Shown here: piece after piece, positions 1 through 64,000 of the stretch
How positions within the stretch are numbered: position 1 is the first letter of the stretch
Layout: the number at the start of each line of letters is the position of its first letter
IMG/VR virus record: IMGVR_UViG_3300009180_000041
Coordinates: 1 to 64,000 of that record
Strand: one strand, 5' to 3'
From: a virus
DNA length: 64,000 nt
The notes under the pieces: model-generated
Told to the model about the DNA's origin: nothing
What the model saw: the letters and a program-made list of their open reading frames with translations, nothing else
Databases searched by the model: none
Made by a program: the position numbers and the translations under genes

Positions 1-435
1 AATGTATCAATATTAGGTAAAACAACTTATTGGATGTTAGAACAAGCACATCTTAAATTAAATAATAAAATTGACTATTGTTTTGTGTATGGTGGAGCTA
101 ATGACATGTATACAACTAGTATTACAGTTAAAGAAGCAGTTAATAATATTAAAGGAATTGCGAGAATGTGTAATGGTTTAGGAGTGAAATGTGTTGTTAT
201 AACTGGATTCGATCCAATAAAATGTACTAATACACCTAATAAAAACTATGCTCACAAGTACAGTGAATTTCAAAAAGCATTATTAAGTACAAATATGGAA
301 TTTGCTCAAGTAATTGACACTAGAGTAGTAGCTAAAACAGACTGTTGGGATGGATTATGTCATATGAATCCTAATGGACATAAGAAAATAGCTAACAAAG
401 TAATTTCAGATTTAAATTTTATAGTTTTGAAATAA
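1..435 (+). CDS. SGNH/GDSL-family hydrolase, C-terminal part
   Basis: The reading frame is open from base 1, so the N-terminus lies outside the window. The remaining ~144 residues contain a GGAND block (block III G-x-N-D of SGNH hydrolases, after a hydrophobic strand) and, near the end, DGLCHMNPNGHKKIA, matching the block V D-x-x-H catalytic pair. SGNH enzymes are esterases or acylhydrolases; in phages they often deacetylate polysaccharide or act on cell surface. The substrate cannot be told from this fragment. The block I serine is missing only because of the window edge. A terminator hairpin follows 30 bases downstream, so this is the last gene of its transcript. Confidence 0.75.
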   Translation, partial: NVSILGKTTYWMLEQAHLKLNNKIDYCFVYGGANDMYTTSITVKEAVNNIKGIARMCNGLGVKCVVITGFDPIKCTNTPNKNYAHKYSEFQKALLSTNMEFAQVIDTRVVAKTDCWDGLCHMNPNGHKKIANKVISDLNFIVLK

Positions 436-464
436 ACTACTGGTGGTCCCACATACAAAAAAAG

Positions 465-490
465 AGAGAGTTTGTTTTTTCAAACTCTCT
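465..490 (+). terminator. terminator hairpin abutting a promoter
   Basis: A perfect 10-bp stem (465-474 with 481-490) has a T6 loop and ends only 2 bases before the GTTATATTATA promoter box. It closes the SGNH transcript and may insulate the AAA+ gene from it. No long T-run follows because the promoter box starts immediately. Confidence 0.6.
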
Positions 491-492
491 TT

Positions 493-503
493 GTTATATT
501 ATA
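493..503 (+). promoter_or_regulatory. early promoter box GTTATATTATA
   Basis: Exact copy of the 11-bp box; the start codon of the AAA+ ATPase follows 5 bases downstream. Confidence 0.7.
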
Positions 504-507
504 TAAG

Positions 508-1659
508 ATGAAATTAAAAGATTTAAAAGAAGTTATTAAACACAATATAGATGGTGTTTTAGATGGAGGTAGTTTCAAACCTGAAAATTTAATTCAAATG
601 ACATTTGGAGTTGTTCCACATACATTTAAGTCAAGTTTAACATATGACACTAAAATAATTGAAATATTTGAAAATGACTATGAATTAGTTACTCAATCAT
701 ATAGAATAGACAGTGATAAAAAATTAAGTATTCGTGAAAAACAATTTATTAAGTTTCAAAACAAAGGAGCAATTTGTATATCATTAAATACTAATACTGA
801 AGTACAATGGCCTAAAGGAAAAGGAAACATAAGTAATGATAAAATTGAAGAAATTATTGAAAATCCTAAAGTACTAGGTTCAGTAAGTATTTTAATCACA
901 TATGACAGCAGTAATGAAAAAGAAGTATTTGAGTTAATGGAAAGTTTAAATCAATATGAGTATAAAAACGAAGACATTACTATGTCTCAAATTTACTTAG
1001 TATCACAAGATCGTAATGGTTTTGACTTAGAAGAATTTGACATTGAAAATCCAACATTAGAATTAGAATCAAATTATGGTAGTGATTTTGTTCCTGTAAG
1101 TGAAAAAATTGTAAGTGAATTAAATAAAGATAATAATAGAGGTTTAGTATTATTACATGGTGAACCAGGTACAGGTAAAACAACATACATCAAATGGTTA
1201 GTAAGTCAAATTAAAGATAAGAATGTTATTTTTGTTCCACCATTTTTAACTGAGGCAATTACATCACCTGAATTTATTCCATTTTTAGCTCAAAACAGTA
1301 ATAGTGTATTAGTAATTGAAGATGCAGAACGAGTAGTAAGTGAAAGAGGCAATGGTGGGAGTGCAGTTGGAGTAAGTAATATATTAAATATGACTGATGG
1401 TATTATGGGTGACATTATGAAAATACAAATTATTTGTAGTTTTAATATGAATCGTAATAAAATTGACTCAGCATTGCTTCGTAAAGGTAGATTGATTGCT
1501 GAACATAAGTTTGATGCTTTAGATGTAGATCACAGTAATAAATTATTAAGTAAATTAGGTAGTAAATCAACTACAGATGAACCACTAACATTAGCTCAAA
1601 TCTATAATATTGATGAGGAAGAATACTTAGCTCCTTCTTCTAAAAAAATAGGTTTTTAA
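508..1659 (+). CDS. AAA+ ATPase
   Basis: A 383-residue protein with a central-to-C-terminal AAA+ module. It has Walker A GEPGTGKTT (about residues 218-226), Walker B VLVIEDAE (about 267), a sensor-1-like strand CSFNMNRN (about 309) and a likely arginine finger in ALLRKGR (about 325), the order seen in BCS1/FtsH-type AAA proteins. The N-terminal ~200 residues are unrecognised and may bind the substrate. I chose the ATG at 508, just after the promoter box; an in-frame upstream ATG at 472 lies inside the terminator hairpin and is unlikely. It probably remodels a protein or nucleoprotein complex. The specific partner is unknown. Confidence 0.85.
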   Translation: MKLKDLKEVIKHNIDGVLDGGSFKPENLIQMTFGVVPHTFKSSLTYDTKIIEIFENDYELVTQSYRIDSDKKLSIREKQFIKFQNKGAICISLNTNTEVQWPKGKGNISNDKIEEIIENPKVLGSVSILITYDSSNEKEVFELMESLNQYEYKNEDITMSQIYLVSQDRNGFDLEEFDIENPTLELESNYGSDFVPVSEKIVSELNKDNNRGLVLLHGEPGTGKTTYIKWLVSQIKDKNVIFVPPFLTEAITSPEFIPFLAQNSNSVLVIEDAERVVSERGNGGSAVGVSNILNMTDGIMGDIMKIQIICSFNMNRNKIDSALLRKGRLIAEHKFDALDVDHSNKLLSKLGSKSTTDEPLTLAQIYNIDEEEYLAPSSKKIGF

Positions 1660-1669
1660 AGTAAATTTT

Positions 1670-1680
1670 GTTATATTATA
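1670..1680 (+). promoter_or_regulatory. early promoter box GTTATATTATA
   Basis: Exact box 15 bases upstream of the start at 1695, in the short gap after the AAA+ gene. Confidence 0.7.
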
Positions 1681-1694
1681 TAAAATAAAAAAAT

Positions 1695-2069
1695 ATGAAT
1701 AATTTTTATTACCACATTGATGAAAATGATAGTTTAATATTTAAACCAAATAGATATGGGTTTGAATTGTACACAAAAGGTGAAGCTAGTAAAGAAATTC
1801 ACTTAGCCAACTATGAAAATTACACATGGAAATTTGAAGATATTACTCAACGTAGTACTTTCTTTACCATGTTGAAAATGGATCAAAAATCATTTCAACG
1901 AGCATTTAAAGCATACTGGAAATCAAAAGAAGAAATAGATAATTTTATTATTATCCAATGTGCTAAACGTAAGACTAAAATTGAGATAACAAAAATACTC
2001 CGTAAACTAAGAAATAAATTTAATAGTTGGTTTTATGGATTATATGAAGGAAACAATAGAAATAAATAA
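1695..2069 (+). CDS. hypothetical protein, 124 aa
   Basis: Not recognised. The protein is rich in aromatic and charged residues, with an N-terminal beta-like part and a lysine/arginine-rich helical C-terminal half (residues ~75-115). No membrane segment or metal motif is visible. It has its own promoter box and is followed within 2 bases by the next gene, so the two are probably co-transcribed. Confidence 0.65.
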   Translation: MNNFYYHIDENDSLIFKPNRYGFELYTKGEASKEIHLANYENYTWKFEDITQRSTFFTMLKMDQKSFQRAFKAYWKSKEEIDNFIIIQCAKRKTKIEITKILRKLRNKFNSWFYGLYEGNNRNK

Positions 2070-2070
2070 T

Positions 2071-2328
2071 ATGTCAAATAAACAATTAACACCAGAAGAA
2101 CTAGAACTACTACAAAAAACAGTAGGCGAGTACGAACAAGCATCATTCAATGTAGGTCAATTCACATTAGAAATTGAAAACATGAAAGCAGAACGTCGTG
2201 TATGGCTTGAAAAAGCAAATGAATCATTGTCAAACCGTGAAAGAATTCAAGAAGAATTACAAACTAAATACGGTTTAGGTAAATTAAACATTACCACAGG
2301 AGAAATTACTAGTGAGCAAATCGACTAA
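2071..2328 (+). CDS. small coiled-coil protein, 85 aa
   Basis: Highly charged and predicted helical: residues 5-65 are heptad-like with many E, K and Q, suggesting a coiled coil. The family is unknown. I place the start at ATG 2071, 2 bases after the previous stop. An upstream in-frame ATG at 2035 would overlap the previous gene by 35 bases and add an unlike segment. Confidence 0.65.
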   Translation: MSNKQLTPEELELLQKTVGEYEQASFNVGQFTLEIENMKAERRVWLEKANESLSNRERIQEELQTKYGLGKLNITTGEITSEQID

Positions 2329-2422
2329 CTTACAAAAATTAGCTGTACTTAGAATATGGTTAGCTGATTTAGCGACTAAACGACCAAAGAAAAAAGTTGT
2401 TGTAGTTGAAGAAGAATATTAA
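2312..2422 (+). CDS. small basic protein, 36 codons, GTG start
   Basis: A GTG-started frame overlaps the end of the coiled-coil gene by 17 bases and stops at TAA 2420-2422. The product has a short amphipathic helix followed by a basic stretch (TKRPKKK), a valine run and an acidic end. It is supported only by its position between a gene and the next promoter and by having no competing frame, so it is tentative. Confidence 0.4.
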   Translation: MSKSTNLQKLAVLRIWLADLATKRPKKKVVVVEEEY

Positions 2423-2447
2423 ATTTTAGACTTTTATAAAATCTTTT

Positions 2448-2458
2448 GTTATATTATA
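2448..2458 (+). promoter_or_regulatory. early promoter box GTTATATTATA
   Basis: Exact box 18 bases upstream of the SWIM-protein start at 2477. Confidence 0.7.
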
Positions 2459-2476
2459 ATATAAAGATAAAATAAA

Positions 2477-2902
2477 ATGTCATTACATAGAGAAATTAAA
2501 CACTACAAAGACGGACGGGTTACAGATGAAATCATTTATTCAGAAACTACAACACGAAATTACATTCCTGAAGACAATGTGACGTCTGTAGCCTCCTCTT
2601 GTTTTACTTATGAAGTAGAACACCCATACATGGCACCTGCATTAATGAAACGTGTAGATGGTTTATATATTGTGCCTCAAAATATTAAAGTACATCCACA
2701 AACAACAATTAAAGACATCAAATGGATTAGACCAGTTGATAAAGTAGAAAAAGTTGTAGAAACATTTGAAAGTGGAAGTGGAATGGGTAAATACAAAACT
2801 ACCTACAATCCAAATAATCAAAAGTTTAGCTGTTCTTGTATGGGATATTTTCGTTCAAAAGGTAATTGTAAACATGTTCAAGAACTTAAATCAAAAATTT
2901 GA
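2477..2902 (+). CDS. SWIM-type zinc-finger protein
   Basis: A 141-residue protein whose C-terminus (residues ~117-136) has the SWIM pattern C-x-C-x(n)-C-x-H: FSCSCMGYFRSKGNCKH. SWIM fingers bind zinc and act in DNA or protein binding, often in SNF2-type or MuDR-like proteins. Here the finger stands alone behind an N-terminal domain of unknown fold. It sits upstream of a RadA-like ATPase. The human SWIM protein SWS1 works with RAD51 paralogues, so a recombination-accessory role is possible, but that is inference from context. It ends in TGA. Confidence 0.75.
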   Translation: MSLHREIKHYKDGRVTDEIIYSETTTRNYIPEDNVTSVASSCFTYEVEHPYMAPALMKRVDGLYIVPQNIKVHPQTTIKDIKWIRPVDKVEKVVETFESGSGMGKYKTTYNPNNQKFSCSCMGYFRSKGNCKHVQELKSKI

Positions 2903-2919
2903 TTTTTTTAGTAAAATAA

Positions 2920-2930
2920 GTTATATTATA
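2920..2930 (+). promoter_or_regulatory. early promoter, -35 TTGATT and box GTTATATTATA
   Basis: TTGATT is followed by a 17-base spacer and TATATT. Read as the Bacteroidota pattern it is TTTG-N20-TATATTAT. It drives the RadA-like gene at 2944. Confidence 0.75.
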
Positions 2931-2943
2931 ATAAATAAAAGTT

Positions 2944-3729
2944 ATGAAAAAAAGAGGAAGACCAAGTAAATCAACCACAACTAAGTCTAAAGCGATTGTA
3001 GTTAAAACAGTTAAAATGAATGAATTGTCATTTGACAAGAATTTATTTACACCTATGAAAACTAATACTAAAGTAGATCAATTCTTTAGTGCTGATGGAG
3101 GTGTAATGCCAGGTACTAATATTGTAGTTACAGGTGATCCAGGTGTAGGTAAAACAACTGTATTATTAGATATGTTAGGTGATTTACAAAGTAATAATAA
3201 ATCATGTTTATTTATTTCAGGTGAAATGAATGCTATTGATATGGTAGGTTATGTTAAACGTTATCCTAAATTTGGTAAGTTAGATATTTTGTTTTTAGGT
3301 GACTATGCAGATGAAGATCCAGAACAAGTAATTACTGAAGCATTAAAACCAGGTTATGACTGTGTGTTAGTAGATAGTATGATTGAAGTAGCAGACATGA
3401 TGGTTGATTATCATGGTGGTACTAATAAAGGCGCTTCAGGACGTTTACTACAGTTATTTGAGTATCATAATATGGGCTTAAATAATTCTAAACGTAACAC
3501 ATCATTTTTAATTATACAACAAGTGACTAAGTCAGGTGGGTTTGCAGGTAGTAATAAACTAAAACATATGACTACAGCAATGGCTCATTTAAAATTTGAA
3601 CCAAATGGCGAACGTTATTTACACTTTAGTAAGAATAGACGAGGAGGAAACATGAATAAATTATTTTATAGTTTAAGTTCTGTAAATAGAGTTGGATGGA
3701 TGCATGAAGCACCATTAATAGAAGAATAA
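2944..3729 (+). CDS. RadA/RecA-like ATPase with N-terminal AT-hook
   Basis: A 261-residue RecA-fold ATPase. GG-x-MPG-x(n)-GDPGVGKTT (Walker A about residues 63-71) is preceded by the GG-x-x-PG strand typical of RadA/Sms and DnaB. Walker B is CVLVDS (about 139). A KNRRGG motif near residue 229 matches the KNRxG signature of RadA, which drives branch migration in recombination. The first residues, KKRGRPSK, form a consensus AT-hook for minor-groove binding in AT-rich DNA. The RadA zinc finger and Lon-like C-terminal domain are absent, so this is a minimal ATPase core. It likely acts in phage recombination or replication. Confidence 0.8.
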   Translation: MKKRGRPSKSTTTKSKAIVVKTVKMNELSFDKNLFTPMKTNTKVDQFFSADGGVMPGTNIVVTGDPGVGKTTVLLDMLGDLQSNNKSCLFISGEMNAIDMVGYVKRYPKFGKLDILFLGDYADEDPEQVITEALKPGYDCVLVDSMIEVADMMVDYHGGTNKGASGRLLQLFEYHNMGLNNSKRNTSFLIIQQVTKSGGFAGSNKLKHMTTAMAHLKFEPNGERYLHFSKNRRGGNMNKLFYSLSSVNRVGWMHEAPLIEE

Positions 3730-3767
3730 AAATCTTTAATAAAAAGATGATTTTAACTATTTTTCTT

Positions 3768-3778
3768 GTTATATTATA
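3768..3778 (+). promoter_or_regulatory. early promoter box GTTATATTATA
   Basis: Exact box 15 bases upstream of the start at 3793. An in-frame ATG created by the box itself (3766) is not a credible start. Confidence 0.65.
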
Positions 3779-3792
3779 GTAAGATAAAAGAT

Positions 3793-4248
3793 ATGAGTAA
3801 ATGTATAAAATGTAGAGTAAATTTACCTAATAAAAGAATTGAATTAGGATATAATGAATGTATTGAATGTGCTAATACTGAGGTATATGGAACAGTGAAT
3901 TTAACATTTCATAAGACTGGTAATTCTCTCCAACATACAAGCAAAGAAACTGCACGTAAAATTAATAAAGCCTCACGTAGGAACACTTATGGATCAAATT
4001 TAGGTTCAATTAAACCAGGTGGATATGAGGAATTCAAACGTGACATTCTAATAGGATGTAGCACATCTACAGTAGGTAGTGAAGGTATGTTTAATCGTGT
4101 TGGTGAAGAAGCAATGTTAAAATTAGATTTATTAGGACTTGATAAAGCGTTAGATTTCATTAAACGTAAACATGAATCTGCTAGTCTTAACTTTACTCAA
4201 TATAAAAAATTAAAAGAAGTATTAGAAAATTTTGATTTAATTAAGTAA
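3793..4248 (+). CDS. protein with N-terminal four-cysteine zinc motif, 151 aa
   Basis: The first 25 residues hold CIKC-x(17)-CIEC, a four-cysteine zinc-binding motif of the kind seen in DksA/TraR-like fingers. The remaining ~120 residues, helical towards the C-terminus, are not recognised. The start is taken after the promoter box; a longer frame reads through the box. It may be a nucleic-acid or RNA-polymerase binding protein, which is inference from the zinc motif alone. Confidence 0.65.
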   Translation: MSKCIKCRVNLPNKRIELGYNECIECANTEVYGTVNLTFHKTGNSLQHTSKETARKINKASRRNTYGSNLGSIKPGGYEEFKRDILIGCSTSTVGSEGMFNRVGEEAMLKLDLLGLDKALDFIKRKHESASLNFTQYKKLKEVLENFDLIK

Positions 4249-4252
4249 ATAA

Positions 4253-4263
4253 GTTATATTATA
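4253..4263 (+). promoter_or_regulatory. early promoter box GTTATATTATA
   Basis: Exact box 17 bases upstream of the vWA/metallopeptidase gene. Confidence 0.7.
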
Positions 4264-4280
4264 GTATAAAATAAAAAGAT

Positions 4281-5615
4281 ATGAGTATAAATACACAACA
4301 AGACGTAGCGAAAGCAGGAAGAACATTAATGTTAAAAGAACCATTTTATGGTTATTTCTTAGTAGGACTAAATAAAGACTTTAATACAGCTGTACAAACA
4401 GCATGTGTAGCTAAAGATGGAATTAATATTAAATTAGTAGTTAATCCAGATTACTATGATAAACAAGATATTAATACTAAAGTAGCGATTTTGAAACATG
4501 AATTACTACATATTGCCTTTGAACACTTAGGAATGTTTGATCGGTTTAAAGACAAACAACTACTAAATGTAGCTGCTGATTTAGAAATTAATCAGTTTAT
4601 TGAAGATCATTGGAAAGGTGAGACATGGGAAGGATTAGAAATTGTAAATGGTGAGTTTAAAGGTGTTAAGTTACCACCTAAAGCAGGTACTAGAGTGTAT
4701 TATGATTTACTACAAACTGAACTTGATGAATATGATAAACAACAACAAGGTCAAGGACAAGGTCAAGGACAAGGTGGTGGTGGACAAGGTGAAGGTGAAG
4801 GAGAAGGTGATGGAAATGGAAGTGGAAGTGGTACTGGTGAAGGTGAAGGTCAAGGACAAGGTGGTGGTGGAAGTGAATCATTTGCTGAATGGTTTAGAGG
4901 ACAGGGACACGCTGATGAACATTCATTGTGGGAAGAATTTGAAAATATGTCTGAAGCAGAAAAGAAACTGATTAAGAAACAAATCGATCACCAAATGAAA
5001 GAAGTAGCTGAACAAGTACAACGTTCAAGAGGAACAATACCTGGTGAATTAAGTAGTTATATTGATAAGTTGTTTGAAAAGACTGAAAGTGTTATTGATT
5101 GGAAGTCATATCTAAGACGTTTTGGAGCTAGAGCGAGTAAGATTGAGACTAAAAAGACTCGTAAAAAACCAAATATTCGTTTTGGTTCAGGTCCAGCTAT
5201 TAAAATTAATCCTAAACGTAAAACATTAGTAGCTATTGATACATCAGGTAGTGTTAGTGATAATGATTTAGTTGAGTTCTTTAATGAAATTGAACATATT
5301 TTTAAATCAGGTACTGAAGTAACTATTATGGAGTGTGATTCTTATGTACATAGAACATATGAATACAACGGATTAAAAGAAGAAGCTCTAAGGGTTCAAG
5401 GTCGTGGAGGAACAAGTATGGACCCAGTAATGGAAGAAATATTTAAAACACCCGGTAAATATCAAAATTTAATTTATTTAACTGATCTTTATGTTCCGCC
5501 TCCAGTTAGAACACCATTAATTCCAATGTTATTTGTTGTTTGTAGTAATGGAACAACTGCTAATAGTGAGAATTTTCCAGGTACTGTTATTCAAATCAAA
5601 AATAACAATAAATAA
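4281..5615 (+). CDS. DUF2201-type putative metallopeptidase / vWA protein
   Basis: A 444-residue two-domain protein. The N-terminal half contains HELLHIAFEH (about residue 72), an HExxH zinc signature with a nearby AADLEINQFI segment, as in the DUF2201 N-terminal domain. The C-terminal domain is vWA-like with a DTSGS MIDAS motif (about 319) and a following GRGGTSMDP loop. The domains are joined by a ~45-residue linker made almost only of Q, G, E and S (about 153-197, bases 4739-4873). Such proteins pair with MoxR AAA+ ATPases; a MoxR-type ATPase is encoded 3.2 kb downstream at 8799. The pair presumably acts as a chaperone or peptidase machine; its target is unknown. Confidence 0.85.
   Translation: MSINTQQDVAKAGRTLMLKEPFYGYFLVGLNKDFNTAVQTACVAKDGINIKLVVNPDYYDKQDINTKVAILKHELLHIAFEHLGMFDRFKDKQLLNVAADLEINQFIEDHWKGETWEGLEIVNGEFKGVKLPPKAGTRVYYDLLQTELDEYDKQQQGQGQGQGQGGGGQGEGEGEGDGNGSGSGTGEGEGQGQGGGGSESFAEWFRGQGHADEHSLWEEFENMSEAEKKLIKKQIDHQMKEVAEQVQRSRGTIPGELSSYIDKLFEKTESVIDWKSYLRRFGARASKIETKKTRKKPNIRFGSGPAIKINPKRKTLVAIDTSGSVSDNDLVEFFNEIEHIFKSGTEVTIMECDSYVHRTYEYNGLKEEALRVQGRGGTSMDPVMEEIFKTPGKYQNLIYLTDLYVPPPVRTPLIPMLFVVCSNGTTANSENFPGTVIQIKNNNK
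4739..4873 (+). repeat. low-complexity GGT/CAA/GAA repeat tract
   Basis: An imperfect tandem array of 6-base units (GGTCAA, GGTGAA and relatives) encodes the Gly/Gln/Glu linker of the vWA protein. Arrays like this expand and contract by slippage, so linker length probably varies among relatives. Confidence 0.75.
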
Positions 5616-5622
5616 TATTTAT
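5614..5622 (+). promoter_or_regulatory. AATATTTAT motif, late-type
   Basis: The motif overlaps the stop of the vWA gene and precedes the homing endonuclease start by 5 bases. It is the only such site found in the early region. Confidence 0.4.
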
Positions 5623-5627
5623 ATAAG

Positions 5628-6371
5628 ATGATTGGCATATATAAAATAACATCACCAAGCGGTAAGGTATATATAGGCCAATCTCTTGATATTAATGAAA
5701 GAAAAAAACATTACATAAACATAAACGCTGTTAAAAAGCAAGTAAAAATATTTAACTCATTAAACAAATATGGATGGGATAAACATAATTTTGAAATAAT
5801 TGAAGAATGTAGTGTTGAATTATTAGACGAAAGAGAAACACACTGGAAGCAGTACTATTTAGATCAAATAGATGGTGATTGGAATAAAGTATTATTTTTA
5901 GGTTTATATGATAGTGGTGGAGGACCTAGAGAACAACATACTAAAGATAAAATGTCTGTAGGTATAAAAAAAGCTAAACAATCAATGACTGATGAACGAA
6001 GACAAGAAATAAGTAATAACATCAGTATTGGTCACGCTAGTATGACCAAAGAAGAAAAAGAACAATGGGGTACTAAAATAAGTGAAAGTCATAGTAATAT
6101 GAATGAAGAAGCAAAACAAGAATGGGGAAATAAAATAAAAGAAAAGAAAATAGGACATATGTGTTATAAAGACCCAGAACGTGGAAAGAAAATAGGAGAC
6201 AAAAATAGTATACCAGTACAACAGTATGATATTAATGGTAAATTTATTAAAGAATGGCCATCAGGAGCAGAAGCTTCTAGACAAACAGGAACAAACCATG
6301 GTGGAATCAGTATGTGTTTAAAAGGACAATTAAAATCAGCTAATAAATTTATTTGGAAATACAAACAATAA
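5628..6371 (+). CDS. GIY-YIG homing endonuclease with NUMOD domains
   Basis: A 247-residue protein. The N-terminus has IGIYKITSPSGKVYIGQS (the GIY and YIG strands), then a helix with R and N residues and the family catalytic glutamate region. The middle holds NUMOD3-like repeats (SMTDERRQEISNNIS, SMTKEEKEQWGTKIS, NMNEEAKQEWGNKI). The C-terminus is NUMOD1/IENR1-like (ASRQTGTNHGGISMCLKG...FIWKY), a helix-turn-helix DNA-binding module. This is the layout of I-TevI-like free-standing homing endonucleases. No intron or disrupted neighbour is visible. It sits 12 bases after the vWA gene, behind a late-type motif rather than the early box, consistent with insertion between host genes. Confidence 0.9.
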   Translation: MIGIYKITSPSGKVYIGQSLDINERKKHYININAVKKQVKIFNSLNKYGWDKHNFEIIEECSVELLDERETHWKQYYLDQIDGDWNKVLFLGLYDSGGGPREQHTKDKMSVGIKKAKQSMTDERRQEISNNISIGHASMTKEEKEQWGTKISESHSNMNEEAKQEWGNKIKEKKIGHMCYKDPERGKKIGDKNSIPVQQYDINGKFIKEWPSGAEASRQTGTNHGGISMCLKGQLKSANKFIWKYKQ

Positions 6372-6375
6372 AATA

Positions 6376-6744
6376 ATGGATAAAGAATTTATACCCTACG
6401 AACTTGCTTTAGAGTTAAAGCAACTTGGATTTAATGAACCTTGTTTTGGATATTATGAACCTAATAAAGAGTTTAAGTATGTAAATTGGGAAATATTCAA
6501 AGATTTCCCATATTTAGCAAAAAATAGTGAATGGGTAGATTTAGTTGCGGCACTAACCTACTCACAAGCATTCAGATGGTTTAGAGAGCAATATGGTTTA
6601 TGCTTAGTAATTAAACCAATTGATGATAAGAAACTTGATTTAGGTTATAACTTGTTAAAAAACGGCTTGATTATAAGTGCACATCTTACTTACGAGACAG
6701 CAGAACTTACTTGTCTTAAAAAATTAATTGAAATAGTAAAATAA
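6376..6744 (+). CDS. conserved phage hypothetical protein, 122 aa
   Basis: The N-terminal KEFIPYELALELKQLGFNEP followed by a region rich in W, Y and F (AFRWFREQYGL) is a pattern I associate with a small protein common in Bacteroidota phages and prophages. The function is unknown. It overlaps the next small gene by one base (TAATG), so the two are translationally coupled. Confidence 0.7.
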   Translation: MDKEFIPYELALELKQLGFNEPCFGYYEPNKEFKYVNWEIFKDFPYLAKNSEWVDLVAALTYSQAFRWFREQYGLCLVIKPIDDKKLDLGYNLLKNGLIISAHLTYETAELTCLKKLIEIVK

Positions 6745-6917
6745 TGAAATTAAATGGTCAATTAAGCAAATGGTTCCTCAACTGTAAGGATGAGGAACTG
6801 TTTATGCTTGAATCAATGTCTAAAGGAGCACTGGGTCGAGTATGTTATATGTTGTCTTTAGAACAACAACTTTTATTAGAAAAAAGTAAAAAGAATAAGA
6901 CATCTTCTAAAAATTAA
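6744..6917 (+). CDS. small hypothetical protein, 57 codons
   Basis: Starts at the ATG overlapping the previous stop. The helical N-terminal 45 residues (with a KWFLNCKDEEL segment) end in a lysine-rich tail. No family is recognised. The overlap and the promoter box immediately after its stop support it as a real last gene of the transcript. Confidence 0.6.
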   Translation: MKLNGQLSKWFLNCKDEELFMLESMSKGALGRVCYMLSLEQQLLLEKSKKNKTSSKN

Positions 6918-6928
6918 GTTATATTATA
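6918..6928 (+). promoter_or_regulatory. early promoter box GTTATATTATA
   Basis: Exact box directly after the previous stop codon and 14 bases upstream of the start at 6943. Confidence 0.7.
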
Positions 6929-6942
6929 TTAAATAAAAAGTT

Positions 6943-7671
6943 ATGAACTTAGAAAATAATCTAAACGAGTTAGAACAAATACTTAATGATAAGTACATTG
7001 ATATTATTAATAAACAACAATCAATTATGAACATTTGTTTACAACAGTTTGTTGAAAGTATTAAATGGGATGGGCCTAAACTTGAAGCTAAGATGATTAA
7101 TGAAGACAGAAGATTAGAAATATTCTATTATAGTGACGACTCATATCTAAATAAAAATAGTTTAATAAATATAAATTTAGATTGGACTACTTTTAAAATA
7201 AAACAAATTAAACCAGCATTTGTTTACAATGAAAGTTATGAAGTAAATAATTTTGTTGAATTTAGACATGTTATATATAAATTAATGTATTATATTCAAA
7301 GTATATTAGATGAAGGTTTTATTAATATAAACACTATATTTAAACCTGTAATTGACACTCATATAAATGAATATAATAGTTACTTAGAAATGAAAAAACT
7401 AGGTACCATGTTTAGAAATGGATATAATGGTTATAAACACCAATTGAAATTGGATGAAGTATTTCATAAAGGTGAAGCATATAATAAAAATGGTAGAGAC
7501 ATACCACACAATGAAAAGGGTTGGGTTTATGTAGATAAAATTCAAATGTATAAAAATCCATCAGGAACATATGTTGTAACAGCTTATTTTGGTGATGAAT
7601 TAAAAGCAACATATACTCGTATGAGTGAAGTAACATTAGAACAAACAATAAGAAATTTTATGTTTAATTAA
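6943..7671 (+). CDS. hypothetical protein, 242 aa
   Basis: Not recognised. The N-terminus is a charged helix (residues 1-35) and the rest looks alpha/beta with many N, Y and K. The C-terminal ~40 residues (GTYVVTAYFGDELKATYTR) look like a beta-hairpin. There is no membrane segment or cysteine cluster. It is a single-gene unit between two promoter boxes. Confidence 0.65.
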   Translation: MNLENNLNELEQILNDKYIDIINKQQSIMNICLQQFVESIKWDGPKLEAKMINEDRRLEIFYYSDDSYLNKNSLININLDWTTFKIKQIKPAFVYNESYEVNNFVEFRHVIYKLMYYIQSILDEGFININTIFKPVIDTHINEYNSYLEMKKLGTMFRNGYNGYKHQLKLDEVFHKGEAYNKNGRDIPHNEKGWVYVDKIQMYKNPSGTYVVTAYFGDELKATYTRMSEVTLEQTIRNFMFN

Positions 7672-7699
7672 AAAAAAATAGATTATTTTAAGATTTTAA

Positions 7700-7710
7700 G
7701 TTATATTATA
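7700..7710 (+). promoter_or_regulatory. early promoter box GTTATATTATA
   Basis: Exact box 15 bases upstream of the start at 7726. Confidence 0.7.
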
Positions 7711-7725
7711 TAAGATAAAAAGATT

Positions 7726-8733
7726 ATGAAAATAGAAAAATATTACAGAATGGTAAGACAAGGATGGTCTAACAACATGACTTGGTCATTAGGAACAACT
7801 AGTTGGACCACAAATGATTTTATTGATGAAACTGATGTTAATAAAATTAAAACATTTATTAGTAGTATTAAAGATACTATGCCTACTTTAAAACCAAAAA
7901 CAAATATATTAATTGATAAAAATAGTGACATACCTAGAAATAAACTAAAAGAATTTATTAATGATAATAACTTGAAAAAGGTTACATTACTAAGTAAAGC
8001 TGATGTTATTATTGTTCGTCGTGAAACTATTAAAATGATGTTGAATTGGGAAGTAAAAACACTCAATAAAGTAGATAATAGTGATGTTAAATCAATTAAT
8101 AATGATATGGATGGTATGAATGTTTGGTTGTATCCAAATAATACTCAAGACACTGGATACCAAAATGTATTAAATAATTGTACTGAAGTAAAAGGTTGGA
8201 TGGTTGATGGTTATAGAAATAAAAAACAAAATGAGTCATTAGAATTTATTTATTCATTAATAGGTACTAAAGCTACTTTAGTTTATGATGATATAGCAGT
8301 TGGTACATTAAATAAAGATGGTTTGGATTTAGATGAAGACATTTATGATACATTACAAGGAATGATGTTAGCTAAAGACACAGCTACATTTAATTTAGGT
8401 ATTGAAATGTTAAGTAATATTAATGTTGAAAATAACTTATTTAAAATTAGTTTATTAATGAATGAAACATTTAATAAAACAAGTAGATTCAATGCTATGT
8501 CACAGTATTCTAATAAGAATTTTAAAGCGTTACTAACATATCTAAGTGCTAATAAAATTAGATGGAATCAAAGTTGGGAAGTATTTGGAATGAGTATGTA
8601 TAGTAAGTTTAAATCAAGTGAACATGAAGTGTTTATTAAAAAGTATTTAATTAGTAATATTAATGATCGATTTAAAAAATTAAATAACAATGATACAATT
8701 GAAATTTTAGATCTTGTTTTTAAAGAAGATTAA
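7726..8733 (+). CDS. hypothetical protein, 335 aa
   Basis: Not recognised. The W-rich N-terminus (RQGWSNNMTWSLGTTSWTT) is followed by a long alpha/beta region and a helical C-terminal third. It stands alone between promoter boxes, just upstream of the MoxR-type ATPase. Its place between the vWA protein and MoxR suggests, but does not prove, a link to that system. Confidence 0.65.
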   Translation: MKIEKYYRMVRQGWSNNMTWSLGTTSWTTNDFIDETDVNKIKTFISSIKDTMPTLKPKTNILIDKNSDIPRNKLKEFINDNNLKKVTLLSKADVIIVRRETIKMMLNWEVKTLNKVDNSDVKSINNDMDGMNVWLYPNNTQDTGYQNVLNNCTEVKGWMVDGYRNKKQNESLEFIYSLIGTKATLVYDDIAVGTLNKDGLDLDEDIYDTLQGMMLAKDTATFNLGIEMLSNINVENNLFKISLLMNETFNKTSRFNAMSQYSNKNFKALLTYLSANKIRWNQSWEVFGMSMYSKFKSSEHEVFIKKYLISNINDRFKKLNNNDTIEILDLVFKED

Positions 8734-8760
8734 AAAAATTAGAGTTTTAAAGTAAAAAAA

Positions 8761-8771
8761 GTTATATTATA
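8761..8771 (+). promoter_or_regulatory. early promoter box GTTATATTATA
   Basis: Exact box 27 bases upstream of the MoxR-type gene. Confidence 0.7.
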
Positions 8772-8798
8772 GTATAAAATAAGATAAAAATAAAAGAT

Positions 8799-9971
8799 AT
8801 GAAAAAAGAATTAGTAAGTATTAACCAGAGCGAGTTAAAAGAATTTTTAGGTCACATTATTGACAACAACAGACACTTACAAGCTAATGGTAAGGGACCA
8901 GTTAGTATTGAGGTTATTGGTGAATCAGGTATTGGTAAAACATCTAGTATTGTTCAGTTAGCTGAAGAATTAGATTTGAATTTTGTTAAGTTGAACTTAG
9001 CTCAAATTGAAGAAATTGGTGATTTAGTAGGTTTTCCAATTAGACAGTTTGAAGTTACTAATGGAACAGTTACTAAGTATGTTGATGAACCAGCACTTGA
9101 TGATACTAAATCTGAAGGATTTAAAACTACAGGTAAAAATAGAATGAGTTATTGTCCACCTGAATGGATTGCCAATAAAGAACAAGGTGGTATTTTGTTA
9201 TTAGATGATTGGAATAGAGCTGACACAAGGTTTATTCAAGCTGTAATGGAATTGATTGATAGACAACAATATATTAGTTGGACATTGCCTAAAGATTGGC
9301 ATATCATATTAACCGCCAATCCTGACAATGGTGATTATTTAGTAAACACTATTGACAACGCTCAGAAAACACGATTTATTAGTGTTCAATTAAAATTTGA
9401 TATGGATTGTTGGTCTAAATGGGCTGAGAATAGTAATATAGATGGTCGTTGTATTAATTTTATGTTAATGAATCCAGAACTAATTAATAAAGAAGTAAAT
9501 AGTAGAAGTGCTGTTATGTTCTTTAATAGTATTAGTAGTATTAAATCGTTTGAAGATAGTTTGCCTTTGATTCAAATGGTTGGTGAGGGTTCAGTAGGTA
9601 GTGAATTTAGTAGTATGTTCACAATGTTTATCAATAATAAATTAGATAAAATTATTTCACCTCAGAGTATTATTGAGTCAAGTGATGAGTATGTAGTTAA
9701 AACATTAAAAGAAATTATTGGAATTAAAGAAAAATACAGAGCAGACATTGCCTCTACTATTAGTACTCGATTAGTAAATTATTTAGACAAATTCGCTAAG
9801 GACAATAAGGTTGAAAAATCAATTATTGAACGAATTAAATTAATAGTTAAGTCAGATATATTTACAACTGACATTTGTTTTAATATGGTTAAAGGTATTT
9901 ACAACGCCGACCAAAAGAAATATCAAATGATGTTATTAGATAAAGATTTGGCAACATATGTATTAAAATAA
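8799..9971 (+). CDS. MoxR-type AAA+ ATPase
   Basis: A 390-residue AAA+ protein. Walker A is GESGIGKTS (about residues 41-49), then the MoxR-typical EIGDLVGFPI strand, Walker B GILLLDDWNRAD (about 130-141), and sensor 1 in HIILTANPDNGDY followed by ARF-like QKTRFI. The MoxR/GvpN-like LLDDxNRA sequence separates it from classical AAA proteins. MoxR ATPases act with vWA proteins as chaperones or maturation factors, and the DUF2201/vWA protein at 4281 is the obvious partner. A strong terminator follows 19 bases after the stop. Confidence 0.85.
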   Translation: MKKELVSINQSELKEFLGHIIDNNRHLQANGKGPVSIEVIGESGIGKTSSIVQLAEELDLNFVKLNLAQIEEIGDLVGFPIRQFEVTNGTVTKYVDEPALDDTKSEGFKTTGKNRMSYCPPEWIANKEQGGILLLDDWNRADTRFIQAVMELIDRQQYISWTLPKDWHIILTANPDNGDYLVNTIDNAQKTRFISVQLKFDMDCWSKWAENSNIDGRCINFMLMNPELINKEVNSRSAVMFFNSISSIKSFEDSLPLIQMVGEGSVGSEFSSMFTMFINNKLDKIISPQSIIESSDEYVVKTLKEIIGIKEKYRADIASTISTRLVNYLDKFAKDNKVEKSIIERIKLIVKSDIFTTDICFNMVKGIYNADQKKYQMMLLDKDLATYVLK

Positions 9972-9990
9972 TAATTAATAAACACCATCA

Positions 9991-10018
9991 GCTCCTAACT
10001 AACAAGTTAGGGGCTTTT
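9991..10018 (+). terminator. rho-independent terminator
   Basis: A 9-bp stem (9991-9999 with 10006-10014, one G-T pair) is followed by TTTT. It closes the MoxR transcript. A partly paired outer arm (CACCATC with GGTAGTG) extends the structure. Confidence 0.8.
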
Positions 10019-10033
10019 GGTAGTGAAAATACT

Positions 10034-10264
10034 ATGACACAAGAAATTTTAGATACAATGAATGAGATATTAGATAATTTAAAATCTATCTCAAATGAAT
10101 TAGACGCGGTACAGTTTGACAGTTCAGTTAGTGATGATGTTATTGAAGACATAGACAATCAAGTAACACTTCCACTTGAAAACATTATCGACTCATTAGA
10201 AACTATGTTAATATCAATTGATAAATTTGATGATATTAATTACTATACTGACGAGGACAATTAA
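10034..10264 (+). CDS. small acidic protein, 76 aa
   Basis: Strongly acidic (many D and E, only three lysines) and predicted largely helical. No family is recognised. It lies between two related terminator hairpins with no early promoter box of its own, so it depends on read-through from upstream or an unseen promoter. Small acidic phage proteins often mimic DNA or inhibit host enzymes, but nothing specific supports that here. Confidence 0.6.
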   Translation: MTQEILDTMNEILDNLKSISNELDAVQFDSSVSDDVIEDIDNQVTLPLENIIDSLETMLISIDKFDDINYYTDEDN

Positions 10265-10296
10265 GCTTTTATTTTTTATCTTTTATATCTGCCACT

Positions 10297-10324
10297 GCTT
10301 GTAACTAATAAGTTACGGGCTTTT
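10297..10324 (+). terminator. rho-independent terminator
   Basis: A 10-bp stem (10297-10306 with 10311-10320) is followed by TTTT, with an outer CACTGC/GCGGTG arm. In sequence and design it resembles the hairpin at 9991, so the two look like duplicates flanking the acidic gene. Confidence 0.8.
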
Positions 10325-10334
10325 GGCGGTGACT

Positions 10335-10343
10335 GATTCCTAC
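10335..10343 (+). repeat. GATTCCTAC element, copy 1
   Basis: First copy of the intergenic element, just after the second terminator. Confidence 0.5.
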
Positions 10344-10385
10344 ATTATTAGGTTAGTTTTTAAATTATTTTTTATCTTTTTATTT

Positions 10386-10420
10386 AACTCTAAGGCCAGA
10401 TTATTCTGGCCATTTGAGTT
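10386..10420 (+). other. two-tier hairpin upstream of sigma gene
   Basis: GGCCAG/CTGGCC with an ATTATT loop is nested inside AACTC/GAGTT. No T-run follows directly, so it is less like a terminator and more like an RNA structure or protein site in the 214-base gap before the sigma factor. Confidence 0.55.
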
Positions 10421-10460
10421 GAAAAGTTTTTAAATTTGTTTGTCTTTTTAAGAAAAAAAC

Positions 10461-10471
10461 GTTATATTATA
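10461..10471 (+). promoter_or_regulatory. early promoter box GTTATATTATA
   Basis: Exact box 7 bases upstream of the sigma factor start; with such a short gap the mRNA leader would be nearly absent. Confidence 0.7.
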
Positions 10472-10478
10472 TTATAAA

Positions 10479-11231
10479 ATGATAAAAGAAAAAAGTAGTT
10501 TTGATTTGTACTTAAAAGAATTAAGTCGTATTCCAAAAATGAATACTCAACGTGAGTTAGAAATTAAAAAACTAATTAATGATGATACTGTTGATGAATC
10601 AGTTAAAGATGAACTGAAAAAAGAAATAGTAACAGGTCATTTACGATTTGTAATCCAACAGGCTAAAAGATTTATTGGAAGTGGAATTGAATTTGAAGAC
10701 TTAATTGCTGAAGGTAATGATGGACTATTAAGTGCTATTGAGTCATTTGATTGGAAACGAGGAACTAAATTTAATACACATGCTATTTATTGGATCAGAG
10801 CTAAAATTTACAATGCTATTAATAATAATAGTAGAGTTATTAGATTGCCTCATAATATTTCTCAACAATTAAGTAAAGAAATTATTAAACGAAGAGAAAA
10901 AAACATAGAAATGTCTGATGAAATGACTAATTTACCCACTACAACTGATTTATTTAGACCAATAGGTGAAGACAGTACATTATTAGATGTTATTAATAAT
11001 GATAGAGCTGAATTAGCTGATTCACAAGCAATTTATAATTCAACTGTTGAGTATTTACTCAGTAAATTAAATGATAGAGACAAAAATATTGTTAAATTAC
11101 TATATGGAATTGAAGGCAAACAATTAAATATGGATGAAATAGCTGAAGAATATGATATGAATAAGGAAAGTATTAGGTTAATTAAGAACCGTTCACTCAA
11201 GAAAATGGAAAAATGTTTAACATTAAATTAA
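10479..11231 (+). CDS. RNA polymerase sigma factor, sigma70 family
   Basis: A 250-residue sigma70-family protein. Region 1.2-like YLKELSRIPKMNTQRELEI lies at residues ~9-28. Region 2 spans ~55-115, with the core-binding LIAEGNDGLLSAIESFDWKR and region 2.3/2.4 FNTHAIYWIRAKI. Region 4 (~195-248) has a helix-turn-helix MDEIAEEYDMNKESIRLIKN. Region 3 is shortened. It likely redirects host RNA polymerase to a phage promoter class, plausibly the middle or late set. A second, gp55-like sigma is at 35720. Its gene has an early box, so it is expected to be made early. Confidence 0.9.
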   Translation: MIKEKSSFDLYLKELSRIPKMNTQRELEIKKLINDDTVDESVKDELKKEIVTGHLRFVIQQAKRFIGSGIEFEDLIAEGNDGLLSAIESFDWKRGTKFNTHAIYWIRAKIYNAINNNSRVIRLPHNISQQLSKEIIKRREKNIEMSDEMTNLPTTTDLFRPIGEDSTLLDVINNDRAELADSQAIYNSTVEYLLSKLNDRDKNIVKLLYGIEGKQLNMDEIAEEYDMNKESIRLIKNRSLKKMEKCLTLN

Positions 11232-11353
11232 TAAACAATAAAGAATTTATGAGTTGGGATGATGAATATATATTTGATGGTGAAAGATGGGTACCAATTA
11301 AAGAATATCAAGAAATTTTAGAACTAATGATTGAAGATGACACAACCACATAG
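11213..11353 (+). CDS. small acidic protein, 46 codons
   Basis: Overlaps the sigma factor 3' end by 19 bases and ends in TAG. The C-terminal part (WDDEYIFDGERWVPIKEYQE) is acidic and aromatic. An internal ATG at 11249 could be the real start. It is supported by tight overlap with both neighbours. Confidence 0.5.
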   Translation: MFNIKLINNKEFMSWDDEYIFDGERWVPIKEYQEILELMIEDDTTT

Positions 11354-11513
11354 AATAACTGATAATTCAGCAGTACAACAATCAACTGAGGGCCGAATTG
11401 AATACAATAAACAACCTAAAATTAAATACACTAAACATATAATTGATGGTAAAGATTGGGCCAACTTTTTACATGAAACACTTTTAAAAAATATTTATGA
11501 TATAAAAGATTGA
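11337..11513 (+). CDS. small hypothetical protein, 58 aa
   Basis: Starts at the ATG inside the 3' end of the previous small frame. An in-frame TTG six bases upstream is less likely. The basic N-terminal half leads to a KDWANFLHETLLKNIYDIKD helix. No family is recognised. Its stop overlaps the -35 element of the next promoter. Confidence 0.55.
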   Translation: MTQPHRITDNSAVQQSTEGRIEYNKQPKIKYTKHIIDGKDWANFLHETLLKNIYDIKD

Positions 11514-11530
11514 TTTTTTTAGAAAAATCT

Positions 11531-11541
11531 GTTATATTATA
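11531..11541 (+). promoter_or_regulatory. early promoter, -35 TTGATT, leaderless spacing
   Basis: TTGATT (11510-11515), 17-base spacer, TATATT; the ATG starts 3 bases after the box, where transcription itself should start. Confidence 0.75.
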
Positions 11542-11543
11542 GT

Positions 11544-11684
11544 ATGAAAAATGAGATAAAAAATAATAGACACAGTCAGGAACAACGTCATATGATGCAA
11601 CTCATTAGACGTAATATGACACAGAAAGTAAAAGGAAGTAAAAAGGTATATAATAGAAAAAATAATAAAGGTTATGAAGGGTAA
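11544..11684 (+). CDS. small basic protein, 46 codons
   Basis: Very basic (K, R, N and H rich) and short, with the start codon almost fused to the promoter box. It overlaps the next gene by 11 bases. It could bind nucleic acid, but no family is recognised. Confidence 0.6.
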   Translation: MKNEIKNNRHSQEQRHMMQLIRRNMTQKVKGSKKVYNRKNNKGYEG

Positions 11685-11874
11685 AAAATTAGATAATTTT
11701 GATGTAGAACAAATTAAAGAATTAATTAAAGTTCTAAAAAACGCTGGTGTAGACGCTGATAAAGCAGCTAAAACATACAGTAATGATAATGTAAGTAAAT
11801 TAGCATTTGAAGTAGGTTATTTGAATGGTTATTGTAAAACAGCTTCTGATATATTAGAAGAAATATTAAAATAA
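11674..11874 (+). CDS. small helical protein, 66 aa
   Basis: Predicted all-helical with alternating charges; no domain is recognised. It overlaps the preceding basic protein and is followed 4 bases later by a membrane peptide, so it belongs to a compact small-gene operon running to ~13.44 kb. Confidence 0.6.
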   Translation: MKGKKLDNFDVEQIKELIKVLKNAGVDADKAAKTYSNDNVSKLAFEVGYLNGYCKTASDILEEILK

Positions 11875-11878
11875 AAAT

Positions 11879-11974
11879 ATGAAAAAGATAGTAAATTCAA
11901 GTTATGGTTTAGGTATTACAATGTTATTTGTAATATCAGTTGTGTCACTAGTATTAACAGTGTGTTTTAATTAA
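11879..11974 (+). CDS. single-span membrane peptide, 31 codons
   Basis: Two lysines precede one hydrophobic segment (LGITMLFVISVVSLVLTVCF), giving a typical inner-membrane miniprotein. The next gene starts 1 base after its stop. Such peptides in phages can be holin-like, antiholin-like or superinfection factors; nothing here decides. Confidence 0.55.
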   Translation: MKKIVNSSYGLGITMLFVISVVSLVLTVCFN

Positions 11975-11975
11975 T

Positions 11976-12095
11976 ATGGATAAGTTAAATAAAGTATTAT
12001 ACACAGTTGCTGTTGGTTTAGGAATTGGAATCACAGCATTAGTATCAGCAGTAGTAATTATGTGGGGTTTTATTCAATTAGCAAAATTAATATAA
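11976..12095 (+). CDS. single-span membrane peptide, 39 codons
   Basis: One hydrophobic span (VGLGIGITALVSAVVIMWG) lies between a basic N-terminus and a short tail. It sits between the other membrane peptide and the 86-residue protein with gaps of 1 base, so it is almost certainly translated from the same message. Confidence 0.6.
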   Translation: MDKLNKVLYTVAVGLGIGITALVSAVVIMWGFIQLAKLI

Positions 12096-12096
12096 T

Positions 12097-12357
12097 ATGG
12101 CAAGTATATATTTAAGACAAGACATAGACATTGATGTAGATGAATTTATGGAATCATGTTGTAGTTATGAAATTGATGATGTAATTGATTGGTTAGAAGT
12201 AAATGGTCATTTACCAGAAACTGTTCATATTAGTGAAGATAAGAAAAACTTGATGGACATAGAATGGGACAAAGCAATTACTAAACTTCATTCAAATAGA
12301 ACTCAATTAACTGTAGCTGAAGAAGAATTTATCAAGACTATAGCTAATAGATTGTAA
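12097..12357 (+). CDS. small acidic protein, 86 aa
   Basis: Acidic, helical, unrecognised. The N-terminal IDIDVDEFMESCCSYEIDDVIDWL leads into a lysine-containing helix. Its TAA stop overlaps by one base the ATG of the first microgene, so it is the lead gene of the microgene chain. Confidence 0.65.
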   Translation: MASIYLRQDIDIDVDEFMESCCSYEIDDVIDWLEVNGHLPETVHISEDKKNLMDIEWDKAITKLHSNRTQLTVAEEEFIKTIANRL

Positions 12358-12467
12358 TGACTTGGTCACAAATATCAACATACAAAAACATGGAGTATAT
12401 ATCACATGGTTTTTTGAAATTTAAGTATTTTAATAGAAATAGTTTAGGTGAATGGTTTGATATATGA
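12357..12467 (+). CDS. microgene 1 of 8 (36 aa)
   Basis: Begins at the ATG overlapping the previous TAA and ends in TGA within ATGATA. It is rich in aromatic residues with the C-terminus GEWFDI. It pairs with microgene 2, which also ends WFDI. Confidence 0.65.
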   Translation: MTWSQISTYKNMEYISHGFLKFKYFNRNSLGEWFDI

Positions 12468-12577
12468 TAAGTAAAAGAACAATACAACATTATGCTCGTG
12501 ACGAGTTCACAAATTGGTATTTTTTTAAATACACAATTCATGAACCACATGAGTTAGCAATATGGTTTGATATATGA
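12464..12577 (+). CDS. microgene 2 of 8 (37 aa)
   Basis: 4-base ATGA overlap with its predecessor and again with its successor. The C-terminus LAIWFDI matches microgene 1; both end in the same DNA string around tggtttgatatATGATAAGTAA, suggesting recent duplication of the junction. Confidence 0.65.
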   Translation: MISKRTIQHYARDEFTNWYFFKYTIHEPHELAIWFDI

Positions 12578-12738
12578 TAAGTAACTCTCGTATAAATTGG
12601 ATAGCAGGTGAAAATAGACACAGTGTGGGTGTAATAAATCGGGTATTTAGTACTTACAAAACACAACACTTATATTATTCATTTCAAACAAATACTAAAC
12701 ATATTGTAAATGATATGATAATGTATTTAGACTTATGA
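12574..12738 (+). CDS. microgene 3 of 8 (54 aa)
   Basis: ATGA overlaps at both ends. It shares with microgene 4 the pattern WI(A/S)G(E/D)xxHSVxxIN and a YLDL C-terminus. No membrane span. Confidence 0.65.
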   Translation: MISNSRINWIAGENRHSVGVINRVFSTYKTQHLYYSFQTNTKHIVNDMIMYLDL

Positions 12739-12893
12739 TAGATGAAATTAAAATACGGTGGATATCAGGTGATTATCACCACAGTGTATACGCTATAAAT
12801 AAAGAATTTAGTTTATATAGTAAACAATTAAAATCAAACCCCGTAAATGTAAAGTGGTTTTTGTATGAATTAACAGATTATTTAGACTTATGA
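12735..12893 (+). CDS. microgene 4 of 8 (52 aa)
   Basis: Closest to microgene 3 (same WISG...HSV...IN block). It ends DYLDL, identical to microgene 5, again at an ATGA overlap. Confidence 0.65.
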   Translation: MIDEIKIRWISGDYHHSVYAINKEFSLYSKQLKSNPVNVKWFLYELTDYLDL

Positions 12894-13006
12894 TACACAG
12901 GACTGATATTGAATATATGGCTTATACTAATTATAGAATTCATTGCATACAATCAGTTGGTTCTTACACTAAACACATCAACTTATTAGATTATTTAGAC
13001 TTATGA
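12890..13006 (+). CDS. microgene 5 of 8 (38 aa)
   Basis: ATGA overlaps on both sides; C-terminus LLDYLDL. The N-terminal IEYMAYTNYRIHCI resembles the core of microgenes 6 and 7 (xxDMxxxxY). Confidence 0.65.
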   Translation: MIHRTDIEYMAYTNYRIHCIQSVGSYTKHINLLDYLDL

Positions 13007-13143
13007 TGGAATACAGTAAAATATATGATATGGCTTATGTGAAATACACACCTACCACAATTTATAGATGTTTTAATGATAAGTGGTATAGTGGAATTTA
13101 TGAAGTAAGAAATGTTGTAATGTGTAATTATTTTTATTTATGA
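13003..13143 (+). CDS. microgene 6 of 8 (46 aa)
   Basis: Starts MMEYSKIYDM, nearly the same as microgene 7 (MMEYSKIEDM), showing direct duplication. It ends NYFYL and overlaps its neighbours by ATGA. Confidence 0.65.
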   Translation: MMEYSKIYDMAYVKYTPTTIYRCFNDKWYSGIYEVRNVVMCNYFYL

Positions 13144-13268
13144 TGGAATATAGTAAAATTGAAGATATGACTAAAATTAAATATGAGTTATATGTAATGT
13201 ATGACCATTTTGCTTTTTATCCAGTTCAAGTTAGAATATCAGTATTAGCAAATTATTTAAACTTATGA
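13140..13268 (+). CDS. microgene 7 of 8 (42 aa)
   Basis: Duplicate of microgene 6 at the N-terminus; ends ANYLNL, a variant of the DYLDL tail. ATGA overlaps at both ends. Confidence 0.65.
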   Translation: MMEYSKIEDMTKIKYELYVMYDHFAFYPVQVRISVLANYLNL

Positions 13269-13444
13269 TGATAAAAAAACATGATTGGACATTAGATGAT
13301 GTTATGGGAGACTATGTTGATTATGCATATATAGAAATGTATTTTTTATATGTGGATTTTCATAGAAATGATATGTTTTATGGATCATCACCAAATATAA
13401 ATGAAGATTTATTTAAGTTTTTAGATTTAGATGTAGTAAATTAA
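13265..13444 (+). CDS. microgene 8 of 8 (59 aa)
   Basis: Last of the chain, ends in TAA just before the next promoter. The C-terminal FKFLDLDVVN carries the shared LDL motif with an added acidic tail. Confidence 0.65.
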   Translation: MMIKKHDWTLDDVMGDYVDYAYIEMYFLYVDFHRNDMFYGSSPNINEDLFKFLDLDVVN

Positions 13445-13472
13445 AAAAGATTTGATTTTTAATAAAAAATTT

Positions 13473-13483
13473 GTTATATTATA
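13473..13483 (+). promoter_or_regulatory. early promoter, -35 TTGATT, box GTTATATTATA
   Basis: TTGATT (13452-13457), 17-base spacer, TATATT (13475-13480). The start at 13498 follows a 14-base gap. Confidence 0.75.
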
Positions 13484-13497
13484 TAAGATAAAAAGTT

Positions 13498-13905
13498 ATG
13501 AAAATAGAAAATTTAACACAAGACGAAGTGACACAGTTACAAACACTTTTAAATAAACTAAACCCAGTTGAAGTAAAATCAATTGATCCACTAGTAACAA
13601 TGGTTGATGACATTTTGAATGAATTTGATTTTGAAAAGGTACATGATACTATGGTGGCATTAGATTGGAAATGGTATAGTACACATCCTTCTGTTCCAAG
13701 TATTAGAGACTTAAAAGACACAGCTAGACACTTACTGATTAGTGTTTACAACTTAAGAAAAAACGAATATCAAGACACACTTCCAGAAGTACCTGTTCAA
13801 GTTGCAACTGGTGGATTCAGAGCAATAGCATTATCAAATGATAGTGGTGAAGTTGATTTTTTAAAGTTAGAGTTTGTTGTAAGTGAGTGGGAGGCGGGAG
13901 TATGA
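13498..13905 (+). CDS. conserved phage hypothetical protein, 135 aa
   Basis: The central block VHDTMVALDWKW...VPSIRDLKDTARHLL resembles a small phage family with LDWxW and VP-x-x-x-x-LK-x-TA motifs; the function is unknown. Its TGA stop overlaps the ATG of the next gene by 4 bases (ATGA), so translation is coupled. Confidence 0.65.
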   Translation: MKIENLTQDEVTQLQTLLNKLNPVEVKSIDPLVTMVDDILNEFDFEKVHDTMVALDWKWYSTHPSVPSIRDLKDTARHLLISVYNLRKNEYQDTLPEVPVQVATGGFRAIALSNDSGEVDFLKLEFVVSEWEAGV

Positions 13906-14171
13906 TAGGAGCTATAATATTTTTAACAGTAATAATATTGTTTTTCATAAATGTAGTGTTTCATGATGCTTGTGATGAAGAGGGAATTAAAGGAATATTT
14001 ACAGTTTGTACATTACTGTTAGTTTTATTTACATTTATTCTTGGTTTTGATTTAGCAGAAACTGAATATAAAACGATTGAAACTAAAACACAATTAAAAC
14101 CAACAATGAGAATTGTGTGTAAAGACACAATTTGTGACACAACATACATTTATACACGAATAGAAAAATAA
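13902..14171 (+). CDS. membrane protein, two spans, 89 aa
   Basis: Two hydrophobic segments (residues ~2-18 and ~30-47) are followed by a ~40-residue soluble tail with two cysteines (VCKDTIC). I chose ATG 13902, which overlaps the previous stop; a GTG-started extension would overlap more. It is followed by another membrane protein, hinting at an envelope-acting cluster. Confidence 0.65.
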   Translation: MIGAIIFLTVIILFFINVVFHDACDEEGIKGIFTVCTLLLVLFTFILGFDLAETEYKTIETKTQLKPTMRIVCKDTICDTTYIYTRIEK

Positions 14172-14178
14172 GAAAAAT

Positions 14179-14586
14179 ATGAGTAACATGGCATCAATTT
14201 ATTGGTTGACACGATTGTCAAGCATTCAAGGAATGTTTGCAGCAGCATCAGTTATCACAGGATTAATTATAGGTATTGGAATTATAGGTTATTCTATATC
14301 AATATTTGATTGTTATAATGATGAACGAGAAAAAGAACTAAAAACTAAAAGAAAGTATTTCATAAACAGAGTATGGATACCAGTTTTATTATTAGTATTT
14401 ACTATATTAATACCTAATACTAAAGAAGCAATGTTGATTATCGCAGGTGGTAAAACAATGGACTATGTACAAAAAGACACTTCATTACATAAAATTCCAT
14501 ACAAAACAACTGAGTTGATTTTGAAGAAAATGGATGAGTACATTGATGAAACAGTAAAATCAAACATTAAAGACACAGCAAAATAA
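14179..14586 (+). CDS. membrane protein, two spans, 135 aa
   Basis: Hydrophobic spans lie at residues ~20-42 and ~68-82, the second followed by IPNTKEAMLIIAGG, then a charged helical tail of ~50 residues. This layout (two spans, proline after the second, long cytoplasmic helix) recurs in unannotated phage membrane proteins. The role is unknown. Confidence 0.65.
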   Translation: MSNMASIYWLTRLSSIQGMFAAASVITGLIIGIGIIGYSISIFDCYNDEREKELKTKRKYFINRVWIPVLLLVFTILIPNTKEAMLIIAGGKTMDYVQKDTSLHKIPYKTTELILKKMDEYIDETVKSNIKDTAK

Positions 14587-14587
14587 T

Positions 14588-14764
14588 ATGGACAATTTAG
14601 AACAAAACGCTTCATTTTTTATGGAAAAAGGTGAAAAAGCATTTAATGAAAAGGTAAATGGAATGATGAAAGTAACTATGACACCAACAGAAAAAATAAT
14701 GTGGATAAATGGTTATCTTAATGGATTGTTAGATGGTAAAAAAGAAAAAGTAGAAAATGAGTAA
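14588..14764 (+). CDS. small hypothetical protein, 58 aa
   Basis: Charged helical protein beginning 1 base after the previous stop and overlapping the next gene by 8 bases. The segment TPTEKIMWINGYLNGLLDG resembles a motif near the end of the protein at 11674 (GYLNGYCKTA). No family is known. Confidence 0.55.
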   Translation: MDNLEQNASFFMEKGEKAFNEKVNGMMKVTMTPTEKIMWINGYLNGLLDGKKEKVENE

Positions 14765-14891
14765 CGACAGTTTTAAAAAATCACCAATCCACGACAAGAA
14801 AGCAATTATTGACATGATGGATGAATTAGAACCTGGAGACATGGTTGAAGTTGTGGAATTGATTAAAATAAAATTAAAACAACAAAAATAA
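14757..14891 (+). CDS. small hypothetical protein, 44 aa
   Basis: Overlaps the previous gene; helical, with an acidic centre (MMDELEPGDMVEVVELIKI) and a basic end. It is followed 1 base later by a membrane peptide gene. Confidence 0.55.
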   Translation: MSNDSFKKSPIHDKKAIIDMMDELEPGDMVEVVELIKIKLKQQK

Positions 14892-14892
14892 T

Positions 14893-15075
14893 ATGAAAAA
14901 CTTAATAAAAATAAAATTAGTAAAAATCGCTTTAATCACACTAATAACATTAGTATTTTTAATCTCACTATTACCACAATTTAGTCCAATAGTAAACATA
15001 ATTAGAATGTTAGTTGGAAGTTGTACAATTGGGTGGTTAATAGGTACTTTATGTATGACAATTTGGCATAAGTAA
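14893..15075 (+). CDS. small membrane protein, two spans, 60 aa
   Basis: A basic N-terminus precedes two hydrophobic spans (residues ~10-28 and ~38-56). Last gene of the cluster at 13498-15075; the next promoter follows at once. Confidence 0.6.
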   Translation: MKNLIKIKLVKIALITLITLVFLISLLPQFSPIVNIIRMLVGSCTIGWLIGTLCMTIWHK

Positions 15076-15104
15076 AAAAAGATTTGACTTTTTAAATAAA
15101 AAAT

Positions 15105-15115
15105 GTTATATTATA
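15105..15115 (+). promoter_or_regulatory. early promoter, -35 TTGACT, box GTTATATTATA
   Basis: TTGACT (15084-15089), 17-base spacer, TATATT. Drives the RNA ligase gene. Confidence 0.75.
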
Positions 15116-15129
15116 GTAAATAAAAAGAT

Positions 15130-16245
15130 ATGGAAAATAATAATAGTGTTTGTTTTGTGGCTCGTATTAATGAGATTAAGTCTATTGAAGGCGCTGATAA
15201 CATTGAGTTAGGTGTTATTGGTGGCTGGAATTGTATTATTAAGAAAGACAGTTATAAAGTAGATGATTTAGTTGTAGTAGCCACTACTGACGCTGTTATA
15301 CCTCAAGAATTAAGTGATAAAATGAATGTTACTAATTACTTGAGAAAAGGTCAGAGAGTAAGAACAGTTAAATTAAGAGGAGTTTATAGTGAGTGTTTGA
15401 TTATTCCAATTGGTTTTATACCTGACAAATACCGTTATGAAGGAGCTGATTGTATGGAGTTAATGAATATCTTTAAATACGAGCCGCCAGTAAGACAAGT
15501 ACAATTAGCTTCAGGTCGTAAACTTAAATACAATCAAAATCCAAACTTTGGAATCTACTATAAATTTCCTAACATCAAGAATGTTAATGGGATGTTTAAT
15601 GAAGAAGACACAGTTGAAGTAACTAGAAAGATTCATGGTACTAATGCTCGTTATGGTATTGTTAGGAAAAACAAATTAAGTGTTTGGGACAAAGTAAGAC
15701 GTTTCTTTGGAGACAAATGGGTTGAATATGAATATGTGTATGGTTCTCATAATGTTGAGAAAGGTAGTGATTCACAAGGTTTCTATGATACTGATGTTTG
15801 GAGAACAATAGCTGAAAAACACAACATTAGAGAAAAGTTATGGAATTTCTTTAAATTAACTAAAACTTTATATAATACTAAAGATGGTATTGTGATTTAT
15901 GGAGAAATTTATGGCCCAGGTATTCAAAAGAATTATGATTATGGTTTGACAGAACTTGAATATGCTGGATTTGATGTTACTATTAATGGTGAATACCAAA
16001 GAACTTCTTTAAGTAATGTGGTTCATGAATGGTTAGGACTTAAAAACGTACCTAGTTTAGAATTTAATGTTTGGTCTGAAGATTTACTTACTAAGTATAC
16101 TTTTGACAAAATTGAAGGAACTAAAGTACCTCACGAAGGTGTTGTTATTAAAAGTGTTGACGGTAATAGACATAAAGTAGCTAAAGTAATTAATCCAGAT
16201 TATTTGATCTACGGAGAAAAACACAATGTAGGAGATTCACATTAA
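15130..16245 (+). CDS. RNA ligase with N-terminal OB domain (Rnl5/DraRnl-like)
   Basis: A 371-residue ligase. Residues 1-~130 form an OB-like domain, placed N-terminally as in Deinococcus RNA ligase. The nucleotidyltransferase core follows, with motif I TRKIHGTNARYG (lysine about 167, the adenylated residue), a motif III-like IVIYGEIYG, motif IV EGVVIKS (about 335) and motif V KVAKVINPDY (about 348). These enzymes seal nicked RNA using ATP. In a phage the usual role is repair of tRNAs cut by host anticodon nucleases. The two tRNA-like RNAs at 18.8 and 23.4 kb make that role attractive here, by inference. Confidence 0.9.
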   Translation: MENNNSVCFVARINEIKSIEGADNIELGVIGGWNCIIKKDSYKVDDLVVVATTDAVIPQELSDKMNVTNYLRKGQRVRTVKLRGVYSECLIIPIGFIPDKYRYEGADCMELMNIFKYEPPVRQVQLASGRKLKYNQNPNFGIYYKFPNIKNVNGMFNEEDTVEVTRKIHGTNARYGIVRKNKLSVWDKVRRFFGDKWVEYEYVYGSHNVEKGSDSQGFYDTDVWRTIAEKHNIREKLWNFFKLTKTLYNTKDGIVIYGEIYGPGIQKNYDYGLTELEYAGFDVTINGEYQRTSLSNVVHEWLGLKNVPSLEFNVWSEDLLTKYTFDKIEGTKVPHEGVVIKSVDGNRHKVAKVINPDYLIYGEKHNVGDSH

Positions 16246-16271
16246 AAAAGTAGATTTTATTAAATAAAAAA

Positions 16272-16282
16272 GTTATATTATA
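16272..16282 (+). promoter_or_regulatory. early promoter, -35 TAGATT, box GTTATATTATA
   Basis: TAGATT (16251-16256), 17-base spacer, TATATT; ATG 8 bases after the box. Confidence 0.75.
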
Positions 16283-16289
16283 GTATAAT

Positions 16290-16418
16290 ATGAAAAATAA
16301 AAAAAGAAGTTTAATAACTGTTGATTTGAGTGGTTGTAAAAATTGGAAGGAATGTGAAAAAGTTATTTATATGTTAACATCAAGTCAAGTTAAACTAAAT
16401 GTATCAACAATTAATTAG
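16290..16418 (+). CDS. small hypothetical protein, 42 aa
   Basis: Starts 7 bases after the promoter box and ends in TAG. The first residues are basic (MKNKKRS) and the rest is a short alpha/beta-like sequence (SLITVDLSGCKNWKECEKVI). No family is known. It leads the next two genes. Confidence 0.55.
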   Translation: MKNKKRSLITVDLSGCKNWKECEKVIYMLTSSQVKLNVSTIN

Positions 16419-16419
16419 G

Positions 16420-16647
16420 ATGACAAACAATAAACAACAAACGGCAGTAGAGTGGTTGATTGAAAAACTACAACAAACAAGAGATTGGCAAAGAGTAATT
16501 AATGAGGTAAATCAAAGCACAACTTCGGTAATAGATGTGATTCAACAAGCCAAAGAAATGGAGAAGGAGCAAATCATTGATGCTTGTTGGGCGGGTGGTG
16601 ATGATGGTGTAAGATATTACAGCGAGACATACGGAAATAACAAATAA
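16420..16647 (+). CDS. conserved small phage protein, 75 aa
   Basis: The pattern KQQTAVEWLIEKL...IQQAKEMEKEQIIDA...YYSETYG is one I recognise as a very common short protein in Bacteroidota phages and prophages; the function is unknown. I start it at ATG 16420, 1 base after the previous stop, rather than the in-frame ATG at 16399 inside the upstream gene. Confidence 0.75.
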   Translation: MTNNKQQTAVEWLIEKLQQTRDWQRVINEVNQSTTSVIDVIQQAKEMEKEQIIDACWAGGDDGVRYYSETYGNNK

Positions 16648-16655
16648 TAAAAAAT

Positions 16656-17153
16656 ATGAAAAAACAATATAGAGAATTTAATTTAAAAGAAGCACTACAA
16701 GGTAATGTAGAAGTAGAAACAACGTCAGGAAGAAAAGTAAAATACATTCATTTAGTAGAAAATTATGTAGGTAATTTTCCAGTAATAGTAGTGTTGGAAA
16801 GTGAAAATAAAGGAGGTACTGATGAAATTCTTAATTACACAGTAAAAGGTACATTTTGGTATGAGTCAAATGCAAGTAAATTTGACTTACAAATGTATGA
16901 TAAAGTAGCAGTATGTTATGTAAATATCTATATGTCTAATGATAAAAAATTTCATATTGGTCAAGGACATAAAACAAAACAACAAGCACTTGATGTGATG
17001 TGTGCACCTAAAAACTTTCAATACATCAAAACAATTGAAATCACAGAACAAACAACTGAAGACGTAGTTAATAATAATATGCACAACGAACTAGGTCAAA
17101 ATGACATAGACGGATTAATGAGATATGTAATAAAAAACTTAACAAATAGTTAA
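16656..17153 (+). CDS. phage hypothetical protein, 165 aa
   Basis: Beta-rich in the first two thirds, with the segment HKTKQQALDVMCAPKNFQYIKTIEI resembling C-termini of small Bacteroidota-phage proteins that end in ...IKTIEI plus an acidic tail. The function is unknown. Two GATTCCTRCCATATTTAAC repeats follow directly. Confidence 0.65.
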   Translation: MKKQYREFNLKEALQGNVEVETTSGRKVKYIHLVENYVGNFPVIVVLESENKGGTDEILNYTVKGTFWYESNASKFDLQMYDKVAVCYVNIYMSNDKKFHIGQGHKTKQQALDVMCAPKNFQYIKTIEITEQTTEDVVNNNMHNELGQNDIDGLMRYVIKNLTNS

Positions 17154-17156
17154 AAA

Positions 17157-17234
17157 TAGATTCCTGCCATATTTAACTTATGTTTGATAAAAGTAGTAAA
17201 TAGATTCCTACCATATTTAACTTATGTTAAATAA
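17157..17234 (+). repeat. tandem GATTCCTRCCA repeat, copies 2 and 3
   Basis: Two ~34-base direct repeats (17157-17190 and 17201-17234) share TAGATTCCTRCCATATTTAA and continue CTTATGTTxxATAAA. The second unit can form a 7-bp hairpin, ATTTAAC with GTTAAAT. They lie between a gene end and the next promoter. Confidence 0.7.
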
Positions 17235-17289
17235 AGAGTTTAATTTTTAAAAGAAGGTAATAAGATTTTAGATTTTATTACCTTTTTTT

Positions 17290-17300
17290 GTTATATTATA
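17290..17300 (+). promoter_or_regulatory. early promoter box, leaderless spacing
   Basis: Exact box; the ATG at 17303 starts 2 bases after it, where transcription itself would begin. Confidence 0.7.
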
Positions 17301-17302
17301 GT

Positions 17303-17617
17303 ATGATAAATAATAATAAAAAAAGAGAAATTGTAAGTAAAAAAATAGTGGAATTTACTAAAAATTATTTAAAAAATAAAAATGTTAGTGAGTATTATTT
17401 AGGAACTTTAACAAATGATTTTTTTAAAGAAAAAAGTATTAAATTTGAAATATTAAAAGAAGAATATAGAAATACTATTAATTATGAAAGAAATGGAATT
17501 AAGTATAGTATGAAAATTAACTTTTATGATTATAATGATAGATGTTATAAGTTATTAAGAGATGGGGGTTTGAATATAGTTGTAAGAAATAGAAAAAGAG
17601 TTATTATTTTAGATTAA
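17303..17617 (+). CDS. basic protein, paralogue of the gene at 21311 (104 aa)
   Basis: Lysine/arginine-rich, helical first half, beta-like second half. It shares with the 21311 protein the block YNDRCYKLLRDGG and the layout R-x-x-V(S)KK...EYR-x-T-x-x-Y-RNG. This marks a diverged duplication. No known domain; the basic charge suggests nucleic-acid binding. An in-frame ATG at 17288 is created by the promoter box and was not used. Confidence 0.65.
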   Translation: MINNNKKREIVSKKIVEFTKNYLKNKNVSEYYLGTLTNDFFKEKSIKFEILKEEYRNTINYERNGIKYSMKINFYDYNDRCYKLLRDGGLNIVVRNRKRVIILD

Positions 17618-17640
17618 AATAGATTTTTTAAATAAAATAA

Positions 17641-17651
17641 GTTATATTATA
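17641..17651 (+). promoter_or_regulatory. early promoter, -35 TAGATT, box GTTATATTATA
   Basis: TAGATT (17620-17625), 17-base spacer, TATATT; ATG at 17656, 4 bases after the box. Confidence 0.75.
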
Positions 17652-17655
17652 GTAT

Positions 17656-17931
17656 ATGAAAATAAAAGATATAAAAAAACAGTTTAAAAGTAAATTCGGA
17701 TTAGAAATTTATAACTACAATGACGTTAATAAAGACAAAACAATTAGAAGATATAAAATAACATATATTGGAGACAAATCACATGATATTGATTCTAATC
17801 AAATTGACCAAAACATAACTGAGTATTTTAATTATTTTAAAAATGAGTTGGGATTAAGTAATGTTACATTAGGAACAGGTAATGGATGGTTCGGAAAACA
17901 AACAATAATAATTAAAGTAGATAATAAATAA
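17656..17931 (+). CDS. small hypothetical protein, 91 aa
   Basis: The N-terminal DIKKQFKSKFGLEIYNYND suggests a helix-strand start; the middle is rich in D, N and I and the last ~20 residues look like a beta-strand (KQTIIIKVDN). The family is unknown. It leads a four-gene string to 18494. Confidence 0.6.
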   Translation: MKIKDIKKQFKSKFGLEIYNYNDVNKDKTIRRYKITYIGDKSHDIDSNQIDQNITEYFNYFKNELGLSNVTLGTGNGWFGKQTIIIKVDNK

Positions 17932-17934
17932 GTT

Positions 17935-18132
17935 ATGACAGTACAACAATTAATAGACAAATTAGAACAGATCGAAAACAAACACTTAAATGTAGTAATA
18001 AGTGGAACAGATCACACTGATTGGTTATATCATAATTCAATTACAGAACACGACATTGTAGAAAGAAACGTATTTGAAGAAGATAGGGACCAATTTAGAC
18101 GTAGATTAGTAATTAATGGAGGACAATTTTAA
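17935..18132 (+). CDS. small hypothetical protein, 65 aa
   Basis: Short alpha/beta protein (VQQLIDKLEQIENKHLNVVI then DHTDWLYHNS), a layout common in small phage proteins. It starts 3 bases after the previous stop. Its 3' end contains a GGAGG stretch just before the next start. Confidence 0.6.
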   Translation: MTVQQLIDKLEQIENKHLNVVISGTDHTDWLYHNSITEHDIVERNVFEEDRDQFRRRLVINGGQF

Positions 18133-18133
18133 C

Positions 18134-18310
18134 ATGACACTACAAGACAGAATTGAGATATTACAAGAATTACTTGACAATCAAAAAGTCCTAACTAAAA
18201 CATACAAAGACCATTGTGAAACACTACAGAAACAGGTCAATGAGGCAATTGAATTAATAAATAAATCACAACAAATAATAGATTTTTACCAAAACAATGT
18301 TAGAATTTAA
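18134..18310 (+). CDS. small coiled-coil protein, 58 aa
   Basis: Almost entirely one charged helix. The start at 18134 is preceded 12 bases upstream by GGAGG, one of the few Shine-Dalgarno-like sequences in this region. An in-frame ATG at 18116 would overlap the upstream gene. It overlaps the next gene by 14 bases. Confidence 0.6.
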   Translation: MTLQDRIEILQELLDNQKVLTKTYKDHCETLQKQVNEAIELINKSQQIIDFYQNNVRI

Positions 18311-18494
18311 AAGTCCTATACCTGTCATAGTTGAAACTAATAAAGACGGTTACGCGATTTATGTTGTAAATTCAGGTATGTTTGAAAATGATGTGTGGTG
18401 TGTAGTATTATGTGATGGTGGAATAGTTAGACACTACACAACAGACCAAATTAAAATACATCACAATACTACTTTTGAAATAAATAAAAAATAG
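18297..18494 (+). CDS. conserved small phage protein, 65 aa
   Basis: FKSPIPVIVETNKDGYAIYV...WCVVLCDGGIVRHYTTDQIK is a beta-rich sequence I recognise as a small protein recurrent in Bacteroidota phages; no function is known. It ends in TAG, one of the few clear uses of that stop codon here. Its stop overlaps the -35 element of the next promoter. Confidence 0.75.
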   Translation: MLEFKSPIPVIVETNKDGYAIYVVNSGMFENDVWCVVLCDGGIVRHYTTDQIKIHHNTTFEINKK

Positions 18495-18512
18495 ATTTTT
18501 TTAATAAAAAAG

Positions 18513-18523
18513 GTTATATTATA
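18513..18523 (+). promoter_or_regulatory. early promoter, -35 TAGATT, box GTTATATTATA
   Basis: TAGATT (18492-18497), 17-base spacer, TATATT (18515-18520). Confidence 0.75.
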
Positions 18524-18544
18524 TTATATAAAAAGATATAAGAT

Positions 18545-18784
18545 ATGAAAGTAAATTTAGACCAAAACGAATTAGAACTATTAACAGAATTATTAAATCA
18601 AAACATAACTGTAACATTAAAAGTAGACACAGAATATGATGATGAGTGGGGGTTAGTAGTATTTGAAATAAAAGACTTAAATATATGTCGAGACATTAAT
18701 TGGTTAGTACAGAATGACGATGATATTGAAGAACTAAGGTTTCATGAATTAAACGATCTTATAACGTTCATAAAAGAACGTTAA
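18545..18784 (+). CDS. small acidic protein, 79 aa
   Basis: Acidic protein (many D and E) with a helical start (LDQNELELLTELLNQ) and a WGLVVFEIKDL strand. The family is unknown. Its last codons form half of a perfect 8-bp hairpin (TAACGTTC/GAACGTTA) just before the tRNA-like RNA. Confidence 0.6.
   Translation: MKVNLDQNELELLTELLNQNITVTLKVDTEYDDEWGLVVFEIKDLNICRDINWLVQNDDDIEELRFHELNDLITFIKER
18762..18783 (+). other. 8-bp hairpin at gene end before tRNA-like RNA
   Basis: Perfect inverted repeat TAACGTTC (18762-18769) and GAACGTTA (18776-18783) around a 6-base loop. It overlaps the last codons of the acidic-protein gene. It may terminate or protect the mRNA, or mark a processing site for the RNA starting at 18791. 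Confidence 0.55.
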
Positions 18785-18790
18785 TTAAAT

Positions 18791-18912
18791 TGTCAGGTAA
18801 TACGTAATGTGAAAATGGTTATCACACCCAATCTTAATACCACGGTCTATAACCACTTAGACGCGAGACATTAGGAGGTTGTATTGTTGCGAGTTCGAGT
18901 CTCGCCCTGACA
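18791..18912 (+). ncRNA. tRNA-like RNA with perfect acceptor and T arms
   Basis: TGTCAGG (18791-18797) pairs fully with CCTGACA (18906-18912). Directly inside the 3' half is a canonical T arm: GCGAG, loop TTCGAGT, CTCGC (18889-18905). CCA is not encoded. At ~122 bases it is too long for a normal tRNA, and no good anticodon stem is visible. The body instead folds as nested stems: AATAC/GTATT (18799-18803, 18881-18885), TAATGT/ACATTA (18805-18810, 18868-18873) and GGTTAT/ATAACC (18817-18822, 18849-18854). A short D-arm-like TGTG...CACA with GG in the loop is an alternative. It may be a tRNA-mimicking RNA, or a tRNA carrying an insert. Confidence 0.6.
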
Positions 18913-18955
18913 ACTAAAATAAAGTAAAATAATTTAGAGATTTTAAGTAAAATAA

Positions 18956-18966
18956 GTTATATTATA
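18956..18966 (+). promoter_or_regulatory. early promoter box, leaderless spacing
   Basis: Exact box; ATG at 18969, 2 bases after it. Confidence 0.7.
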
Positions 18967-18968
18967 GT

Positions 18969-19232
18969 ATGATAAATAATAAAGAATTTGATTTAACAAA
19001 TAAATTTGATAAGTTTATATTTGGTTTAATTGAAAGTAGAGCAAATGGTGATTGGAATACTTATGAAGATGAAGAAATTATTGGATATGATTGGGATTTA
19101 AGAGAAGAAGATTGGTTTGATTTAGATTTTAATTTTGAAAGTTTAGAAAAATATATTGGTGAGGGAATATATTATAATGAAAATTGTAATGTAAATTTAG
19201 AAGATTATAAAATGATTGTAAAAATATATTAA
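18969..19232 (+). CDS. acidic protein, paralogue of the gene at 22704 (87 aa)
   Basis: Strongly acidic and aromatic. Shares with the 22704 protein NKFD-x-FI...NGDW-x-TYED, WDLR-x-x-x-WFDLDF and YIGEGI, so they are clear duplicates. Such D/E/W/Y-rich small proteins can be DNA mimics; that is a guess. Codons are strongly A/T-biased like the flanking duplicates. Confidence 0.65.
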   Translation: MINNKEFDLTNKFDKFIFGLIESRANGDWNTYEDEEIIGYDWDLREEDWFDLDFNFESLEKYIGEGIYYNENCNVNLEDYKMIVKIY

Positions 19233-19262
19233 TAAAGAATTAGAATAATTTAAATAAAATAA

Positions 19263-19273
19263 GTTATATTATA
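19263..19273 (+). promoter_or_regulatory. early promoter box GTTATATTATA
   Basis: Exact box 27 bases upstream of the start at 19301. Confidence 0.7.
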
Positions 19274-19300
19274 GTAATAAAAAAATAAAGATAAAATAAG

Positions 19301-19792
19301 ATGGAAAATATATTCACAAGTAAAATCGAGTACATTAAAGTACAATTAAATGAAATTCACCCAAAATTAAGAGTAAATATCACAAATGAAACAGTAGATA
19401 GTTTTGCCAAAATGATTGAACCCGAGTATTGGGACATGATTCAAGAAATAAAAGACGACAATGAACAAGACGAAGAAGACATTGAAGACTACATGACAAT
19501 GGTAGGTAGTGATTATTTAGATCGTGAGTTTATGAAGTACATTTCAGAACAATTCATAAATAACTTAAGTACTAATGGAGTAAAATATGAGGACGGAAGT
19601 TTTACAGTACCAGAACAATTCAAACAAGAATTACATGAGTACTATAAAACAATTAAAGACTGGAGACAAAATCATGAATTAATGACTGACATAACAACTT
19701 ACGGATTAATTTGGGACATGTACTACTCACTAGACACTGACACGAGAGAACAAGTAAGTAGTGTATTAGAAGAGTACTTAATTAATAAATAA
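19301..19792 (+). CDS. acidic hypothetical protein, 163 aa
   Basis: Predicted mostly helical with a very acidic centre (about residues 45-70). No family is recognised. It is followed 33 bases later by a small gene on the same transcript. Confidence 0.6.
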   Translation: MENIFTSKIEYIKVQLNEIHPKLRVNITNETVDSFAKMIEPEYWDMIQEIKDDNEQDEEDIEDYMTMVGSDYLDREFMKYISEQFINNLSTNGVKYEDGSFTVPEQFKQELHEYYKTIKDWRQNHELMTDITTYGLIWDMYYSLDTDTREQVSSVLEEYLINK

Positions 19793-19825
19793 AACACATA
19801 AAAAAATCAAATAAAAAACACAATT

Positions 19826-19969
19826 ATGACAAAACACAGGTATCAATTAACAAGTAAACAAACAGGAGCAAGACAAGAAGTAGTAATTGAAGCAGACATA
19901 GCGAGTACAGCAGACATGATATGTGAAAGTCAATATGGCTCAAGTTTTTACTGGTATAGACTAGCTTAA
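19826..19969 (+). CDS. small hypothetical protein, 47 aa
   Basis: KHRYQLTSKQTGARQEVV...YGSSFYWYRL resembles short beta-rich phage proteins ending in an aromatic YWYR motif. The function is unknown. It is supported by position and its typical phage small-protein pattern. Confidence 0.55.
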   Translation: MTKHRYQLTSKQTGARQEVVIEADIASTADMICESQYGSSFYWYRLA

Positions 19970-20055
19970 ACCACAAAATTCACACGATAGTATTGTGGAT
20001 TATTAACAGTAACCAAGGAAACGTTAAATATATCCAACCCAAAGTACAATGTGGT

Positions 20056-20085
20056 AGACCCATACGAAAGTGTGGGTCTTTATTT
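20056..20085 (+). terminator. rho-independent terminator
   Basis: A 10-bp stem, AGACCCATAC with GTGTGGGTCT, a GAAA tetraloop, then TTATTTAT. Confidence 0.8.
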
Positions 20086-20198
20086 ATATGTATGTGGCTA
20101 ACATATGTGTGGTAATGTATTCCAATGTTAAGTTGTTGTCCACTTTTGTTGTGCCCACTCCTGACCCTGTTATATCCCCATAAAAATATATACAAAAA

Positions 20199-20294
20199 GA
20201 TTCCTACATGTGACTCATTTACAATTTAATTTGGTTAAAGAGATTCCTACATGTAACAGTTAATACTGGGTTTGGGTTAAAGAGATTCCTACCA
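20199..20294 (+). repeat. GATTCCTAC element, copies 4-6
   Basis: Three copies at 20199, 20242 and 20284, spaced 43 and 42 bases. Copies 5 and 6 are preceded by GGTTAAAGA. The regular spacing suggests a repeated unit of about 42 bases whose core alone is conserved. Confidence 0.65.
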
Positions 20295-20369
20295 CATATA
20301 ATTTATATTAAATTTAGGTTTTAATTTTAAAAAAAGATAGTAAAAAACTGGACTTTATTATGGTAGTAT

Positions 20370-20380
20370 GTTATATTATA
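20370..20380 (+). promoter_or_regulatory. early promoter box, leaderless spacing
   Basis: Exact box; ATG at 20383, 2 bases after it. Confidence 0.7.
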
Positions 20381-20382
20381 GT

Positions 20383-20589
20383 ATGAAAAATAATATTAAT
20401 AATTTTATTGACCACAACTTTAACGAGTTTATTAATTTGACTGACAGTGAAGTGTGTCACATTGATCTTAGTGAATTTACACATGATGAAGTACTGTACT
20501 TACAGAGTATTGAAAGACATGATTATAGAAATATATGTGTGTATTATGCTCACTCAGACAATAAAGTGTGGGTTGAAAATATGTCGTAA
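20383..20589 (+). CDS. small hypothetical protein, 68 aa
   Basis: Acidic, with FIDHNFNEFINL and HDEVLYLQSIE segments; no family is recognised. Starts right after the promoter box. It is flanked on both sides by GATTCCTAC elements, so it looks like an isolated cassette. Confidence 0.6.
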   Translation: MKNNINNFIDHNFNEFINLTDSEVCHIDLSEFTHDEVLYLQSIERHDYRNICVYYAHSDNKVWVENMS

Positions 20590-20591
20590 TT

Positions 20592-20648
20592 GATTCCTAC
20601 ACCAATTAGATTGTATTGGATTATGGTGGTAAAAGATTCCTGCCACCA
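20592..20648 (+). repeat. GATTCCTAC element, copies 7 and 8
   Basis: Copies at 20592 and 20635, spaced 43 bases as in the upstream group. Copy 8 sits in the loop and 3' arm of a 7-bp hairpin (ATGGTGG with CCACCAT); copy 7 is followed by CCAAT/ATTGG. Confidence 0.65.
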
Positions 20649-20711
20649 TTATATGTACTTAAAATCCAGTTAAAAATACTAAAAGTAAAAAAGATAATTT
20701 TATGTTAAATG

Positions 20712-20722
20712 GTTATATTATA
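20712..20722 (+). promoter_or_regulatory. early promoter box GTTATATTATA
   Basis: First of three boxes upstream of the AT-hook gene. Confidence 0.65.
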
Positions 20723-20794
20723 GTATGTTAAATAAAAATAATAAAAATATAATTAAAAAGTTATTAAATAAAAAAGATATATTATATAAAATAA

Positions 20795-20805
20795 GTTATA
20801 TTATA
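20795..20805 (+). promoter_or_regulatory. early promoter box GTTATATTATA
   Basis: Second of three boxes, 84 bases before the third. Confidence 0.6.
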
Positions 20806-20878
20806 ATAAATAAAATAATAATATATAAATAAAATAAATAATATATTATAAAAAAAGAAGAATAATAATAATAAAAAG

Positions 20879-20889
20879 GTTATATTATA
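20879..20889 (+). promoter_or_regulatory. early promoter box GTTATATTATA
   Basis: Third box, 27 bases upstream of the AT-hook start. Confidence 0.7.
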
Positions 20890-20916
20890 ATAATAAAAAG
20901 ATAAAAAATAAAAAAT

Positions 20917-21234
20917 ATGAAAAATTTAGAAATTAGAAAACCAGGAAGACCAATTGTTGAAAACAGTAAAAGACAATTAGAATTAAAAAGTAAAGAAGAA
21001 TTAAGAAGTTTAGGTTTAATTAAAAAAGGAAGACCAATTAAAGAAGACTCTAAAAGACAAAATGAGTTAAAAAGAAAAGAAGAATTAAGAAGTAAAGGTT
21101 TATTAAATGGTAAAAAAGGAAGACCAATTAATTTAAATAGTAAAAAACAATTAGAATTTAAAAGAAAAGAAGAATTAAGAAGTAAAGGTTTATTAAAATT
21201 AGGTAGACCAAAAGTTAATAAAGAAGAGGTTTAA
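20917..21234 (+). CDS. multi-AT-hook DNA-binding protein A (105 aa)
   Basis: Built from repeats of about 28-34 residues. Each has a GRP core with flanking basic residues (KPGRPIV, KKGRPIK, KKGRPIN, KLGRPKV) and a helical spacer (SKRQLELKSKEELRSLGL and variants). GRP with flanking K/R is the AT-hook, which inserts into the minor groove of AT-rich DNA, as in HMGA proteins. Four hooks in tandem would bridge or coat this AT-rich genome. A paralogue is at 24084. Candidate roles are a nucleoid-like organiser, transcription regulator or anti-silencing factor. Confidence 0.8.
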   Translation: MKNLEIRKPGRPIVENSKRQLELKSKEELRSLGLIKKGRPIKEDSKRQNELKRKEELRSKGLLNGKKGRPINLNSKKQLEFKRKEELRSKGLLKLGRPKVNKEEV

Positions 21235-21276
21235 ATAACCTCTTTTTTAATTTTTTAGAGTGTTGGTGTTAAATAA

Positions 21277-21287
21277 GTTATATTATA
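21277..21287 (+). promoter_or_regulatory. early promoter box GTTATATTATA
   Basis: Exact box 23 bases upstream of the start at 21311. Confidence 0.7.
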
Positions 21288-21310
21288 TTATATAAAAAGA
21301 TAAAAAAATT

Positions 21311-21607
21311 ATGAATAAAAAAAGACAAGTTGTAAGTAAGAAAGTTAGAGAGTATGTTAGACAAATTATGAATAATAGAAATATTGATGTAATTGGTATG
21401 GAAAAATTGAGAAAAGAATTTAAAAGTAGTAATTGTAAAGTATTATTAGAATTAGATAATGAGTATAGAAAGACTTGTATTTATAGAAATGGAGATGTAA
21501 TGTATAATAGTTTTTATAGTTATAATGATAGGTTTTATAAGTTATTAAGAGATGGTGGGGTTTATATGACTATAATTGGAAATAAGATGGTTATTTGTTT
21601 AGAATAA
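21311..21607 (+). CDS. basic protein, paralogue of the gene at 17303 (98 aa)
   Basis: Shares VSKKVREYVRQ-like start, EYRKT-x-x-YRNGD and YNDRFYKLLRDGG with the 17303 protein. Basic and alpha/beta; no known domain. It is followed by the structured non-coding segment at 21617-21835. Confidence 0.65.
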   Translation: MNKKRQVVSKKVREYVRQIMNNRNIDVIGMEKLRKEFKSSNCKVLLELDNEYRKTCIYRNGDVMYNSFYSYNDRFYKLLRDGGVYMTIIGNKMVICLE

Positions 21608-21616
21608 CCATTTTTT

Positions 21617-21627
21617 GTTATATTTAT
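21617..21627 (+). promoter_or_regulatory. variant promoter box GTTATATTTAT
   Basis: One- to two-base variant of the early box preceded by a T-run. It lies just upstream of a non-coding segment that ends in a terminator, so it may drive an RNA. Confidence 0.45.
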
Positions 21628-21629
21628 CA

Positions 21630-21831
21630 CCGCACACTATTACACACAGTGGTTAGTTAAGACAGGCCTTTGAGCAAGTCCAACGTTAGTACACAGCTGA
21701 GGCACCGTAACACGTTACACAATGAGTAAATTAGTGAGCAAATTGATTCGACGTTCTGACATTAGTAGCTTGATGCATTAGGCAGATGATAGCATATCTA
21801 GTTGCTCGACACTTAATTGTGTTCGGGCTTT
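21630..21831 (+). ncRNA. candidate structured non-coding RNA
   Basis: About 200 bases between a variant promoter box and a terminator, with no frame of interest and a clearly higher G+C content than neighbouring genes. Long-range pairing is possible between GAGCAA (about 21737-21742) and TTGCTC (about 21802-21807). Smaller elements include GATA-GCA-TATC. It does not match tRNA, tmRNA or a ribozyme that I can identify. The candidate rests on composition, boundaries and pairing only. Confidence 0.4.
21804..21831 (+). terminator. rho-independent terminator
   Basis: GCTCG-ACAC, loop TTAATT, GTGT-T-CGGGC with one bulged T, then TTT. Same GGGCTTT ending as the terminators near 10 kb. Confidence 0.65.
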
Positions 21832-21841
21832 CCTTGACTTT

Positions 21842-21850
21842 GATTCCTAT
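21842..21850 (+). repeat. GATTCCTAT element, copy 9
   Basis: Last copy of the element (final base T in place of C), 11 bases after the terminator, a placement similar to copy 1 at 10335. Confidence 0.5.
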
Positions 21851-21929
21851 GTTGATTACCTGTGTACTCAGTACACTGTTCACAGCATGGGAAAGTGTTT
21901 AGATAAATTTGATAAAACTAGTAAAACTT

Positions 21930-21940
21930 GTTATATTATA
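21930..21940 (+). promoter_or_regulatory. early promoter box, leaderless spacing
   Basis: Exact box; ATG at 21943, 2 bases after it. Confidence 0.7.
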
Positions 21941-21942
21941 GT

Positions 21943-22125
21943 ATGTTAAATAAAGATATGAAAATAGGTACTAAAGTAAAAGCAGGTATTAATTTACCAT
22001 TACAAAATATTGGTTATAGTATTGAGTATTTTGATTGTGAAATTGTTAAAATAAATAAAGTTACTTGTTTAGTAAAATTTGAAAATGGTAGTGTTAAGAA
22101 AGTAATGAAGAATTTAATAAAGTAA
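21943..22125 (+). CDS. small basic protein, 60 aa
   Basis: The N-terminal DMKIGTKVKAGINLP is shared with the next gene (DIKIGTKLKAVKDV), showing duplication. The body is small and beta-rich, similar in feel to an SH3-like or KOW fold (VKINKVTCLVKFENGSVKKV). An internal ATG at 21958 is an alternative start. Confidence 0.6.
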   Translation: MLNKDMKIGTKVKAGINLPLQNIGYSIEYFDCEIVKINKVTCLVKFENGSVKKVMKNLIK

Positions 22126-22136
22126 GTTATATTATA
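22126..22136 (+). promoter_or_regulatory. early promoter box, leaderless spacing
   Basis: Box begins on the base after the previous stop; ATG at 22139. Confidence 0.7.
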
Positions 22137-22138
22137 GT

Positions 22139-22417
22139 ATGATAAAAGATATTAAAATAGGTACTAAATTAAAAGCAGTTAAAGACGTTTATTATGTTTC
22201 AAAAGATACGTTTTATGAAGACTGGTATACACAAGAAGAAATAATGAAATGTGTAAATAAGATGATTACAGTAGGTGATGTGTATGAGTTTGTTATTGAT
22301 GATTTTGTTAATGAAGAATGGGAATGTATTGAAGGTAGTATGTTAGGTGAGTTTAGTGATGGTTATTTTGAAATGGCTAGTATGATAAAAAAAGGAGTAT
22401 TTGAAGTAGTAGAATAA
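22139..22417 (+). CDS. small acidic protein, 92 aa
   Basis: N-terminus related to the preceding gene (IGTKLKAV). The C-terminus KGVFEVVE matches the next gene's VFEVVD, so this gene looks like a mosaic of its neighbours. Acidic centre; no known domain. Confidence 0.6.
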   Translation: MIKDIKIGTKLKAVKDVYYVSKDTFYEDWYTQEEIMKCVNKMITVGDVYEFVIDDFVNEEWECIEGSMLGEFSDGYFEMASMIKKGVFEVVE

Positions 22418-22430
22418 GTTGGAGTAATAG

Positions 22431-22441
22431 GTTATATTATA
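22431..22441 (+). promoter_or_regulatory. early promoter box, leaderless spacing
   Basis: Exact box; ATG at 22444. Confidence 0.7.
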
Positions 22442-22443
22442 GT

Positions 22444-22677
22444 ATGATAAAAAATAATTATAATTTAGTAAAAGAAGTTATTGAAAGTTTAGAAAGTACT
22501 AGTATTTTAAATACTTTTTTAAGTACTTTTAAAGTAGGTAAAAATATAAAAAAGAAAGATTATATTGAGTTTTTATGGAAATATATTGATGATGGTAGTG
22601 AAATGTATTATGTTGAATTAAATTGGAAATATATTAAGAGTGGTGGTGATGAAAGTGTATTTGAAGTAGTAGATTAA
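22444..22677 (+). CDS. small hypothetical protein, 77 aa
   Basis: Helical start, then a YIEFLWKYIDDGSEMYYVELNWKYIKSGG pattern and the shared VFEVVD end. No family is recognised. One of three consecutive single-gene leaderless cassettes. Confidence 0.6.
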   Translation: MIKNNYNLVKEVIESLESTSILNTFLSTFKVGKNIKKKDYIEFLWKYIDDGSEMYYVELNWKYIKSGGDESVFEVVD

Positions 22678-22690
22678 GTTAGGTAAATAA

Positions 22691-22701
22691 GTTATATTAT
22701 A
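22691..22701 (+). promoter_or_regulatory. early promoter box, leaderless spacing
   Basis: Exact box; ATG at 22704. Confidence 0.7.
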
Positions 22702-22703
22702 GT

Positions 22704-22979
22704 ATGTTAAATAAGGTTTTAGATTTAAAAAATAAATTTGATTTTTTCATTTATAGTTTAATTGAAAATAGAGAAAATGGTGATTGGGATACTTATGAAG
22801 ATGGAGAAATTATAGAGTATATTTGGGATTTGAGAGATGAAAGTTGGTTTGATTTAGATTTTAGTTTTAATAGTTTAAGTGAGTATATTGGTGAGGGAAT
22901 ATGTTATAGTGATGGTTATAGTGTAGAATTAAAAGATTATAAAATGATTGTTGAGATTGTTTATAAAGAATTAGATTAA
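22704..22979 (+). CDS. acidic protein, paralogue of the gene at 18969 (91 aa)
   Basis: Aligns along its whole length with the 18969 protein (NKFDFFIYSLIENRENGDW, WFDLDFSFNSL, YIGEGI, LKDYKMIVEI). Strongly acidic. Function unknown. Confidence 0.65.
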   Translation: MLNKVLDLKNKFDFFIYSLIENRENGDWDTYEDGEIIEYIWDLRDESWFDLDFSFNSLSEYIGEGICYSDGYSVELKDYKMIVEIVYKELD

Positions 22980-22992
22980 GTTAGTAAAGTAA

Positions 22993-23003
22993 GTTATATT
23001 ATA
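22993..23003 (+). promoter_or_regulatory. early promoter box GTTATATTATA
   Basis: Exact box 14 bases upstream of the start at 23018. Confidence 0.7.
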
Positions 23004-23017
23004 TAAGATAAAAAGTT

Positions 23018-23275
23018 ATGATAGTAAGTATAAAAGATACAATGTGTGACATTAAAACGTTCAATAGTACAAAATACATAAGTGAAAAAGATGTATTTAG
23101 AATAATTAACCGTAAGGTGAGAACAAAGAGGGGCAAAACAATGTCTAAAGAAAAAGTAGCTGATTATGAAAGTCAAGGTTTGAGATTACATAATGAAATG
23201 TACTATGTATTACTATTAGATTTTGATGATTGTTATCACAATAATATGTTAAAAACTGTCAATTACGAGGACTGA
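23018..23275 (+). CDS. small hypothetical protein, 85 aa
   Basis: Contains a basic patch (RKVRTKRGKTMSKEK) after FNSTKYISEKDVFRIIN, which could be a helix-turn-helix-like DNA-binding start, but the match is weak. Ends in TGA overlapping the next promoter box region. Confidence 0.6.
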   Translation: MIVSIKDTMCDIKTFNSTKYISEKDVFRIINRKVRTKRGKTMSKEKVADYESQGLRLHNEMYYVLLLDFDDCYHNNMLKTVNYED

Positions 23276-23276
23276 T

Positions 23277-23287
23277 GTTATATTATA
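23277..23287 (+). promoter_or_regulatory. early promoter box, leaderless spacing
   Basis: Exact box; ATG at 23290, 2 bases after it. Confidence 0.7.
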
Positions 23288-23289
23288 GT

Positions 23290-23391
23290 ATGATGTATGT
23301 ATTTGGAATCGTAGAATTAGTTATTATGGTATTAATATACCGTAATGTAGTTAAAACACTTAATCGTAGTAAGAACACTTACATTAAGTAA
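23290..23391 (+). CDS. single-span membrane peptide, 33 codons
   Basis: One hydrophobic span (VFGIVELVIMVLIY) followed by a basic tail (RNVVKTLNRSKN), giving an N-out/C-in single-pass topology by the positive-inside rule. Starts right after a promoter box. The tRNA-like gene begins 5 bases after its stop and may share its transcript. Confidence 0.55.
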   Translation: MMYVFGIVELVIMVLIYRNVVKTLNRSKNTYIK

Positions 23392-23396
23392 TATAT

Positions 23397-23504
23397 AGTC
23401 AGGTGGCGGAATGGAGCGTGGTGTCCACGCTCGTGGTAGACGCTATACTTAAGCAGTTGAAGCTGGGTAATTCAACAATATAGGTTCGAGTCCTATCCTG
23501 ATTA
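23397..23504 (+). tRNA. tRNA-Leu-like gene with hairpin inserted in the D loop
   Basis: Acceptor AGTCAGG (23397-23403) pairs with CCTGATT (23497-23503). The T arm is ATAGG-TTCGAGT-CCTAT (23480-23496), the D stem GCG/CGC. A long variable arm, GTTGAA/TTCAAC, is typical of class II tRNAs. The sequence GGCGGAATGG...GGTAGACGC is that of tRNA-Leu, and CTTAAG suggests anticodon UAA (23450-23452). Two oddities stand out. A perfect 7-bp hairpin, AGCGTGG-TGT-CCACGCT (23415-23431), interrupts the D loop. Only 12-14 bases remain for the anticodon arm, so a normal 5-bp stem is not evident. CCA is not encoded. It is either a modified functional tRNA or a decoy. Confidence 0.6.
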
Positions 23505-23507
23505 CAA

Positions 23508-23882
23508 ATGAAACAATGTAAAAAATGTGGTACAAATAAACCACTAACTGAGTATGGTAATAAAACAGATGAATCAGATGGTTTACACCTATATTGCAAG
23601 ATATGTGTGAATGGAGAATATGATTCTACTAAATATAAAAAATATAAACTGAATAAACACTATGGCATTACACCTGAACAATATGATAATATGTTAACTG
23701 ATCAACAGGGAAAATGTGCCGTATGTGGGGATATAATGACTCAACCACATGTTGACCATTGCCATACTACAGGTAAGGTACGAGGCTTATTATGCATAAA
23801 CTGCAATCAAGGCTTAGGCAAGTTCAAAGACGACACTAATAAACTCCAGCATGCAATTGATTATCTAAACAAATTTAGTTAG
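23508..23882 (+). CDS. endonuclease VII-like HNH nuclease
   Basis: A 124-residue protein. It has an N-terminal CKKC...CKIC zinc ribbon (residues ~4-35) and a recombination endonuclease VII-type core: YGITPEQYDNMLTDQQGKCAVCG then HVDHCHTTGKVRGLLCINCNQGLG. DHCH supplies the beta-beta-alpha-metal catalytic histidine, and the CxxC pairs bind zinc. T4 gp49 of this family resolves Holliday junctions and debranches DNA; short versions like this are also mobile homing-type nucleases. It starts 3 bases after the tRNA-like gene and ends in TAG. Its higher G+C than neighbours fits acquisition. Confidence 0.85.
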   Translation: MKQCKKCGTNKPLTEYGNKTDESDGLHLYCKICVNGEYDSTKYKKYKLNKHYGITPEQYDNMLTDQQGKCAVCGDIMTQPHVDHCHTTGKVRGLLCINCNQGLGKFKDDTNKLQHAIDYLNKFS

Positions 23883-24043
23883 ACTGCCCTGAGTACCACT
23901 ATGTATATTAGTGTGTCTTTTTATATTATGTTGGTACTTCGTTATGGAGTACTTTCCGTGTGCGTAGTATGGTGCCTTAGATTTTATAGTAACACTACCC
24001 ACAAAAACACTGTACGAAATTTTAGATTTACTTATGCAAGCAA
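23883..24043 (+). other. 161-base non-coding segment with hairpins
   Basis: No gene. Higher G+C than flanking genes. GTACT-TCGTTATGG-AGTAC forms a hairpin, and AGTACC/GGTACT can pair at longer range. It may be a 3' UTR structure of the HNH gene; no family is recognised. Confidence 0.35.
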
Positions 24044-24054
24044 GTTATATTATA
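24044..24054 (+). promoter_or_regulatory. early promoter box GTTATATTATA (last copy)
   Basis: Final exact early box in the window, 29 bases upstream of the second AT-hook gene. Confidence 0.7.
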
Positions 24055-24083
24055 GTATAATAAGATAAATAAGATAAAAAAAT

Positions 24084-24398
24084 ATGAACACACAAACTAA
24101 AAACAAAGTAGGCCGTCCAGTAGTACAAGGTAGTAAAAGACAAATTGAATTGAAATTGAAAGCTGAATTGCGCTCACAGGGCCTACTGAAGAAAGGCCGC
24201 CCGGTAGTTGAAAACAGTAATCGTCAATTAGAATTACAACGTAAAGCTGAACTACGTAGTCAAGGTGTATTGACAGGTCGTAAAGGCCGTCCAGTTGATC
24301 CAAATTCAAGAAAACAGTTAGAATTTAAACGTAAACAAACAATGCGTGAAAATGGTACACTAAAATTAGGTAGACCGAAAATGGTTAAGCAAGATTGA
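24084..24398 (+). CDS. multi-AT-hook DNA-binding protein B (104 aa)
   Basis: Paralogue of the 20917 protein with the same four-hook layout (KVGRPVV, KKGRPVV, RKGRPVD, KLGRPKM) and helical spacers (SKRQIELKLKAELRSQGLL and variants). Its codons use more G and C (CGC, GGC, CTG) than the A-type copy, although the proteins stay alike. This suggests separate histories rather than a very recent local duplication. A terminator follows. See the copy at 20917 for likely role. Confidence 0.8.
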   Translation: MNTQTKNKVGRPVVQGSKRQIELKLKAELRSQGLLKKGRPVVENSNRQLELQRKAELRSQGVLTGRKGRPVDPNSRKQLEFKRKQTMRENGTLKLGRPKMVKQD

Positions 24399-24702
24399 TA
24401 AACGTATACGATATCGAATCGTGGTAAGAGAAAGGGCAAGATCTGCTCTTTCTTTTTTTGTGTGCGTATACGGTACGTGTGTGTCACACTACTGGTGCGA
24501 TACAGTACCCACGCCGAACCGATGTCAATACACGCGTGTGTTTGGTTGTGAGGCTGGTGTTATGAACTTTTACACATAAAACGACTTTTAGCCCACCCGG
24601 CCTTGTATATACTTATATTCCAAACCTTACTTCAATTTCCACAAATCCAACTTTTTCCTTTTGAACAAAAGTACTTTAGGTCGACCAGTATATACTTATC
24701 TA
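24399..24702 (+). other. 304-base convergent intergenic region
   Basis: Lies between the last + early gene and the end of the minus-strand island. It holds one terminator, CGTATACG palindromes at 24403-24410 and 24465-24472, a CACACGCGTGTG-type palindrome near 24532, and three TATATACT strings (about 24606-24709). No gene is seen. G+C is the highest of any gap in the window. Confidence 0.55.
24429..24459 (+). terminator. rho-independent terminator
   Basis: 9-bp stem, AGAAAGGGC with GCTCTTTCT, 7-base loop, then seven T. Closes the early region. Confidence 0.8.
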
Positions 24703-25281
24703 CTAGAATATATACTCAGAGTAAGTCTTCTTAGTAGGAACTACGTTAGGAAAGTAGTACTTTTCCATTAATTCACCATTAAAATAAATAAACTTATAAA
24801 AACCCGTTGGTACCCAAGCACCTGTTGGGAGTACATTTTGTTGTGTAAATGTACAAACAATTTTGACTTTCACATTGCCTGTCATACTTAAGTTTCTCTC
24901 GTGTAATTCCAATACTCTCCACACAGTTCTGTTAAGTTTTTCGTTTTGTAAACAACAATTTAAGTACGAAAACGTTTTCAATAGTATTTCCTTACTACAA
25001 TTAAAACTAGCAGCAGGTGCCATATGACCTTTGTCGTAAACATTGTTTACATAGTCGTTATTGTCAGATGTAATATAACCACTTACAGTGTAAAAATCCA
25101 TTCCTACTCTTGAGGCTTTACCATCAGTACAAAGGACTGTGTATTCTGACCACAATGGTTGTTGTTTAACTTCACTGTACATGGTTTTATAAATACCCAT
25201 GTTAACAAACACACTGTCTCTCTGACTGTATAAACTCAGACTAATGAGACTAAAGACTAATACTAATATATATTTTTTCAT
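24703..25281 (-). CDS. secreted EndoG/NUC-type non-specific nuclease
   Basis: A 192-residue protein with a classical signal peptide: KK, a hydrophobic core to about residue 16, and an SLYSQ cleavage region, as in Bacteroidota exported proteins. The mature part has YDKGHMAPAA (about 82-91), the D-R-G-H catalytic motif of DNA/RNA non-specific endonucleases with K for R. It also has LQNEKLNRTVWRVLE (about 111-125) with the conserved N and E that bind magnesium. It would act in the periplasm or outside the cell. Its orientation opposes the rest of the window. It may degrade incoming rival DNA or scavenge host DNA. Ends in TAG. Confidence 0.85.
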   Translation of the reverse strand: MKKYILVLVFSLISLSLYSQRDSVFVNMGIYKTMYSEVKQQPLWSEYTVLCTDGKASRVGMDFYTVSGYITSDNNDYVNNVYDKGHMAPAASFNCSKEILLKTFSYLNCCLQNEKLNRTVWRVLELHERNLSMTGNVKVKIVCTFTQQNVLPTGAWVPTGFYKFIYFNGELMEKYYFPNVVPTKKTYSEYIF

Positions 25282-25632
25282 TTAATTTTGTTTTACTACT
25301 TTAAATAATGCTTTTTCAATTATGTATCCATTATTAATAAAATACTTTAAACTGTCTACATTACAGTGGGCATACACTGTTTTATTTGTTTCTTTTACTT
25401 TTGAGTCTCTGTAGTTCCATAGGAGTTTATATATGCCTTTACTTCTGTGTTCTTCTTTAACATAAGCATGACAAAGATACACTACTGTAGGATGTTCAAC
25501 ATACGAAACAATACCTACTAATTCATCTTTAATCCAACAACCATAGTACTTTGCTGATTCATCTAGTAAGTCTGGTTTTAAACTACCAAATACTTTTTCT
25601 ACTTCTTTGTATGTAATACTTTTAATTTCCAT
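25282..25632 (-). CDS. GNAT-like acetyltransferase, 116 aa
   Basis: YGCWIKDELVGIVSY...LCHAYVKEEHRSKGIYKLLWNYRDSKVKE...FINNGYIIEKALFKV follows the GNAT order: beta-strand with GI-V, V-x-x-x-x-RSKGI in the acetyl-CoA loop (R-x-x-G-x-G/A variant), helix, then a late NGY-x-x-E strand. It is shorter than usual, lacking much of the N-terminal part. It lies base-to-base with the nuclease gene and overlaps the upstream one, forming an operon. The acceptor is unknown. Confidence 0.65.
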   Translation of the reverse strand: MEIKSITYKEVEKVFGSLKPDLLDESAKYYGCWIKDELVGIVSYVEHPTVVYLCHAYVKEEHRSKGIYKLLWNYRDSKVKETNKTVYAHCNVDSLKYFINNGYIIEKALFKVVKQN

Positions 25633-25816
25633 TTTTTATGCCTAATGCCCAAACTGAGTTTGGAAATAATTGTACTCTTAATTCTAAAATCCTGTCTCTG
25701 TGATTTTGAAACATATCTCCGTAGGAGGGTTTAAAACCACTTAACACCATCTTAGTCATCTCATAATCTAACTTTACTATTTCACTTGTTTTCTTTTGAA
25801 ATTCTGTGTAATTCAT
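25622..25816 (-). CDS. small hypothetical protein, 64 aa
   Basis: First gene of the minus-strand operon, overlapping the GNAT-like gene by 11 bases. Predicted helical (FQKKTSEIVKLDYEMTKMVL); no family is recognised. On the minus strand a TATACT-type -10 lies just upstream (complement of about 25826-25845). Confidence 0.55.
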   Translation of the reverse strand: MNYTEFQKKTSEIVKLDYEMTKMVLSGFKPSYGDMFQNHRDRILELRVQLFPNSVWALGIKNGN

Positions 25817-25872
25817 TACTTTATCTAAATATAGTATAATACAAAAATCTTACAAAACCAAGTCTTTTTTAC

Positions 25873-25880
25873 ATATTTAT
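25873..25880 (+). promoter_or_regulatory. late-type motif ATATTTAT in ATTTA-TCG-TAAAT
   Basis: Perfect 5-bp dyad around TCG, 5 bases upstream of the first late gene at 25886. Confidence 0.6.
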
Positions 25881-25885
25881 CGTAA

Positions 25886-26275
25886 ATGATAAAATTAACT
25901 GAATTAATTACTAATGAAATTGAAGAATACGATGTTGAAAACATTAATGATGTTCGTTCGTTTATTCAATTTATGAGAGAATATAAGTCTACTGACTGTG
26001 GAACTTGTTTAAGAGAAGCAGAATACAAAGGCCGTAAGGTCCAACTAGGCAAGCCTATGCAAGGTGATGTTAAGAAGTTTAAGGTGTATGTTAAAAATCC
26101 TAAAGGTAAAGTAGTTAAAGTTAACTTTGGCTTTGGAGGTACATCTGCTAAAGGCAAACGAATGGTTATTAAGAAAAATAATCCAAAACGTAGGGCAGCT
26201 TACAGAGCAAGACACAACTGTAGTAATCCAGGACCAAGACATAAAGCAAACTATTGGTCTTGTAGAAAGTGGTAA
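25886..26275 (+). CDS. late protein with RARHNC/WSC cysteine motif (129 aa)
   Basis: N-terminal tag MIKLTELITNE matches the family of putative capsid-targeting tags and offers an I-T-N-E junction. The C-terminus KNNPKRRAAYRARHNCSN...KANYWSCRKW is a basic, two-cysteine block that I recall from T4-like marine phage proteins of unknown role. CGTC near residue 37 adds two further cysteines. It is probably a DNA-binding or structural protein of the prohead interior, by inference from tag and charge. Confidence 0.65.
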   Translation: MIKLTELITNEIEEYDVENINDVRSFIQFMREYKSTDCGTCLREAEYKGRKVQLGKPMQGDVKKFKVYVKNPKGKVVKVNFGFGGTSAKGKRMVIKKNNPKRRAAYRARHNCSNPGPRHKANYWSCRKW

Positions 26276-26276
26276 T

Positions 26277-26831
26277 ATGATTAAACTTACAAACATATTA
26301 AATCAAATTAATGAAAGTAAACAAGTAGGTAATTTATATCATTTTACTTATGATAGTTCTATACTTAATATACTTAAAAATGGTTTACGGTTTGCTCCAG
26401 ATAATACAGAATTAGATAAATATAAAGATACATTTTATATATCTACTACAAGAGACTACACAGGACATAAGTTTTATAATGAATTGGAAGCTAAAGTTAG
26501 AATTACATTAGATGGTAATAAAATTTCAGAAAGATATTTAATAAGACCTATTAGTGTAGAAAATATATGGGTAAAAAATAGTGGTTTAGATTGGAATAAA
26601 TCACCTGTTAAAGATGTATTTTATGAAGAAAGAATATTTTCATCAAAAGGAGGATATTTAGATCCAAAATATATAATTAAAATAGATACTACTATTACTG
26701 AAGAGGAAATAAAAAGAGGAATTAATTGGGGTAAAGAAGACAGTAATAGAATAACATATTTTGATAATAGTATACTCGATTATATTAATAGTGGTAAATT
26801 AAATTTTGTTAAAAATTTCAATGTAAAATGA
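26277..26831 (+). CDS. tagged late protein, possible ADP-ribosyltransferase-like
   Basis: I start this at ATG 26277 (184 aa), giving the tag MIKLTNILNQINES that is repeated almost exactly in the next gene. The body LYHFTYDSSILNILKNGL...FYISTTRDYTG...VRITLDGNKISERYLIRPI has a Y-H-F-T then S-T-R-D order, found in phage proteins of the ART/DarT-like type. It also has a late E-E-R-I-F segment. T4 Alt is an ADP-ribosyltransferase packaged in the capsid and injected with DNA. The tag plus this fold suggests an analogue, but the enzymatic call is tentative. Its stop overlaps the next ATG. Confidence 0.5.
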   Translation: MIKLTNILNQINESKQVGNLYHFTYDSSILNILKNGLRFAPDNTELDKYKDTFYISTTRDYTGHKFYNELEAKVRITLDGNKISERYLIRPISVENIWVKNSGLDWNKSPVKDVFYEERIFSSKGGYLDPKYIIKIDTTITEEEIKRGINWGKEDSNRITYFDNSILDYINSGKLNFVKNFNVK

Positions 26832-27466
26832 TTAAACTTACAAACATATTAAACCAAATTCTTCTTGAAGAAAAAACTAAACGTGACAGGTGTCTTAGGA
26901 TAGCTGATCGTAAGTTTGACAAACCATCAGCATATAAGTCTGGGGCTGTGGTTAGATGTCGTAGAGGTAAAATATGGAAAGACTTAAAAGAAGATACTAG
27001 AAATTATATTAATTGGAATGAAAATTATGGTAAAACTTTTAAAATAGTTAATACACCTGAAGGAGCACAATCTGGAGGTGAATGGAATCCTAATTTAGTT
27101 TCAATTGTAACACCAGAAAATAAAAATACTTGGAGTAATTGGAAGGAAGTTTCTCAAGATATTTTAAATAATTTTAAAAAAAATTGGGATGAAATTCAAA
27201 AATCTTTAGGAGACCATAAATACAACCAAATAATTAAAAGTCAACAATTAAACGAAGACGAAAGTCTTCATAAATGGTTCAAACGTCGAGGCCCTAAAGG
27301 TAAAGAAACCGGTTGGGTAGATTGTAACGCACCCGATGGAAAAGGAGGTTATAAGTCTTGTGGTAGAAAAAAAGGTGAGACACGTAGTAAGTATCCTGCT
27401 TGTAGACCTACTCCTAGTGGTTGTAAAAGAAAAGGTAAAGGTAAAACTTGGGGCAAAACAAAATGA
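26828..27466 (+). CDS. tagged two-domain basic cysteine-rich late protein (212 aa)
   Basis: Tag MIKLTNILNQILLEE, then domain 1 with RCLRIADRKFDKPSAYKSG and VRCRRGKIWK. A middle region leads to an internal junction QQLNEDES, then domain 2 with HKWFKRRGPKG...GWVDCNAPDGKGGYKSCGR...SKYPACRPTPSGCKRKGKG. Domain 2 resembles the DUF5872 type of cysteine/glycine-rich phage module. The two domains are separable at an L-N-E site, as in the polyproteins. Very basic; probably DNA- or capsid-associated. ATGA overlaps at both ends couple it to its neighbours. Confidence 0.65.
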   Translation: MIKLTNILNQILLEEKTKRDRCLRIADRKFDKPSAYKSGAVVRCRRGKIWKDLKEDTRNYINWNENYGKTFKIVNTPEGAQSGGEWNPNLVSIVTPENKNTWSNWKEVSQDILNNFKKNWDEIQKSLGDHKYNQIIKSQQLNEDESLHKWFKRRGPKGKETGWVDCNAPDGKGGYKSCGRKKGETRSKYPACRPTPSGCKRKGKGKTWGKTK

Positions 27467-27780
27467 TAAAATTAACTCAACTACTAACTGAAGCAAAACA
27501 ATCTATTGAAAATTTTGCTAGTACTAGATTAAAAGGTGCTGAAAAAATTGCTGATACTACCTTAAAAGCAGGTGGATTATCATTATTAACTTATAAACAC
27601 TATAAAGTTAAATTACCCTATTATAAAAAAGCAGCAGCTAATAAATTAGATAAAGAAACTGCTAAAAAAGAATTTGAAGAAACTTTAAAAAGTATTTCCT
27701 TAGGTATGACTCAAAGCCAATTTCAAATTGAAATGGGACGTTTAGAAGTATTAGGAGAATTATTAATAGAAGAAAAATAA
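27463..27780 (+). CDS. tagged small late protein (105 aa)
   Basis: Start at ATG 27463 gives MIKLTQLLTEAKQ, tag plus L-T-E junction. The rest is a basic, helical body. The next gene starts immediately after its stop. Probably an internal head or scaffold-associated protein, inferred only from the tag. Confidence 0.6.
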   Translation: MIKLTQLLTEAKQSIENFASTRLKGAEKIADTTLKAGGLSLLTYKHYKVKLPYYKKAAANKLDKETAKKEFEETLKSISLGMTQSQFQIEMGRLEVLGELLIEEK

Positions 27781-28860
27781 ATGGAAAAGGTTTTTGATTT
27801 ACATAAATGGAAAGAAAAACAATTGTTCTTAAATGAACAAGACGAAGACTTTACTGTTGACGCACCTCATGAATGGGACACTATTGATTTAAAAGACGGA
27901 GACCTAATTATGCCTAATATGTGGCAACATAATACTAACACAAACCGTCTTTATGTTGATATTACTAAACCATTAATTGTAAAATACTATAAATCTATAG
28001 TATTTGGTGATGATAATGTGCAACTTCAGGATAGAAATGGAGAATATGAGGTTATTGATGTTGATAAATTTAATCAAACTTACTTAAAACCTGGATTTCA
28101 ATTTAGTGTACCAGGGAATTTAAGTGAAAGTAAGGAAGAAGACTTTACTGTTGACGCTCCTGAGGAATGGGGCTACGAGAATTTTAATGGTAATACTGAA
28201 GATTATACTGATTTAGAAAACTGGGCTAGACCTATTTTAATAAACGCTGGAATTGACCTAGAATACATTGATTACTACTTTATATGGATGAGGAATTGGG
28301 GCGATAGTTTAGAAGGATTTAAAAACATTTCACCTGAACAAATACTTCAAGACTTTGAAGAATGGAAAGAATACAATGTGGATGAGGAATTAGACGAGTC
28401 TACTGAAGAAGACTTCACTGTTGACGCGCCTGACGATTGGGATACTACTGATTTAAGAGCTGGTAGTACTATTACTCCTACTATGTGGAATCAAAATTTA
28501 GGTCCTGACTACAACTCTATAGATGATTGGATTGATGATCCTACTGAAAATCAAATAATTGATGATATTTTAAAAGACGATCGTGGAAAAGTATATGTGA
28601 TTTTCACTGGTGTAAACTCTAATATTCAAAATGTATACACATTAACTGATTTTAATAATTTATTAGATCCTAAATACAAAGTTATAACTAATTTAAATGA
28701 ATCTGAAGACGACTTTAATGTTGATGCACCTGATGATTGGAATAAAGAATACTTAACAGTAGGCAGTATTATTAAACCTGAAATGTGGGATCGTGAAAAA
28801 GCTATTAAAGCATTTGATTGGTGGGACGATGAAGAAAGAAAATGGTTAGATTTACCTTAG
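27781..28860 (+). CDS. repeat polyprotein, 5' part, repeats 1-4
   Basis: A 359-residue open frame ending at TAG 28858-28860. After a tag-like start (LHKWKEKQLFLNE) come repeats of about 100 residues. Each opens with L-x-E, an acidic run, then (F/W)(T/N/S)V(D/E)AP-x-(D/E)W and often TITPxMW. Each closes with LLKPGY-x-I-like text. Junctions seen here: FLNEQ, LSESK, LDEST, LNESE. The same frame continues without other stops through repeat 4 into the following gene, so the TAG splits one long coding unit. No enzymatic motif is visible. The junctions match the (L/I)xE sites cut by T4 prohead protease. Confidence 0.75.
   Translation: MEKVFDLHKWKEKQLFLNEQDEDFTVDAPHEWDTIDLKDGDLIMPNMWQHNTNTNRLYVDITKPLIVKYYKSIVFGDDNVQLQDRNGEYEVIDVDKFNQTYLKPGFQFSVPGNLSESKEEDFTVDAPEEWGYENFNGNTEDYTDLENWARPILINAGIDLEYIDYYFIWMRNWGDSLEGFKNISPEQILQDFEEWKEYNVDEELDESTEEDFTVDAPDDWDTTDLRAGSTITPTMWNQNLGPDYNSIDDWIDDPTENQIIDDILKDDRGKVYVIFTGVNSNIQNVYTLTDFNNLLDPKYKVITNLNESEDDFNVDAPDDWNKEYLTVGSIIKPEMWDREKAIKAFDWWDDEERKWLDLP
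28858..28860 (+). other. in-frame TAG interrupting repeat 4
   Basis: The codons before (KWLDLP) and after (EILRFTEVGNVRF) the TAG join smoothly into a normal repeat. Elsewhere TAG ends only a few early or minus-strand genes (18494, 23882, 24703, 11353, 16418) and no other late gene. Confidence 0.7.
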
Positions 28861-28923
28861 GAAATTCTTCGATTTACTGAAGTTGGAAATGTTAGATTTG
28901 CTATAAATGATGAATATTCTAGA

Positions 28924-31900
28924 ATGTTTGGTTTAGATTTTATCAATACGGTACTAAAACCAGGATTTGAAATTACTAAAGAATTAAATGAGTCTGATGA
29001 ATGGTCTGTTGAAGCACCTAAAGATTGGGATAATATTGAATTAAAACAAGGTAGTACTATTACTCCTGAAATGGTAGATATGTCTAATATTCCTGAAAAT
29101 AATTTATACTGGTGGGAAGAAAAGATTATAGAATTAAATGTAGGAAAGATTTGGAAGTTAGATAAAGAATACATTGAATTAAAATATAAAATAACAGATG
29201 ATGAAGATCATAATTATATTTTAATGTATACAATTGACTTTTTAGAAATTTTAAAACCAGGTTATGTATTAGTTTTATCTGATGGAACCGTTTTAGAAAA
29301 ACAAGATTTAAATGAATCTACTGAAGATTTTACTGTTGACGCACCTCAAGATTGGGATGTGGAAATGTTAACAGTAGGTAGTATTATTACACCTGAAATG
29401 TGGATACCCAATATTGAAAGTGAGTTTACTGATACCTGGAATTGGGAAACAGGTTTAGACATAACTTCAATACCTTGGTTAATTACAGTTGTTCGTAAAA
29501 ATGAAGTAGTCTTAAGAAATAATGATGTGTATGGTGAGATGATATTTGGTTTTATAAATGAAATAAATAATTGTTTACAGCCTGAATATAGAATTACTAA
29601 TGACTTAAATGAATCTATTGAAGACGAGTTTAATGTTGAAGCACCTGATGATTGGGGTACATTAAATATAGGTGATCGTATTACTCCTAATATGTGGAAT
29701 ACAGATATTAAACTTAAAACACCTGGTAGTAGGATTATAAAAAAAACTTTAAATAATATGAAACAATCTACTTGGACTATTGAAGATCTACCATTAGATG
29801 ATTTAGATCATGTTTATTTATCAACCCCAGGTGATGAAACAATTATTAGTATAGATCTTTTAAATAATAGTTTAAAACCAGAATATCAAATTTATAATCT
29901 TAAAAAACTAAGAGAATCTACTGATGAATTTAATGTGGTAGCACCTAAAGAATGGGACAATACAGAATTGACTGTAGGAAGTACTATTACACCTGAAATG
30001 TGGAAACCTAATGCACAATGGATGTTTTCTAGTATTGATGTTTCAAAACCTATAACCATAGGTAAGAAAAGTAATCCAAGAATATATTTGTATCTTACTG
30101 ATGTAAAAGGAAGAGGAACTCATATTAACGCAGGTACTTTAAATAAATATTTAAAACGTAAGTATCGAGTTGTAGATGATGAAGCATTATATGAATCTGA
30201 AGACGAGTTTAATGTAGAAGCACCTGACGATTGGAATGTAAAAGAACTAGGAGTAGGTGATGAGGTTACTTGGGATATGTTTAAAACTGAAGAATTAGCT
30301 GACCATTGGATGGATGATTATGATGTAAAAATTATTAAAAATATTTATACTCGCCCAATTCACCCAAGTGCTATAGTATCTTTAACAAAACCTAATGGTG
30401 AGTCTGTTGGTAGTTGGTGGTTAGACAGTGTTGAAAGAGATTTAAAATCTGAATATAAAATTAAAGTACCTGACAATATGAATGAAAATGAAGACGAGTG
30501 GTCAGTTGAAGCTCCTAAAGATTGGGACAATTTTGACATTGAAATTAGAATGTCTAATACATATACTTTTTTCAATATTGAAACTGATGATGAAGCTACA
30601 GTAGATGAAGTAAAACTAGTTAAAACAAACTCAGATGAATTAATAAAGTATTTTGGTGATAATATTCCTTATGATTCAAGTCAAATTGAAGATTTACTTT
30701 ATGAAAAATACTTTAGAGACGATGATTTACAGGATTTTATAAATCAAAATGAAGTTGTTGAAGAAATACCTGATGAATTATATGGTGATGATTGGGACAA
30801 TGAATGGGATGGTGTTGATTTTGATGTTAAAATAGTTGGTAAAGTAAATGAAGTAGAAGATGAATGGTCTGTTGAGGCACCTCGTGATTGGGATTACCAA
30901 CAATTAAGTTTAGATGATACTATTACTCCTGAAATGTGGGATTTAAATAATCCTGAATTGGAAGACTACATTGATGATCCTACTGAAGATTGGAAAATTT
31001 TAGAACTGTATGCTAGTCGTGTAGGTAGTGATGCTTCAATTTTTATTCAATCACCTACTGGAGGTGAATTAGGTACTCAAATGGAAGAAATAAATAAACT
31101 TTTAAAACCAGGATATAAGATAGTTGTTAATAAATTAAATGAAGTAGATGAAGATGAATTTAATGTTGAAGCACCTGTAGACTGGAATAAAGAATACTTA
31201 ACAGCAGGAGATATTATTACACCTAGTATGATAAAACCTAAATTACCTATTGATTATAGATTTTACAAAAATAATACTAAAATTAAAAAAATAATGCCAC
31301 AAAGACATGGAGATGGAATTTTAATTAATACTGTGTTTGTAGATCAAGATGGACATGATCTACCATTTACTGATGACTTTCATTGGATTGAAGAATGGAA
31401 TCATAAATTAATAGAACCATATACAATTAGTCCTGAAAAGAATTTTGGTAGTAGTTTAAATGAATTACTTGATGATGAAGATGAGTTTAATGTAGAAGCA
31501 CCTAAAGAATGGGATACCACTAATTTAGGAATAGGTGATATAATTGAGCCTTTTATGATTGAACCTAAAGCTCAAATTGATACTTACATAGAGAATATTC
31601 CTAAAATTTTAAAATTGATGAAAAAATATCCAACTGAAATTACAGATATTTATAATGAATTCAAGGGAATACAGTTGAAACTTCCACAATGGTCACCACT
31701 TAAATTTACTATGAAATTATCAGATATACAAAGTATTTTAAAACCAGGATATGAAATTAGTAAACCAAGTACTTTAGATGAAGTAGATGAAGATGAGTTC
31801 GATGTTGATGCACCTAAAGAATGGGACATTAAAGTACTCACTACAGGAGACATTTTAACTAATGAACATTTAGGAACTGGTGGTAATACTGCTTATAAAA

Positions 31901-32463
31901 TCATTGGATTTGAAGATAATAGAGTTAAAATTGAAAAAGGAAAAATACTTAAAAGAGATACAGGAGATATTTTTGTTCCAAATACTCCATACATAACAAC
32001 AATACCTTTAAGTACACTTCAAAGAAGACTAAATCCTGGTTATGTTATAGAACCTCCTACTACTAAACTAAGTGAACTTTTAAAAGTAGATGATGAATTT
32101 GATGTAGTAGCACCTGATGAATGGAATGAATATGATAAAAACATAAGAGTAGTTATTGAAGCTGAAGTTTTTTCAGTTGATAATACTAATAATGCTAGTG
32201 AAGAATTAAGATGGACTACTGATAAAATTATTAATATTAATGAATTAGAAAATTATTCTTATGATTTTAAACCATTTTTAGGAAGTCCTCTAGATGTAAA
32301 AGCTTTAAACCAATGGGTTGATACTATTGAATTTGACTGGTGGGACTTTATGTTGAATGAAGGATATGAACCTCATATAATTTATACTGATCCTAATTTT
32401 GAAGAAGGTGATGAAATTGAAGACATGAGTATAGTACATAAAGAGCTACTTCCTGCAGATTAA
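28924..32463 (+). CDS. repeat polyprotein, 3' part, repeats 4-15
   Basis: A 1179-residue frame in the same phase as the upstream gene; the coding frame in fact reopens at 28861, directly after the TAG. It holds the end of repeat 4 and eleven more repeats, with junctions such as LNESD, LNEST, LNESI, LRES, LYES, MNEN, VNEV, LNEV, LNEL, LDEV and LSEL before each DEFNVEAP-type motif. Repeat bodies are strongly diverged while the junction and V(D/E)AP-x-xW block stay constant. The whole protein is very acidic. No initiation signal is evident at ATG 28924, so read-through or one broken gene is as likely as internal initiation. Confidence 0.75.
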   Translation: MFGLDFINTVLKPGFEITKELNESDEWSVEAPKDWDNIELKQGSTITPEMVDMSNIPENNLYWWEEKIIELNVGKIWKLDKEYIELKYKITDDEDHNYILMYTIDFLEILKPGYVLVLSDGTVLEKQDLNESTEDFTVDAPQDWDVEMLTVGSIITPEMWIPNIESEFTDTWNWETGLDITSIPWLITVVRKNEVVLRNNDVYGEMIFGFINEINNCLQPEYRITNDLNESIEDEFNVEAPDDWGTLNIGDRITPNMWNTDIKLKTPGSRIIKKTLNNMKQSTWTIEDLPLDDLDHVYLSTPGDETIISIDLLNNSLKPEYQIYNLKKLRESTDEFNVVAPKEWDNTELTVGSTITPEMWKPNAQWMFSSIDVSKPITIGKKSNPRIYLYLTDVKGRGTHINAGTLNKYLKRKYRVVDDEALYESEDEFNVEAPDDWNVKELGVGDEVTWDMFKTEELADHWMDDYDVKIIKNIYTRPIHPSAIVSLTKPNGESVGSWWLDSVERDLKSEYKIKVPDNMNENEDEWSVEAPKDWDNFDIEIRMSNTYTFFNIETDDEATVDEVKLVKTNSDELIKYFGDNIPYDSSQIEDLLYEKYFRDDDLQDFINQNEVVEEIPDELYGDDWDNEWDGVDFDVKIVGKVNEVEDEWSVEAPRDWDYQQLSLDDTITPEMWDLNNPELEDYIDDPTEDWKILELYASRVGSDASIFIQSPTGGELGTQMEEINKLLKPGYKIVVNKLNEVDEDEFNVEAPVDWNKEYLTAGDIITPSMIKPKLPIDYRFYKNNTKIKKIMPQRHGDGILINTVFVDQDGHDLPFTDDFHWIEEWNHKLIEPYTISPEKNFGSSLNELLDDEDEFNVEAPKEWDTTNLGIGDIIEPFMIEPKAQIDTYIENIPKILKLMKKYPTEITDIYNEFKGIQLKLPQWSPLKFTMKLSDIQSILKPGYEISKPSTLDEVDEDEFDVDAPKEWDIKVLTTGDILTNEHLGTGGNTAYKIIGFEDNRVKIEKGKILKRDTGDIFVPNTPYITTIPLSTLQRRLNPGYVIEPPTTKLSELLKVDDEFDVVAPDEWNEYDKNIRVVIEAEVFSVDNTNNASEELRWTTDKIININELENYSYDFKPFLGSPLDVKALNQWVDTIEFDWWDFMLNEGYEPHIIYTDPNFEEGDEIEDMSIVHKELLPAD

Positions 32464-32465
32464 AT

Positions 32466-32474
32466 AATATTTAT
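32466..32474 (+). promoter_or_regulatory. late-type motif AATATTTAT
   Basis: In the 20-base gap before the start at 32484. Confidence 0.55.
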
Positions 32475-32483
32475 TACCACATC

Positions 32484-33821
32484 ATGATTAAACTTAGAAA
32501 TCTTTTAAATGAAAGTCCTGCTCAACCAGCGCCAGCTAGACCTGAAAGAGCTCCTCAACCAGACGTAATGCCTGGTGCTCCTAAAACAAAACCTGAACCT
32601 CGTAGAAGAAGTACTCCAAATCCTAGTACTAGTCCAACACCTAGTCCTAAAGCTCAAACTAAAACTAAAGAAAGACCTCATCAAGCTCCAAAAGATGGTC
32701 CAAAACCAGGCCCAGTTGGTGAAGGCATAATGGATAAAATTGTAGCTAGATACAAATCTGAATTTAATAAATTACATGAGGTTGACTATGAAAAAATCTT
32801 TGATCCTGAAACTGTAGGTAAATTAAAAGGCAGTGTCACTCAAAGAATGCAAGGTAAAAATCCAATGCAATCAATGCAAACAATGATGCAACTTGCTCCT
32901 CAAATTGCTAGAATTGAAAGAGGATATGAAGATGTTTTAAGTGATTTAGCTAAATCAGTAGTATACGAAGCTTATCCTTATTTGAAATCTAATCAAGATA
33001 TTATTGAAATTGACGCTCAAATAGTTTCTCAAAGTCAAGTACAAGACGCTTTACAACCTGACAGTCCAAATGAAGAAGACATTGAAGACTTAGACGATAC
33101 TGAAAAAGAAGATATTATGGGTGATATGAAAAAAAGACGTATTATCAATAGTATTACAGCAGGTGGAGCAATAGGAAGTAAAACAGCACATTATTTACAA
33201 CAAGAATACTTAGACGTTATAGGTGATAATTTAAGTGACAAATACAGAGACATCAACCAAGCTTCTCTTGATATGATTGATTTTGTAGTTAGTCAAGGTA
33301 AACAAAACGCTCAAAGAATGGGTGGTAGTAAAGAAAGTAGTGTAGGTGCTGAAAGTGTATTTTGGGATTTTGAAAAAGAAAAATGGATTATTAAAGCAAG
33401 AGCAGTAAATTTTGCTGTGTTGATTCATGAAATTACAAAAGGAATGTATGAAATCATTAGTTTATTTGGTTTCAACAACTTAGAACGAGGTGAAAAAGTA
33501 GTAGGTAAAGTAGATAAATTATCTAATGAACCTGAAGACTTAGCTTATGGCCAAATGATTAGTAAAAATTTATTTGATTTAATCAATAAACTTGAAAGTA
33601 ATGTTACACCAGATGAAAGAGACGACTTCTTACAAGACGTTTATAAACTACCTAATGAAGAATTTATTAAACTAATTACTAATGTTATTAATAATAGAGT
33701 AGATACTAACCAAACAAACCAGTTAAAAGGTATGTTTAGTCAAATGAGACAAGACAAAACCGCAGATGATGCTGATAATAGTTTGTTTGAAAGACTACAA
33801 AGAATGGCAGGAATTAGATAA
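32484..33821 (+). CDS. tagged late protein with Pro-rich N-terminus (445 aa)
   Basis: Tag MIKLRNLLNES with an L-N-E|S junction. Next is a ~65-residue linker of P, A, T, K and R (about 12-78), then a helical, soluble ~360-residue body ending LFERLQRMAGIR. A central SITAGGAIGSKTAHY segment and a GGSKESSVGAES stretch are not assigned. The MAGI ending recurs in the late protein at 59132 (MQELAGI). Probably a virion or head-interior protein; the function is unknown. A terminator follows. Confidence 0.65.
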   Translation: MIKLRNLLNESPAQPAPARPERAPQPDVMPGAPKTKPEPRRRSTPNPSTSPTPSPKAQTKTKERPHQAPKDGPKPGPVGEGIMDKIVARYKSEFNKLHEVDYEKIFDPETVGKLKGSVTQRMQGKNPMQSMQTMMQLAPQIARIERGYEDVLSDLAKSVVYEAYPYLKSNQDIIEIDAQIVSQSQVQDALQPDSPNEEDIEDLDDTEKEDIMGDMKKRRIINSITAGGAIGSKTAHYLQQEYLDVIGDNLSDKYRDINQASLDMIDFVVSQGKQNAQRMGGSKESSVGAESVFWDFEKEKWIIKARAVNFAVLIHEITKGMYEIISLFGFNNLERGEKVVGKVDKLSNEPEDLAYGQMISKNLFDLINKLESNVTPDERDDFLQDVYKLPNEEFIKLITNVINNRVDTNQTNQLKGMFSQMRQDKTADDADNSLFERLQRMAGIR

Positions 33822-33848
33822 ATTTATCATTTATCCGTAAAATACTTT

Positions 33849-33878
33849 GGTAGGGAGTTTGGCTTCCTACCTTTTTTT
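33849..33878 (+). terminator. rho-independent terminator
   Basis: 9-bp stem, GGTAGGGAG with CTTCCTACC, 5-base loop, then seven T. Closes the first late block. Confidence 0.85.
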
Positions 33879-33893
33879 CCTTATACTAGTCTT

Positions 33894-34136
33894 ATGTCAA
33901 GTAATGTAGATATTGAAAGCGTTAAAAAATGGATCAGTGAATTAGTAAAAATTGATGGATACAATATATATTATCATCCAGAAAACATAGATCGACCTTA
34001 TTATAAAGTTAAAATAGGAAAATTTTATAACCATAAAAGATACTATGTAAAAACATTAAATGAACAAAAATACATCACATACCAGAAAAAAAATGAAATA
34101 ACATTATTTGAAGTAGGTACCTATAATATTATATAA
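33894..34136 (+). CDS. small basic protein, 80 aa
   Basis: Tyrosine- and lysine-rich, beta-like; no family is recognised. It stands between the terminator and the thioredoxin-like gene without overlap, with a TATACT-type sequence (about 33883-33888) upstream as a possible -10. Confidence 0.55.
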   Translation: MSSNVDIESVKKWISELVKIDGYNIYYHPENIDRPYYKVKIGKFYNHKRYYVKTLNEQKYITYQKKNEITLFEVGTYNII

Positions 34137-34173
34137 ACTTGGCTTTCTTAAAAAACTTTATTATACTATAATT

Positions 34174-34494
34174 ATGATAGAACTAATAGATACTATTAAA
34201 CAATACCAACTAAAAAATGGTAGTGAATTTGATCCTCAAATCATTCTATTTAAACTTTCTAACTGTGCTGTTTGTAAGTCATTAGAAAATGAATTAATGG
34301 TTGATGGATGGAGCTATGAAACATTTGACTGTTTAAATACTAAACACTCAGATATAGCAGACATGTTAGAAGAAACACTTCAAACTAATACTTATCCTAT
34401 AATTTGTATTACTTATCCAGAACCTAAAATCTTAACTATTCAAGACTTTGATACTAACAAATCAGTTTATAAACAATTAACATCATATCTATGA
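34174..34494 (+). CDS. glutaredoxin/thioredoxin-like protein (106 aa)
   Basis: IILFKLSNCAVCKSLENEL carries a C-x-x-C after a beta-strand at residues ~25-43. Later NTYPIICITYPE supplies the strand and cis-proline position (T-Y-P) of the thioredoxin fold. Phage glutaredoxins donate electrons to ribonucleotide reductase; no reductase gene is in this window. A TATACTATAAT-like -10 lies just upstream. Overlaps the next gene by 4 bases. Confidence 0.75.
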   Translation: MIELIDTIKQYQLKNGSEFDPQIILFKLSNCAVCKSLENELMVDGWSYETFDCLNTKHSDIADMLEETLQTNTYPIICITYPEPKILTIQDFDTNKSVYKQLTSYL

Positions 34495-34685
34495 GATACA
34501 GAATACAATATCAAGAAATTTTAAGCACAATTGAATCCTCAGCAAAGGGATTAGAATTCTTCCTTAAAACAAGACCTTCAAACCAACGTGATCAAGAAGA
34601 CATGGCACGTTTAATGTACCAACTACATTCAGCTATTGATCAAGCAAGAACTTATATCAATAACGAACCAGAATTCAATCAATAA
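34491..34685 (+). CDS. small helical protein, 64 aa
   Basis: ATGA overlap with the glutaredoxin-like gene and a 1-base overlap with the HD gene. Charged, all-helical; no family is recognised. Probably co-translated with its neighbours. Confidence 0.6.
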   Translation: MRYRIQYQEILSTIESSAKGLEFFLKTRPSNQRDQEDMARLMYQLHSAIDQARTYINNEPEFNQ

Positions 34686-35455
34686 TGAATAACATCAAAT
34701 TAACTCCAGAACAAATTTTAGAAAATTGGAATCGTTTTCTCTCAACTATAGATCAATACGTATCCTCACCTCGAAAAGAACAATTATTAGGTTTTTATCA
34801 GAAGTATGAGGAACGATTTTGTTTAATGCCAGCGAGTCACAAGCGTGAATATCACAACTGTTTCGAGGGAGGATACATTGATCATGTACTTAGAGTAGTA
34901 GATGCCGCTTTAGAATTAGATAAAGTATGGAGACAATTTGGTGTTAAAGATACTTATAGTACTGAAGAATTAGTGTTTAGTGCTATTAATCACGACTTAG
35001 GAAAATTTGGAGACTTAGAAAATCCAGCAGTATTAGATAATACTGATCAATGGCGTAGGGAAAAATTAGGAGAAATGTATATGTTTAATCAAAAATTAAC
35101 TTATATGTCTGTTCCTGATAGAGGTATTTGGTTGTTAAACGAATTAGGAATTAAAATGACTCAAAATGAAACATTAACAATTAAATTACATGATGGTCTT
35201 TATGATCCAGCTAATGAACCTTACTTAAAATCTTGGTCTCCAGAAACTAAGCCTCGTACTAGTTTAATATTTATTTTACATCAGGCTGATTTATTAGCAG
35301 CTAGAGTAGAATTTGAAAATGAGTGGTTAGATAGTTTTCAAGTTCCTAAACAAGAAAAAGTGAAAACAGTAAATAAACAATCAAGTCAAGAAAAAGCTAT
35401 TAGAAATTTAGGTTCTAAAAACAATACTTTTGCTGACATGTTAAAAAATCTATAA
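34685..35455 (+). CDS. HD-domain metal-dependent phosphohydrolase
   Basis: A 256-residue HD hydrolase: YHNCFEGGYIDHVLRVVDAA (first histidines, about 54-73), then AINHDLGKFG (the HD doublet, about 99-108), and later KLHDGLYDP and ILHQADLLAARVE with the last conserved aspartate. T4-like phages carry similar proteins, thought to cleave nucleotides or signalling nucleotides; the substrate is unknown. The ~30-residue basic C-terminal tail (QEKVKTVNKQSSQEK) is outside the fold. Confidence 0.8.
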   Translation: MNNIKLTPEQILENWNRFLSTIDQYVSSPRKEQLLGFYQKYEERFCLMPASHKREYHNCFEGGYIDHVLRVVDAALELDKVWRQFGVKDTYSTEELVFSAINHDLGKFGDLENPAVLDNTDQWRREKLGEMYMFNQKLTYMSVPDRGIWLLNELGIKMTQNETLTIKLHDGLYDPANEPYLKSWSPETKPRTSLIFILHQADLLAARVEFENEWLDSFQVPKQEKVKTVNKQSSQEKAIRNLGSKNNTFADMLKNL

Positions 35456-35456
35456 T

Positions 35457-35720
35457 ATGGTTTGGATAATTAATATTGGACTGTGGATTTTAAGTATAAT
35501 GGTTTATATCATTATTACCCAGTACCGTAGAAACGAAAAATTAGAAAAAATAGCTCAACAACAAGCTGAGTATATTGAAACAACTCGTAAATCTATTGAT
35601 CAAATTACTAAAACATTTGATGTAATTGATCAGCAAAATTTATTTAGAGCTAATGATTATATAGGTCAAATGTGGATTGATTTGAAGGAATTGAATGAGA
35701 CCTTAAAAAACTTTAAATAA
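35457..35720 (+). CDS. membrane-anchored coiled-coil protein, 87 aa
   Basis: One N-terminal membrane span (IINIGLWILSIMVYIIIT), then a charged helix to the end. The layout resembles a phage spanin or Rz-like inner-membrane component, but there is no overlapping partner. It overlaps the sigma gene by 1 base. Confidence 0.6.
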   Translation: MVWIINIGLWILSIMVYIIITQYRRNEKLEKIAQQQAEYIETTRKSIDQITKTFDVIDQQNLFRANDYIGQMWIDLKELNETLKNFK

Positions 35721-36466
35721 TGAGTACTTTAGATCCAAACATATACACTAAAAAAGGAACACTTAGAAAACGTAAACCAAAAAAGAGTAGAAATTATTTT
35801 ACTCAAGACACTGAAGACGCTATTATAGAATACTTAATTACTGAAGACGATTATTTAAGAAATAAAATATACAGAGAAAGAATTCATTATGCTTTCACTA
35901 AATTAACAGAAAATTTAATTCATACTTACAAATACTACTATACAGATAATTACAGTATTCCTGAAATACAACATGATGCTATTATTTTCTTATTAGAACG
36001 TTTGAAAAAATTCAAACCAGGTAAAGGAAAAGCATACAGTTACTTTGGAACTATAGCTAAACGTTATTTTATATTTAATAATCAAAATAATTATAAAAAA
36101 TTAAAATCACATTCAGATGTTGATGAAGTTAATGATGATAAAGAAGTATCTAAAGAATTTGTTGCTCAAGAAAAAAACACAGATTTAAGTGATTTTATAG
36201 ATGTTTATGTTATGTATATTGAAACTTATATAGATAAATTATTTCCTAAAGACAAAGATCAAAAAATAGTTGACGCAGTTTTAGAAATATTCCGTAAAAG
36301 AGAAAATATAGATATTTTCAATAAAAAAGCATTTTATATCTTTATTAAAGAAATGATTGACTGTGATACAACTCAAATAACTAAAATTATTAAACGAATG
36401 AAAGTATTGTATGTTGATCTTTATAGTCAGTATCAAACTACAGGTGTGGTTAAAAAACTTCAATAA
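35720..36466 (+). CDS. gp55-like late sigma factor
   Basis: A 248-residue protein. The stretch IPEIQHDAIIFLLERLKKFKP and KGKAYSYFGTIAKRYF (about residues 78-118) matches sigma region 2 of T4 gp55-type late sigma factors (Q-D-A-I-x(3)-L-E-K-L-x-x-F-x-P-x-K-G-K-A-x-x-Y-F). The basic N-terminus (RKRKPKKSR) is also usual. gp55 directs RNA polymerase to short late promoters having only a -10-like element. The AATATTTAT motif at late block boundaries is the natural candidate target. A late-type motif follows directly after the gene. Confidence 0.8.
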   Translation: MSTLDPNIYTKKGTLRKRKPKKSRNYFTQDTEDAIIEYLITEDDYLRNKIYRERIHYAFTKLTENLIHTYKYYYTDNYSIPEIQHDAIIFLLERLKKFKPGKGKAYSYFGTIAKRYFIFNNQNNYKKLKSHSDVDEVNDDKEVSKEFVAQEKNTDLSDFIDVYVMYIETYIDKLFPKDKDQKIVDAVLEIFRKRENIDIFNKKAFYIFIKEMIDCDTTQITKIIKRMKVLYVDLYSQYQTTGVVKKLQ

Positions 36467-36470
36467 ATCT

Positions 36471-36478
36471 ATATTTAT
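36471..36478 (+). promoter_or_regulatory. late-type motif ATATTTAT in ATTTA-TCG-TAAAT
   Basis: Same 13-base dyad as at 25873; 5 bases upstream of the start at 36484. Confidence 0.6.
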
Positions 36479-36483
36479 CGTAA

Positions 36484-36822
36484 ATGGATTACAATAAAGA
36501 AATTTTCAAAGGAAAAACTATAGCTAAGTTAATGGAAGAAGCTTATAAAGACAAAAAAGATAAGCAAGAAAAACTTAGTGGATTAATTATGCAATTAAAA
36601 GACATGATTAATGACTCTGGAGATGCTGTGATGATGGTTCCTTTAATTAAGGAATACATGGATTTAAGTATTAAAAATGATGATGTTTTACTAAAACTTT
36701 TAGGTATTATCCAAAAAATAGAAGCTGTTGGTGCTAAAGCAATTGAAGACAACGGTGGAGTAATGTCTGAAAGAGACAAACAATTATTATTTGAAAGTTT
36801 AGACGGTTTAGGAATAGAATAA
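36484..36822 (+). CDS. small helical late protein, 112 aa
   Basis: All-helical, with KTIAKLMEEAYKDKKDKQEKLSGLIMQLK and a KAIEDNGGVMSERDKQLLFESL end. No family is recognised. First gene of the baseplate block; the next gene starts 1 base later, so it may be a tail assembly factor. Confidence 0.6.
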   Translation: MDYNKEIFKGKTIAKLMEEAYKDKKDKQEKLSGLIMQLKDMINDSGDAVMMVPLIKEYMDLSIKNDDVLLKLLGIIQKIEAVGAKAIEDNGGVMSERDKQLLFESLDGLGIE

Positions 36823-36823
36823 T

Positions 36824-37306
36824 ATGCCAAGTATAGGTGGAATAAATACTGGAGGGATATTAATTCCTAGTTCAACTATAAGTAGTTATAATAACTCTTA
36901 TGGTAATACTAATACTCAAAATAATAATGATTTAAATTTATATAGAGTAACAGTATTATATGATGATCATTCTATATCTGTTGAAACTCTTAGTCCAACT
37001 AATTACAGTAAATCAGAGTTAGGTTCAGGATCAAATAACAGATATTATCCATATGATGCTAATATTTCAAGATTTCCTAAAATAGGAGAAATTGTTGAAT
37101 TAAAACTTATGCCTACTCCTAAAGAATTTTCTAATAGTAATAAATCTTCAAGACGAGTATTTGGATATGTTCGAGCTGTAAATGTTTGGAATAATTTAAA
37201 TACAAATAAAATTTTAGATCCAAGTGTTCCTGGAAATAATTCTAATGAAAAAACAGTTAATATAAATACTAAAAATTATCAAAATTCACTTAATGGATTT
37301 GTTTAA
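36824..37306 (+). CDS. baseplate protein, probable OB-fold hub component (160 aa)
   Basis: N- and G/S-rich ends flank a beta-rich centre (YRVTVLYDDHSISVETL...YPYDANISRFPKIGEIVELKLMP). This resembles the N-terminal OB domain of gp5-like central spike proteins. It sits directly before the lysozyme-like tail protein, with which it overlaps by 1 base. Confidence rests on context and beta pattern. Confidence 0.5.
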   Translation: MPSIGGINTGGILIPSSTISSYNNSYGNTNTQNNNDLNLYRVTVLYDDHSISVETLSPTNYSKSELGSGSNNRYYPYDANISRFPKIGEIVELKLMPTPKEFSNSNKSSRRVFGYVRAVNVWNNLNTNKILDPSVPGNNSNEKTVNINTKNYQNSLNGFV

Positions 37307-38526
37307 TGGCTAATGAAATAAATAGTAAATTTATAAAAGTTTCACCTGGTACTACAAGAATACAAGGTGATGGGGGTGCTTATATTGGTATTGATGAAAC
37401 TAATAATATATTCATTGGAGTACCTAGTGAAACATCTCAATCAATGGCTTCTGTAGATGCTGATACTTCACCTTCTTTTTTTGGTATAATAAGTGATGAA
37501 AATACTCCTAATATACAATCAATTACTGTTTTTCCTTCTAATAATTTTCATACCATAAATTTCAATCAAACTTCTATTGATACAAGTTATACTACACCAT
37601 TAATAACTGAAGAAAATTCACCATCTTCAGTAGTAAATGCCACAGAATCTATTCAATTAAATACAATATCTAATGTAACTGAATCTATTCTTCAATCTCC
37701 AGAATTAATTTTAAATGAAGAATTATTTCTTCCTGATATTGAAGCTGAATTGTTTAACTTATATAATACTGGATCTATTTTAGAAGATTATTATATAGGA
37801 ATTTCTGATGAAGAACAAAGACAAATTTCACAAGCACTTAGAAATCCAACAGAAATAGGACCAATAGGTAATATAAGTGTTAGATCTAAACGTAGGTTAC
37901 CAACTAAACCTTCTGAGGTAAATCCACCTCCAGTATGGGGTAAACTAATGAAATTAAATTATGAAAAAGCTTTAAATAATATAAATTCATTTCCGTCTTT
38001 AAATAAATATTCTAAAGGTTTAAAAGTAATCGCTGCGATAACAGCTACTCAAGAAGGGTGGAATCTACCTAGTAGTACACAACATTTACTTCATAATCCT
38101 GGTAATCTAAGAGGTGGAGGAGATTTAGGAAAAAAAAATATTGGTGATTTGGGATTATTTGCTAATTTTAGTACATATGATAAAGGATGGACAGCTATGA
38201 TGAATAGCATAATACAATTATTTAATGGAAATGACGTAAGATTAAATTATGATACTGGAACTAAATGGATAAATTGGTTTATAGATAAAGATAATAATTG
38301 GTATAAAGATAATAATATACCTTACAAACCAATATCAAAATCAATGCCAAATTATTCATCTAAAAACGGTAATCCTCCTACATTTAGACAATTTTATAAT
38401 ATATATGCTCCTTGGAGTGATGGAAATAATCCAACAACATATGCTGGAAATGTAGCTTATACTTTAGGTATAGCTTTAAATAAAAAAGTAAATGTAGATG
38501 ATACTATACTTAATTATACTAAATAA
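37306..38526 (+). CDS. tail protein with peptidoglycan-hydrolase-like domain (406 aa)
   Basis: The N-terminal ~200 residues are low-complexity N/S/T-rich structural sequence. The C-terminal domain (about 230-400) has VIAAITATQEGW, HNPGNLRGG (about 262), LGLFANFSTYDKGWTAMMNSIIQLF and YAPWSDGNNPTTYAGNV. That order, N-P-G-N-(I/L)-R, F-x-x-x-x-x-G-W, then a Y-A-P...Y strand, is that of lysozyme-fold phage muramidase/transglycosylase domains. The glutamate in TQEGW is the likely catalytic acid. It would act during entry as a gp5-type tail lysozyme. Confidence 0.75.
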   Translation: MANEINSKFIKVSPGTTRIQGDGGAYIGIDETNNIFIGVPSETSQSMASVDADTSPSFFGIISDENTPNIQSITVFPSNNFHTINFNQTSIDTSYTTPLITEENSPSSVVNATESIQLNTISNVTESILQSPELILNEELFLPDIEAELFNLYNTGSILEDYYIGISDEEQRQISQALRNPTEIGPIGNISVRSKRRLPTKPSEVNPPPVWGKLMKLNYEKALNNINSFPSLNKYSKGLKVIAAITATQEGWNLPSSTQHLLHNPGNLRGGGDLGKKNIGDLGLFANFSTYDKGWTAMMNSIIQLFNGNDVRLNYDTGTKWINWFIDKDNNWYKDNNIPYKPISKSMPNYSSKNGNPPTFRQFYNIYAPWSDGNNPTTYAGNVAYTLGIALNKKVNVDDTILNYTK

Positions 38527-38933
38527 TGAATGATAAAATAATAATAAAATCAAAAAAATTAGAATTAATTTCATCAAATACTGATATTAAATTAAATTCT
38601 AATACTTATATTCATTTAGGTGCTAAAGAAGGTCTTTATATTGATGTAGGAAGTATAGATGGAGATAATACTCAAAATAAAGTTTGGATTAATGGTCCAA
38701 GAATAGATTTTGGTAAAGAAAATACTGTTGATAAATTAGAACCAGTAGTTAAAGGAGATCAACTAGAATTAATTTTAAATGAAATTTTAGAATTATTAAA
38801 TCAAATTGTTGGTACTCCTGGTGCTTATGTTCCTCAAGGTCAGGCTGTTTTAAAAACTATCACTCAAGCTAAAACAGAAATTATTAAACAAAAAATGAGT
38901 AGGTTTAAATCTAATATAACTTATACTGTATAA
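38526..38933 (+). CDS. tail spike/baseplate protein (135 aa)
   Basis: IIIKSKKLELISSNTDIKLNSNTYIHLGAKEGLYIDVG is a run of short alternating strands as in the beta-helix of gp5/VgrG-type spikes. It is followed by a helical C-terminal half. Base-overlaps on both sides place it in the baseplate operon. It may be the spike that gp5 carries as a C-terminal domain, here a separate gene. Confidence 0.55.
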   Translation: MNDKIIIKSKKLELISSNTDIKLNSNTYIHLGAKEGLYIDVGSIDGDNTQNKVWINGPRIDFGKENTVDKLEPVVKGDQLELILNEILELLNQIVGTPGAYVPQGQAVLKTITQAKTEIIKQKMSRFKSNITYTV

Positions 38934-39964
38934 TGGCAACAATAGAAGAATTAATAGCATTACAAGGTAAACAAATCAATGTAGCTAAACCATTAAATCC
39001 AGTAAGGAAACAGTATACTCAAAATACTAATAATTCTCAAAATACTTTATTAGAATCTGTGGACAAATTAACTCAACAAATGAATAATTTAAATTCAGGA
39101 GTTAAAAGTAGTTCTTTTGATTTAAATAAAGCTTTTAGTTTAGCAGCATGGGTAAGTCAAGTTGTAATAGATATTACAAAAGCTAGATTAGCTGAAGAAT
39201 TAGGAGTAACAACATCTACAGACAATCAATCAAATCAAGCTGGTACAACAAATAGTACACCTCTTACATCTAAAATTTTAAAATCAACTAATGCTGTTAT
39301 ATTAAATATTATTACTTTACAACAACAAATTGATAGTCAAATTTTAAGTCTTGAAAAACAAGTTGATAGTATTTTAAGAAAAATAAATACTAATACTACT
39401 GTTAAATTAGGTGATGGAACTATAGTTCAAGTTCCTATTGCTAACCAACAAACAATAGCAGCATTAAAAAATGTAGAATCTATAGTTAAATCTTTATTAG
39501 ATAAAACAAATAAAGTAACTACTAGACTAAGTAATGACAAACCTATTACTAATTTTGATGATTTTGTAAATAATTTAAGTTTAAAACAAGTAGTAGAATT
39601 TAGTCAATTAGTAATTTCAGCTTTATTATTAATAAAAAACATTCAAAAGAAAAGAAAAGAAGCACAAGCATTAGTAATATTAGCAGAATTATCAATACCT
39701 AGTTCAGTTTATATAACTACAGGTCAAGCATTAGCTGAATTATTAACTAAAAGTGAAAGTTTTCAAAACCAAATAAATGATTTAAATAAAGCATATGAAC
39801 AAATAGTTATTTTAAAAGATAATATTACTTACTTTGGTAAAATAAATCAAAGCCAACAACAAAGTTTAAATAATATTATTAATAAAGTTGATACTTTTAT
39901 TAATCAACAGCAAAATAATACCGCATTACAAGATTTAAAAACTAAATTAACACCCCCTTTATAA
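38933..39964 (+). CDS. long coiled-coil structural protein (343 aa)
   Basis: Helical almost throughout, Q/N/S/T rich, with repeated leucine heptads (about 115-190, 240-335). Length and place between spike and wedge genes suggest a baseplate or tail-tube assembly protein. No specific family is recognised. Confidence 0.6.
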   Translation: MATIEELIALQGKQINVAKPLNPVRKQYTQNTNNSQNTLLESVDKLTQQMNNLNSGVKSSSFDLNKAFSLAAWVSQVVIDITKARLAEELGVTTSTDNQSNQAGTTNSTPLTSKILKSTNAVILNIITLQQQIDSQILSLEKQVDSILRKINTNTTVKLGDGTIVQVPIANQQTIAALKNVESIVKSLLDKTNKVTTRLSNDKPITNFDDFVNNLSLKQVVEFSQLVISALLLIKNIQKKRKEAQALVILAELSIPSSVYITTGQALAELLTKSESFQNQINDLNKAYEQIVILKDNITYFGKINQSQQQSLNNIINKVDTFINQQQNNTALQDLKTKLTPPL

Positions 39965-39967
39965 TTT

Positions 39968-39976
39968 AATATTTAT
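39968..39976 (+). promoter_or_regulatory. late-type motif AATATTTAT
   Basis: In the 17-base gap before the start at 39982. Confidence 0.55.
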
Positions 39977-39981
39977 ATTAT

Positions 39982-40410
39982 ATGAATAAAACTGAATTTA
40001 TACAAATTATTCGTGAAGTTGTGAAAAAAGAAATTCGCTCTGCTATTAGAGAAGAATTACAACGACAGCCTTTACAAGAAGTAAAAAAACCACTTAATAA
40101 TGTGTTAGAAAATATTCCTAAAACTAAAAAACTTGTATCTACAGGTAATATTTTAGAAGATTTAATAAATGAAACTGCTCAAAGTGATTGGCGCTCAGTA
40201 GGAAACTTTACATCAGCTGATGCATCCAATTTTCAATCTATAAATAATCAATCTTTTGAAATGGATTTGGGAAAAACAAAACCATCTTCAGTAGAATCAA
40301 TGTTAAATAATGCTCCTAAAGTAGCATCACCAGAAATGATTCAATCAGTAGCAGAAGTTCCTGATTTTACAGCGATGATGTCAACAATGAAAAATAAAGG
40401 ATTATTATAA
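39982..40410 (+). CDS. hypothetical late protein (142 aa)
   Basis: The N-terminal helix FIQIIREVVKKEIRSAIREEL is amphipathic and resembles starts of small baseplate-locus proteins in marine T4-like phages. The rest is S/N-rich. ATAATG overlap with gp25. Unknown function, likely structural. Confidence 0.55.
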   Translation: MNKTEFIQIIREVVKKEIRSAIREELQRQPLQEVKKPLNNVLENIPKTKKLVSTGNILEDLINETAQSDWRSVGNFTSADASNFQSINNQSFEMDLGKTKPSSVESMLNNAPKVASPEMIQSVAEVPDFTAMMSTMKNKGLL

Positions 40411-40820
40411 TGTCAGTTAGAAATATTTATACATATGCTGATGTAACTAGTAATACTACTATAAAACGAGAAATTGGAATAGGTGTTCAATTTACTGAAA
40501 ATGGTGTTTTCACTTCAACTTATACTACATTATCTCAAGTTAAAAATCAACTTATAAATTATATTCTAACTAATCCTGGTGAATCTTTATTTAATCCTTC
40601 ATTTGGAAGTGGAATAAGACAATTATTATTTGAACCCAATGTTAATTTAGACAATATTGAGTATTCTTTAAAAGAAGGTATTCAAGCATATGTTCAAAAT
40701 ATCATAGTAAATAGTGTCACCGCTACTTCTGATAATAATATTGTTTATATAAATGTAAATTATAGTATAAATAATCAACAAGATGAATTAAATATAGCTT
40801 TAACAACTAATGTAATATAA
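40410..40820 (+). CDS. 25: baseplate wedge protein gp25-like
   Basis: A 136-residue member of the gp25/GPW family: IGIGVQFTENGVFTSTYTTLSQVKNQLINYILTNPGESLFNPSFGSGIRQLLFEP. The E-x-x-x-x-P-x-F-G-x-x-x-x-x-L-F core is the EPR-type signature that docks into the wedge with gp6 and the sheath. Its gene overlaps gp6 by 1 base, the usual order. Confidence 0.9.
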   Translation: MSVRNIYTYADVTSNTTIKREIGIGVQFTENGVFTSTYTTLSQVKNQLINYILTNPGESLFNPSFGSGIRQLLFEPNVNLDNIEYSLKEGIQAYVQNIIVNSVTATSDNNIVYINVNYSINNQQDELNIALTTNVI

Positions 40821-42685
40821 TGAGTATACAATATTTAAATAAAGATTTTAATCAATTAAAACAAGCTTTAACTGATTACATAAAAAACAACTATAATAAT
40901 TATAGTGATTTTGGTCCCTCTTCACCAGGTAATATGTTTAGTGATTTGGCTGCTTATGTAGGTGATGTACTTAGTTTTTATACTGATACTCAAGTTCAAG
41001 AAACTTTATTATTAGAAGCTAAAGAAACAAAAAATATACTTCCTATAGCTTATAGTTTAGGATACAATCCTGTTATAGCTAAATCATCAACTGTAGTATT
41101 AGATGTTTATCAACTAGTACCATCAGATGCTTCTAATAATTTCTTACCTGATTATAGATATACTACTAGAATACCAGAACAAAGTCAAGTACAAAGTACT
41201 TCTCAACCTAATGTTTTATTCTTAACAGAAAATCTAGTTGATTTTGCTTACTCAGGTTCAAATGATCCAACTGATGTAAGTATTTATAGTTACTACTCAG
41301 GAACTAATAATCCTGAATTTTATGTACTTAAAAAACAAGTACAAGCATACTCAGGTCAAGTAAAAACACAAAATTTTAGTTTTACTAATATTCAACAATT
41401 TAGTAAAGTTACTTTAAATGATACTAATATTGTTAAAATTTTAAATGTTACTGACAGTGATGAAAATACTTGGTATCAAGTTCCTTATTTAGCTCAAGAT
41501 ACTATTATAGATAAAACATATAATATCCCTGTTTATGAACCTAATTACTACTATTATAGAGATCAAGCTCCATATATGTTAAGGCTTAAAAAAGTTCAAA
41601 AACGTTTTACAGCTCAATTTGTAGATAATACTAATTTAGAAATTAGTTTTGGAGCTGGAACAACAGGACAAGCTGATGAGTTAATTATACCAAATCCATA
41701 TAATGTAGGTATTGGATTACAAGATGGTATTAGTAAATTTAATACAGCGTTTGATCCAGCTAATTTCTTTTTTACAAACGAATATGGTCAATCACCTGTA
41801 AATACAACTTTAACTTTCACTTATTTAACTGGTTATGGAGCTCAAAGTAATGTTCCTGCTAATGATATTAATATTAATTCTTTAGTAAATCCTCAAATAG
41901 ACAGTTATGGTTTAAATTCATCTGTTGTTCAAACTATTTTAAATTCAATTAGATTTAATAATAATGTTGGATCTACAGGAGGAGGACCTGGTGATACAAT
42001 TGAAGAAATTAGATTAAATGCTTTAGCTAATTTTCCTACTCAATTAAGAAACGTAACTCAAGCTGATTATTTAGTTAGAACATTAAGTATGCCTAGTGAA
42101 TTTGGAACAATTACTAAAGCTTATGTTATTCAAGATCTTAATTTAAATGCTGATAGAGATAGAACATCTGTATTTAATTCAAATCCTTTAGGTTTAAGTG
42201 TTTATGTTTTAACTACTGATATAAATGGTAAATTAACTCAAACAAATCAAGCAGTGAAACAAAATCTTAAAACATATTTAAGTCAATTTAAAATGTTAAC
42301 AGATGCTGTTAGTATTAAAGACGCTTATTATATTAATATAGGTATTAATTTTGAAATACAAGTACTACAAGGATTTAATGCTCAACAAGTATTAACAGGA
42401 GCCATCAGTAGTTTAAAATCATTTTTTGACACACAAAAATGGTCAATTAATCAACCTATTATTTTATCTCAAGTTGAAAATATTATATCAGCTGCTAATG
42501 TAAATGGAGTAGCCGCTGTTAAAAAACTTGAATTTGTAAATAAATCTGGAGGTACTTATAGTCCATATTCTTATGATTTAACTGGAGCTAATTTAAATGG
42601 AATTCTTTATCCTAGTTTAGATCCTATGATTTTTGAAATAAGATATCCTGATCAAGATATATTAGGACGAGTTGTTAGTATTTAA
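40820..42685 (+). CDS. 6: baseplate wedge protein gp6-like
   Basis: A 621-residue homologue of T4 gp6 / P2 J family. The N-terminal block LNKDFNQLKQALTDYIK...FGPSSPGNMFSDLAAYVGDVLSFYTDTQVQE is diagnostic. A central domain is followed by RNVTQADYLVRTLSMPSEFGTITKAYVIQD and the C-terminal RYPDQDILGRVV. gp6 dimers form the inner ring of the baseplate. Length is close to the family norm. Confidence 0.9.
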   Translation: MSIQYLNKDFNQLKQALTDYIKNNYNNYSDFGPSSPGNMFSDLAAYVGDVLSFYTDTQVQETLLLEAKETKNILPIAYSLGYNPVIAKSSTVVLDVYQLVPSDASNNFLPDYRYTTRIPEQSQVQSTSQPNVLFLTENLVDFAYSGSNDPTDVSIYSYYSGTNNPEFYVLKKQVQAYSGQVKTQNFSFTNIQQFSKVTLNDTNIVKILNVTDSDENTWYQVPYLAQDTIIDKTYNIPVYEPNYYYYRDQAPYMLRLKKVQKRFTAQFVDNTNLEISFGAGTTGQADELIIPNPYNVGIGLQDGISKFNTAFDPANFFFTNEYGQSPVNTTLTFTYLTGYGAQSNVPANDININSLVNPQIDSYGLNSSVVQTILNSIRFNNNVGSTGGGPGDTIEEIRLNALANFPTQLRNVTQADYLVRTLSMPSEFGTITKAYVIQDLNLNADRDRTSVFNSNPLGLSVYVLTTDINGKLTQTNQAVKQNLKTYLSQFKMLTDAVSIKDAYYINIGINFEIQVLQGFNAQQVLTGAISSLKSFFDTQKWSINQPIILSQVENIISAANVNGVAAVKKLEFVNKSGGTYSPYSYDLTGANLNGILYPSLDPMIFEIRYPDQDILGRVVSI

Positions 42686-42692
42686 TATTTAT
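42684..42692 (+). promoter_or_regulatory. late-type motif AATATTTAT
   Basis: Overlaps the gp6 stop, 6 bases upstream of the start at 42699. Confidence 0.55.
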
Positions 42693-42698
42693 TAACAC

Positions 42699-43937
42699 AT
42701 GGCATTCTATCAACTGTTTCCTTCTAAAGACGCTACATTATATCAAGAATATCCAGCTACTAACACTGGAATTGACGAAATACTAGAACTTTCTAAAACA
42801 TCACAATACAATCCTTCTAGAATTGTAGTAGCTTTTGATCAACAACAAATAGAAAATGTAGTTAATAATAAAATTATTCCTACAATTACTTCAGGTTCAT
42901 GGAATGCTTATTTAAGAATGTATTGTAGTGAAGTAGATTCATTACCTACTCAATTAGATATTAACATAGATCCGGTAGGAAACGCGTGGGATATGGGAAC
43001 TGGAAGACTAGCCAATAGTCCTACCACAGTTGATGGAGTTAGTTGGTCTTTCCCAACAACTCTCACAAGTTGGTCTATTAGTGGATCATATGGTATTACA
43101 GGATCTTATTCAAGTTCAGTTAGTGGAGGTGGTTCATGGTACGAAAATTATACTACAACTCAATCAATTTCAACATATACCCCATTTGATATATTTGCTA
43201 ATATAACAGATCAAGTATTATTACATTATTATAATTTTATTCCTAATTATGGTCATATACTACATGTAGATTCAACTACAGAAAACAATCCTGCTTACCA
43301 ATATCATTTAAGTTATTTTAGTAGAGACACAAATACTATTTATCCTCCAAGTTTAATATTTTATTGGAATGATCAAACATGGAATTTAACTTCTGAAAGT
43401 TACAGTAGAATTCTTTCTAATCAAGATTTTACAGCTACTTTAGGAAACAACAGAAATGAATTTCAATCAAATGAAAAAGTACAATTAAGAGTATATGCTA
43501 GAGAAAGATATCCAGCTAGAACATTTACTACTCAATCATTGTATGCTTACAATAAAATTTTACCTTATAATTCTTGGTATCAAATTGTTGATGTAGATAC
43601 TAATGATATTATTGTTCCTTTTAATAGTACAGGTACTAGACTAAGTGCTGATAATACAAGTAATTTCTTTAATTTAGATATGGATACACTTGAACCTAAT
43701 AGATACTACCAAATTCAAGTTAGAACATATTTAAGTGGTAATTTTTATACATTAACTGATAATTTAAATTTTAAAGTTACTCAAAATTCTGGTCCAACAA
43801 GTGATATATTAAATCCAATACTTTTACCTACACCAGATGCACCTCCAGGTCCTACACCTATACCTACAGGTTCAGTTGTGTACCCATATGTAGATGCGGG
43901 ATGGGTTGAAACTTGTTATATTTCTGAAACTCCTTAA
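42699..43937 (+). CDS. baseplate/tail structural protein (412 aa)
   Basis: Beta-rich, S/T/Y/N-rich. The start YQLFPSKDATLYQEYPATNTGIDEILEL is the DNRLRE-type pattern (K-D-A-T-L-Y...N-T-G-x-D-E) of surface or fibre proteins. It lies between gp6 and the giant tail protein, the place of gp7/gp8-like wedge parts. The exact role is unknown. Confidence 0.6.
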   Translation: MAFYQLFPSKDATLYQEYPATNTGIDEILELSKTSQYNPSRIVVAFDQQQIENVVNNKIIPTITSGSWNAYLRMYCSEVDSLPTQLDINIDPVGNAWDMGTGRLANSPTTVDGVSWSFPTTLTSWSISGSYGITGSYSSSVSGGGSWYENYTTTQSISTYTPFDIFANITDQVLLHYYNFIPNYGHILHVDSTTENNPAYQYHLSYFSRDTNTIYPPSLIFYWNDQTWNLTSESYSRILSNQDFTATLGNNRNEFQSNEKVQLRVYARERYPARTFTTQSLYAYNKILPYNSWYQIVDVDTNDIIVPFNSTGTRLSADNTSNFFNLDMDTLEPNRYYQIQVRTYLSGNFYTLTDNLNFKVTQNSGPTSDILNPILLPTPDAPPGPTPIPTGSVVYPYVDAGWVETCYISETP

Positions 43938-43939
43938 TT

Positions 43940-44263
43940 ATGGCTCAAGTAAACGTTTCAACACAAAAATTAATATACAGCAATAATATAAATAAGGTTG
44001 TAAATACAACTTTAACAAATTATATTCCTCCTATAAATACAACACCTGCTCCTCCAGTTGTTGATGTTCCTCAATTTTTTGAAAATTATGATAATTTATT
44101 TTATAGTATTCCTAAAACTGGAACTAATAGTCATGAAACACTTATAACAAAAAGTAGTGAATATATTGGACTTAATTTACAACAATTATTATTACAGTTA
44201 CAAGAATTACAAATTCAAAATGAATTATTACAAAAACAAATAGATACTTTTAATAATCAATAA
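43940..44263 (+). CDS. small structural protein with C-terminal coiled coil (107 aa)
   Basis: N/T/P-rich start, then a short leucine/glutamine coiled coil (LNLQQLLLQLQELQIQNELL, then QKQIDTFNNQ). 1-base overlap with the giant gene. Probably a trimerising adaptor in the baseplate. Confidence 0.6.
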   Translation: MAQVNVSTQKLIYSNNINKVVNTTLTNYIPPINTTPAPPVVDVPQFFENYDNLFYSIPKTGTNSHETLITKSSEYIGLNLQQLLLQLQELQIQNELLQKQIDTFNNQ

Positions 44264-47200
44264 TGGCAGTTTCAATAAATCCAATAAATTTAAATCCAAG
44301 TATTTTAGATACTCAAGATCAAAATCTTGTAGCATCAAAAGAATTAACCAGATATTTTGGTCTACCACAAGATTATATTCAATTGTATGTTTATAATAAC
44401 AATGATGTTTTATTAAATTCAATTCCTAATTTTCAAAAATATTCTATTACTGATAATAAAGTAGTAAATTTTGATCCTGAATTAGATATTCAAGATTTAG
44501 GTTATAGTATTGGTACATTTAATATGTACTATAATTTTTTAAGACCAATTGTCACTATTAATTCTGATCTTGATTTATTTATTCAAAATATTTCTCAAGA
44601 CAGAACAGAAGTAAAAATAGCAACTACTTTAGAGTCAAATGATGTAGTTTACAGTAATGCTATAAATTATATTGATACAATAAATACAAGAGATTATTTT
44701 GTTGAATTTTATTTAGATTTAGGTCAAAATATTTTAATACCAGCTTCAACATTTTCAGTAGAAAAAGATGTTTTAGGTAATATAAATATTTTAGTTAAAT
44801 TAATAAATCCATTACCCACCAATATTACTGTTAAATCTCCTTTAAATATTGTTGAAAAAATAGTAGATACACAAGGTTATAATGCTTTTTTAACCCAAAC
44901 CCCAACAACTGTTGTTTTACCATCTTTAAGACAAGCTAATTTTAGTTTAAATGTAGATGATCAAAGAATTGGTTCAAGTGATTATTATAATTTTAATCAA
45001 TTAACTGCTTTAACAGGTTCTAATAATCCTCAATTACAAAATTTATTAGGTTTTATTAGTAGTTCAAATCCAACTATTAATGTTGATTATACTGATTATA
45101 GTAATTTTACTCATTTTGGATCACAAACTCAAAAACTAAGTACATTTAAAACTAAAATACAAAAATTAGAATTATATAATAATTATTTACCATCATCAAG
45201 TTTAGATAATATAGTTTATCAAAATAAAATAAATGAAATTATTGAAGGATTTGATGGATATGAAACTTACTTGTATTTTGAATCTACAAGTTTTGCTTGG
45301 CCTAAATCTAATACTCAACCTCCTTTTAACTTATATTCTTCAACTTCATCTCAAGCAATAAACTGGTATAATCTTAATTACACATCAGCTAGTTATTATG
45401 ATGAATTTAACAATAATAATTTAGTTTATGGTTTACCAATTTATTTACAAGAAAGAGATGATTTTGAATATGTAAAACCATTTATTCATTCTATGGGTCA
45501 AATGTTTGATGACATTTGGATTTACATAAGAGCTATTACTGATATTTGGAAAGCAAAAAACAGTTTAATGGATGGTATTTCTAAAGATTTAGTAGGAGAT
45601 GCTTTACAGTCTTTAGGTATTAGTCTTTATACTGATGGTGATCAAGATGATTTAGCTACTTATCTTTATGGTGTAAATCAAAGTGGAAGTTATACATTTA
45701 TGTCTCAACCTTGGCAAACTGCTATAACTGCTTCTAATCCTACTTTATCTGGACAAGATGAAGCTAAATCAGTATTTAAAAGAATATATGCTAATTTACC
45801 AACATTACTTAAATCAAAAGGCACAACCAAATTTGTAAATTATTTAACTACTCTTTATGGTATTCCTGATACAGTATTAGTACCTTTAGAATTTGGTGGT
45901 GTTGATAAAGACTCAAATACAATTGAATACAGTTATCCTAAATTTACATATGCTTTAAGTAGTAGTAAAACAACATATACTCAATTAAGTTTACCTGATT
46001 CAACAAAACAACAAATTCAAACATTAGAATTTAGATTTAAACCTTATCCTAGTGCGTCTTTATATGCTACTCAATCTTTATTTAGTAATTTCGCTACAGG
46101 TTCTTCTAAAAGACCTAATAGTATAATTACATTAAATGGAAAACAAAGTGGAAGTTATCAATATGGAACATTAAATTTTTATTCAAATGATTCTGGGTTG
46201 GCTTTATATAATACTCCTTTACAAGTAACTTTACCATTTTATGTAACTGGTTCTGATGGAGACTATAATTGGTGGAATGTAGTTTTAGAAAGAAACTCTA
46301 CTACTACTAGACTTTATGTAAAATCTGAATTAAGTGGTGAAATAGGACATCAATCTTCTTCATTTACTTCAACTCCATCTAGTAGTAGATTTATTGAAAC
46401 TGGAAGTAATACTTACTTAGGAACAATTCCTCCAAATATTACAGCGTCTTTAATTAATGCTCCTTTCTATAATTTTGGAACTGGTGAATACTATGGTCAA
46501 TTTCAAGAATTAAAAGCATACAATAACTTTATATCAGAGTCTGTAATTAATACTCATACATTAAATCCAGAATCATATGTAGGAAATAATTCAAATTCAG
46601 CTTATAATGATTTATTATTTAGATTTCCTTTAGGAAATGATTTACAAATAAGCGGAAGTAGAATTACAGGTTCACAACCAACTTTAAGATCAGATATTAC
46701 TTTAAATCTTACTGGTTCTAATTATATTTCTTTTACAGAAATGTATCACAGTCAACCAGCTATTGGGGGATACTCTGTTCCTGTTACTAATAAAATTAGA
46801 ATAGTTAGTGAAAGTTTAGCTTCAAATATTCTTCAATTTAATAAATCTGTAGTTTATCCTTCTACTAGTTCTAGAACATTTGATGTTCAAACTGCTCAAG
46901 CAGGATTTAGTCCACAAGATCAAATTAATAATGATATCATAGCTCACTTAGGTAATACTTATAATTTAGATAATATTATAGGAGATCCTTTAACTCTTAC
47001 AGATTCTAGTTATGAAGCTTTAAGTAGATTACAAGAAAATTATTTTACTAAATACAATACCACTTACAATTATAAAGATTTTTTAATATTAATGGAGACT
47101 TTTCATAAGTCTTTATTTAGATATTTGAATGATTTCACCCCAGCTAGAACAGACATGTCTAGTGGTGTGATAATTAAACCTCATATTCTTGAAAGAAATA

Positions 47201-49512
47201 AAGTAGCCAGACATGAACCTAATGTTAGTACAAGTTCTGTGTATTTTGGTGAAACTGAAGTTGTAACTATTGAAGGATCTAATCCTGGAGACTATTGTTG
47301 TTCAAGAAATTCTCCATTAAATGAAGCTTTTTACACAGGAAATATAAGTGGTTCTACTATAAATTTAGACAGTGCTTATGAACAATTAAATCCATTTACA
47401 TCAACTACAGAATGTTATGAATATACAATTCAGTATGATGGACTACTTACTTGGTTAGATTGTAATAATATACAACAAGCATCTGGTTCTAGTGGATTAA
47501 ATCAAATTCAAATTGTAGCTTTAAAAGATCAAATAGGTCATACTTTTGGAACAGGATACACAATAGTAAATTCTAATTCTTATTATGGAACACGATTTGT
47601 TCAACAATATGGAGGATACGATGCTTTAAATAATAATGTTGATAAAGCTATAATTAGTCAATTTAAATTTAAAAAACTTAATACTCAAGTAGAACCAGAT
47701 ACAAGATGTACTTGTGTAAGATATGATGTAAATAGTTTAGATGTAAGTAATGCTCATTATTTATCATATGTAGATTGTGGTGGTAACATACAAATAATAC
47801 TTATTCCTAATGCTCTTTCAGGCGGTAGAAATATACTTATAGATGCATGTGAAGGAAGTTTATACTCATTTGATGGTCCTGGATTTTTATCATGGTTATT
47901 TGTTGAATTTATATTCCAGCCATCAACTATAAATGTTTTAAAAAGCGGAAGTGTTGAATTTCAAGATAGTTTATTAACTGAAACTAGTTGGGATAGAAGT
48001 AGAGTAGAAGGTGTAAAACTTATAGCTCCTGGTTTTAATCAATTTATTAATAATTATCCTTCTTTGTCTTTTAGTAATGTAGAAATAACTACACCATACA
48101 TGTTATTTTATGATTGGGCTAGTAATACTTTACCTGAAAGACAAAATACTAATAATTTTCATATTAGATATTTAATTGATGAAACTGGAAAAATATATTC
48201 ACCTGAACCAACTGGGTCAGAGTACTACGATATTGTAGATCAAGGATTTGGAGCATATGATGAAGTAAATTATACATTATATAATGCTACTTATTACCAA
48301 CAATCTTCTAAATCAGCTACAGTACATAGACCTTTAAGAACCTATTCAACAATACTTTACTCAGATACAGGATCTTGGAATATTCAAAATTCAAATAAAT
48401 TAGCCCCAGGATATTTTTCACCTATTAATTTTCAAACTCCAGATGATTTTAAACTTACAGAAGTAGCATTTACTAGTAGTTTAAGTGGTGATATAAGTAA
48501 AGGATATGATAATAATCCATTCACTGTTAATTTTAATAATATTCAAAAACAACTAAATGGAATCTGGAATCCTACTACTAACACATATACAATAACTGAA
48601 ACACCAACAAACCAAGTAAACATTTCAGCAACTATAGATGGTTATTTTACAGTTCAAGTAAATACAGCTGGAGGTTCAAATAATGTAGATATAACATATA
48701 AACTATGTTTAAAAAGAGGTCCAAAAATTTCTATTCTTTCAACTTACACAACTACTAATTCAGTATCTGCTCCAACAATTCCTTTAACTACTTATAATAG
48801 ATCATTAAATGGTACTGTATCAGCTAATAATCAAAACTTATATGCAGGTGATGAAATATATATAACTGCTGATTTTGCTGGATTAGGAAGTGGTTTTACA
48901 GGACAATATAATGGTTTTATATCTGATGATAATACAATTATAAAATTACAAAGTAATACTACTTTAAATACCGCTATTTCTACTGTATATACTCCATATT
49001 GGTATCCTACTTCTAGTGCTAATGTACAAATAAAAGGAGACATAAATAATCCTCAAGCTTCTGATTTTGAAGTTAGATCTTATATAATTACAGGTTCATT
49101 AAACTTTCAAAATATGTACCAAAATTATCAACAAAATCCAAATATCCCTGGTACAACTCTAAACAGTGGATTTAGTGATCCATTATTATTTACTATTCAA
49201 CCAAATGATGAATTTAGATTTAATGGGGATGAAAGTAAAATATACACAGTAATTACAGCATCTATTAGTATGGTAGATAATGGATCAGGATACTTAGGAA
49301 GTTTATGGGTTCAATTAGATAAAAATCCAAGTTTAGTAGATACAAACTATTTTGTTATAAGGCGATTAACAGATGATCCTGGATTTATAATGATTAATAC
49401 TAAAGATTCCCAAGGTCCAGGATTTATATTACCTAAATATCCTTCTTCAACATTAAAGAAAAATTTTTCAAACATAGTTCAAGATTTAGCATCGAAAAAC
49501 TTATTAATATAA
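44263..49512 (+). CDS. giant baseplate/tail protein (1749 aa)
   Basis: Largest gene of the window. The N-terminal ~550 residues contain YFGLPQDYIQLYVYNNN and a later MGQMFDDIWIYIRAITDIWKAKNSLMDGIS helix typical of large marine-phage baseplate proteins. About 585-770 is a LamG/concanavalin-like domain (LEFRFKPYPSAS...NWWNVVLERN...TTRLYV). Beta-rich repeats and CCSRNSPLNEAFYTGN-type cysteines follow. The C-terminus returns to repeated beta domains ending in PGFILPKYPSSTLKK. Likely analogous to T4 gp7 or a fused fibre-holding wedge with host-glycan binding. Confidence 0.7.
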   Translation: MAVSINPINLNPSILDTQDQNLVASKELTRYFGLPQDYIQLYVYNNNDVLLNSIPNFQKYSITDNKVVNFDPELDIQDLGYSIGTFNMYYNFLRPIVTINSDLDLFIQNISQDRTEVKIATTLESNDVVYSNAINYIDTINTRDYFVEFYLDLGQNILIPASTFSVEKDVLGNINILVKLINPLPTNITVKSPLNIVEKIVDTQGYNAFLTQTPTTVVLPSLRQANFSLNVDDQRIGSSDYYNFNQLTALTGSNNPQLQNLLGFISSSNPTINVDYTDYSNFTHFGSQTQKLSTFKTKIQKLELYNNYLPSSSLDNIVYQNKINEIIEGFDGYETYLYFESTSFAWPKSNTQPPFNLYSSTSSQAINWYNLNYTSASYYDEFNNNNLVYGLPIYLQERDDFEYVKPFIHSMGQMFDDIWIYIRAITDIWKAKNSLMDGISKDLVGDALQSLGISLYTDGDQDDLATYLYGVNQSGSYTFMSQPWQTAITASNPTLSGQDEAKSVFKRIYANLPTLLKSKGTTKFVNYLTTLYGIPDTVLVPLEFGGVDKDSNTIEYSYPKFTYALSSSKTTYTQLSLPDSTKQQIQTLEFRFKPYPSASLYATQSLFSNFATGSSKRPNSIITLNGKQSGSYQYGTLNFYSNDSGLALYNTPLQVTLPFYVTGSDGDYNWWNVVLERNSTTTRLYVKSELSGEIGHQSSSFTSTPSSSRFIETGSNTYLGTIPPNITASLINAPFYNFGTGEYYGQFQELKAYNNFISESVINTHTLNPESYVGNNSNSAYNDLLFRFPLGNDLQISGSRITGSQPTLRSDITLNLTGSNYISFTEMYHSQPAIGGYSVPVTNKIRIVSESLASNILQFNKSVVYPSTSSRTFDVQTAQAGFSPQDQINNDIIAHLGNTYNLDNIIGDPLTLTDSSYEALSRLQENYFTKYNTTYNYKDFLILMETFHKSLFRYLNDFTPARTDMSSGVIIKPHILERNKVARHEPNVSTSSVYFGETEVVTIEGSNPGDYCCSRNSPLNEAFYTGNISGSTINLDSAYEQLNPFTSTTECYEYTIQYDGLLTWLDCNNIQQASGSSGLNQIQIVALKDQIGHTFGTGYTIVNSNSYYGTRFVQQYGGYDALNNNVDKAIISQFKFKKLNTQVEPDTRCTCVRYDVNSLDVSNAHYLSYVDCGGNIQIILIPNALSGGRNILIDACEGSLYSFDGPGFLSWLFVEFIFQPSTINVLKSGSVEFQDSLLTETSWDRSRVEGVKLIAPGFNQFINNYPSLSFSNVEITTPYMLFYDWASNTLPERQNTNNFHIRYLIDETGKIYSPEPTGSEYYDIVDQGFGAYDEVNYTLYNATYYQQSSKSATVHRPLRTYSTILYSDTGSWNIQNSNKLAPGYFSPINFQTPDDFKLTEVAFTSSLSGDISKGYDNNPFTVNFNNIQKQLNGIWNPTTNTYTITETPTNQVNISATIDGYFTVQVNTAGGSNNVDITYKLCLKRGPKISILSTYTTTNSVSAPTIPLTTYNRSLNGTVSANNQNLYAGDEIYITADFAGLGSGFTGQYNGFISDDNTIIKLQSNTTLNTAISTVYTPYWYPTSSANVQIKGDINNPQASDFEVRSYIITGSLNFQNMYQNYQQNPNIPGTTLNSGFSDPLLFTIQPNDEFRFNGDESKIYTVITASISMVDNGSGYLGSLWVQLDKNPSLVDTNYFVIRRLTDDPGFIMINTKDSQGPGFILPKYPSSTLKKNFSNIVQDLASKNLLI

Positions 49513-49519
49513 TATTTAT
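49511..49519 (+). promoter_or_regulatory. late-type motif AATATTTAT in ATTTA-TCA-TAAAT
   Basis: Perfect dyad; 8 bases upstream of the start at 49528. Confidence 0.6.
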
Positions 49520-49527
49520 CATAAATT

Positions 49528-50193
49528 ATGGCATATTTAAATAACGAATTTGTTACTATAGACGCTGTTCTAACCCGTAAAGGTAGAGAATTATTAGCAC
49601 GAAACGACGGTTCTTTTAGAATTACTCAATTTGCATTAGCCGATGATGAAATTGATTATACACTTTATAATCCAAACCATCCATCAGGATCAGCTTTTTA
49701 CGGTGAAGCAATTGAGCGTTTACCTTTATTAGAAGCTTTTGTAGATGATACTCAAGATCTTAAATATCAATTAGTAACTTTACCAAGAGGTACTTCAAGA
49801 CTACCAGTGTTAAATGTTGGTGGTAGAGCTAGTTTTAGTGTACAACAAGGAGCTACAGTGACTTTACAACCTACAACATTAAATTATTTAGGAACTATTG
49901 AAACTGTTGAACCTTTAGGTTATTTAATTACTATTTCTAATCAAAATTTACAATCATCTTTTACAGGTACAGGAATTGATACAACAGCTTTACCAAGTAC
50001 AACAGCAGTTCCAACTACATCAGGAGCTCCTTTAAGTGTTACTCAAATTGGTACAGCATTCACTATCACTGCTACTAGTGTAAATGATATTTTTCCAGCT
50101 GGTGTTACTCAAGTTACAACAACTATTAATATTTTAGGTAGAAATTCAGGTGCTAGAATTAGTATTCCATACACAGTTAAGAAAAAACAATAA
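49528..50193 (+). CDS. conserved tail structural protein (221 aa)
   Basis: AYLNNEFVTIDAVLTRKGRELLARNDGSFRITQFALADDEIDYTLYN is a start I recognise from structural proteins of marine T4-like phages. It is followed by beta-rich domains and a threonine/proline linker (TALPSTTAVPTTSGAP), ending in an Ig-like strand set. Probably a tail or baseplate periphery component. Confidence 0.7.
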   Translation: MAYLNNEFVTIDAVLTRKGRELLARNDGSFRITQFALADDEIDYTLYNPNHPSGSAFYGEAIERLPLLEAFVDDTQDLKYQLVTLPRGTSRLPVLNVGGRASFSVQQGATVTLQPTTLNYLGTIETVEPLGYLITISNQNLQSSFTGTGIDTTALPSTTAVPTTSGAPLSVTQIGTAFTITATSVNDIFPAGVTQVTTTINILGRNSGARISIPYTVKKKQ

Positions 50194-51218
50194 TGGCTTT
50201 TACAACTATACAACCAGATGACCAAACAATTAACAATGAGATACTAGTATCTCCAGCTTGGTCTAATAATGTTTATACATTAAATTCATTTTTTACTAGT
50301 TCTGTTCAAGAAAGTGGAAGTACTGGTAGATTTTATTTAAATGTTTACCAAACTGCTTCAACTGATACTTTTGCTACTAATCAATTTGCTTTAGCTTATG
50401 GGCATGTTAATGGAAGTGGATCATATTATTTTAATAGTTTAGCTCCATACTCAACTCCTACTAAAGATGTTTATGGACAATGGAGAGCATTAGTTTTAGG
50501 AGATGAAAATTCTAAATTTACTTTTGATTATACTTCAGGTTCTGACAGTATTGCTGTAATTTCTGTAGCTAGAAGTAAATATAAACAAGCTTTTAACCCG
50601 GGAAGTTTAACTTTAAAATTAAAAAATGGAGCAAATGAATTAAGTTTAACAGACAATAGTCAAATTCAAACTTCTGCTACATTTATTAATTCAACTCAGT
50701 ATTATACTTTAATAAGCGGAAGTCAAGGAAATGCTTACAGTACAACTGGAACTGCTAGGGGAGCATATGGTTATGTATTTCCTGATTTAGGAGCTATTAT
50801 TTTAAATCCTAATGCTTTAAGTGCATCTGTAGCTGATGGAGGTATTGGTATAAGTTGGAACACAAGTAATTCTTTAACAGCGGAACCAAATCCATTTTAT
50901 AATTATAACAATAGAATATTATTTAATGCTGTGAGTTCTAGTGCTAATTTTAGTTTACAAGCAAGTGAAGTAATTTCTTCAAATTTTATATTTTGTAGAG
51001 CTAAAAATGCTGAAAATAATTACACAGCAAATCCAACTATTATTGACAGTGATGGAAATTTAATTTATAACCAATTAATTTATTCTCCTGTAACTTATAT
51101 TACTACTGTAGGATTATATAATGATAATAATGAATTATTAGCTGTAGCTAAATTAAGTAAACCATTACAAAAAGACTTTACAAAAGAAACACTTGTAAGA
51201 ATTAAACTGGATTACTAA
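50193..51218 (+). CDS. tail structural protein (341 aa)
   Basis: Beta-rich. The C-terminal block VGLYNDNNELLAVAKLSKPL...LVRIKLDY is shared with the gene at 51925 and marks an assembly or trimerisation domain. 1-base overlap with its predecessor. Probably a fibre or baseplate attachment protein. Confidence 0.65.
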   Translation: MAFTTIQPDDQTINNEILVSPAWSNNVYTLNSFFTSSVQESGSTGRFYLNVYQTASTDTFATNQFALAYGHVNGSGSYYFNSLAPYSTPTKDVYGQWRALVLGDENSKFTFDYTSGSDSIAVISVARSKYKQAFNPGSLTLKLKNGANELSLTDNSQIQTSATFINSTQYYTLISGSQGNAYSTTGTARGAYGYVFPDLGAIILNPNALSASVADGGIGISWNTSNSLTAEPNPFYNYNNRILFNAVSSSANFSLQASEVISSNFIFCRAKNAENNYTANPTIIDSDGNLIYNQLIYSPVTYITTVGLYNDNNELLAVAKLSKPLQKDFTKETLVRIKLDY

Positions 51219-51227
51219 TAAAATGGC

Positions 51228-51923
51228 ATGGCAGATACCTTTAATAAAAGATTTGATGTAAGTGATGTTTTTGTTTCTCCTTATGAAGCGAATAAACACT
51301 ATGACATTGTATCTGCTTCATTTAATTCTTATAATATAAAATTTAATATAGGAGAAAAAGCAGGAAGTATTCCTAAAAATCAATACACAACTGAAAATTT
51401 ACTTTATCAATCTGTATTAAGTAACTATTATCCTGAATTTTATCCTACTGAGTCTCATAGTACTTCTTCTTATTTTCAAACTAATAATTTAAATAGTACT
51501 TTAAAACAAAATATTGATTATAATGCTTTACAAAGACTAGGAAATGGAGTAACAACAGAAAAATACTTTCCTACAAACATAGGAAATTATATTTTAACAT
51601 TAAACATTCCTAAAAATATTTATTATGAAAAAATCCAACCAGGCAGTATTAGATTAGAAGTTAGTGGAGGAGTAATTTATGATGATGGAGAATACAATTT
51701 AAGATGGTCAGGAAATAATATTTCTAGTTCTGTAAATAATACAATATTAAGTCAATCAAGTTATGTTGGGAATGTGTGGTATGAACAAGGTTTAGCTACA
51801 TTAACTATTATTCCTATCACATTAATAACAGCGAATATTTGTACAACATCTTATTTCATTCCTGATTTTTACACTCCTGATGTGACACCACAAAACAATC
51901 AAGGTTATTACGTATGTAGTTAA
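51228..51923 (+). CDS. tail structural protein (231 aa)
   Basis: N-terminal FDVSDVFVSPYEANKHYDIVSASFN, beta-rich, with ISSSVNNTILSQSSYVGNVWYEQGLATLTII. Its C-terminus lacks the GLYND block of its neighbours. Unknown role, likely in the same assembly. Confidence 0.6.
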   Translation: MADTFNKRFDVSDVFVSPYEANKHYDIVSASFNSYNIKFNIGEKAGSIPKNQYTTENLLYQSVLSNYYPEFYPTESHSTSSYFQTNNLNSTLKQNIDYNALQRLGNGVTTEKYFPTNIGNYILTLNIPKNIYYEKIQPGSIRLEVSGGVIYDDGEYNLRWSGNNISSSVNNTILSQSSYVGNVWYEQGLATLTIIPITLITANICTTSYFIPDFYTPDVTPQNNQGYYVCS

Positions 51924-51924
51924 T

Positions 51925-52323
51925 ATGGCATTATTTACAGTAAATACCAGCAGTATATATAATTTACAGGTAAATAACACTTACCCTGTTTATGAACAAA
52001 CTATAAAATGTGTTGTTAAAGACTATGAATTTAACACAAGTTACAATCCAACTTTAACTACAGGATCAGTAGGTTATGTGTATTTATCTGGATCAGATTG
52101 GATTACAGGTAGTGTACTTCCAACACCATATACAAGTAGTTATTATACACAGCCAGATACCCAAATAAAAGATTTTGCTACTGGATCAGATTTTAGTCCT
52201 TATATGTCAGTAATAGGATTGTATAATGATTCAAATCAACTTTTAGCAATAGCTAAAATGGCTCAACCTGTTCCTTTATCAAATAACACAGATATGACTT
52301 TTATAATTAAAATGGACTGGTAA
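51925..52323 (+). CDS. short tail structural protein with GLYND block (132 aa)
   Basis: The C-terminal IGLYNDSNQLLAIAKMAQPV...FIIKMDW is clearly homologous to the end of the 341-residue protein, fused to a much shorter beta-rich N-terminus. Overlaps the next gene by 1 base. Confidence 0.65.
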   Translation: MALFTVNTSSIYNLQVNNTYPVYEQTIKCVVKDYEFNTSYNPTLTTGSVGYVYLSGSDWITGSVLPTPYTSSYYTQPDTQIKDFATGSDFSPYMSVIGLYNDSNQLLAIAKMAQPVPLSNNTDMTFIIKMDW

Positions 52324-52778
52324 TGTGGTACGAATTTAAAAATGACTTAAAATATTATAATACAATCAATGATTTTCCTGAAAATTCGTTGGGTTTTGTG
52401 TATAAAATAACACATAAAACATCAAATCGATATTATATTGGAAAAAAGATTTTATTTAATAATACCAAACAAAAACTTGGTAAAAAAGAATTATTAGAAC
52501 AAACAGGAAGAGGTAGAAAACCACTAACTAAAATTGTTACTAAAGAAAGTACTTGGAAAGACTATTGGGGTTCTAGTAAAGAATTCTTAAATTATATAAA
52601 ACAAGAAGGTAAAGACAACTTTAAAAGAGAAATTTTAGCAATTTGTCCTAATAAAAAACTTCAAACATACAATGAATTAAAGTATTTATTTAAATACAAT
52701 GTTTTAGAAGATCCACTTAGTTTTAATGACAACATTTCTGGACATTTTTTCAGAAAAGATTTGGTTCTTCCAAGTTAA
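52323..52778 (+). CDS. GIY-YIG-like putative endonuclease (151 aa)
   Basis: LGFVYKITHKTSNRYYIGKK carries the (G)-x-V-Y and Y-I-G strands of a GIY-YIG fold. TKESTWKDYWGSSKEFLNYIK then resembles phage proteins in which W-K-x-Y-W-G-S-S follows. Unlike homing enzymes it has no DNA-binding tail, and it is embedded with overlap between tail and replication genes. It may be a housekeeping nuclease for replication or packaging. Confidence 0.65.
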   Translation: MWYEFKNDLKYYNTINDFPENSLGFVYKITHKTSNRYYIGKKILFNNTKQKLGKKELLEQTGRGRKPLTKIVTKESTWKDYWGSSKEFLNYIKQEGKDNFKREILAICPNKKLQTYNELKYLFKYNVLEDPLSFNDNISGHFFRKDLVLPS

Positions 52779-52796
52779 TTTATTATATTATTGGTA

Positions 52797-53723
52797 ATGG
52801 AAAATATTCTATTACTAAATTGTTTAGAAGGTGTTTTAGGTAAAAGTAAAAAAACAGCTAGTGGAAATTATGCTTTTCACTGTCCTTTTTGTAATCATCA
52901 TAAACCAAAATTAGAAATTAGAATACAAACTAATCTTAAAGGAGAAAATCCATTTAATTGTTGGGTATGTCATAATAAAGGTTTACAATTACCTAATTTA
53001 TTTAAAAGAATAAAAACTCCTAAAGAAAAAATATTTGAACTTCGTTCAATTTTAGGTGTTTCTTCAAAACAAGACTTAGTAAAAGACTATAATCAAGTAG
53101 AATTACCTAAAGAATTTAAACATCTCATTGCAGATACAAGTTTAGAAGCTAGAAGAGCTAAAATGTATTTGAAAAAACGAGGTATTACTGAAACTGAAAT
53201 TATTAAATACAATATAGGACATGCAACTTCTGGACATTATGCTAATAGTATTATTATTCCTTCTTATAACAGTACTTACAATATCAACTATTTTATCAGT
53301 CGCACTATGGATCCGAATAACCCTCGAAAGTACGACACACCAAAATGTAATAAAAATGATATTATTGGATTTGAGGCACTCATCAATTGGGAGATGCCAA
53401 TTATACTTGTTGAGGGATCGTTTGACGCCATGGCTGTTCGTAGGAATTCTATTCCTCTCTTTGGCAAGACACTTTCTACTGCCTTAATGAAGAAACTCGT
53501 TGAGTCTAGTGTAAAAACAATTTATATTGCATTAGATTGTGACGCTCAAAGAGACGCGTTAAATCACGCACAAACACTAATGAATTACGGTAAAGAAGTG
53601 TATTTGGTTGACATGGATGATAAAGATCCTAGTGAAATGGGTTTTGAACATTTTACTGAAAAATTACACAATGCATTTCCACTAACATTTAGTGATTTAA
53701 TGCTTAAAAAAATAAATCTATGA
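52797..53723 (+). CDS. DNA primase, gp61/DnaG-type
   Basis: A 308-residue primase. The zinc finger has CPFC and CWVC (about residues 28 and 54) in a CHC2-like layout. The Toprim domain has LVEGSFDAM (about 204) and IALDCDAQRDA (about 245). An LKKRGITETEIIKYNIG linker is typical of DnaG. I start at ATG 52797; a TTG six bases upstream is less likely. Bases ~53,300-53,510, encoding the start of Toprim, are markedly richer in G and C than the rest, pointing to recombination within the gene. The stop overlaps the next gene. Confidence 0.9.
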   Translation: MENILLLNCLEGVLGKSKKTASGNYAFHCPFCNHHKPKLEIRIQTNLKGENPFNCWVCHNKGLQLPNLFKRIKTPKEKIFELRSILGVSSKQDLVKDYNQVELPKEFKHLIADTSLEARRAKMYLKKRGITETEIIKYNIGHATSGHYANSIIIPSYNSTYNINYFISRTMDPNNPRKYDTPKCNKNDIIGFEALINWEMPIILVEGSFDAMAVRRNSIPLFGKTLSTALMKKLVESSVKTIYIALDCDAQRDALNHAQTLMNYGKEVYLVDMDDKDPSEMGFEHFTEKLHNAFPLTFSDLMLKKINL

Positions 53724-54505
53724 GTATTCAAAAAAATGACAACATCTACAAACACCATTATTTAAAACGTGTTGTAGAACACAAAGGAGAACAAATAAAT
53801 TTCCTTGATCAACGATTTTATAAAACAGAAAATGGAGAATACTACCCATCAGTTACATCTGTACTCAACTTTTATCCAAAAAACAAATTTTTTGAAAGTT
53901 GGTTAAAAGATGTTAGCCATAATAGTGATATTATTGTTAGAAAAGCAGCAGAAGAAGGAACAACAGTTCATGAATCTATTGAAAAATTCTTAGATGGTGA
54001 AGAAATTAAATGGATGGATGAAAATGGACGTGCTAATTTTAGTTTAGATGTATGGAAAATGATTTTAAGATTTAGTGATTTTTGGAAAACTATTAAACCT
54101 GAATTACTAGCTAGTGAAATTCATTTATTAAACCATGATCATAAATACGCAGGAACATGTGATTTAGTAGTAAAAATTGATGGAAAAATATGGCTATTAG
54201 ACATTAAAACATCAAATAGTTTACATACTTCATATAATTTACAATTAAGTGCATACGCTGAAGCGTGGAATTCTTATTATCCTGAAGAAAAAATTGAACA
54301 TGTTGGTATTATTTGGTTAAAATCATCTAAAAGAGGTAAAAAAGAAGACAAAATACAAGGTGATGGTTGGGAAATTATTCAACCTGACAAAACAATTGAT
54401 GAATATTTTAGAATGTTTATGAATATTTATGAAATTTATTTACTAGAAAATCCATATCAAAAACCATTATTTGAAAGTTTCCCAACAACAATTAAATTAA
54501 CTTAA
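53720..54505 (+). CDS. PD-(D/E)XK nuclease, Cas4/RecB-like
   Basis: A 261-residue nuclease. AAEEGTTVHESIEKFL (H-E motif, about 76-91), LASEIHLLNHDHKYAGTCDLVVKI (GTxD, about 145) and IWLLDIKTS (D-x-K, about 158-166), then a YNLQLSAYAEAW QxxxY helix. These are all four elements of the RecB/Cas4 family. 4-base overlap with the primase suggests a role in replication or recombination, such as end resection. No iron-sulphur cysteines, so it is not a true Cas4. Confidence 0.85.
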   Translation: MSIQKNDNIYKHHYLKRVVEHKGEQINFLDQRFYKTENGEYYPSVTSVLNFYPKNKFFESWLKDVSHNSDIIVRKAAEEGTTVHESIEKFLDGEEIKWMDENGRANFSLDVWKMILRFSDFWKTIKPELLASEIHLLNHDHKYAGTCDLVVKIDGKIWLLDIKTSNSLHTSYNLQLSAYAEAWNSYYPEEKIEHVGIIWLKSSKRGKKEDKIQGDGWEIIQPDKTIDEYFRMFMNIYEIYLLENPYQKPLFESFPTTIKLT

Positions 54506-54512
54506 TATTTAT
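54504..54512 (+). promoter_or_regulatory. late-type motif AATATTTAT
   Basis: Overlaps the previous stop; 8 bases upstream of the start at 54521. Confidence 0.55.
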
Positions 54513-54520
54513 TGGCTGAC

Positions 54521-55360
54521 ATGATTTCTCTACGTTCCCTTTTATTAGAAGTATACGGAGGTCCAAAAGCCATTATTTTAGCTGGTGGAGCAGGTGTTGG
54601 TAAATCAACATTTACTAACACTTTAACACCTTTTTTACCTTCAAATTTTAAAATTTTTAATCCTGACACTCATAATCCAGATGACGATCCTAATAGACCA
54701 AATATAGCTAAAAATTCAGCTGATATTAGAAAAAATGCTATTCCTGACGCGATAAAAAACAAACAAAGTTTTGTTTATGATACTACTGGTCAAAATTTTA
54801 AAGAAACAGTTAAAATTATTCAAGAAGCTCAACAAGCTGGTTTTAAAGTAATGATGATTATGCTTTATGCTTCTCCAATTGTTAGTTTTTTAAGAAATTT
54901 TAGTAGAGACAGAACACTTCCTAAAGATGCTGTGTTAAACAATTGGGCTAAAGTTTATGGTTTAATAGATAATTATAAAAAGGTACCAAATCTAGAATTT
55001 GCTTTAGTTCAAACTGAATTAAAACCAAACGAAAGAGAAGATGTAGCTGAATTTAATAAAGCTTACTCAGAAAATGAATTAGAAGAGTATTTTAAACAAT
55101 TAATTCAAACTGATCCTTCAAAATACTATTCATCTTTTAGAAAACCAAAACCATCTGACATTGAAACCGCAGATGATCTACCAGATCCTGAAGAAGTAAA
55201 AGCTAAAGAAGAAAGAAAAAAAGAAAGTGAAAAAAGATTCTCAGATGCTATTAAAAATCTTAAAGATCAATTTAAACAAGTAGAAAAATATTTAAAAATA
55301 ATTAAACCTATGGACTATAAAGAAGTAGTAGGTACAGTGAAAACATTTACAAAACCATGA
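54521..55360 (+). CDS. zeta-toxin-like P-loop kinase with capsid-type tag
   Basis: Start at ATG 54521 gives MISLRSLLLE, matching the tag pattern with an L-L-E junction; a TTG extension (54512) lies in the promoter motif. The core is ILAGGAGVGKST (Walker A, about 18-29), FNPDTHNPD, SADIRKNAIP and VYDTTGQNF, then RDRTLPKDAV, the zeta-toxin/polynucleotide-kinase-like order. The C-terminal ~90 residues are a charged coiled coil (KAKEERKKESEKRF). Phosphorylates a nucleotide, sugar-nucleotide or nucleic acid; a packaged effector by inference. Overlaps the next gene. Confidence 0.7.
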   Translation: MISLRSLLLEVYGGPKAIILAGGAGVGKSTFTNTLTPFLPSNFKIFNPDTHNPDDDPNRPNIAKNSADIRKNAIPDAIKNKQSFVYDTTGQNFKETVKIIQEAQQAGFKVMMIMLYASPIVSFLRNFSRDRTLPKDAVLNNWAKVYGLIDNYKKVPNLEFALVQTELKPNEREDVAEFNKAYSENELEEYFKQLIQTDPSKYYSSFRKPKPSDIETADDLPDPEEVKAKEERKKESEKRFSDAIKNLKDQFKQVEKYLKIIKPMDYKEVVGTVKTFTKP

Positions 55361-58152
55361 TAGACGCTAAAGAAATAGGAAAACAAATAGCTGAAGATGT
55401 AGCTAATCCTCCTTTACCATGTTATTATCCTGGAGGTTTTAAACCACCAACAAAAGGACATTATGCCGCTGCTGAATTTTTAGCTGGTAAAAATTATATT
55501 AATCAAGTAAATGTTTTAATAGGCCAAGGTAAACGAGAAGGATATCCAATATCTGCTCAACAAAGTAAAGCTATTTGGGATCTTTATTTAAAAGCAAATG
55601 CTAATCCAAAAATTAAAGTAGCAGTATCTCAAAAAAATTCACCAATTGGAGACTTATTTACTTACTTTGCTGATTTAAATCATGAAGGTTATGTAGCTGG
55701 TGCTCAAGAAGAAATTGAAAAAGGTTATTTTTCTGTATTAAAAGAAAAATTTCCAGGTCGTGTTCGTGAACAAGTTATTGAAGATCAATTTGTAACAGGT
55801 GGAGAACGAGTTAGTGGAACTCAAACTAGAGAATTATTAGATGAGTTAAAAACTACATTTGATGCTTTACGTCAAGAACAAAAAGGAACTAAAGAATACA
55901 CTATAAAACTTAATGAGTATAATAATGCTTATGAAGCAGTGAAAACTATGGTTCCTGATGCTGTAATTCAAAAAGGATTATATGATGATTTTTTAAGAAT
56001 TTTAGGATTAAATCACCCTGAACCAAAATCATTACAAGAAGACAATAATTACAATAAAGAAAAAAATTGGGTTTGGTTAGAAGAATACAAAAATAAAAAA
56101 CAACTTAATCCAATGTTATTTGATGGTGAAAAATTAGATCCACAAGTAAAAGAATTATTATTAAAAATAGCTACAATATTTTGGGATGGTTTAGAAACTG
56201 ATGAACCTTTTGAAGATGTTGTTTTAACAGGATCATCAGCTAATTACAATTATACTAATAGTTCAGATGTAGACTTACATATTATTATTGATTTCAATAA
56301 GTTTAAAGAGCCAGAAAGAATGAAAAAGTTTTTTGATATGGCGAAAAACAATTGGAATAATACACATGATCCAAAACTTGGTAAACATCCTATTGAAATT
56401 TATGTTCAAGATTCTAATGAAACACACACTTCAACAGGAGTTTATTCAGTAATGAATGATGAATGGGAAAAGAAACCAGAGTATGAATCTATAAACATTC
56501 CTGATGGAAATATTAAGAAAAAATCAAAACCATTTAAAGAAAAAATAAATCAATTATTAAAAACAGGAAATAAAAATCCTGAAAAATCTATAGAACAAAT
56601 AAAAATAATACAAGAACGTTTAAAGAATTTTAGACAAGCTGGATTAGATAAAAACGGAGAATACTCAGTTGAGAATTTAGCATTTAAGGATTTAAGAAAC
56701 ACAGGTTATTTAAATAAATTGAATGATTTAAAAAATGAGTTAATTGATAAAACAATTTCATTAAATGAATCATTTCAAGAGAATATTCAATCATTATTAA
56801 ATAATTTTATGTCTTATGCTTGTCAAGAACTCCAAATTGAAAACCCGCCAACGTTGGAAATCCGAAACGAATTCGGAGAGGAACAACCTAGCTTTGGGGC
56901 TTATGTTCCCTCTGATCATCATATATTTATTAATCCTTCTAGTAGGAACATTGTTGACATTTATAGAACATTAGCTCATGAATTAGTTCATGCTAAGCAA
57001 AATGAGATGGGAATGTTAACACCAAATAGTGGTGAAACTGGTAGTGATCATGAAAATGATGCTAATAGTATTGCTGGTATTATTATGAGAGACTATGGAA
57101 AACAAAATCCAAAAATTTATAAAATTGGTGTATTAAATGAATCTAAGAATGATTGGAAAAAAACATCATGGGAAAATGAAAAAGGCCAAAAAGTAACATT
57201 GCCTCAACTTTTAGATATTATTAAAGATTATCCTATTATACAAGCACCTATTGGAAAAATTAAAAAAATAGTTATTAAAAAAGATACAGGAGGTATTGAA
57301 TCAGATAGATTAAATAAAGCTGATTTTAAACATCCTATTATTGTAGTTGTAGATGATCAAAATAATTTTAAATATATTTTAGATGGTAATCATAGAGCTA
57401 ATAAAGCTATAGATTCTAATTTAAAAACAATTCCTACTAAGTTAGTAAATATAAATAAATTACCTAAAAAATTCCAGAATGTATTAGATGAATCTGAAAC
57501 AAAAACAACTGTAACTTGTGACAACTGTGGTTGGACTTGGAAAAAGAAAGACGGAGGAAAAGATTTATATGTTTGTCATAAATGTGGAAATGATAATACT
57601 CCAAAAAATAAATTGAAAGAAGAAACAGAAAAAAATCCAAAAATTACAAGAATTTACTTTGATTTAGATGGAGTATTAGCTGGTTTTGATGATCAATTCA
57701 GAAAATACAATAAAGAAAAATTAGATTTTAAAGAATACATTGGAAAATATGGTTCAAGTAAAGCTTGGGACATAATTAACAAAGGAACAGACAAATACTG
57801 GTCAGGAATGGATTGGAATCCTGGTAGAAAAGAACTTTATGATTATGTTATGAAAATGGCTCCTCAAAAAAATATTGAAGTATGGGTACTATCAAGTCCT
57901 GGTTTAGATCCTAATGGAGACGCTAAAAAAGGCAAAAACGAGTGGTTAAATAAACATACAAATATTCCACAAAATCGTAGAGTATACAAACAAGCAAAAG
58001 ACAAACACACAGAAGCAAAACCAGGTTATTTATTAATAGATGATATGGGTAAAAATGTTAGTGAATTTATTAATGCTGGTGGAACTGGTATTAAAAACAA
58101 CCCAGAAAATTCCAAAGAATCAATAACAAAATTACATAAATTTGGATTATAA
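55357..58152 (+). CDS. 931-aa multi-enzyme polyprotein
   Basis: Domains in order: (1) HIGH-type nucleotidylyltransferase (YYPGGFKPPTKGH about 23-35; SGTQTRELL about 150-160). (2) Pol-beta-like nucleotidyltransferase (TGSSANYNYTNSSDVDLHI about 290-308). (3) HExxH metallopeptidase (LAHELVHAKQ about 538-547; ENDANSIA). (4) ParB/sulfiredoxin-like domain (LDGNHRANKA about 674). (5) zinc ribbon CDNC...CHKC (about 721-744). (6) HAD/deoxyribonucleotidase-like phosphatase (IYFDLDGVLAG about 766; VWVLSSP; LLIDDMG about 893). Junctions SLNESF, VLNESK and VLDESE separate domains 2/3, 3/4 and 4/5, the same sites as in the repeat polyprotein. Probably cut in the prohead and delivered as separate enzymes. 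Confidence 0.8.
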   Translation: MIDAKEIGKQIAEDVANPPLPCYYPGGFKPPTKGHYAAAEFLAGKNYINQVNVLIGQGKREGYPISAQQSKAIWDLYLKANANPKIKVAVSQKNSPIGDLFTYFADLNHEGYVAGAQEEIEKGYFSVLKEKFPGRVREQVIEDQFVTGGERVSGTQTRELLDELKTTFDALRQEQKGTKEYTIKLNEYNNAYEAVKTMVPDAVIQKGLYDDFLRILGLNHPEPKSLQEDNNYNKEKNWVWLEEYKNKKQLNPMLFDGEKLDPQVKELLLKIATIFWDGLETDEPFEDVVLTGSSANYNYTNSSDVDLHIIIDFNKFKEPERMKKFFDMAKNNWNNTHDPKLGKHPIEIYVQDSNETHTSTGVYSVMNDEWEKKPEYESINIPDGNIKKKSKPFKEKINQLLKTGNKNPEKSIEQIKIIQERLKNFRQAGLDKNGEYSVENLAFKDLRNTGYLNKLNDLKNELIDKTISLNESFQENIQSLLNNFMSYACQELQIENPPTLEIRNEFGEEQPSFGAYVPSDHHIFINPSSRNIVDIYRTLAHELVHAKQNEMGMLTPNSGETGSDHENDANSIAGIIMRDYGKQNPKIYKIGVLNESKNDWKKTSWENEKGQKVTLPQLLDIIKDYPIIQAPIGKIKKIVIKKDTGGIESDRLNKADFKHPIIVVVDDQNNFKYILDGNHRANKAIDSNLKTIPTKLVNINKLPKKFQNVLDESETKTTVTCDNCGWTWKKKDGGKDLYVCHKCGNDNTPKNKLKEETEKNPKITRIYFDLDGVLAGFDDQFRKYNKEKLDFKEYIGKYGSSKAWDIINKGTDKYWSGMDWNPGRKELYDYVMKMAPQKNIEVWVLSSPGLDPNGDAKKGKNEWLNKHTNIPQNRRVYKQAKDKHTEAKPGYLLIDDMGKNVSEFINAGGTGIKNNPENSKESITKLHKFGL

Positions 58153-58155
58153 GTT

Positions 58156-58734
58156 ATGAGTAAAGAAACACTATTAAATCGTCAGTTTACTGAACGTGAA
58201 GTACAAAGAATGAGAAATATTGTCATGAAAAAACATGGTGATAAAACACAAAGCCAAATAGGTTATGAAAACAACATTCAAAGAAAAGAAGGAGACACAT
58301 GGGAAGAACAAGGTAAAACTTGGACTATCAAAAATGGTATTAAAAGAAGTATTCCTAGACTAAGTAAATTTAAAAAACAATTTAATATGCCTCTTACTTG
58401 TCCTGAATGTGATGGATTATTAGATCATAAAAGTGATTATGTAAAATACATGTATAATTTACTACATAAATGTCCAACATGTGTTGCTAAAATGGAAAGT
58501 AATTTAAAATTAGAAGGTACATTTGAAGACTATGCTAAAAATTTACACACTACTAATTTAAATCAAATGTTAGATAACATAGAAATGGAATTTGATGATT
58601 TTTTAAATTTAGGTTTTAGTAAAACTTTAACAGAAGACGGTGAAGTAAATGAATGGGTTGGAAATAGTTTAACTCCAGAACATATTAAAGATGTAAAAGA
58701 TTGGATTAAATCACAAAAAGAAAAAATCCAATAA
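58156..58734 (+). CDS. zinc-finger late protein (192 aa)
   Basis: LLNRQFTEREVQRMRNIVMKKHGDKTQSQIGYE at the N-terminus recurs in marine T4-like phage proteins. The centre has CPECDG...CPTC (about 79-117), a zinc knuckle. The C-terminal half is acidic and helical. It follows the polyprotein by 3 bases. Function unknown; possibly a DNA-packaging or head-completion factor. Confidence 0.65.
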   Translation: MSKETLLNRQFTEREVQRMRNIVMKKHGDKTQSQIGYENNIQRKEGDTWEEQGKTWTIKNGIKRSIPRLSKFKKQFNMPLTCPECDGLLDHKSDYVKYMYNLLHKCPTCVAKMESNLKLEGTFEDYAKNLHTTNLNQMLDNIEMEFDDFLNLGFSKTLTEDGEVNEWVGNSLTPEHIKDVKDWIKSQKEKIQ

Positions 58735-58741
58735 TATTTAT
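58733..58741 (+). promoter_or_regulatory. late-type motif AATATTTAT
   Basis: Overlaps the previous stop; ATTTA-TCA-TAAAC near-dyad; start at 58759. Confidence 0.55.
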
Positions 58742-58758
58742 CATAAACTAATATCATT

Positions 58759-59127
58759 ATGGCACAATATAGAACAGGTACAGGCGATAAAAAGAACTGT
58801 GTTTACAAAGTAACTAAAGAAGGCAAATTAGGAGCTGAAGTTGGATGTAATCGTAAACAAATTAAAGAAAGAATGAAAGGTCTTTATGAGTATGATACAT
58901 CAGCTGCTTCAAACGCTTTGAAAGAAATTGCTAAAGCTTACGAAGTAGGCCAACAACATAATACTTATTTGGACGAAATCGAACAAATGAAAAATGAGTT
59001 GAAATCACACTATGATAATATGAGTCATGATAATTATGAAGATACTTTAAAAGAAATTAAAAAATCTCATGATGATCTAGCTAGTACTTATGCTAATGTT
59101 CGTAAACTTGTAGACACAAACAAGTAA
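58759..59127 (+). CDS. small late protein (122 aa)
   Basis: The first 45 residues, basic with two cysteines (KKNCVYKVTKEGKLGAEVGC), are followed by long charged helices (EIEQMKNELKSHYDNMSHDN). No family is recognised. Likely structural or head-interior. Confidence 0.6.
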   Translation: MAQYRTGTGDKKNCVYKVTKEGKLGAEVGCNRKQIKERMKGLYEYDTSAASNALKEIAKAYEVGQQHNTYLDEIEQMKNELKSHYDNMSHDNYEDTLKEIKKSHDDLASTYANVRKLVDTNK

Positions 59128-59131
59128 AAGT

Positions 59132-60217
59132 ATGAATGAATTAAATAGAATTTTTTTCAAATATCGTGATAAAAATATTATTATGAAATGGACTGATAAG
59201 GATTTTGATAATCTTTATGAGGACTTAGTTCAATATTTTGATGGCGACTCAGATGAAGTAACTGAATTTATGGGGAGTGGACAAGCAGAACCATATTTGA
59301 AAAAATTTAATATTGATTTAATTGAACCTGAAGAATATAATATTAATCAGGATGAATTCCCTGGTCAAGCATCTGGTGATAGTACTATGATGGGACCAGC
59401 TATGGAAGAAGTAAAAAGAATGCAAGAATTAGCTGGTATTAAAGAAGTTGATTTCCCTCAATTATCATTTACTGGTGATCAATGGAAAACTGATCCAAAT
59501 AATCCAAATAAAAAAATACCTAAAGTAATAGCATTTAATTATCCAGCGGTAAAAGAAGCAATTGGTTCTGAAAATATTAAAATGTTTGCTAAAGTAGTAG
59601 GAAAAAACACAAGAGGAAGAGGTGCTGGTAGAGACAAAAAAGAATTTGCTTTATATATTTCAAAAGAATTAAAAACAGCTTTAGATCAAACAACAAGAGG
59701 TAGATCTAGTAGACAAATTGAAAAAGGTAAATGGGATTTAACTAAAAAATTAGATGAAGTTCCAAGTGCTGTAAAAAGTATTCTTAAAAAAGGTACTGAT
59801 GGTGGAAAATTAATGAGTGTAGGAACAGGTCCTCAAATGTATCAAGTTAGTTGGCCAGTTATGGGCCAATCAGTAAAAAATGAAGATCTTTATTGGTTAG
59901 TACCAGCTCATATGAAAGATTGGTTCATGGAAGAATCAGTGTTAAATGAAGAAAAAACAAAAGAAAAAGAAAGTGATTTAAATATAGGTTTAGTATTTGA
60001 CACTGAAGAATTACGTGATAAAGCTATACATAAATTAAAAACTCAAAAATTACCTTTAGTATATCATGCTAAAGACGCAGTTAATATTGAATTTCCTTTA
60101 GATAAAAATTCAAAATACAACAAAGAAAAAATAAAGTCTATAGTAGATAAAATTTCACAACAATTTACAAAAGTAAAATTTCATAACTCACTAACAGAAT
60201 TCTCAAATGAAGGATAA
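59132..60217 (+). CDS. late protein with internal L-x-E junctions (361 aa)
   Basis: The N-terminal ~110 residues are acidic and end KRMQELAGIKE. A basic domain follows (KVVGKNTRGRGAGRDKKEF, TTRGRSSRQIEKGKW). After SVLNEEKTKEKES, a short C-terminal alpha/beta domain begins. The LNE junction and LAGI motif link it to the tagged family. The basic central part could bind DNA. Overlaps the next gene by 11 bases. Confidence 0.6.
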   Translation: MNELNRIFFKYRDKNIIMKWTDKDFDNLYEDLVQYFDGDSDEVTEFMGSGQAEPYLKKFNIDLIEPEEYNINQDEFPGQASGDSTMMGPAMEEVKRMQELAGIKEVDFPQLSFTGDQWKTDPNNPNKKIPKVIAFNYPAVKEAIGSENIKMFAKVVGKNTRGRGAGRDKKEFALYISKELKTALDQTTRGRSSRQIEKGKWDLTKKLDEVPSAVKSILKKGTDGGKLMSVGTGPQMYQVSWPVMGQSVKNEDLYWLVPAHMKDWFMEESVLNEEKTKEKESDLNIGLVFDTEELRDKAIHKLKTQKLPLVYHAKDAVNIEFPLDKNSKYNKEKIKSIVDKISQQFTKVKFHNSLTEFSNEG

Positions 60218-60623
60218 TTTCGATATACACGAATGGCGTATAAAACAAGCCATGATAAATGAAGCAAAATTTAATGCTGAAAAATCAGATTTAAATAATG
60301 ATGATATAATATCACCATATGAAAAAAAACGTGGAATGGCTATTGCTAAAAACATGAATGAAGATGATTGGATGCAATCAGATGATGAAGCTGATATGGC
60401 TCACAGTCAACTTTATAACATTAAAAGATTATCTACAGAATTATGTGATATGATTGATTCTGAAGAACAATTAGACGCTTGGGTTCAAGCTAAATTAACT
60501 AAAGCTGAAGATTATTTACAATCAGTTTATGGTTATCTTTATGGTGAAGAAGCTCATAGTCAAAAAAGAAATGACAATCAAATAAATATCATAACAGGCG
60601 GTCAAGAAGGTCCAGGATACTAA
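60207..60623 (+). CDS. tagged small acidic late protein (138 aa)
   Basis: The start MKDNFDIHEWRIKQAMINEA parallels the polyprotein start (LHKWKEKQLFLNE): D-(L/I)-H-(K/E)-W-x(6)-(L/I)-N-E. The rest is acidic and helical, ending in a glycine-rich tail. Probably processed at INE|A in the prohead, by analogy. Confidence 0.6.
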   Translation: MKDNFDIHEWRIKQAMINEAKFNAEKSDLNNDDIISPYEKKRGMAIAKNMNEDDWMQSDDEADMAHSQLYNIKRLSTELCDMIDSEEQLDAWVQAKLTKAEDYLQSVYGYLYGEEAHSQKRNDNQINIITGGQEGPGY

Positions 60624-62395
60624 TGAATTTAGAAACTTTTAAAAAGATTTTTGCTCAAGAATTTGATAAATTCCAACAAGAAAGGAATCAAGATAAAGAC
60701 TCTTTAGAAAAGTTTGCGGATGACGTTCCTCATGATGAACAATTAGTACCTACTTTTGAAGAAGATCCAATAGGATTTATACTTTATTCATATCCTACTT
60801 TAAAAGAAACATTAGAAACATTATTAACTAAAGATTTTTTAGATTATATTACAGGTATTTATATTATTGCTCCAATACCTACTACTTTTAAAATTATTTT
60901 ACATAATAATCAATTTTTTTACATGATTTACATGGGAAGAACATGGATGGCTAAAGTAAGTGGTAAAAAATACTATTTATTAAACATAGGAGAAAGAGGA
61001 AGAGCAATTGATGCTATAGCTAGATTATTAATGATGGGTGCTCCATTAGGAACAGAACCAAATGGTGAAACTACTGAAAATATTTCAAATGCATCTCCTG
61101 AACCTTTAAGTGGTGATGGTGGTACTGAAGCAGGTGGAAATCCATTTGCTGCTGGCGCTGAAGAAACATCAACTGAAACACCAGCAGGTGAAGAAGAAAC
61201 AAATGCTCCATTAAAAGAATCAAAAATTCAAAAAAAATCAATTCTTTTAGAATTAAAAAATAAATTTCCTCATACATTTAGAACATTAGTAAGTCAAATC
61301 TTATTAACTGAAGCTAGTATGAATACTAACTCAGCTAAAGTAGTTCAAAGAATTATATCTAGTCCAGAAAATGCTGAGTATGGTTTTACTACTATGAAAA
61401 AAAATAATAGAGTAGGAAATTTAAAGCAAGTTCCTAAAGAAAAATTTGAAGAATTATTAAATAAATTATATCCAAACGCTGACATTCAAATAGTTCCACC
61501 AAAAGTAGAACCAAATATTGGTAATTTTGGAAGTAGTAAATTTTCAATGTATTCTTTTAATACAGAATACGGACCTGTAGGTATTGTTTTAGCCGCAGGA
61601 GCAAATAAAGGTGAAAAATACGAAAAAGAATTTTTATTAGCTTTAAAAGAAGCAGCAGGAAAAGAAAAAAGAGACATTAATAATCCAGAAATGATTCAAC
61701 TGTTTGATTATCTTGAATTAAACTCAGAAGAAATTACACCAGATGATGTAAGACAAACAGGAACTGGAAATAATAAACGTCAATTAAGTTTTGATGGACC
61801 TGAAGACATTGGAGAAAAAATAGCTGATATTACTATTGATGCTCCTAATACTACTTATTATTTGTCTATTAAAGATCCTAAAGGAACTGGTATTTACAAT
61901 GGTGGTAATGTTAAATTTGTTAAAGACTCACCTGATGGACCAGTTTTTGATCAAGAATCATTTATAAAAGACAATAGTTTAACAAAAGAATTATTTGAAA
62001 TGTTAAGTATTAATCCACAAAGAATAGCAGATGGATTAAAAGACTACATAAATAAAACAGGAGATGGAGAATCTTGGGAAGACATTCAAGACTATGATGA
62101 TACAGCATTAGTAAATCTATTAGCTTCTAGTTATGGTTATGGATACTACTATGTAAGACAAACTAAACCAGGTAATTTAAAAATAAAAGACTTAGAATCC
62201 CCAGAAGACACATATTCTTTTGTAGGTAGTATTAAATCTGTTAAAATAAAATATGCTAATAAATCAACTAAATCAACTGAAGTTAGAATAGAAACTAGTT
62301 CTCAAGATTTAGGTGATAATATCTATATAATATCAATTAGAAATGCAGCTGGATCTTTACTTCCTGTAGGTCTTAAAATACAAACATTAAAATAA
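60623..62395 (+). CDS. late protein, C-terminal possible PD-(D/E)XK nuclease (590 aa)
   Basis: N-terminal ~200 residues: a beta domain (TFKIILHNNQFFYMIYMGRTWMAKV) then an acidic G/E/T-rich linker. PLKES and SQILLTEAS are L-x-E junctions at about 195 and 230. The C-terminal ~350 residues have GEKYEKEFLLALKEA, EKIADITIDAPNTTYYLSIKDPKGTG and a later alpha/beta part. E...(A)DI...SIK fits the PD-(D/E)XK fold of restriction-type nucleases, though the lysine motif is SIK rather than ExK. A packaged nuclease against host DNA is an attractive but unproved reading. Confidence 0.55.
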   Translation: MNLETFKKIFAQEFDKFQQERNQDKDSLEKFADDVPHDEQLVPTFEEDPIGFILYSYPTLKETLETLLTKDFLDYITGIYIIAPIPTTFKIILHNNQFFYMIYMGRTWMAKVSGKKYYLLNIGERGRAIDAIARLLMMGAPLGTEPNGETTENISNASPEPLSGDGGTEAGGNPFAAGAEETSTETPAGEEETNAPLKESKIQKKSILLELKNKFPHTFRTLVSQILLTEASMNTNSAKVVQRIISSPENAEYGFTTMKKNNRVGNLKQVPKEKFEELLNKLYPNADIQIVPPKVEPNIGNFGSSKFSMYSFNTEYGPVGIVLAAGANKGEKYEKEFLLALKEAAGKEKRDINNPEMIQLFDYLELNSEEITPDDVRQTGTGNNKRQLSFDGPEDIGEKIADITIDAPNTTYYLSIKDPKGTGIYNGGNVKFVKDSPDGPVFDQESFIKDNSLTKELFEMLSINPQRIADGLKDYINKTGDGESWEDIQDYDDTALVNLLASSYGYGYYYVRQTKPGNLKIKDLESPEDTYSFVGSIKSVKIKYANKSTKSTEVRIETSSQDLGDNIYIISIRNAAGSLLPVGLKIQTLK

Positions 62396-62403
62396 AAATT
62401 TTT

Positions 62404-62412
62404 AATATTTAT
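62404..62412 (+). promoter_or_regulatory. late-type motif AATATTTAT in ATTTA-TAA-TAAAT
   Basis: Perfect dyad, 8 bases upstream of the tail-fibre start. Confidence 0.6.
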
Positions 62413-62420
62413 AATAAATT

Positions 62421-64000
62421 ATGCCAGATTTAGGTTCATTAGTATTAAGAAACGTCAAAGGATCACCTCTTACTTTTACAGAAGGTGATAATAATATACA
62501 GTACGCTGCTTTACAATCACAAAGTGTTAGTTATACTACACATTATTTTCAAAGTAATAGTTTAATATTATCAAGATCTAATGGTGGTGGAATTGAAATT
62601 AAAGACTTAGGTACATTTACAGCTTCATATGCTATGAATGCTAGAACTGCTAGTTATGCTTTAAGTGCTTCTAATATAACTAATTATCAATTATACGCTA
62701 CTTATTCAAATTATGTTACTAATTCATTTACTATTTTAAGTGAATCTGTTGGAAGAGGTGGATTTTTTCAATTTACAGGTAGTTTTTCAATAACTAGTAG
62801 TAATGGAACTAGTCCTCAAACAGCTAGTTTTTATTTACCTACTACTTTCTATAGTGATGTGACATTAAGTGGTTCTACAACTAATATTGATGGAAATTTA
62901 CAAGTAGTTACTGGAGATAATTTTTTAAACGGAATAAGAATTTATAGAGGAGAAGAACCCGGTGTTGGATTTAAACAATTTTTAGCTCTAAATTTTGCTA
63001 ATGGAAATGGTAATATACTAGCATATGAACCACAGTATAATTCTCCTCGTATGCATTTTAGATTATCATCAAGCGCGACTGATATACCAGATAGTAAACC
63101 TTTACTTAATGGAAGATCATTACTTTCAATAGAAAAATTAGAAAATGACGATCCACATTTAATACTTGGTGGAACTTGGTTCACTGCAGCTGATTCAGCA
63201 TCATATACAAGTTATTTTAGTGGTTCAGCAGTATTTTTAGCAGGAGCCACAGGATCTTTACGAGGTACAGCGAGTGGAAATTTTGCATCTGCTTCTATAT
63301 CAAGTAATACTGTTACATTTTTCAATGGTTATAATCAAACTGCTGGAACTTTAAATTTAGCAAATAGTACTAATCAAAATTTACAATCTGTAACATCTGT
63401 TGGTAATTCAACTACATCTTCAGTTAATATAGGAGCTAATAATAGTTCATCATTATCATCAGTTGCATTTGGTTTAAATTCTATAGCAGTTGGTAGTTAT
63501 TCATTTTCTAATGGAAATACAGTATCAGCTTCTGGACTTTACAGTCATGCTGAAGGAGGACTTTCAACAGCTAAGGGTAATTATTCCCATGCTGAAGGAT
63601 TTCAGACTACAACTTTAGGCGTATCATCTCATAGTGAAGGAGAATCCACTACAACTATAGGAAATTATTCACATGCTGAAGGAATAAATACAATAGCATC
63701 TGGAAGTTATTCACATGCTGAAGGTTATTTAACAATAGCATCTGGAAGTTATTCACATGCTGAAGGTAGAAGTACAATAGCATCTGGAAGCTTTTCACAC
63801 GCTGAAGGTGGATTTACAATAGCTACAAATTTTGGTTCACATGCTGAAGGTTATACTACAAGAGCTTTAGGTGATTATACACATGCTGAAGGTAGTTTTA
63901 CAACAGCAATAGGACAATTTTCACATGCTGAAGGAGAATCAACAGTAGCTAAAAATCAAGCATCACATGCCGCTGGATTTAAAACCACAGCAAGTGCTGA
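62421..64000 (+). CDS. tail fibre/adhesin with SHAEG repeats, 5' part
   Basis: Open to the window end, so partial (526+ codons). The N-terminal part is S/T/N-rich. From about residue 360 there is a run of ~14-residue units of the form (S/T)HAEG-x-x-T-x-A-x-G-x-(Y/F), e.g. YSHAEGYLTIASGS, at least ten copies. These are the YadA-head-type (Hep/Hag) repeats of trimeric adhesins, common in phage fibres; they form a left-handed beta-roll. It likely binds the host surface. Repeats near-identical at DNA level (63,660-63,800) invite length variation. Confidence 0.85.
   Translation, partial: MPDLGSLVLRNVKGSPLTFTEGDNNIQYAALQSQSVSYTTHYFQSNSLILSRSNGGGIEIKDLGTFTASYAMNARTASYALSASNITNYQLYATYSNYVTNSFTILSESVGRGGFFQFTGSFSITSSNGTSPQTASFYLPTTFYSDVTLSGSTTNIDGNLQVVTGDNFLNGIRIYRGEEPGVGFKQFLALNFANGNGNILAYEPQYNSPRMHFRLSSSATDIPDSKPLLNGRSLLSIEKLENDDPHLILGGTWFTAADSASYTSYFSGSAVFLAGATGSLRGTASGNFASASISSNTVTFFNGYNQTAGTLNLANSTNQNLQSVTSVGNSTTSSVNIGANNSSSLSSVAFGLNSIAVGSYSFSNGNTVSASGLYSHAEGGLSTAKGNYSHAEGFQTTTLGVSSHSEGESTTTIGNYSHAEGINTIASGSYSHAEGYLTIASGSYSHAEGRSTIASGSFSHAEGGFTIATNFGSHAEGYTTRALGDYTHAEGSFTTAIGQFSHAEGESTVAKNQASHAAGFKTTASA
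63580..64000 (+). repeat. tandem ~42-base SHAEG repeats
   Basis: Direct repeats around TCACATGCTGAAGG recur about every 42 bases to the edge of the window. Neighbouring units near 63,690-63,780 share long identical stretches (AATAGCATCTGGAAG). Confidence 0.8.

Follow-up and report, generated by a model that had tools for sequence, protein, structure and literature searches.

A family of tRNA-like RNAs from environmental phages that lacks an anticodon arm and bears an apparently exchangeable arm in its place

In a 64,000-nt stretch of viral DNA (hereafter the window; positions 1 to 64,000 of IMG/VR record IMGVR_UViG_3300009180_000041, a 65-kb virus fragment), we found that a 122-nt tRNA-like RNA encoded on the plus strand at 18791–18912, here termed E1, belongs to a conserved RNA family with relatives in more than 100 other environmental phage sequences. 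The family appears to be widespread and undescribed: no Rfam family matches E1 or, even at permissive thresholds, the bodies of such elements, and no earlier description of such RNAs was found in a partial literature search, one that left subscription journals and bioRxiv preprints mostly outside its range.

The extent of E1 was set by the sequence together with a leave-one-out covariance model, R1. As the first-pass annotation of this DNA had stated, the acceptor helix and the T arm are both perfect, and its coordinates for E1 proved exact. The acceptor strands TGTCAGG (18791–18797) and CCTGACA (18906–18912) form 7/7 Watson-Crick pairs, and the T arm GCGAG-TTCGAGT-CTCGC (18889–18905) forms 5/5. 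The combination of a perfect acceptor and a perfect T arm occurs once in the window and in none of 300 Markov-simulated windows, and the folding z-score of E1 is -2.87. On the 3′ side, A73 at 18913 is followed by CTA, where an encoded CCA would stand. In the alignment of relatives, changes on both sides were seen at 4 of the 7 acceptor pairs, which remain 100% paired, and at 4 of the 5 T-arm pairs.

A homologue of E1 was located in contig L200, at a locus first found through a Leu-type D-arm insert pattern, and further homologues were gathered with a pattern derived from E1 and the L200 element and by a survey of one T-arm/acceptor sequence. Because members were collected by exact patterns, all counts are lower bounds. 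The family comprises full forms of 120–122 nt and minimal forms of 74–85 nt, and E1 shows all its features in the family order: acceptor, helix P2, CGUAAUG, a hairpin with GG in its loop (18808–18826), CC, an arm, GGUUG and the T arm. The covariance search in related phages that the first-pass annotation had proposed supported the family, model R1, built without E1, scoring E1 at 110.4 bits (E = 8e-29). In the family alignment, 97.4% of the cells are paired and 13 of the 26 pairs have changed on both sides; shuffled alignments never attained these values, and slid versions fell far below them. Covariation was found in every helix, and RNAalifold, unaided, returned nearly the same structure. 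One close relative, 3300027763_000087, is identical in sequence and so contributes no covariation. Outside the environmental sequences, blastn against cultured phages returned short pieces only; model matches in the cultured Flavobacterium phage immuto, in pT24 and in two huge phages were weak and at the level of any tRNA; and 149 genomes of one bacterial family, with 24 candidates per genome scored, gave no match.

Within the closing helices, E1 is organized around helix P2, whose strands AATAC (18799–18803) and GTATT (18881–18885) were assigned from the alignment of relatives and also by RNAalifold. P2 reads ATTGC/GCAAT in L200 and L211 and AATGC/GCATT in L215, with double changes at 2 pairs of the alignment. 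The core CGTAATG (18803–18809) lies between P2 and the D-arm-like hairpin, and GGTTG (18877–18881) lies ahead of the P2 3′ strand. Both are invariant in A5; the conservation of letters used in the search patterns is partly by construction, and covariation outside the patterns is unaffected. CGTAATG is part of the core search pattern of a sister subtype, which matched at least 120 viral contigs. The D-arm-like hairpin itself, TGTGA-AAATGGTTA-TCACA with GG in the loop, is supported by covariation, its stem being TGTGA/TCACA in E1 versus TGAGA/TCTCA in L285. In the corresponding hairpins of the sister subtype, the third pair is kept in 55 of the 57 distinct sequences listed (shuffled mean, 24), and all four Watson-Crick types are used there. 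Nested stems had originally been proposed in place of the D and anticodon arms. That description holds for the anticodon arm, which is absent, but not for the D arm, a counterpart of which is present; further, nested stems drawn by eye, such as TAATGT/ACATTA or TGGTTAT/ATAACCA, are not kept in relatives, which keep P2, the D-like hairpin and a separate arm instead.

The classification of E1 as a tRNA-like RNA without a normal anticodon arm was borne out by a search of its body, which nowhere offers a 7-nt loop with U33 closed by a 5-bp stem, even when one mismatch is allowed. None of 16 family members has an anticodon arm with 5/5 pairs, and their 4/5 matches share no common position. Neither ARAGORN nor Rfam called a gene at E1, and the Rfam tRNA model gave no E1 match at E values up to 10, so E1 lies below its cut-off. 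Extended (full) forms have no tRNA match whatsoever. The minimal forms reach 26–29 bits with the tRNA model, just below the cut-off of 29, which leaves room for the suggestion that they may have some contact with the translation apparatus. A cloverleaf drawn manually with a 36-nt intron was ruled out by the minimal relatives of 73–80 nt, which hold just 4–10 nt at the site and so have no room for an anticodon arm.

At the position of the anticodon arm, E1 has an arm (18827–18878) that was delimited by variation in length and type and is flanked by conserved CC (18827–18828) and GG (18877–18878). The CC-to-GG spacing in the family is mostly either 4–10 nt, in minimal members, or 44–47 nt, in full relatives, among which at least three arm sequence types occur. 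The arm of E1 contains a structured domain (18836–18872), recognized by recurrence and covariation and made up of a helix AAT/ATT (18836–18838/18870–18872), ACCACG, a hairpin GTCT/AGAC (18845–18848/18859–18862) and GCGAGA; 5 of its 7 pairs show changes on both sides. This ACCACG-hairpin-GCGAGA domain is also found in nine other elements, which span two scaffold subtypes, and other scaffolds hold at least two different domains of equal length at the same site. The presence of the E1-type domain on both subtypes, taken together with the different equal-length domains on other scaffolds, argues from sequence comparison that the arm is an optional, exchangeable unit. Some elements of the sister subtype have, in addition, a variable-arm hairpin 5′ of the T arm.

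The window contains a second tRNA-like element, E2 (107 nt; 23397–23503, plus strand), recognized from its sequence and by ARAGORN with introns allowed, which called it a split tRNA-Phe. E2 consists of an acceptor AGTCAGG/CCTGATT, a Leu-type D arm, a non-canonical body and a T arm, and its D loop bears an inserted hairpin of 8 bp with a UGU loop. The body, CTATACTTAAGCAG...AAGCTGGGTAATT..., recurs without the insert in L230 and with compensatory stem changes in L266, and a relative phage encodes a 145-nt element built like E2. Judged by sequence, E1 and E2 are members of a larger group of phage RNAs, the wider set, whose heads resemble AGTCAGG...CCTGACT and whose bodies vary greatly. In viral contigs L089–L335, this set comprises at least 238 distinct sequences of 60–250 nt with a common acceptor type and a T arm; nearly all of the 238 AGTCAGG-type elements have C74, and few encode CCA. 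Of the 120 matches listed for the Leu-type D-arm-with-insert pattern, 62 were elements that also have an acceptor and a T arm. Among AGTCAGG-type elements whose D arm is of the Leu type, 15 of 145 have a canonical anticodon arm, a share close to the 7% seen in shuffled bodies, whereas the control tRNAs, which come from the same loci and have the same D-arm type but other acceptors, contain one in 31 of 42 cases. The tRNA calls made in wider-set bodies have near-random anticodons. The canonical tRNAs of L200 carry a variety of other acceptors; its AGTCAGG elements come in addition to these tRNAs.

Several features of these bodies were also observed. D-loop modules recur across the wider set (GG-UGU-CC hairpins, ACAAAGAGYAATRGTATGTGC, GGCGCTGGGATAAAAACTGGGGCC and CACTGATAAAG), as do modules in the anticodon/variable region, and some bodies contain a second T-arm-like hairpin. 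Elements in L092 (484–642) and L062 (3257–3401, minus strand) have homologous bodies with different D-loop inserts; these bodies covary (AGTTGG/CCAACT versus AGCTGG/CCAGCT, and CCCG-TTCGAGT-CGGG versus CGGG-TTCGAGT-CCCG) and share a possible pseudoknot GGTC/GACC. Further, within a large tRNA array on the minus strand of L200 (8728–8830) lies an odd 103-nt tRNA-like element with the acceptor TCACTCT/AGAGTGG, showing that odd bodies also occur with other heads than AGTCAGG.

We next consider the genomic setting. A baseplate protein shows 42% identity to Flavobacterium phage immuto, and contigs of relatives measure 176 and 180 kb, with 62–65% identity in a 445-aa protein. A 79-aa ORF of no known family (18545–18784, plus strand) has its stop codon 6 nt ahead of E1. 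A promoter-like repeat is found upstream of this ORF (18478–18532) and again downstream of E1, with none between, which suggests that E1 and the ORF are probably on one transcript. This repeat (about AAATAAAATAAGTTATATTATAG) is present in ∼25 copies before many genes in window positions 1–24000, for example at 18928–18983. An RNA ligase gene at 15130–16245 (plus strand; phrog_968, Pfam RNA_ligase, PHA02142 OB fold) might play a part in tRNA repair. The T-arm/acceptor sequence was found in at least 120 viral stretches, whereas genome contigs of bacteria and archaea totalling 257 Gb yielded six, four of them titled Bacteroidota; the set is thus biased towards phages. For 92 of the 128 E1-family members listed, a further T-arm-like sequence lies no more than 1.5 kb away. 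No shared protein partner was found near the elements, each protein family occurring near at most 18 of the 128 members listed, and this lack of a general companion suggests a reliance on host proteins. Elsewhere, a phage tmRNA in L358 (561–1145, minus strand) adjoins a group I intron match.

On balance, we favor the interpretation that E1 does not decode: its tRNA head would provide for processing and stability, and binding of some partner would fall to the arm, alone or together with the core. The constant part comprises a tRNA's upper half (acceptor, T arm and D-like hairpin) together with P2 and the conserved core, and the GG of the D-like hairpin would meet the T loop as in the tRNA elbow. 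E1 would be co-transcribed with the upstream gene and excised by host RNase P and RNase Z, after which CCA would be added; we infer these steps from the tRNA head and from the near-universal C74 of AGTCAGG-type relatives, few of which encode CCA. The head would then act as a stable scaffold, and the arm, as the working part, might bind and titrate or inhibit a host protein involved in tRNA handling or in attack on the phage. Such a protein is our favored guess for the target, albeit one we doubt more than we trust. Alternatively, because minimal members do without the arm, the function could reside in the conserved core, with the arm as an accessory. With regard to the suggestion in the first-pass annotation that the RNA is a decoy for host defences, the distribution over phage contigs, the varied bodies and the tRNA arrays are compatible with such a role and do not demonstrate it. 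More broadly, we are evenly divided on whether phages, mostly of Bacteroidota, use one host-processed tRNA head to display many different structured domains, both in the anticodon-arm place and as D-loop inserts, and swap them like effector cassettes.

The competing explanation raised at the outset was an ordinary tRNA whose anticodon arm forms once an intron is spliced out. Group I introns are known in phage tRNAs, the window encodes the RNA ligase described above, and E2 drew a split-tRNA call from ARAGORN. However, removing any one segment failed to produce a cloverleaf, both in E1 and in the seven relatives tested, and the minimal relatives are too short at the site to hold an anticodon arm. 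The inserted arm is, moreover, conserved and structured on its own, and canonical arms in wider-set bodies are hardly above the shuffled frequency. An interrupted tRNA is thus extremely unlikely. Equally improbable to us, for the E1 family, are pseudo-tRNAs degenerating without function, to which one could ascribe the great diversity of the wider-set bodies and their near-random anticodon calls; covariation in all helices, perfect acceptor and T arms and the recurrence of the same domains in unrelated phages all speak against drift, and we assign both explanations to the same, lowest rank. The proposed likeness to the tRNA half of tmRNA held for the topology but not for the model match: at permissive thresholds and on E1's strand, the Rfam tmRNA model scores E1 at 8.4 bits (cut-off, 47) and covers the 17-nt T arm only. 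A reduced tmRNA with an absent or very short tag frame, acting on stalled ribosomes, would agree with the common layout of acceptor, T arm and helix P2 and with the real tmRNAs present in several of these phages. Yet the D-like hairpin lies inside P2, unlike in tmRNA, and the sole free site of the minimal relatives, with its 4–10 nt, has no room for a tag reading frame, so we consider this very unlikely.

E1 begins 6 nt past one stop codon and E2 ∼5 nt past another, with the next ORF starting 4 nt after E2, an arrangement expected if the elements were mascRNA-like signals at which RNase P and RNase Z set mRNA 3′ ends and which had no further role as RNAs. This explanation leaves the conserved core, the conserved 45-nt domains and their exchange between scaffolds unaccounted for, and most relatives have other tRNA-like genes close by instead of standing alone after an mRNA; we judge it improbable. 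A somewhat better, though still doubtful, prospect is a narrower decoy in which the tRNA head baits a host nuclease or an acceptor-modifying toxin and the arm only averts translation or damage. The constant head with its varying bodies would suit such bait, as would the use of tRNAs by phages against tRNA-cutting defences (PMC11555353), but known anticodon nucleases require the anticodon loop that E1 lacks, and no link to a defence system was seen.

Non-decoding tRNA-like RNAs are already known in the form of tmRNA, viral tRNA-like structures, YrlA and mascRNA. YrlA (RF02553), a bacterial Y RNA-like molecule, is a non-decoding RNA with a tRNA-like module and without a free acceptor end; RF02553 had no match in the window and elsewhere gave sub-threshold overlaps only. 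In mascRNA-type signals, a tRNA-like RNA stands directly behind another transcript, whereas the E1 family has conserved, exchangeable domains at the anticodon position. tmRNA (RF00023) resembles E1 in setting a tRNA head atop a long non-anticodon helix, but E1 has no tag frame and no demonstrated pseudoknots and is one third the length. With tRNA itself (RF00005, class II Leu/Ser), the shared features are the 7-bp acceptor, the 5-bp T arm with a TTCRA loop, the GG-bearing D-like hairpin, A73 and C74, and relatives are located in tRNA arrays; the E1 family differs in having no anticodon arm, in its conserved CGUAAUG and GGUUG and in the extra P2 between the 8-9 linker and the variable region. 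Plant-virus tRNA-like structures are likewise viral RNAs that mimic tRNA (review, PMC5723415), but they form the 3′ end of an RNA genome, whereas E1 is free-standing, comes from a DNA phage and has a true 5′ acceptor strand. Finally, the tRNAs that phages supply to defeat tRNA-cutting defences (PMC11555353) are also phage-encoded, with tRNA heads and in tRNA-rich regions, and this precedent makes a related anti-defence role plausible; those RNAs, however, are ordinary tRNAs that replace a cut host tRNA.

Overall, Rfam lacks a conserved family that numbers at least 100 members in environmental phages. Gene finders either overlook the E1 family or report its AGTCAGG-headed kin as tRNAs whose anticodons are undetermined or near-random, so that phage tRNA counts include many molecules unable to decode. 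The results indicate that a tRNA can drop its anticodon arm, retain its ends and elbow under selection and bear other RNA domains. If the idea of a displayed payload is true, the organization of one head with many arms would be categorically new, and if the arms bind host factors, these RNAs would add a new class to the phage effectors made of RNA, and the engineered tRNA scaffold would have a counterpart in nature.

Follow-up and report, generated by a model that had tools for sequence, protein, structure and literature searches.

tmRNA retains a tRNA-like end domain, whereas other RNA, with pseudoknots among it, takes the place of the anticodon part. The bacterial Y RNA YrlA is a non-decoding RNA, in which a tRNA-like domain is joined to one conserved Ro-binding partner module. 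In engineered tRNA scaffolds, foreign RNA takes the place of the anticodon arm and the ends are matured in a tRNA-like manner. Phage tRNA islands are usually read as aids to translation, and odd members are dismissed as pseudogenes or as tRNAs with unknown anticodon. We know of no natural tRNA shell with interchangeable cores that are swapped at fixed loci.

Some phage tRNAs act in counter-defence. The tRNA-Tyr of phage T5 counters retron-Eco7, a tRNA-cutting defence (PMC11555353), and tRNA-Tyr of phage T6, amplified by the homing endonuclease SegB, counters Septu, which cuts the variable loop (PMC13096335). The 'tRNA-like sequences' of phage XacN1 are mostly canonical tRNAs (PMC5852040).

Here we describe an element in a window of 64,000 bases (the whole stretch of DNA analysed), taken from an IMG/VR virus record of 64,983 bases. 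In the minimum free energy (MFE) fold, plus-strand positions 23397-23504 form a tRNA-Leu-like shell with acceptor, D and T arms and a hairpin in the D loop. The fold comprises the 7-bp acceptor stem, the D arm and the T arm with a TTCRA loop by which tRNA-Leu likeness was judged. Its features are the following, with bases inside the element given in standard tRNA numbering:

23397-23504, plus strand: the complete tRNA-shelled RNA, with the discriminator base A73 as its last position (sequence, fold and homologues)
23397-23403, plus strand: acceptor 5′ strand AGTCAGG (pairs with 23497-23503; the acceptors of relatives covary)
23404-23412, plus strand: T8, G9, D-stem 5′ strand, A14, A15 and T16, TGGCGGAAT (sequence and fold; the tRNA numbering is established knowledge)
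23413-23434, plus strand: 22-nt D-loop insert (absent from relatives with the same interior; in one of 23 copies)
23414-23432, plus strand: 8-bp hairpin GAGCGTGG-TGT-CCACGCTC inside the insert (fold; covariation in ten window-type hairpins)
23435-23443, plus strand: G18, G19 to D-stem 3′ strand, GGTAGACGC (sequence, fold and relatives)
23444-23479, plus strand: interior replacing anticodon and variable arms, TATACTTAAGCAGTTGAAGCTGGGTAATTCAACAAT (fold; 23 of 23 copies lie in tRNA-like shells)
23480-23496, plus strand: T arm ATAGG-TTCGAGT-CCTAT (sequence, fold and Rfam scan)
23497-23505, plus strand: acceptor 3′ strand CCTGATT, A73 and encoded C74 (sequence and fold; AC comes next in most relatives)
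23508-23882, plus strand: neighbouring ORF of 124 aa, endonuclease VII-like HNH protein (phrog_2633, E 8e-41), probably not part of the element

The MFE of the element is -35.4 kcal/mol (z -2.3), and four of 200 shuffled sequences fold equally well. The acceptor pairs 23396-23403 with 23497-23504, the D stem includes 23406-23408/23441-23443, and the T arm occupies 23480-23496. The original prediction placed a 7-bp hairpin in the D loop; the hairpin is found at this place, with 8 bp in the fold (23414-23421/23425-23432, loop TGT). By comparison with insertless relatives (GGAATGGTAGACGC), the insert comprises the 22 nt at 23413-23434, its edges being uncertain by 2 nt due to a repeated GG. The D arm reads D stem, A14-A15-T16, insert, G18-G19 and 3′ D strand. 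An anticodon arm with 5 bp and a 7-nt loop is absent from the MFE fold. A 6-bp hairpin is formed at 23456-23461/23471-23476, and the 12 nt at 23444-23455 are all that lies between it and the D stem; they form no arm of their own, and their first two bases pair with bases 8 and 9. The earlier description of an anticodon arm of only 12-14 bases is better worded as no anticodon arm, with 12 nt in front of a 6-bp hairpin.

Standard gene finding passes over this element. ARAGORN reports no tRNA gene in the 64-kb window, and no tmRNA there or in 24 relative loci. The Rfam tRNA model reaches 16.9 bits at the element compared to a cut-off of 29 and covers the 3′ part only, and no other Rfam family reaches its cut-off there. 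In a scan of 22 loci, the only matches were tRNA and a single freshwater-1 RNA, which lies outside the elements. Some shells score above the Rfam tRNA cut-off, and a few may therefore be real tRNAs. In blastn searches of 50,697 phage records with the window element, a six-element array and two other elements, short tRNA-arm matches or none were obtained, and one element compared with plasmids gave tRNA-like matches only. A scan of genome contigs yielded four stretches, all rejected on inspection, since one was coding and the other three were normal tRNA-Leu genes in which the D arm is duplicated.

Relatives were found in IMG/VR by pattern search. A gapped pattern of the D-arm flanks retrieved 11 stretches and a broader pattern 101. 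A perfect T arm follows downstream in 59 of the 75 distinct D-arm pattern matches, and in 54 of these 59 the acceptor forms 6-7 of its 7 pairs (all seven in 51); five fail this test. By eye, the 16 matches without a perfect T arm are a mixture of coding chance matches (e.g. L099, L100, L112) and others which are probably genuine but truncated or degenerate (L130, L132, L142, L010). The 24 distinct acceptors other than AGTCAGG form 6.58 of 7 pairs on average, compared to 4.10 with permuted 3′ halves (maximum 4.96 in 2000 permutations), which argues that acceptor pairing is maintained by compensatory change. A finder requiring acceptor and T arm listed at least 256 distinct shell elements with 234 distinct interiors from IMG/VR loci; since it accepts acceptors with at least 6 of 7 pairs, acceptor pairing among these 256, or the 196 with AGTCAGG acceptor, is not independent, and the unfiltered test is the set of 75 matches. 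Shells lacking a D insert are common as well, in at least 120 IMG/VR stretches.

A canonical anticodon arm is present in 18 of the 256 listed elements, a list in which a few entries are over-long artefacts and some are canonical tRNA-Leu genes. Among the listed elements with an AGTCAGG acceptor, three of 196 carry an anticodon arm with 5 bp, a 7-nt loop and T33, and 193 do not. The missing arm is therefore a trait of the family and not local damage, and the changed role that the original prediction read from gain in one arm and loss in another is supported by the loss in these 193 elements. The related question, whether a normal tRNA-Leu would be left after removal of the insert, is answered in part: natural relatives without insert are also devoid of an anticodon arm. 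At position 48, the base with which the interior ends, T is present in 216 of 238 elements without canonical anticodon arm, which would be expected from a conserved A15-U48 elbow pair. Interior length ranges from 13 nt to more than 100 nt among the elements listed, and 99 of 227 interiors have no relative in the set.

A role in translation is unlikely, since there is no anticodon arm. A tRNA that remains active in decoding with a changed anticodon or a longer loop, as suppressor or frameshift tRNA, would suit the labels that ARAGORN gives to insertless relatives, tRNA-Leu(aag) for some and tRNA-??? for others. It would also suit L096 (a 376-kb contig), in which an element at 2197-2289 of the reverse complement combines CTA in a short loop with a D-loop hairpin and encoded CCA and is possibly suppressor-like. 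Nevertheless, the scarcity of canonical arms among the AGTCAGG elements, the blank ARAGORN result at the window element and the normal tRNAs with other acceptors which contigs with shells also carry make decoding highly improbable.

Introns in the D loop and the anticodon region of a pre-tRNA, to be spliced to a canonical tRNA-Leu, could likewise be imagined for a class II-like shell, and the window does encode an RNA ligase-like protein (15130-16245; phrog_968, E 1e-56; about 25-29% identity to the best-listed phage ligases). Interiors of 13 to 24 nt, however, are too short to contain an anticodon arm plus a variable arm, the relatives without D insert have no such arm either, and no common intron boundary was seen among the cores by eye. 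We consider splicing very improbable.

Compared with phage tRNA-Leu and other class II tRNAs (RF00005), the shells share the acceptor, D and T arms, the elbow bases and A73, and some of them sit in phage tRNA islands among normal tRNAs. They differ by the missing anticodon arm, by the D-loop hairpin in many of them and by interchangeable cores; also, most canonical tRNA-Leu genes in these contigs have G1 acceptors whereas the shells have AGTCAGG. As in tmRNA, a tRNA-like end domain is combined with a replaced anticodon part, but the shells keep the D stem and have many unrelated cores, and ARAGORN calls no tmRNA. YrlA is similar in that it does not decode and joins a tRNA-like domain to a further module; in the shells, by contrast, a swappable core lies inside the tRNA shell, and no such Rfam match occurred in the 22 loci. 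Engineered tRNA scaffolds also hold other RNA in place of the anticodon arm, but are laboratory constructs, whereas the shells would be natural and diversified. The counter-defence tRNAs of T5 and T6 resemble the shells as phage-encoded tRNA genes, that of T6 adjoining a homing endonuclease gene; they are full tRNAs which replace or outlast the cut ones, whereas the shell RNAs have no decoding arm. The parts, tRNA shell and pseudoknots, are known; their combination with cores swapped at fixed loci is new to our knowledge. No description of such elements was found in the open-access literature, in a search with few subscription papers and slight coverage of bioRxiv, and a term search in a paper on huge phages (PMC7162821) gave no match.

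The interiors behave as units. A 24-mer of the window interior, TATACTTAAGCAGTTGAAGCTGGG, occurs in 23 IMG/VR stretches, in each of them inside a shell with T arm and seven acceptor pairs, and in seven acceptor backgrounds. Only one of the 23 copies has a D insert, L004, which is the window phage's own near-copy (99.95% identity over 12.7 kb). The interior hardly varies, so that its structure has no covariation support. The search required an exact match, and variation inside the 24-mer lies outside its scope. That 23 stretches have nearly the same interior may be due to recent spread no less than to selection.

A second type of core contains a pseudoknot, the pattern of which was found in 33 stretches with 27 distinct sequences. 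On inspection, 26 of the 27 lie in shells, with or without D inserts, and L335 looks like coding sequence. The alignment comprises 23 of the 24 rows listed, L339 having been left out due to an extraction shifted by one base. In these 23 copies, 95.6% of cells are paired, compared to at most 62.3% when the partners are slid by up to 3 columns. There are 42 double-change cells against 12.9 in shuffled alignments, and the covariation score is 0.323 against 0.133; for paired cells, double-change cells and covariation score, none of 500 shuffles is as high. The number of pairs with a double change and that of further pair types are not clearly above the shuffles (56 and 171 of 500). RNAalifold also finds the covarying first stem. 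The crossing helix is invariant except for one G-U cell, and complementarity is its sole evidence. No Rfam family other than tRNA is above cut-off for this core (L329 core).

The D-loop hairpin is a real, selected module. From 54 good elements, 31 non-redundant D inserts were obtained, with a median z of -2.25 and 16 of 31 at p<0.05 against dinucleotide shuffles. In ten window-like hairpins with nine distinct arm pairs (10 of 12 rows, without L098, which is nearly identical to L002, and L175, judged a chance match), 59 of 63 pairs form, compared to a mean of 45 and a maximum of 55 in 5000 permutations; the arms were taken from each fold as the alignment was misregistered, which favours pairing, and the permutation removes this bias only partly. 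In the elements found by our patterns, the insert separates the GGAAT part of the D arm from its GGTAG part. It sits just 5′ of G18-G19, a place of natural length variation in tRNAs. At this site the insert should leave the elbow contacts free to form. One insert type of 34 nt is found in 21 elements with nine interiors, another in seven elements with five interiors.

Decay of a tRNA gene into a pseudogene, with a hairpin arising by chance or from a transposon beside a homing endonuclease, might be suspected from a single odd element in the window with an HNH gene 3 nt downstream. Against this stand the paired shells around all 23 interior copies, the covariation of both acceptor and D hairpin, and L007, which has the hairpin closest to that of the window (one loop base differs) together with a quite different interior. 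Of all readings weighed, we give this one the least credit.

The endonuclease VII-like gene expected just downstream is present, its ORF starting at 23508, 3 nt after A73. The mobile-element footprint that was considered along with it is not supported as proposed: the D inserts are many unrelated hairpins, and HNH is not a general neighbour, as endonuclease and homing-endonuclease profiles are matched by only one of 19 other downstream proteins tested (L107). Insertion of a mobile element into a tRNA gene was likewise rejected. With up to 3 mismatches allowed, the insert hairpin occurs nowhere else in the window (0 in shuffles), 31 of the inserts in 54 elements are non-redundant, and any duplication amounts to GG at most. 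Processing of a leader, suggested by the short gap to the HNH start codon, was dropped as well, since downstream ORFs are no closer than random positions (within 40 nt in 55 of 204 elements vs 29% of 2000 random positions). The same comparison bears on the idea that the shell is punctuation, marking sites for tRNA-end nucleases in polycistronic phage transcripts with the core as filler. The kept tRNA elbow and the location of the window element on the same strand as the neighbouring genes would agree with this. A filler, though, would not hold a covarying pseudoknot, nor would the same 24-mer (demanded as exact by the search) be expected in seven acceptor backgrounds, and we regard punctuation as quite unlikely.

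Modules are what moves: D inserts and interiors recombine between shells. At one locus, represented by L196, L269, L094, L111 and L153, the 400 nt upstream are 91-92% identical; downstream, 400 nt are 89-92% identical in the first four, and L153 has a shorter homologous part with 86-95%. Between these flanks, near-same shell ends enclose four unrelated interiors, one of them that of the window, and a D insert is carried by L094 and L111 but not by L196, L269 and L153. A tandem pair of elements occurs at this locus in L153 and L174. Altogether, homologous flanks on both sides combined with interiors less than 60% alike are seen in 45 element pairs; some flank groups are chained via dispersed repeats, so that we base the claim of swapping on the one locus alone.

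Such exchange would also be produced by selfish cassettes, for which the shell is a recombination platform that spreads RNA modules between phages with little benefit for the phage. The occurrence of nearly the same interior in 23 stretches whose flanks are for the most part unrelated, and swaps within one locus between shell ends alike enough for homologous exchange, are in line with that. On the other hand, compensatory change keeps cores and D hairpins structured, which needs selection on the RNA itself, and no mobilising gene is found consistently beside the elements; selfish spread thus appears unlikely to us.

The explanation we prefer, and hold to be rather probable as a whole, is a gene for a small non-decoding RNA with a tRNA-Leu-like shell and exchangeable parts, which acts in trans. 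Its anatomical part, that is shell, missing arm and modules, is directly observed, and we are highly confident of it; the functional part, trans action as mimic or decoy, is by analogy and tentative. In this explanation, what the shell preserves of a tRNA is the acceptor stem, the D/T elbow (A14, A15, G18, G19, T48 and T-loop) and the encoded A73-C74. An interchangeable structured core stands in for the decoding half, with a hairpin in the D loop before G18-G19 as an optional second module. The RNA is presumably made and its ends matured in a tRNA-like way, giving a stable tRNA-shaped RNA that would not decode and would act in trans on factors handling tRNAs. A conserved elbow and acceptor around cores that can be exchanged would suit an RNA treated like a tRNA while being aimed elsewhere. 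By analogy, the most likely role would be that of a mimic or decoy for host defences that target tRNAs, or of a carrier displaying the core to a host target, and an arms race might drive the core exchange. A non-decoding mimic could be a natural further step from phage tRNAs that counter tRNA-cutting defences, a speculative proposal. In a broader form, for which we see a reasonable chance short of even, uncultured phages, at least some of them of Bacteroidota, would have in common a stock of exchangeable structured RNA modules carried by a tRNA shell; this shell would provide maturation, stability and entry to tRNA-handling proteins, and core and D-loop modules, swapped at fixed loci, would set the target.

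If the elements are working RNAs, a part of the phage tRNA islands is a hypervariable arsenal of small RNAs, and the laboratory tRNA scaffold has a counterpart in nature. One could then test directly whether non-decoding tRNA mimics are a phage response to tRNA-cutting defences. The common shell is a handle for finding more elements in metagenomes and existing RNA-Seq data.

Shell elements often form arrays. In 14 virus records, picked via the loci and not a random sample, one to eight shell starts per record were found, on a single strand in 13 of 14, and the reversed-pattern control gave none in all records; in G003, an exact match and a one-mismatch match are on opposite strands. The window phage has a single shell element. 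In L180, six elements lie within about 1 kb, in an RNA island also containing normal tRNAs and, at 10301-10363, a freshwater-1 RNA (RF02979, just above cut-off).

Among 205 distinct upstream sequences, 14 have the motif TAnnTTTG, which corresponds to the -7 promoter element of Bacteroidota, at a distance of 9-16 nt, compared to 0.9 expected. The 14 represent about five independent flank groups; the motif is absent from the 80 nt upstream of the window element. The baseplate protein of the window shares 42% identity with its counterpart in Flavobacterium phage immuto; for one from Microcystis phage Mel-JY01 the value is 43%. Some carriers are likely to infect Bacteroidota, which is unproven for the window phage. 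None of three phage records with a related baseplate gene contains the shell pattern, and a loose 14-mer with 2 mismatches matched in the 484-kb record alone, with three matches not above the reversed control.

Several further observations were made. RNAs with a class I D arm, or with no clear D arm, can have the AGTCAGG/CCTGACT acceptor too (L180:10609-10682, L248, L302), and the acceptor may be the most conserved part of the shell RNAs. Some interiors in L094, L180 and L297 hold an extra T-arm-like hairpin (e.g. CCCGTTCGAGTCGGG), as though pieces of another tRNA had been nested in them. Upstream flanks in L180, L255, L308, L144 and L253 share a recurring spacer ending near ACAGAGGA.TTCTCA.CCTCAACAT, which may be another structured RNA. 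Elsewhere in the window, the proteins encoded at 28924-32463 and 27781-28860 have no homologues in the phage records, and the former, an ORF of 1179 aa, has no PHROGs match; most of the many repeats of about 100 bases at 28640-31220 lie within it. The stretches 18950-19285 and 22685-23014 are paralogous, with 82% identity over 336 bases.

Follow-up and report, generated by a model that had tools for sequence, protein, structure and literature searches.

A gene of 15 repeat units and its neighbourhood

The window, i.e. the whole stretch of 64,000 nt analysed here, covers positions 1 to 64,000 of the IMG/VR record IMGVR_UViG_3300009180_000041, a 65-kb fragment of 64,983 bases in all. One gene in it encodes 15 tandem units of about 90-128 aa, each with the header [FW]xVxAP, whose 15 copies are spaced 90-122 aa apart (Table 1). 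The chain begins with a leader, MEKVFDLHKWKEKQLFLNE, which resembles the T4 capsid-targeting sequence (CTS) and stops at the first L-x-E. Leaders of the MEKVFDLHKWKEKQLFLNE type are also found at window position 60207 and in the related contigs L027 and G005.

The initial annotation, made from the window alone, had described about 15 repeats in two adjacent in-phase frames. The number of units and their phase were confirmed; the two frames (27781-28860 and 28924-32463) proved to be a single gene split by one TAG at 28858. Contig L004 (IMGVR_UViG_3300027763_000087) has 5 mismatches to the window over 20.6 kb, and within the 4683-bp gene its sole difference is TGG (Trp) for TAG, resulting in one ORF of 1560 aa. 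Because of this, the TAG is, judging from the comparison, a point variant, genuine or due to assembly error, and not a gene boundary. Recoding of TAG was ruled out by the same near-identical contig, and it is also argued against by TAG usage, as just 3 of the 71 listed window ORFs of at least 80 aa stop at TAG. The repeats had also been called acidic. This holds for the protein as a whole (pI 4.17, net charge -199) but not for unit 8 by itself (pI 7.9).

Table 1. Features of the repeat gene, its flanks and the second multi-module gene (window coordinates)
Feature	Position	Strand	Remarks
Four short genes	25886..27780	+	MIKLTxLLxE-like (CTS-type) leaders; directly upstream of the repeat gene
Repeat (candidate polyprotein) gene, 15 units	27781..32463	+	One 1560-aa ORF save for the in-frame TAG
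Leader MEKVFDLHKWKEKQLFLNE	27781..27837	+	Like T4 capsid-targeting sequence
Unit 1	27838..28128	+	Majority body class
Unit 2	28129..28398	+	Different body; relative is A13 in G001
Unit 3	28399..28701	+	
Unit 4	28702..28992	+	Contains the TAG
In-frame TAG	28858..28860	+	TGG (Trp) in L004; inside unit 4
Unit 5	28993..29316	+	
Unit 6	29317..29613	+	Modelled unit; residues 15-90 predicted SH3-like barrel
Unit 7	29614..29916	+	
Unit 8	29917..30195	+	
Unit 9	30196..30486	+	
Unit 10	30487..30852	+	Third body type, by alignment with A14, B4, B12, C7 and unit 15
Unit 11	30853..31143	+	
Unit 12	31144..31464	+	
Unit 13	31465..31782	+	
Unit 14	31783..32076	+	
Unit 15	32077..32460	+	Third body type; relative is A14
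445-aa neighbour	32484..33821	+	Leader MIKLRNLLNE|S; marks syntenic position of the repeat gene in relatives
Second multi-module protein, 931 aa	55357..58152	+	Modules joined at L-x-E
Next-module starts in 931-aa gene	56041, 56770, 57142, 57493, 57622		

Several other features of the window were recorded. About two dozen plus-strand copies of the element GTTATATTATAGTA(T) lie between 3760 and 24080, most of them directly in front of short ORFs, and the structural half has just one core match, on the minus strand; the element resembles an early or middle promoter. Small basic proteins with tandem KKGRPVxxxSxRQ repeats (AT-hook-like) are encoded at 20917-21234 and 24084-24398 and have relatives in L008 and G005. 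The minus-strand gene at 24703-25281 codes for a DNA/RNA non-specific endonuclease (PF01223, E 6.5e-21) whose start resembles a signal peptide; it is conserved in G001, and in L027 it is found just upstream of the repeat gene. At 63579-63956, 42-base tandem repeats coding SHAEGxxT are part of an apparent tail-fibre gene running off the window.

IMG/VR searches recovered the gene from at least six other phage contigs, where it has between 5 and 15 units. The 176-kb contig G001/L006 encodes 1537 aa with 15 units, L007 1308 aa with 12 units, L008 953 aa with 9 units, and L026/L027 862 aa with 5 units. L028 carries a piece that is cut off, and in G005 (179.7 kb) 8 units are spread over two genes of 335 and 567 aa. 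In the relatives whose flanks were read, a MIKL... neighbour gene (416-461 aa) lies beside the repeat gene, without the MIKL start as called in L026/L027. The leaders of the relatives end in AYILRE, SYILRE, LKKLILE, SKIINE and SRLGE, and that of the window in ...QLFLNE|Q. The hydrophobic-x-E leader end, the (L/I)xE mark of T4-type CTS proteins, is therefore present as a sequence pattern.

No relatives of the repeat protein were detected by tblastn among 50,697 phage records, nor by a profile search of the complete genomes of immuto, Mel-JY01 and LR756508. Host genome contigs gave no match to the header pattern, which would miss other tag types. The repeats matched no Pfam family and gave no convincing PHROG match. 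The window phage and G001 share a baseplate wedge gene with immuto, a cultured Flavobacterium phage, and G001 and immuto have T4-type portal, capsid and protease genes in common. The repeat protein is about 29% identical to its G001 counterpart, compared with 62-77% for many neighbour genes, and this faster divergence is consistent with host-facing evolution.

Conserved junctions, phage-specific tags and diverse bodies

All 15 window units are preceded by [LIMV]-x-E, mostly as L-x-E|S. For 51 unit starts in the proteins of four phages, we searched for the site within 12 residues upstream and compared the counts with shuffled controls. [LI]xE was found at 45 of the 51 starts (shuffled mean 16.5, maximum 27) and [LIMV]xE at 50 (shuffled mean 23.0, maximum 34), the remaining start having FxE. 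All 13 junctions in G005 and G007 and three in L028 also had the site, which is thus kept at 67 of the 67 unit starts examined, with L or I at P3 in 58 and M, V or F in the others. The earlier statement that the junctions hold was borne out. The V, M or F at some P3 positions is a departure from the strict (L/I)xE rule and counts against cleavage. Ser at P1' was found at 33 of 51 junctions; this residue and the acidic stretch might belong to a linker that is never cut.

Within the unit bodies, L/I-x-E occurred at 0.68 of expectation (37 vs 54.1, z -2.6), compared with 1.20 and 1.46 in other proteins of these phages. L/I-x-D and L/I-x-K showed no depletion in the bodies. This shortage is the pattern expected of selection against internal cuts, which it moderately supports.

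The 10-14 residues after the site are near-constant among the units of one phage and different between phages. This tag is SxDEFNVxAPxDW in the window, G001 and L007, SEDEFNVTPxExW in L008, DDFEFTDTDKELA in G007, FELGDEDLELAKGL in G005 and IKAVPGNTG in G006. In L007 and L008, a small number of units have the tag type of the other phage, the trace that whole-unit exchange would leave. Between these two phages one unit shows 81% DNA identity, and the identity stops at the junction. In the window, header codons for Ala (GCA in 12 of 15) and Pro (CCT in 15 of 15) are biased relative to the genome (0.27 and 0.53, respectively), whereas other conserved header codons show synonymous variation. Because tag codons vary synonymously and yet the Ala and Pro codons are biased, the tag is likely kept by both protein-level selection and unit-to-unit copying.

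A tag scan of the other genes of the window and G001 gave no clear match beyond the repeat gene. A leader-bearing protein of G001 (138497-139375, minus strand) contains DDEFTVSSAP, faintly like the G001 unit tag, and its G005 homologue (142043-142927, minus strand) has VFDLGDTSE at about the equal place, faintly like the G005 tag; both stretches were unremarkable in the scan and may be chance.

When the bodies were clustered by sequence, 39 of 51 fell into a main class and the others into smaller groups; W10 and B4 were joined to the third body type by alignment and by eye. In a 36-row unit alignment the divergence was too great for a pattern search. The initial annotation had given each repeat an L-x-E start, DEFNVEAP-x-DW, often TITPEMW and a final LLKPGY. 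The site was found at all units, while TITPEMW and LLKPGY are confined to the majority body class, as units 2, 10 and 15 have other bodies. Body types recur across phages whose tags differ. Two units of G007 (L046 2410-4998; the gene is also present in L026) are separated, at residues ~460-740, by a long KQDPEAYAKYLEK repeat rich in lysine; it is basic amid the acidic remainder and unlike every other body.

An AlphaFold2 model of unit 6, a main-class unit, had a pLDDT of 84.9 and a pTM of 0.73. The best PDB alignment of residues 15-90 was to FeoA (Z 5.8), and DtxR-family and Tudor domains were also listed. The main-class body is accordingly predicted as an SH3-like barrel, a likeness that at Z 5.8 may reflect only a common arrangement. 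Foldseek with this model gave nothing significant (E not below 0.8). The third body type gave a poor model (pLDDT 52.7), to which no fold was assigned. Small, related peptides, as proposed earlier, have to give way to predicted folded domains of about 100 aa whose bodies are not all related and in which the phage-specific N-terminal tag is a second conserved element. New in our analysis are the SH3-like prediction for the common unit, the apparently unrelated body types under one N-terminal tag, and the candidate lineage-specific tags.

The S77 protease and modules that move at hydrophobic-x-E

The initial annotation had tied its proposal of a precursor to an S77-type prohead protease. Such a gene is encoded in both near-genome-length relatives that carry the repeat gene, G001 and G005. 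Matches to Pfam Peptidase_S77 (T4 gp21) were obtained for G001 (E 4e-32), G005 (6e-34), immuto (7e-36), Mel-JY01 (5e-31) and LR756508 (3e-14). The proteases of G001, G005 and immuto have in common the motifs GELDHPES and GISSRG, of which we take the His and Ser to be catalytic, as in the S77 family. They also carry the site themselves, near the N-terminus (LLTE|SK, SLNE|AK and NLHE|AR) and near the C-terminus (SLNE|GK, SLAE|GK and GLNE|SK). For T4 gp21, N-terminal self-cleavage has been described (PMC9958956), and cuts at both the N- and the C-terminus have been suggested (PMC5694885).

The S77 gene is absent from the window's own 65-kb contig. This is expected, because the fragment is collinear with G001, in which the protease gene comes about 14 kb after the counterpart of the last window gene to be matched. 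From this collinearity, the protease gene of the window phage would sit just off the contig end.

The second multi-module protein of the window (931 aa) consists of NMN-adenylyltransferase-like, nucleotidyltransferase, metallopeptidase, ParB-like, Zn ribbon and NT5C nucleotidase modules, with the joints SLQE|D, SLNE|S, VLNE|S, VLDE|S and KLKE|E. Its G001 version is without ParB and Zn ribbon, and MLNE|SKE runs straight into NT5C there. The G005 version has the Zn ribbon alone, between VLNE|S and KLNE|K. In L033, the ParB module is found in another leader-bearing protein, flanked by GIKE|N and VLKE|E, and in immuto the NT5C module is a gene of its own with its own leader, MKKVMGNLADLLLEE (...LADLLLEE). 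These arrangements indicate that modules move with their borders at hydrophobic-x-E and that a joint in one phage can serve as a leader end elsewhere.

In a 217-aa gene of G006, the leader MDNFNLKQFLVKNKLTENSRLGE is followed by a single main-class unit and, after TLEE, by another unit; its 132-aa neighbour is alike in leader type and tag and has a different body. Units thus occur both in short leader-bearing genes and strung together in long ones.

At 54512-55360, a P-loop kinase with a Zeta_toxin match (PF06414, E 7.6e-11) starts with MISLRSLLLE. Because this start resembles a capsid-targeting leader, the kinase may be a packaged protein.

A candidate head-maturation polyprotein and known systems

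We consider it probable that the gene encodes a head-maturation polyprotein yielding packaged internal proteins. The MEKVFDLHKWKEKQLFLNE leader would act like the T4 capsid-targeting sequence and bring the chain into the prohead core, where the phage's gp21-type S77 protease would cut after each hydrophobic-x-E during head maturation. Cutting would free some 15 proteins of about 100 aa, folded and mostly acidic, with the phage's own tag (here SxDEFNVxAPxDW) at the N-terminus of each. The freed proteins would remain in the head and probably be ejected with the DNA, as T4 internal proteins are. T4 offers a precedent by analogy for targeting, cutting and ejection: its CTS is removed, Alt is cut at ITE-6 and LTE-619, and IPI is injected as an inhibitor (PMC9026906, PMC5694885). 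The earlier proposal of a precursor cut at L-x-E by a gp21-like protease survived all comparative tests run, with cleavage and capsid location as what we infer from sequence. In its favour are the S77 gene in relatives, the sites in the proteases themselves, the depletion in the bodies, the gain and loss of modules at L-x-E and the short genes of CTS type. The gene anatomy, its conservation, the protease gene in relatives, the avoidance of sites and the exchange of modules at them were observed. As in a viral polyprotein, several mature domains in one ORF would be parted by sites of one viral protease; the sites are present, the protease is encoded in relatives, and short-gene counterparts of units and modules exist.

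The same site could join the domains of a structural protein that stays uncut. The head, neck or baseplate would then contain an unbroken string of SH3-like domains, linked by a conserved L-x-E-S, and the header would form part of the interface between domains. In relatives with flanks read, the gene does have leader-bearing genes on one side and the baseplate module on the other, linkers are often conserved in tandem-repeat proteins, and header confidence in the unit model is moderate to good. We nevertheless regard this as unlikely: the bodies avoid L/I-x-E, the same site closes the leaders of short genes, some of which are short forms of the family, unrelated enzyme modules elsewhere are joined by it, and the unit count runs from 5 to 15, with 8 units over two genes in one phage. 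Cleavage at these same sites is also expected of a prohead core or scaffold component whose pieces mostly leave the head, as with T4 gp22, gp67 and gp68. The strong acidity (pI about 4.2) would suit such a component, and several cuts are made in T4 core proteins, of which small gp22 and gp67 fragments stay in the head. However, an acidic scaffold-like gene is already present next to the capsid genes in G001 and immuto; the main-class units, with their predicted fold and their shortage of internal sites, are the reverse of a core protein that is broken down to peptides; and the several unrelated body types, together with the absence of the gene from the complete related genomes of immuto, Mel-JY01 and LR756508, disfavour an essential core role, so that we give this reading a small chance.

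The biased Ala and Pro codons of the header (GCA, CCT) point to a recent DNA ancestry common to the units, and the L007/L008 unit pair is identical at the 81% level up to the junction. Both would be expected if the array were mainly a recombination substrate, its header and junction being kept by unit copying or conversion and L-x-E having no protease role. This is very improbable, since the other conserved header codons vary synonymously, the header differs between phages while L-x-E stays, and non-repeat modules are also bounded by L-x-E.

If the units are indeed packaged proteins, our guess from their fast divergence and shuffling is that they are host-facing inhibitors, perhaps against defence systems as T4 IPI is, whose anti-restriction role would be the precedent. 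A wider and more tentative proposal is that such phages build and deliver a combinatorial effector set as one capsid-targeted polyprotein, in which domains of several folds, each with a phage-specific tag, would be gained, lost and exchanged between phages at protease sites, and from which the head protease would release an injected, evolving cocktail. Were the polyprotein reading true, a head-maturation protease known for leader trimming and scaffold clearing would also cut many mature proteins out of one precursor, as RNA viruses are best known for doing. In aquatic phages, hydrophobic-x-E joints would then offer a simple rule by which unannotated genes for packaged, probably injected proteins could be recognised, and the gene would be a natural case of cargo domains added to a phage head.

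We found no phage protein of this design, and no usage of 'phage polyprotein', in the searchable literature, which largely leaves out subscription journals. The 'polyprotein' of an Aquificae virus is unrelated, being a polymerase fusion.

The closest likeness is to T4 IPI, IPII, IPIII and Alt, which have a leader ending in hydrophobic-x-E and a gp21-family S77 protease (encoded here in relatives). Like the units here, the T4 internal proteins are small and fast-evolving, and the sites here are of the form seen in Alt (PMC5694885, PMC9026906). Each T4 internal protein has a separate gene and one leader, whereas here up to 15 units follow one leader with internal sites. The units, unlike the T4 proteins, share a tag after each site. 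The T4 internal proteins are described as basic and the units here are mostly acidic, which counts against the polyprotein reading. T4 gp22, gp67 and gp68 also receive multiple gp21 cuts per chain but are degraded to peptides, whereas here the sites fall chiefly at the borders of predicted domains, which themselves contain fewer than expected. The prohead protease of SPN3US and phiKZ cuts after x-x-E, sometimes several times per propeptide, and prefers Ser at P1'; in the part of that account available to us, the reported cuts remove propeptides and no string of mature domains is described (PMC10052503).

Polyvalent proteins of phages and conjugative elements are large, modular and expected to enter the host (PMC5512222). 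The 931-aa protein, like them, combines several different enzymatic or effector domains in a single chain, and shares with them module kinds such as metallopeptidase and ParB-like. In the repeat protein, searched with Pfam and PHROG, no such set of domains was found. Processing of polyvalent proteins has been proposed to occur via their own zincin-like peptidase domains (PMC5512222); in the repeat protein, by contrast, no enzyme module is recognised, and the joints fit the prohead protease.
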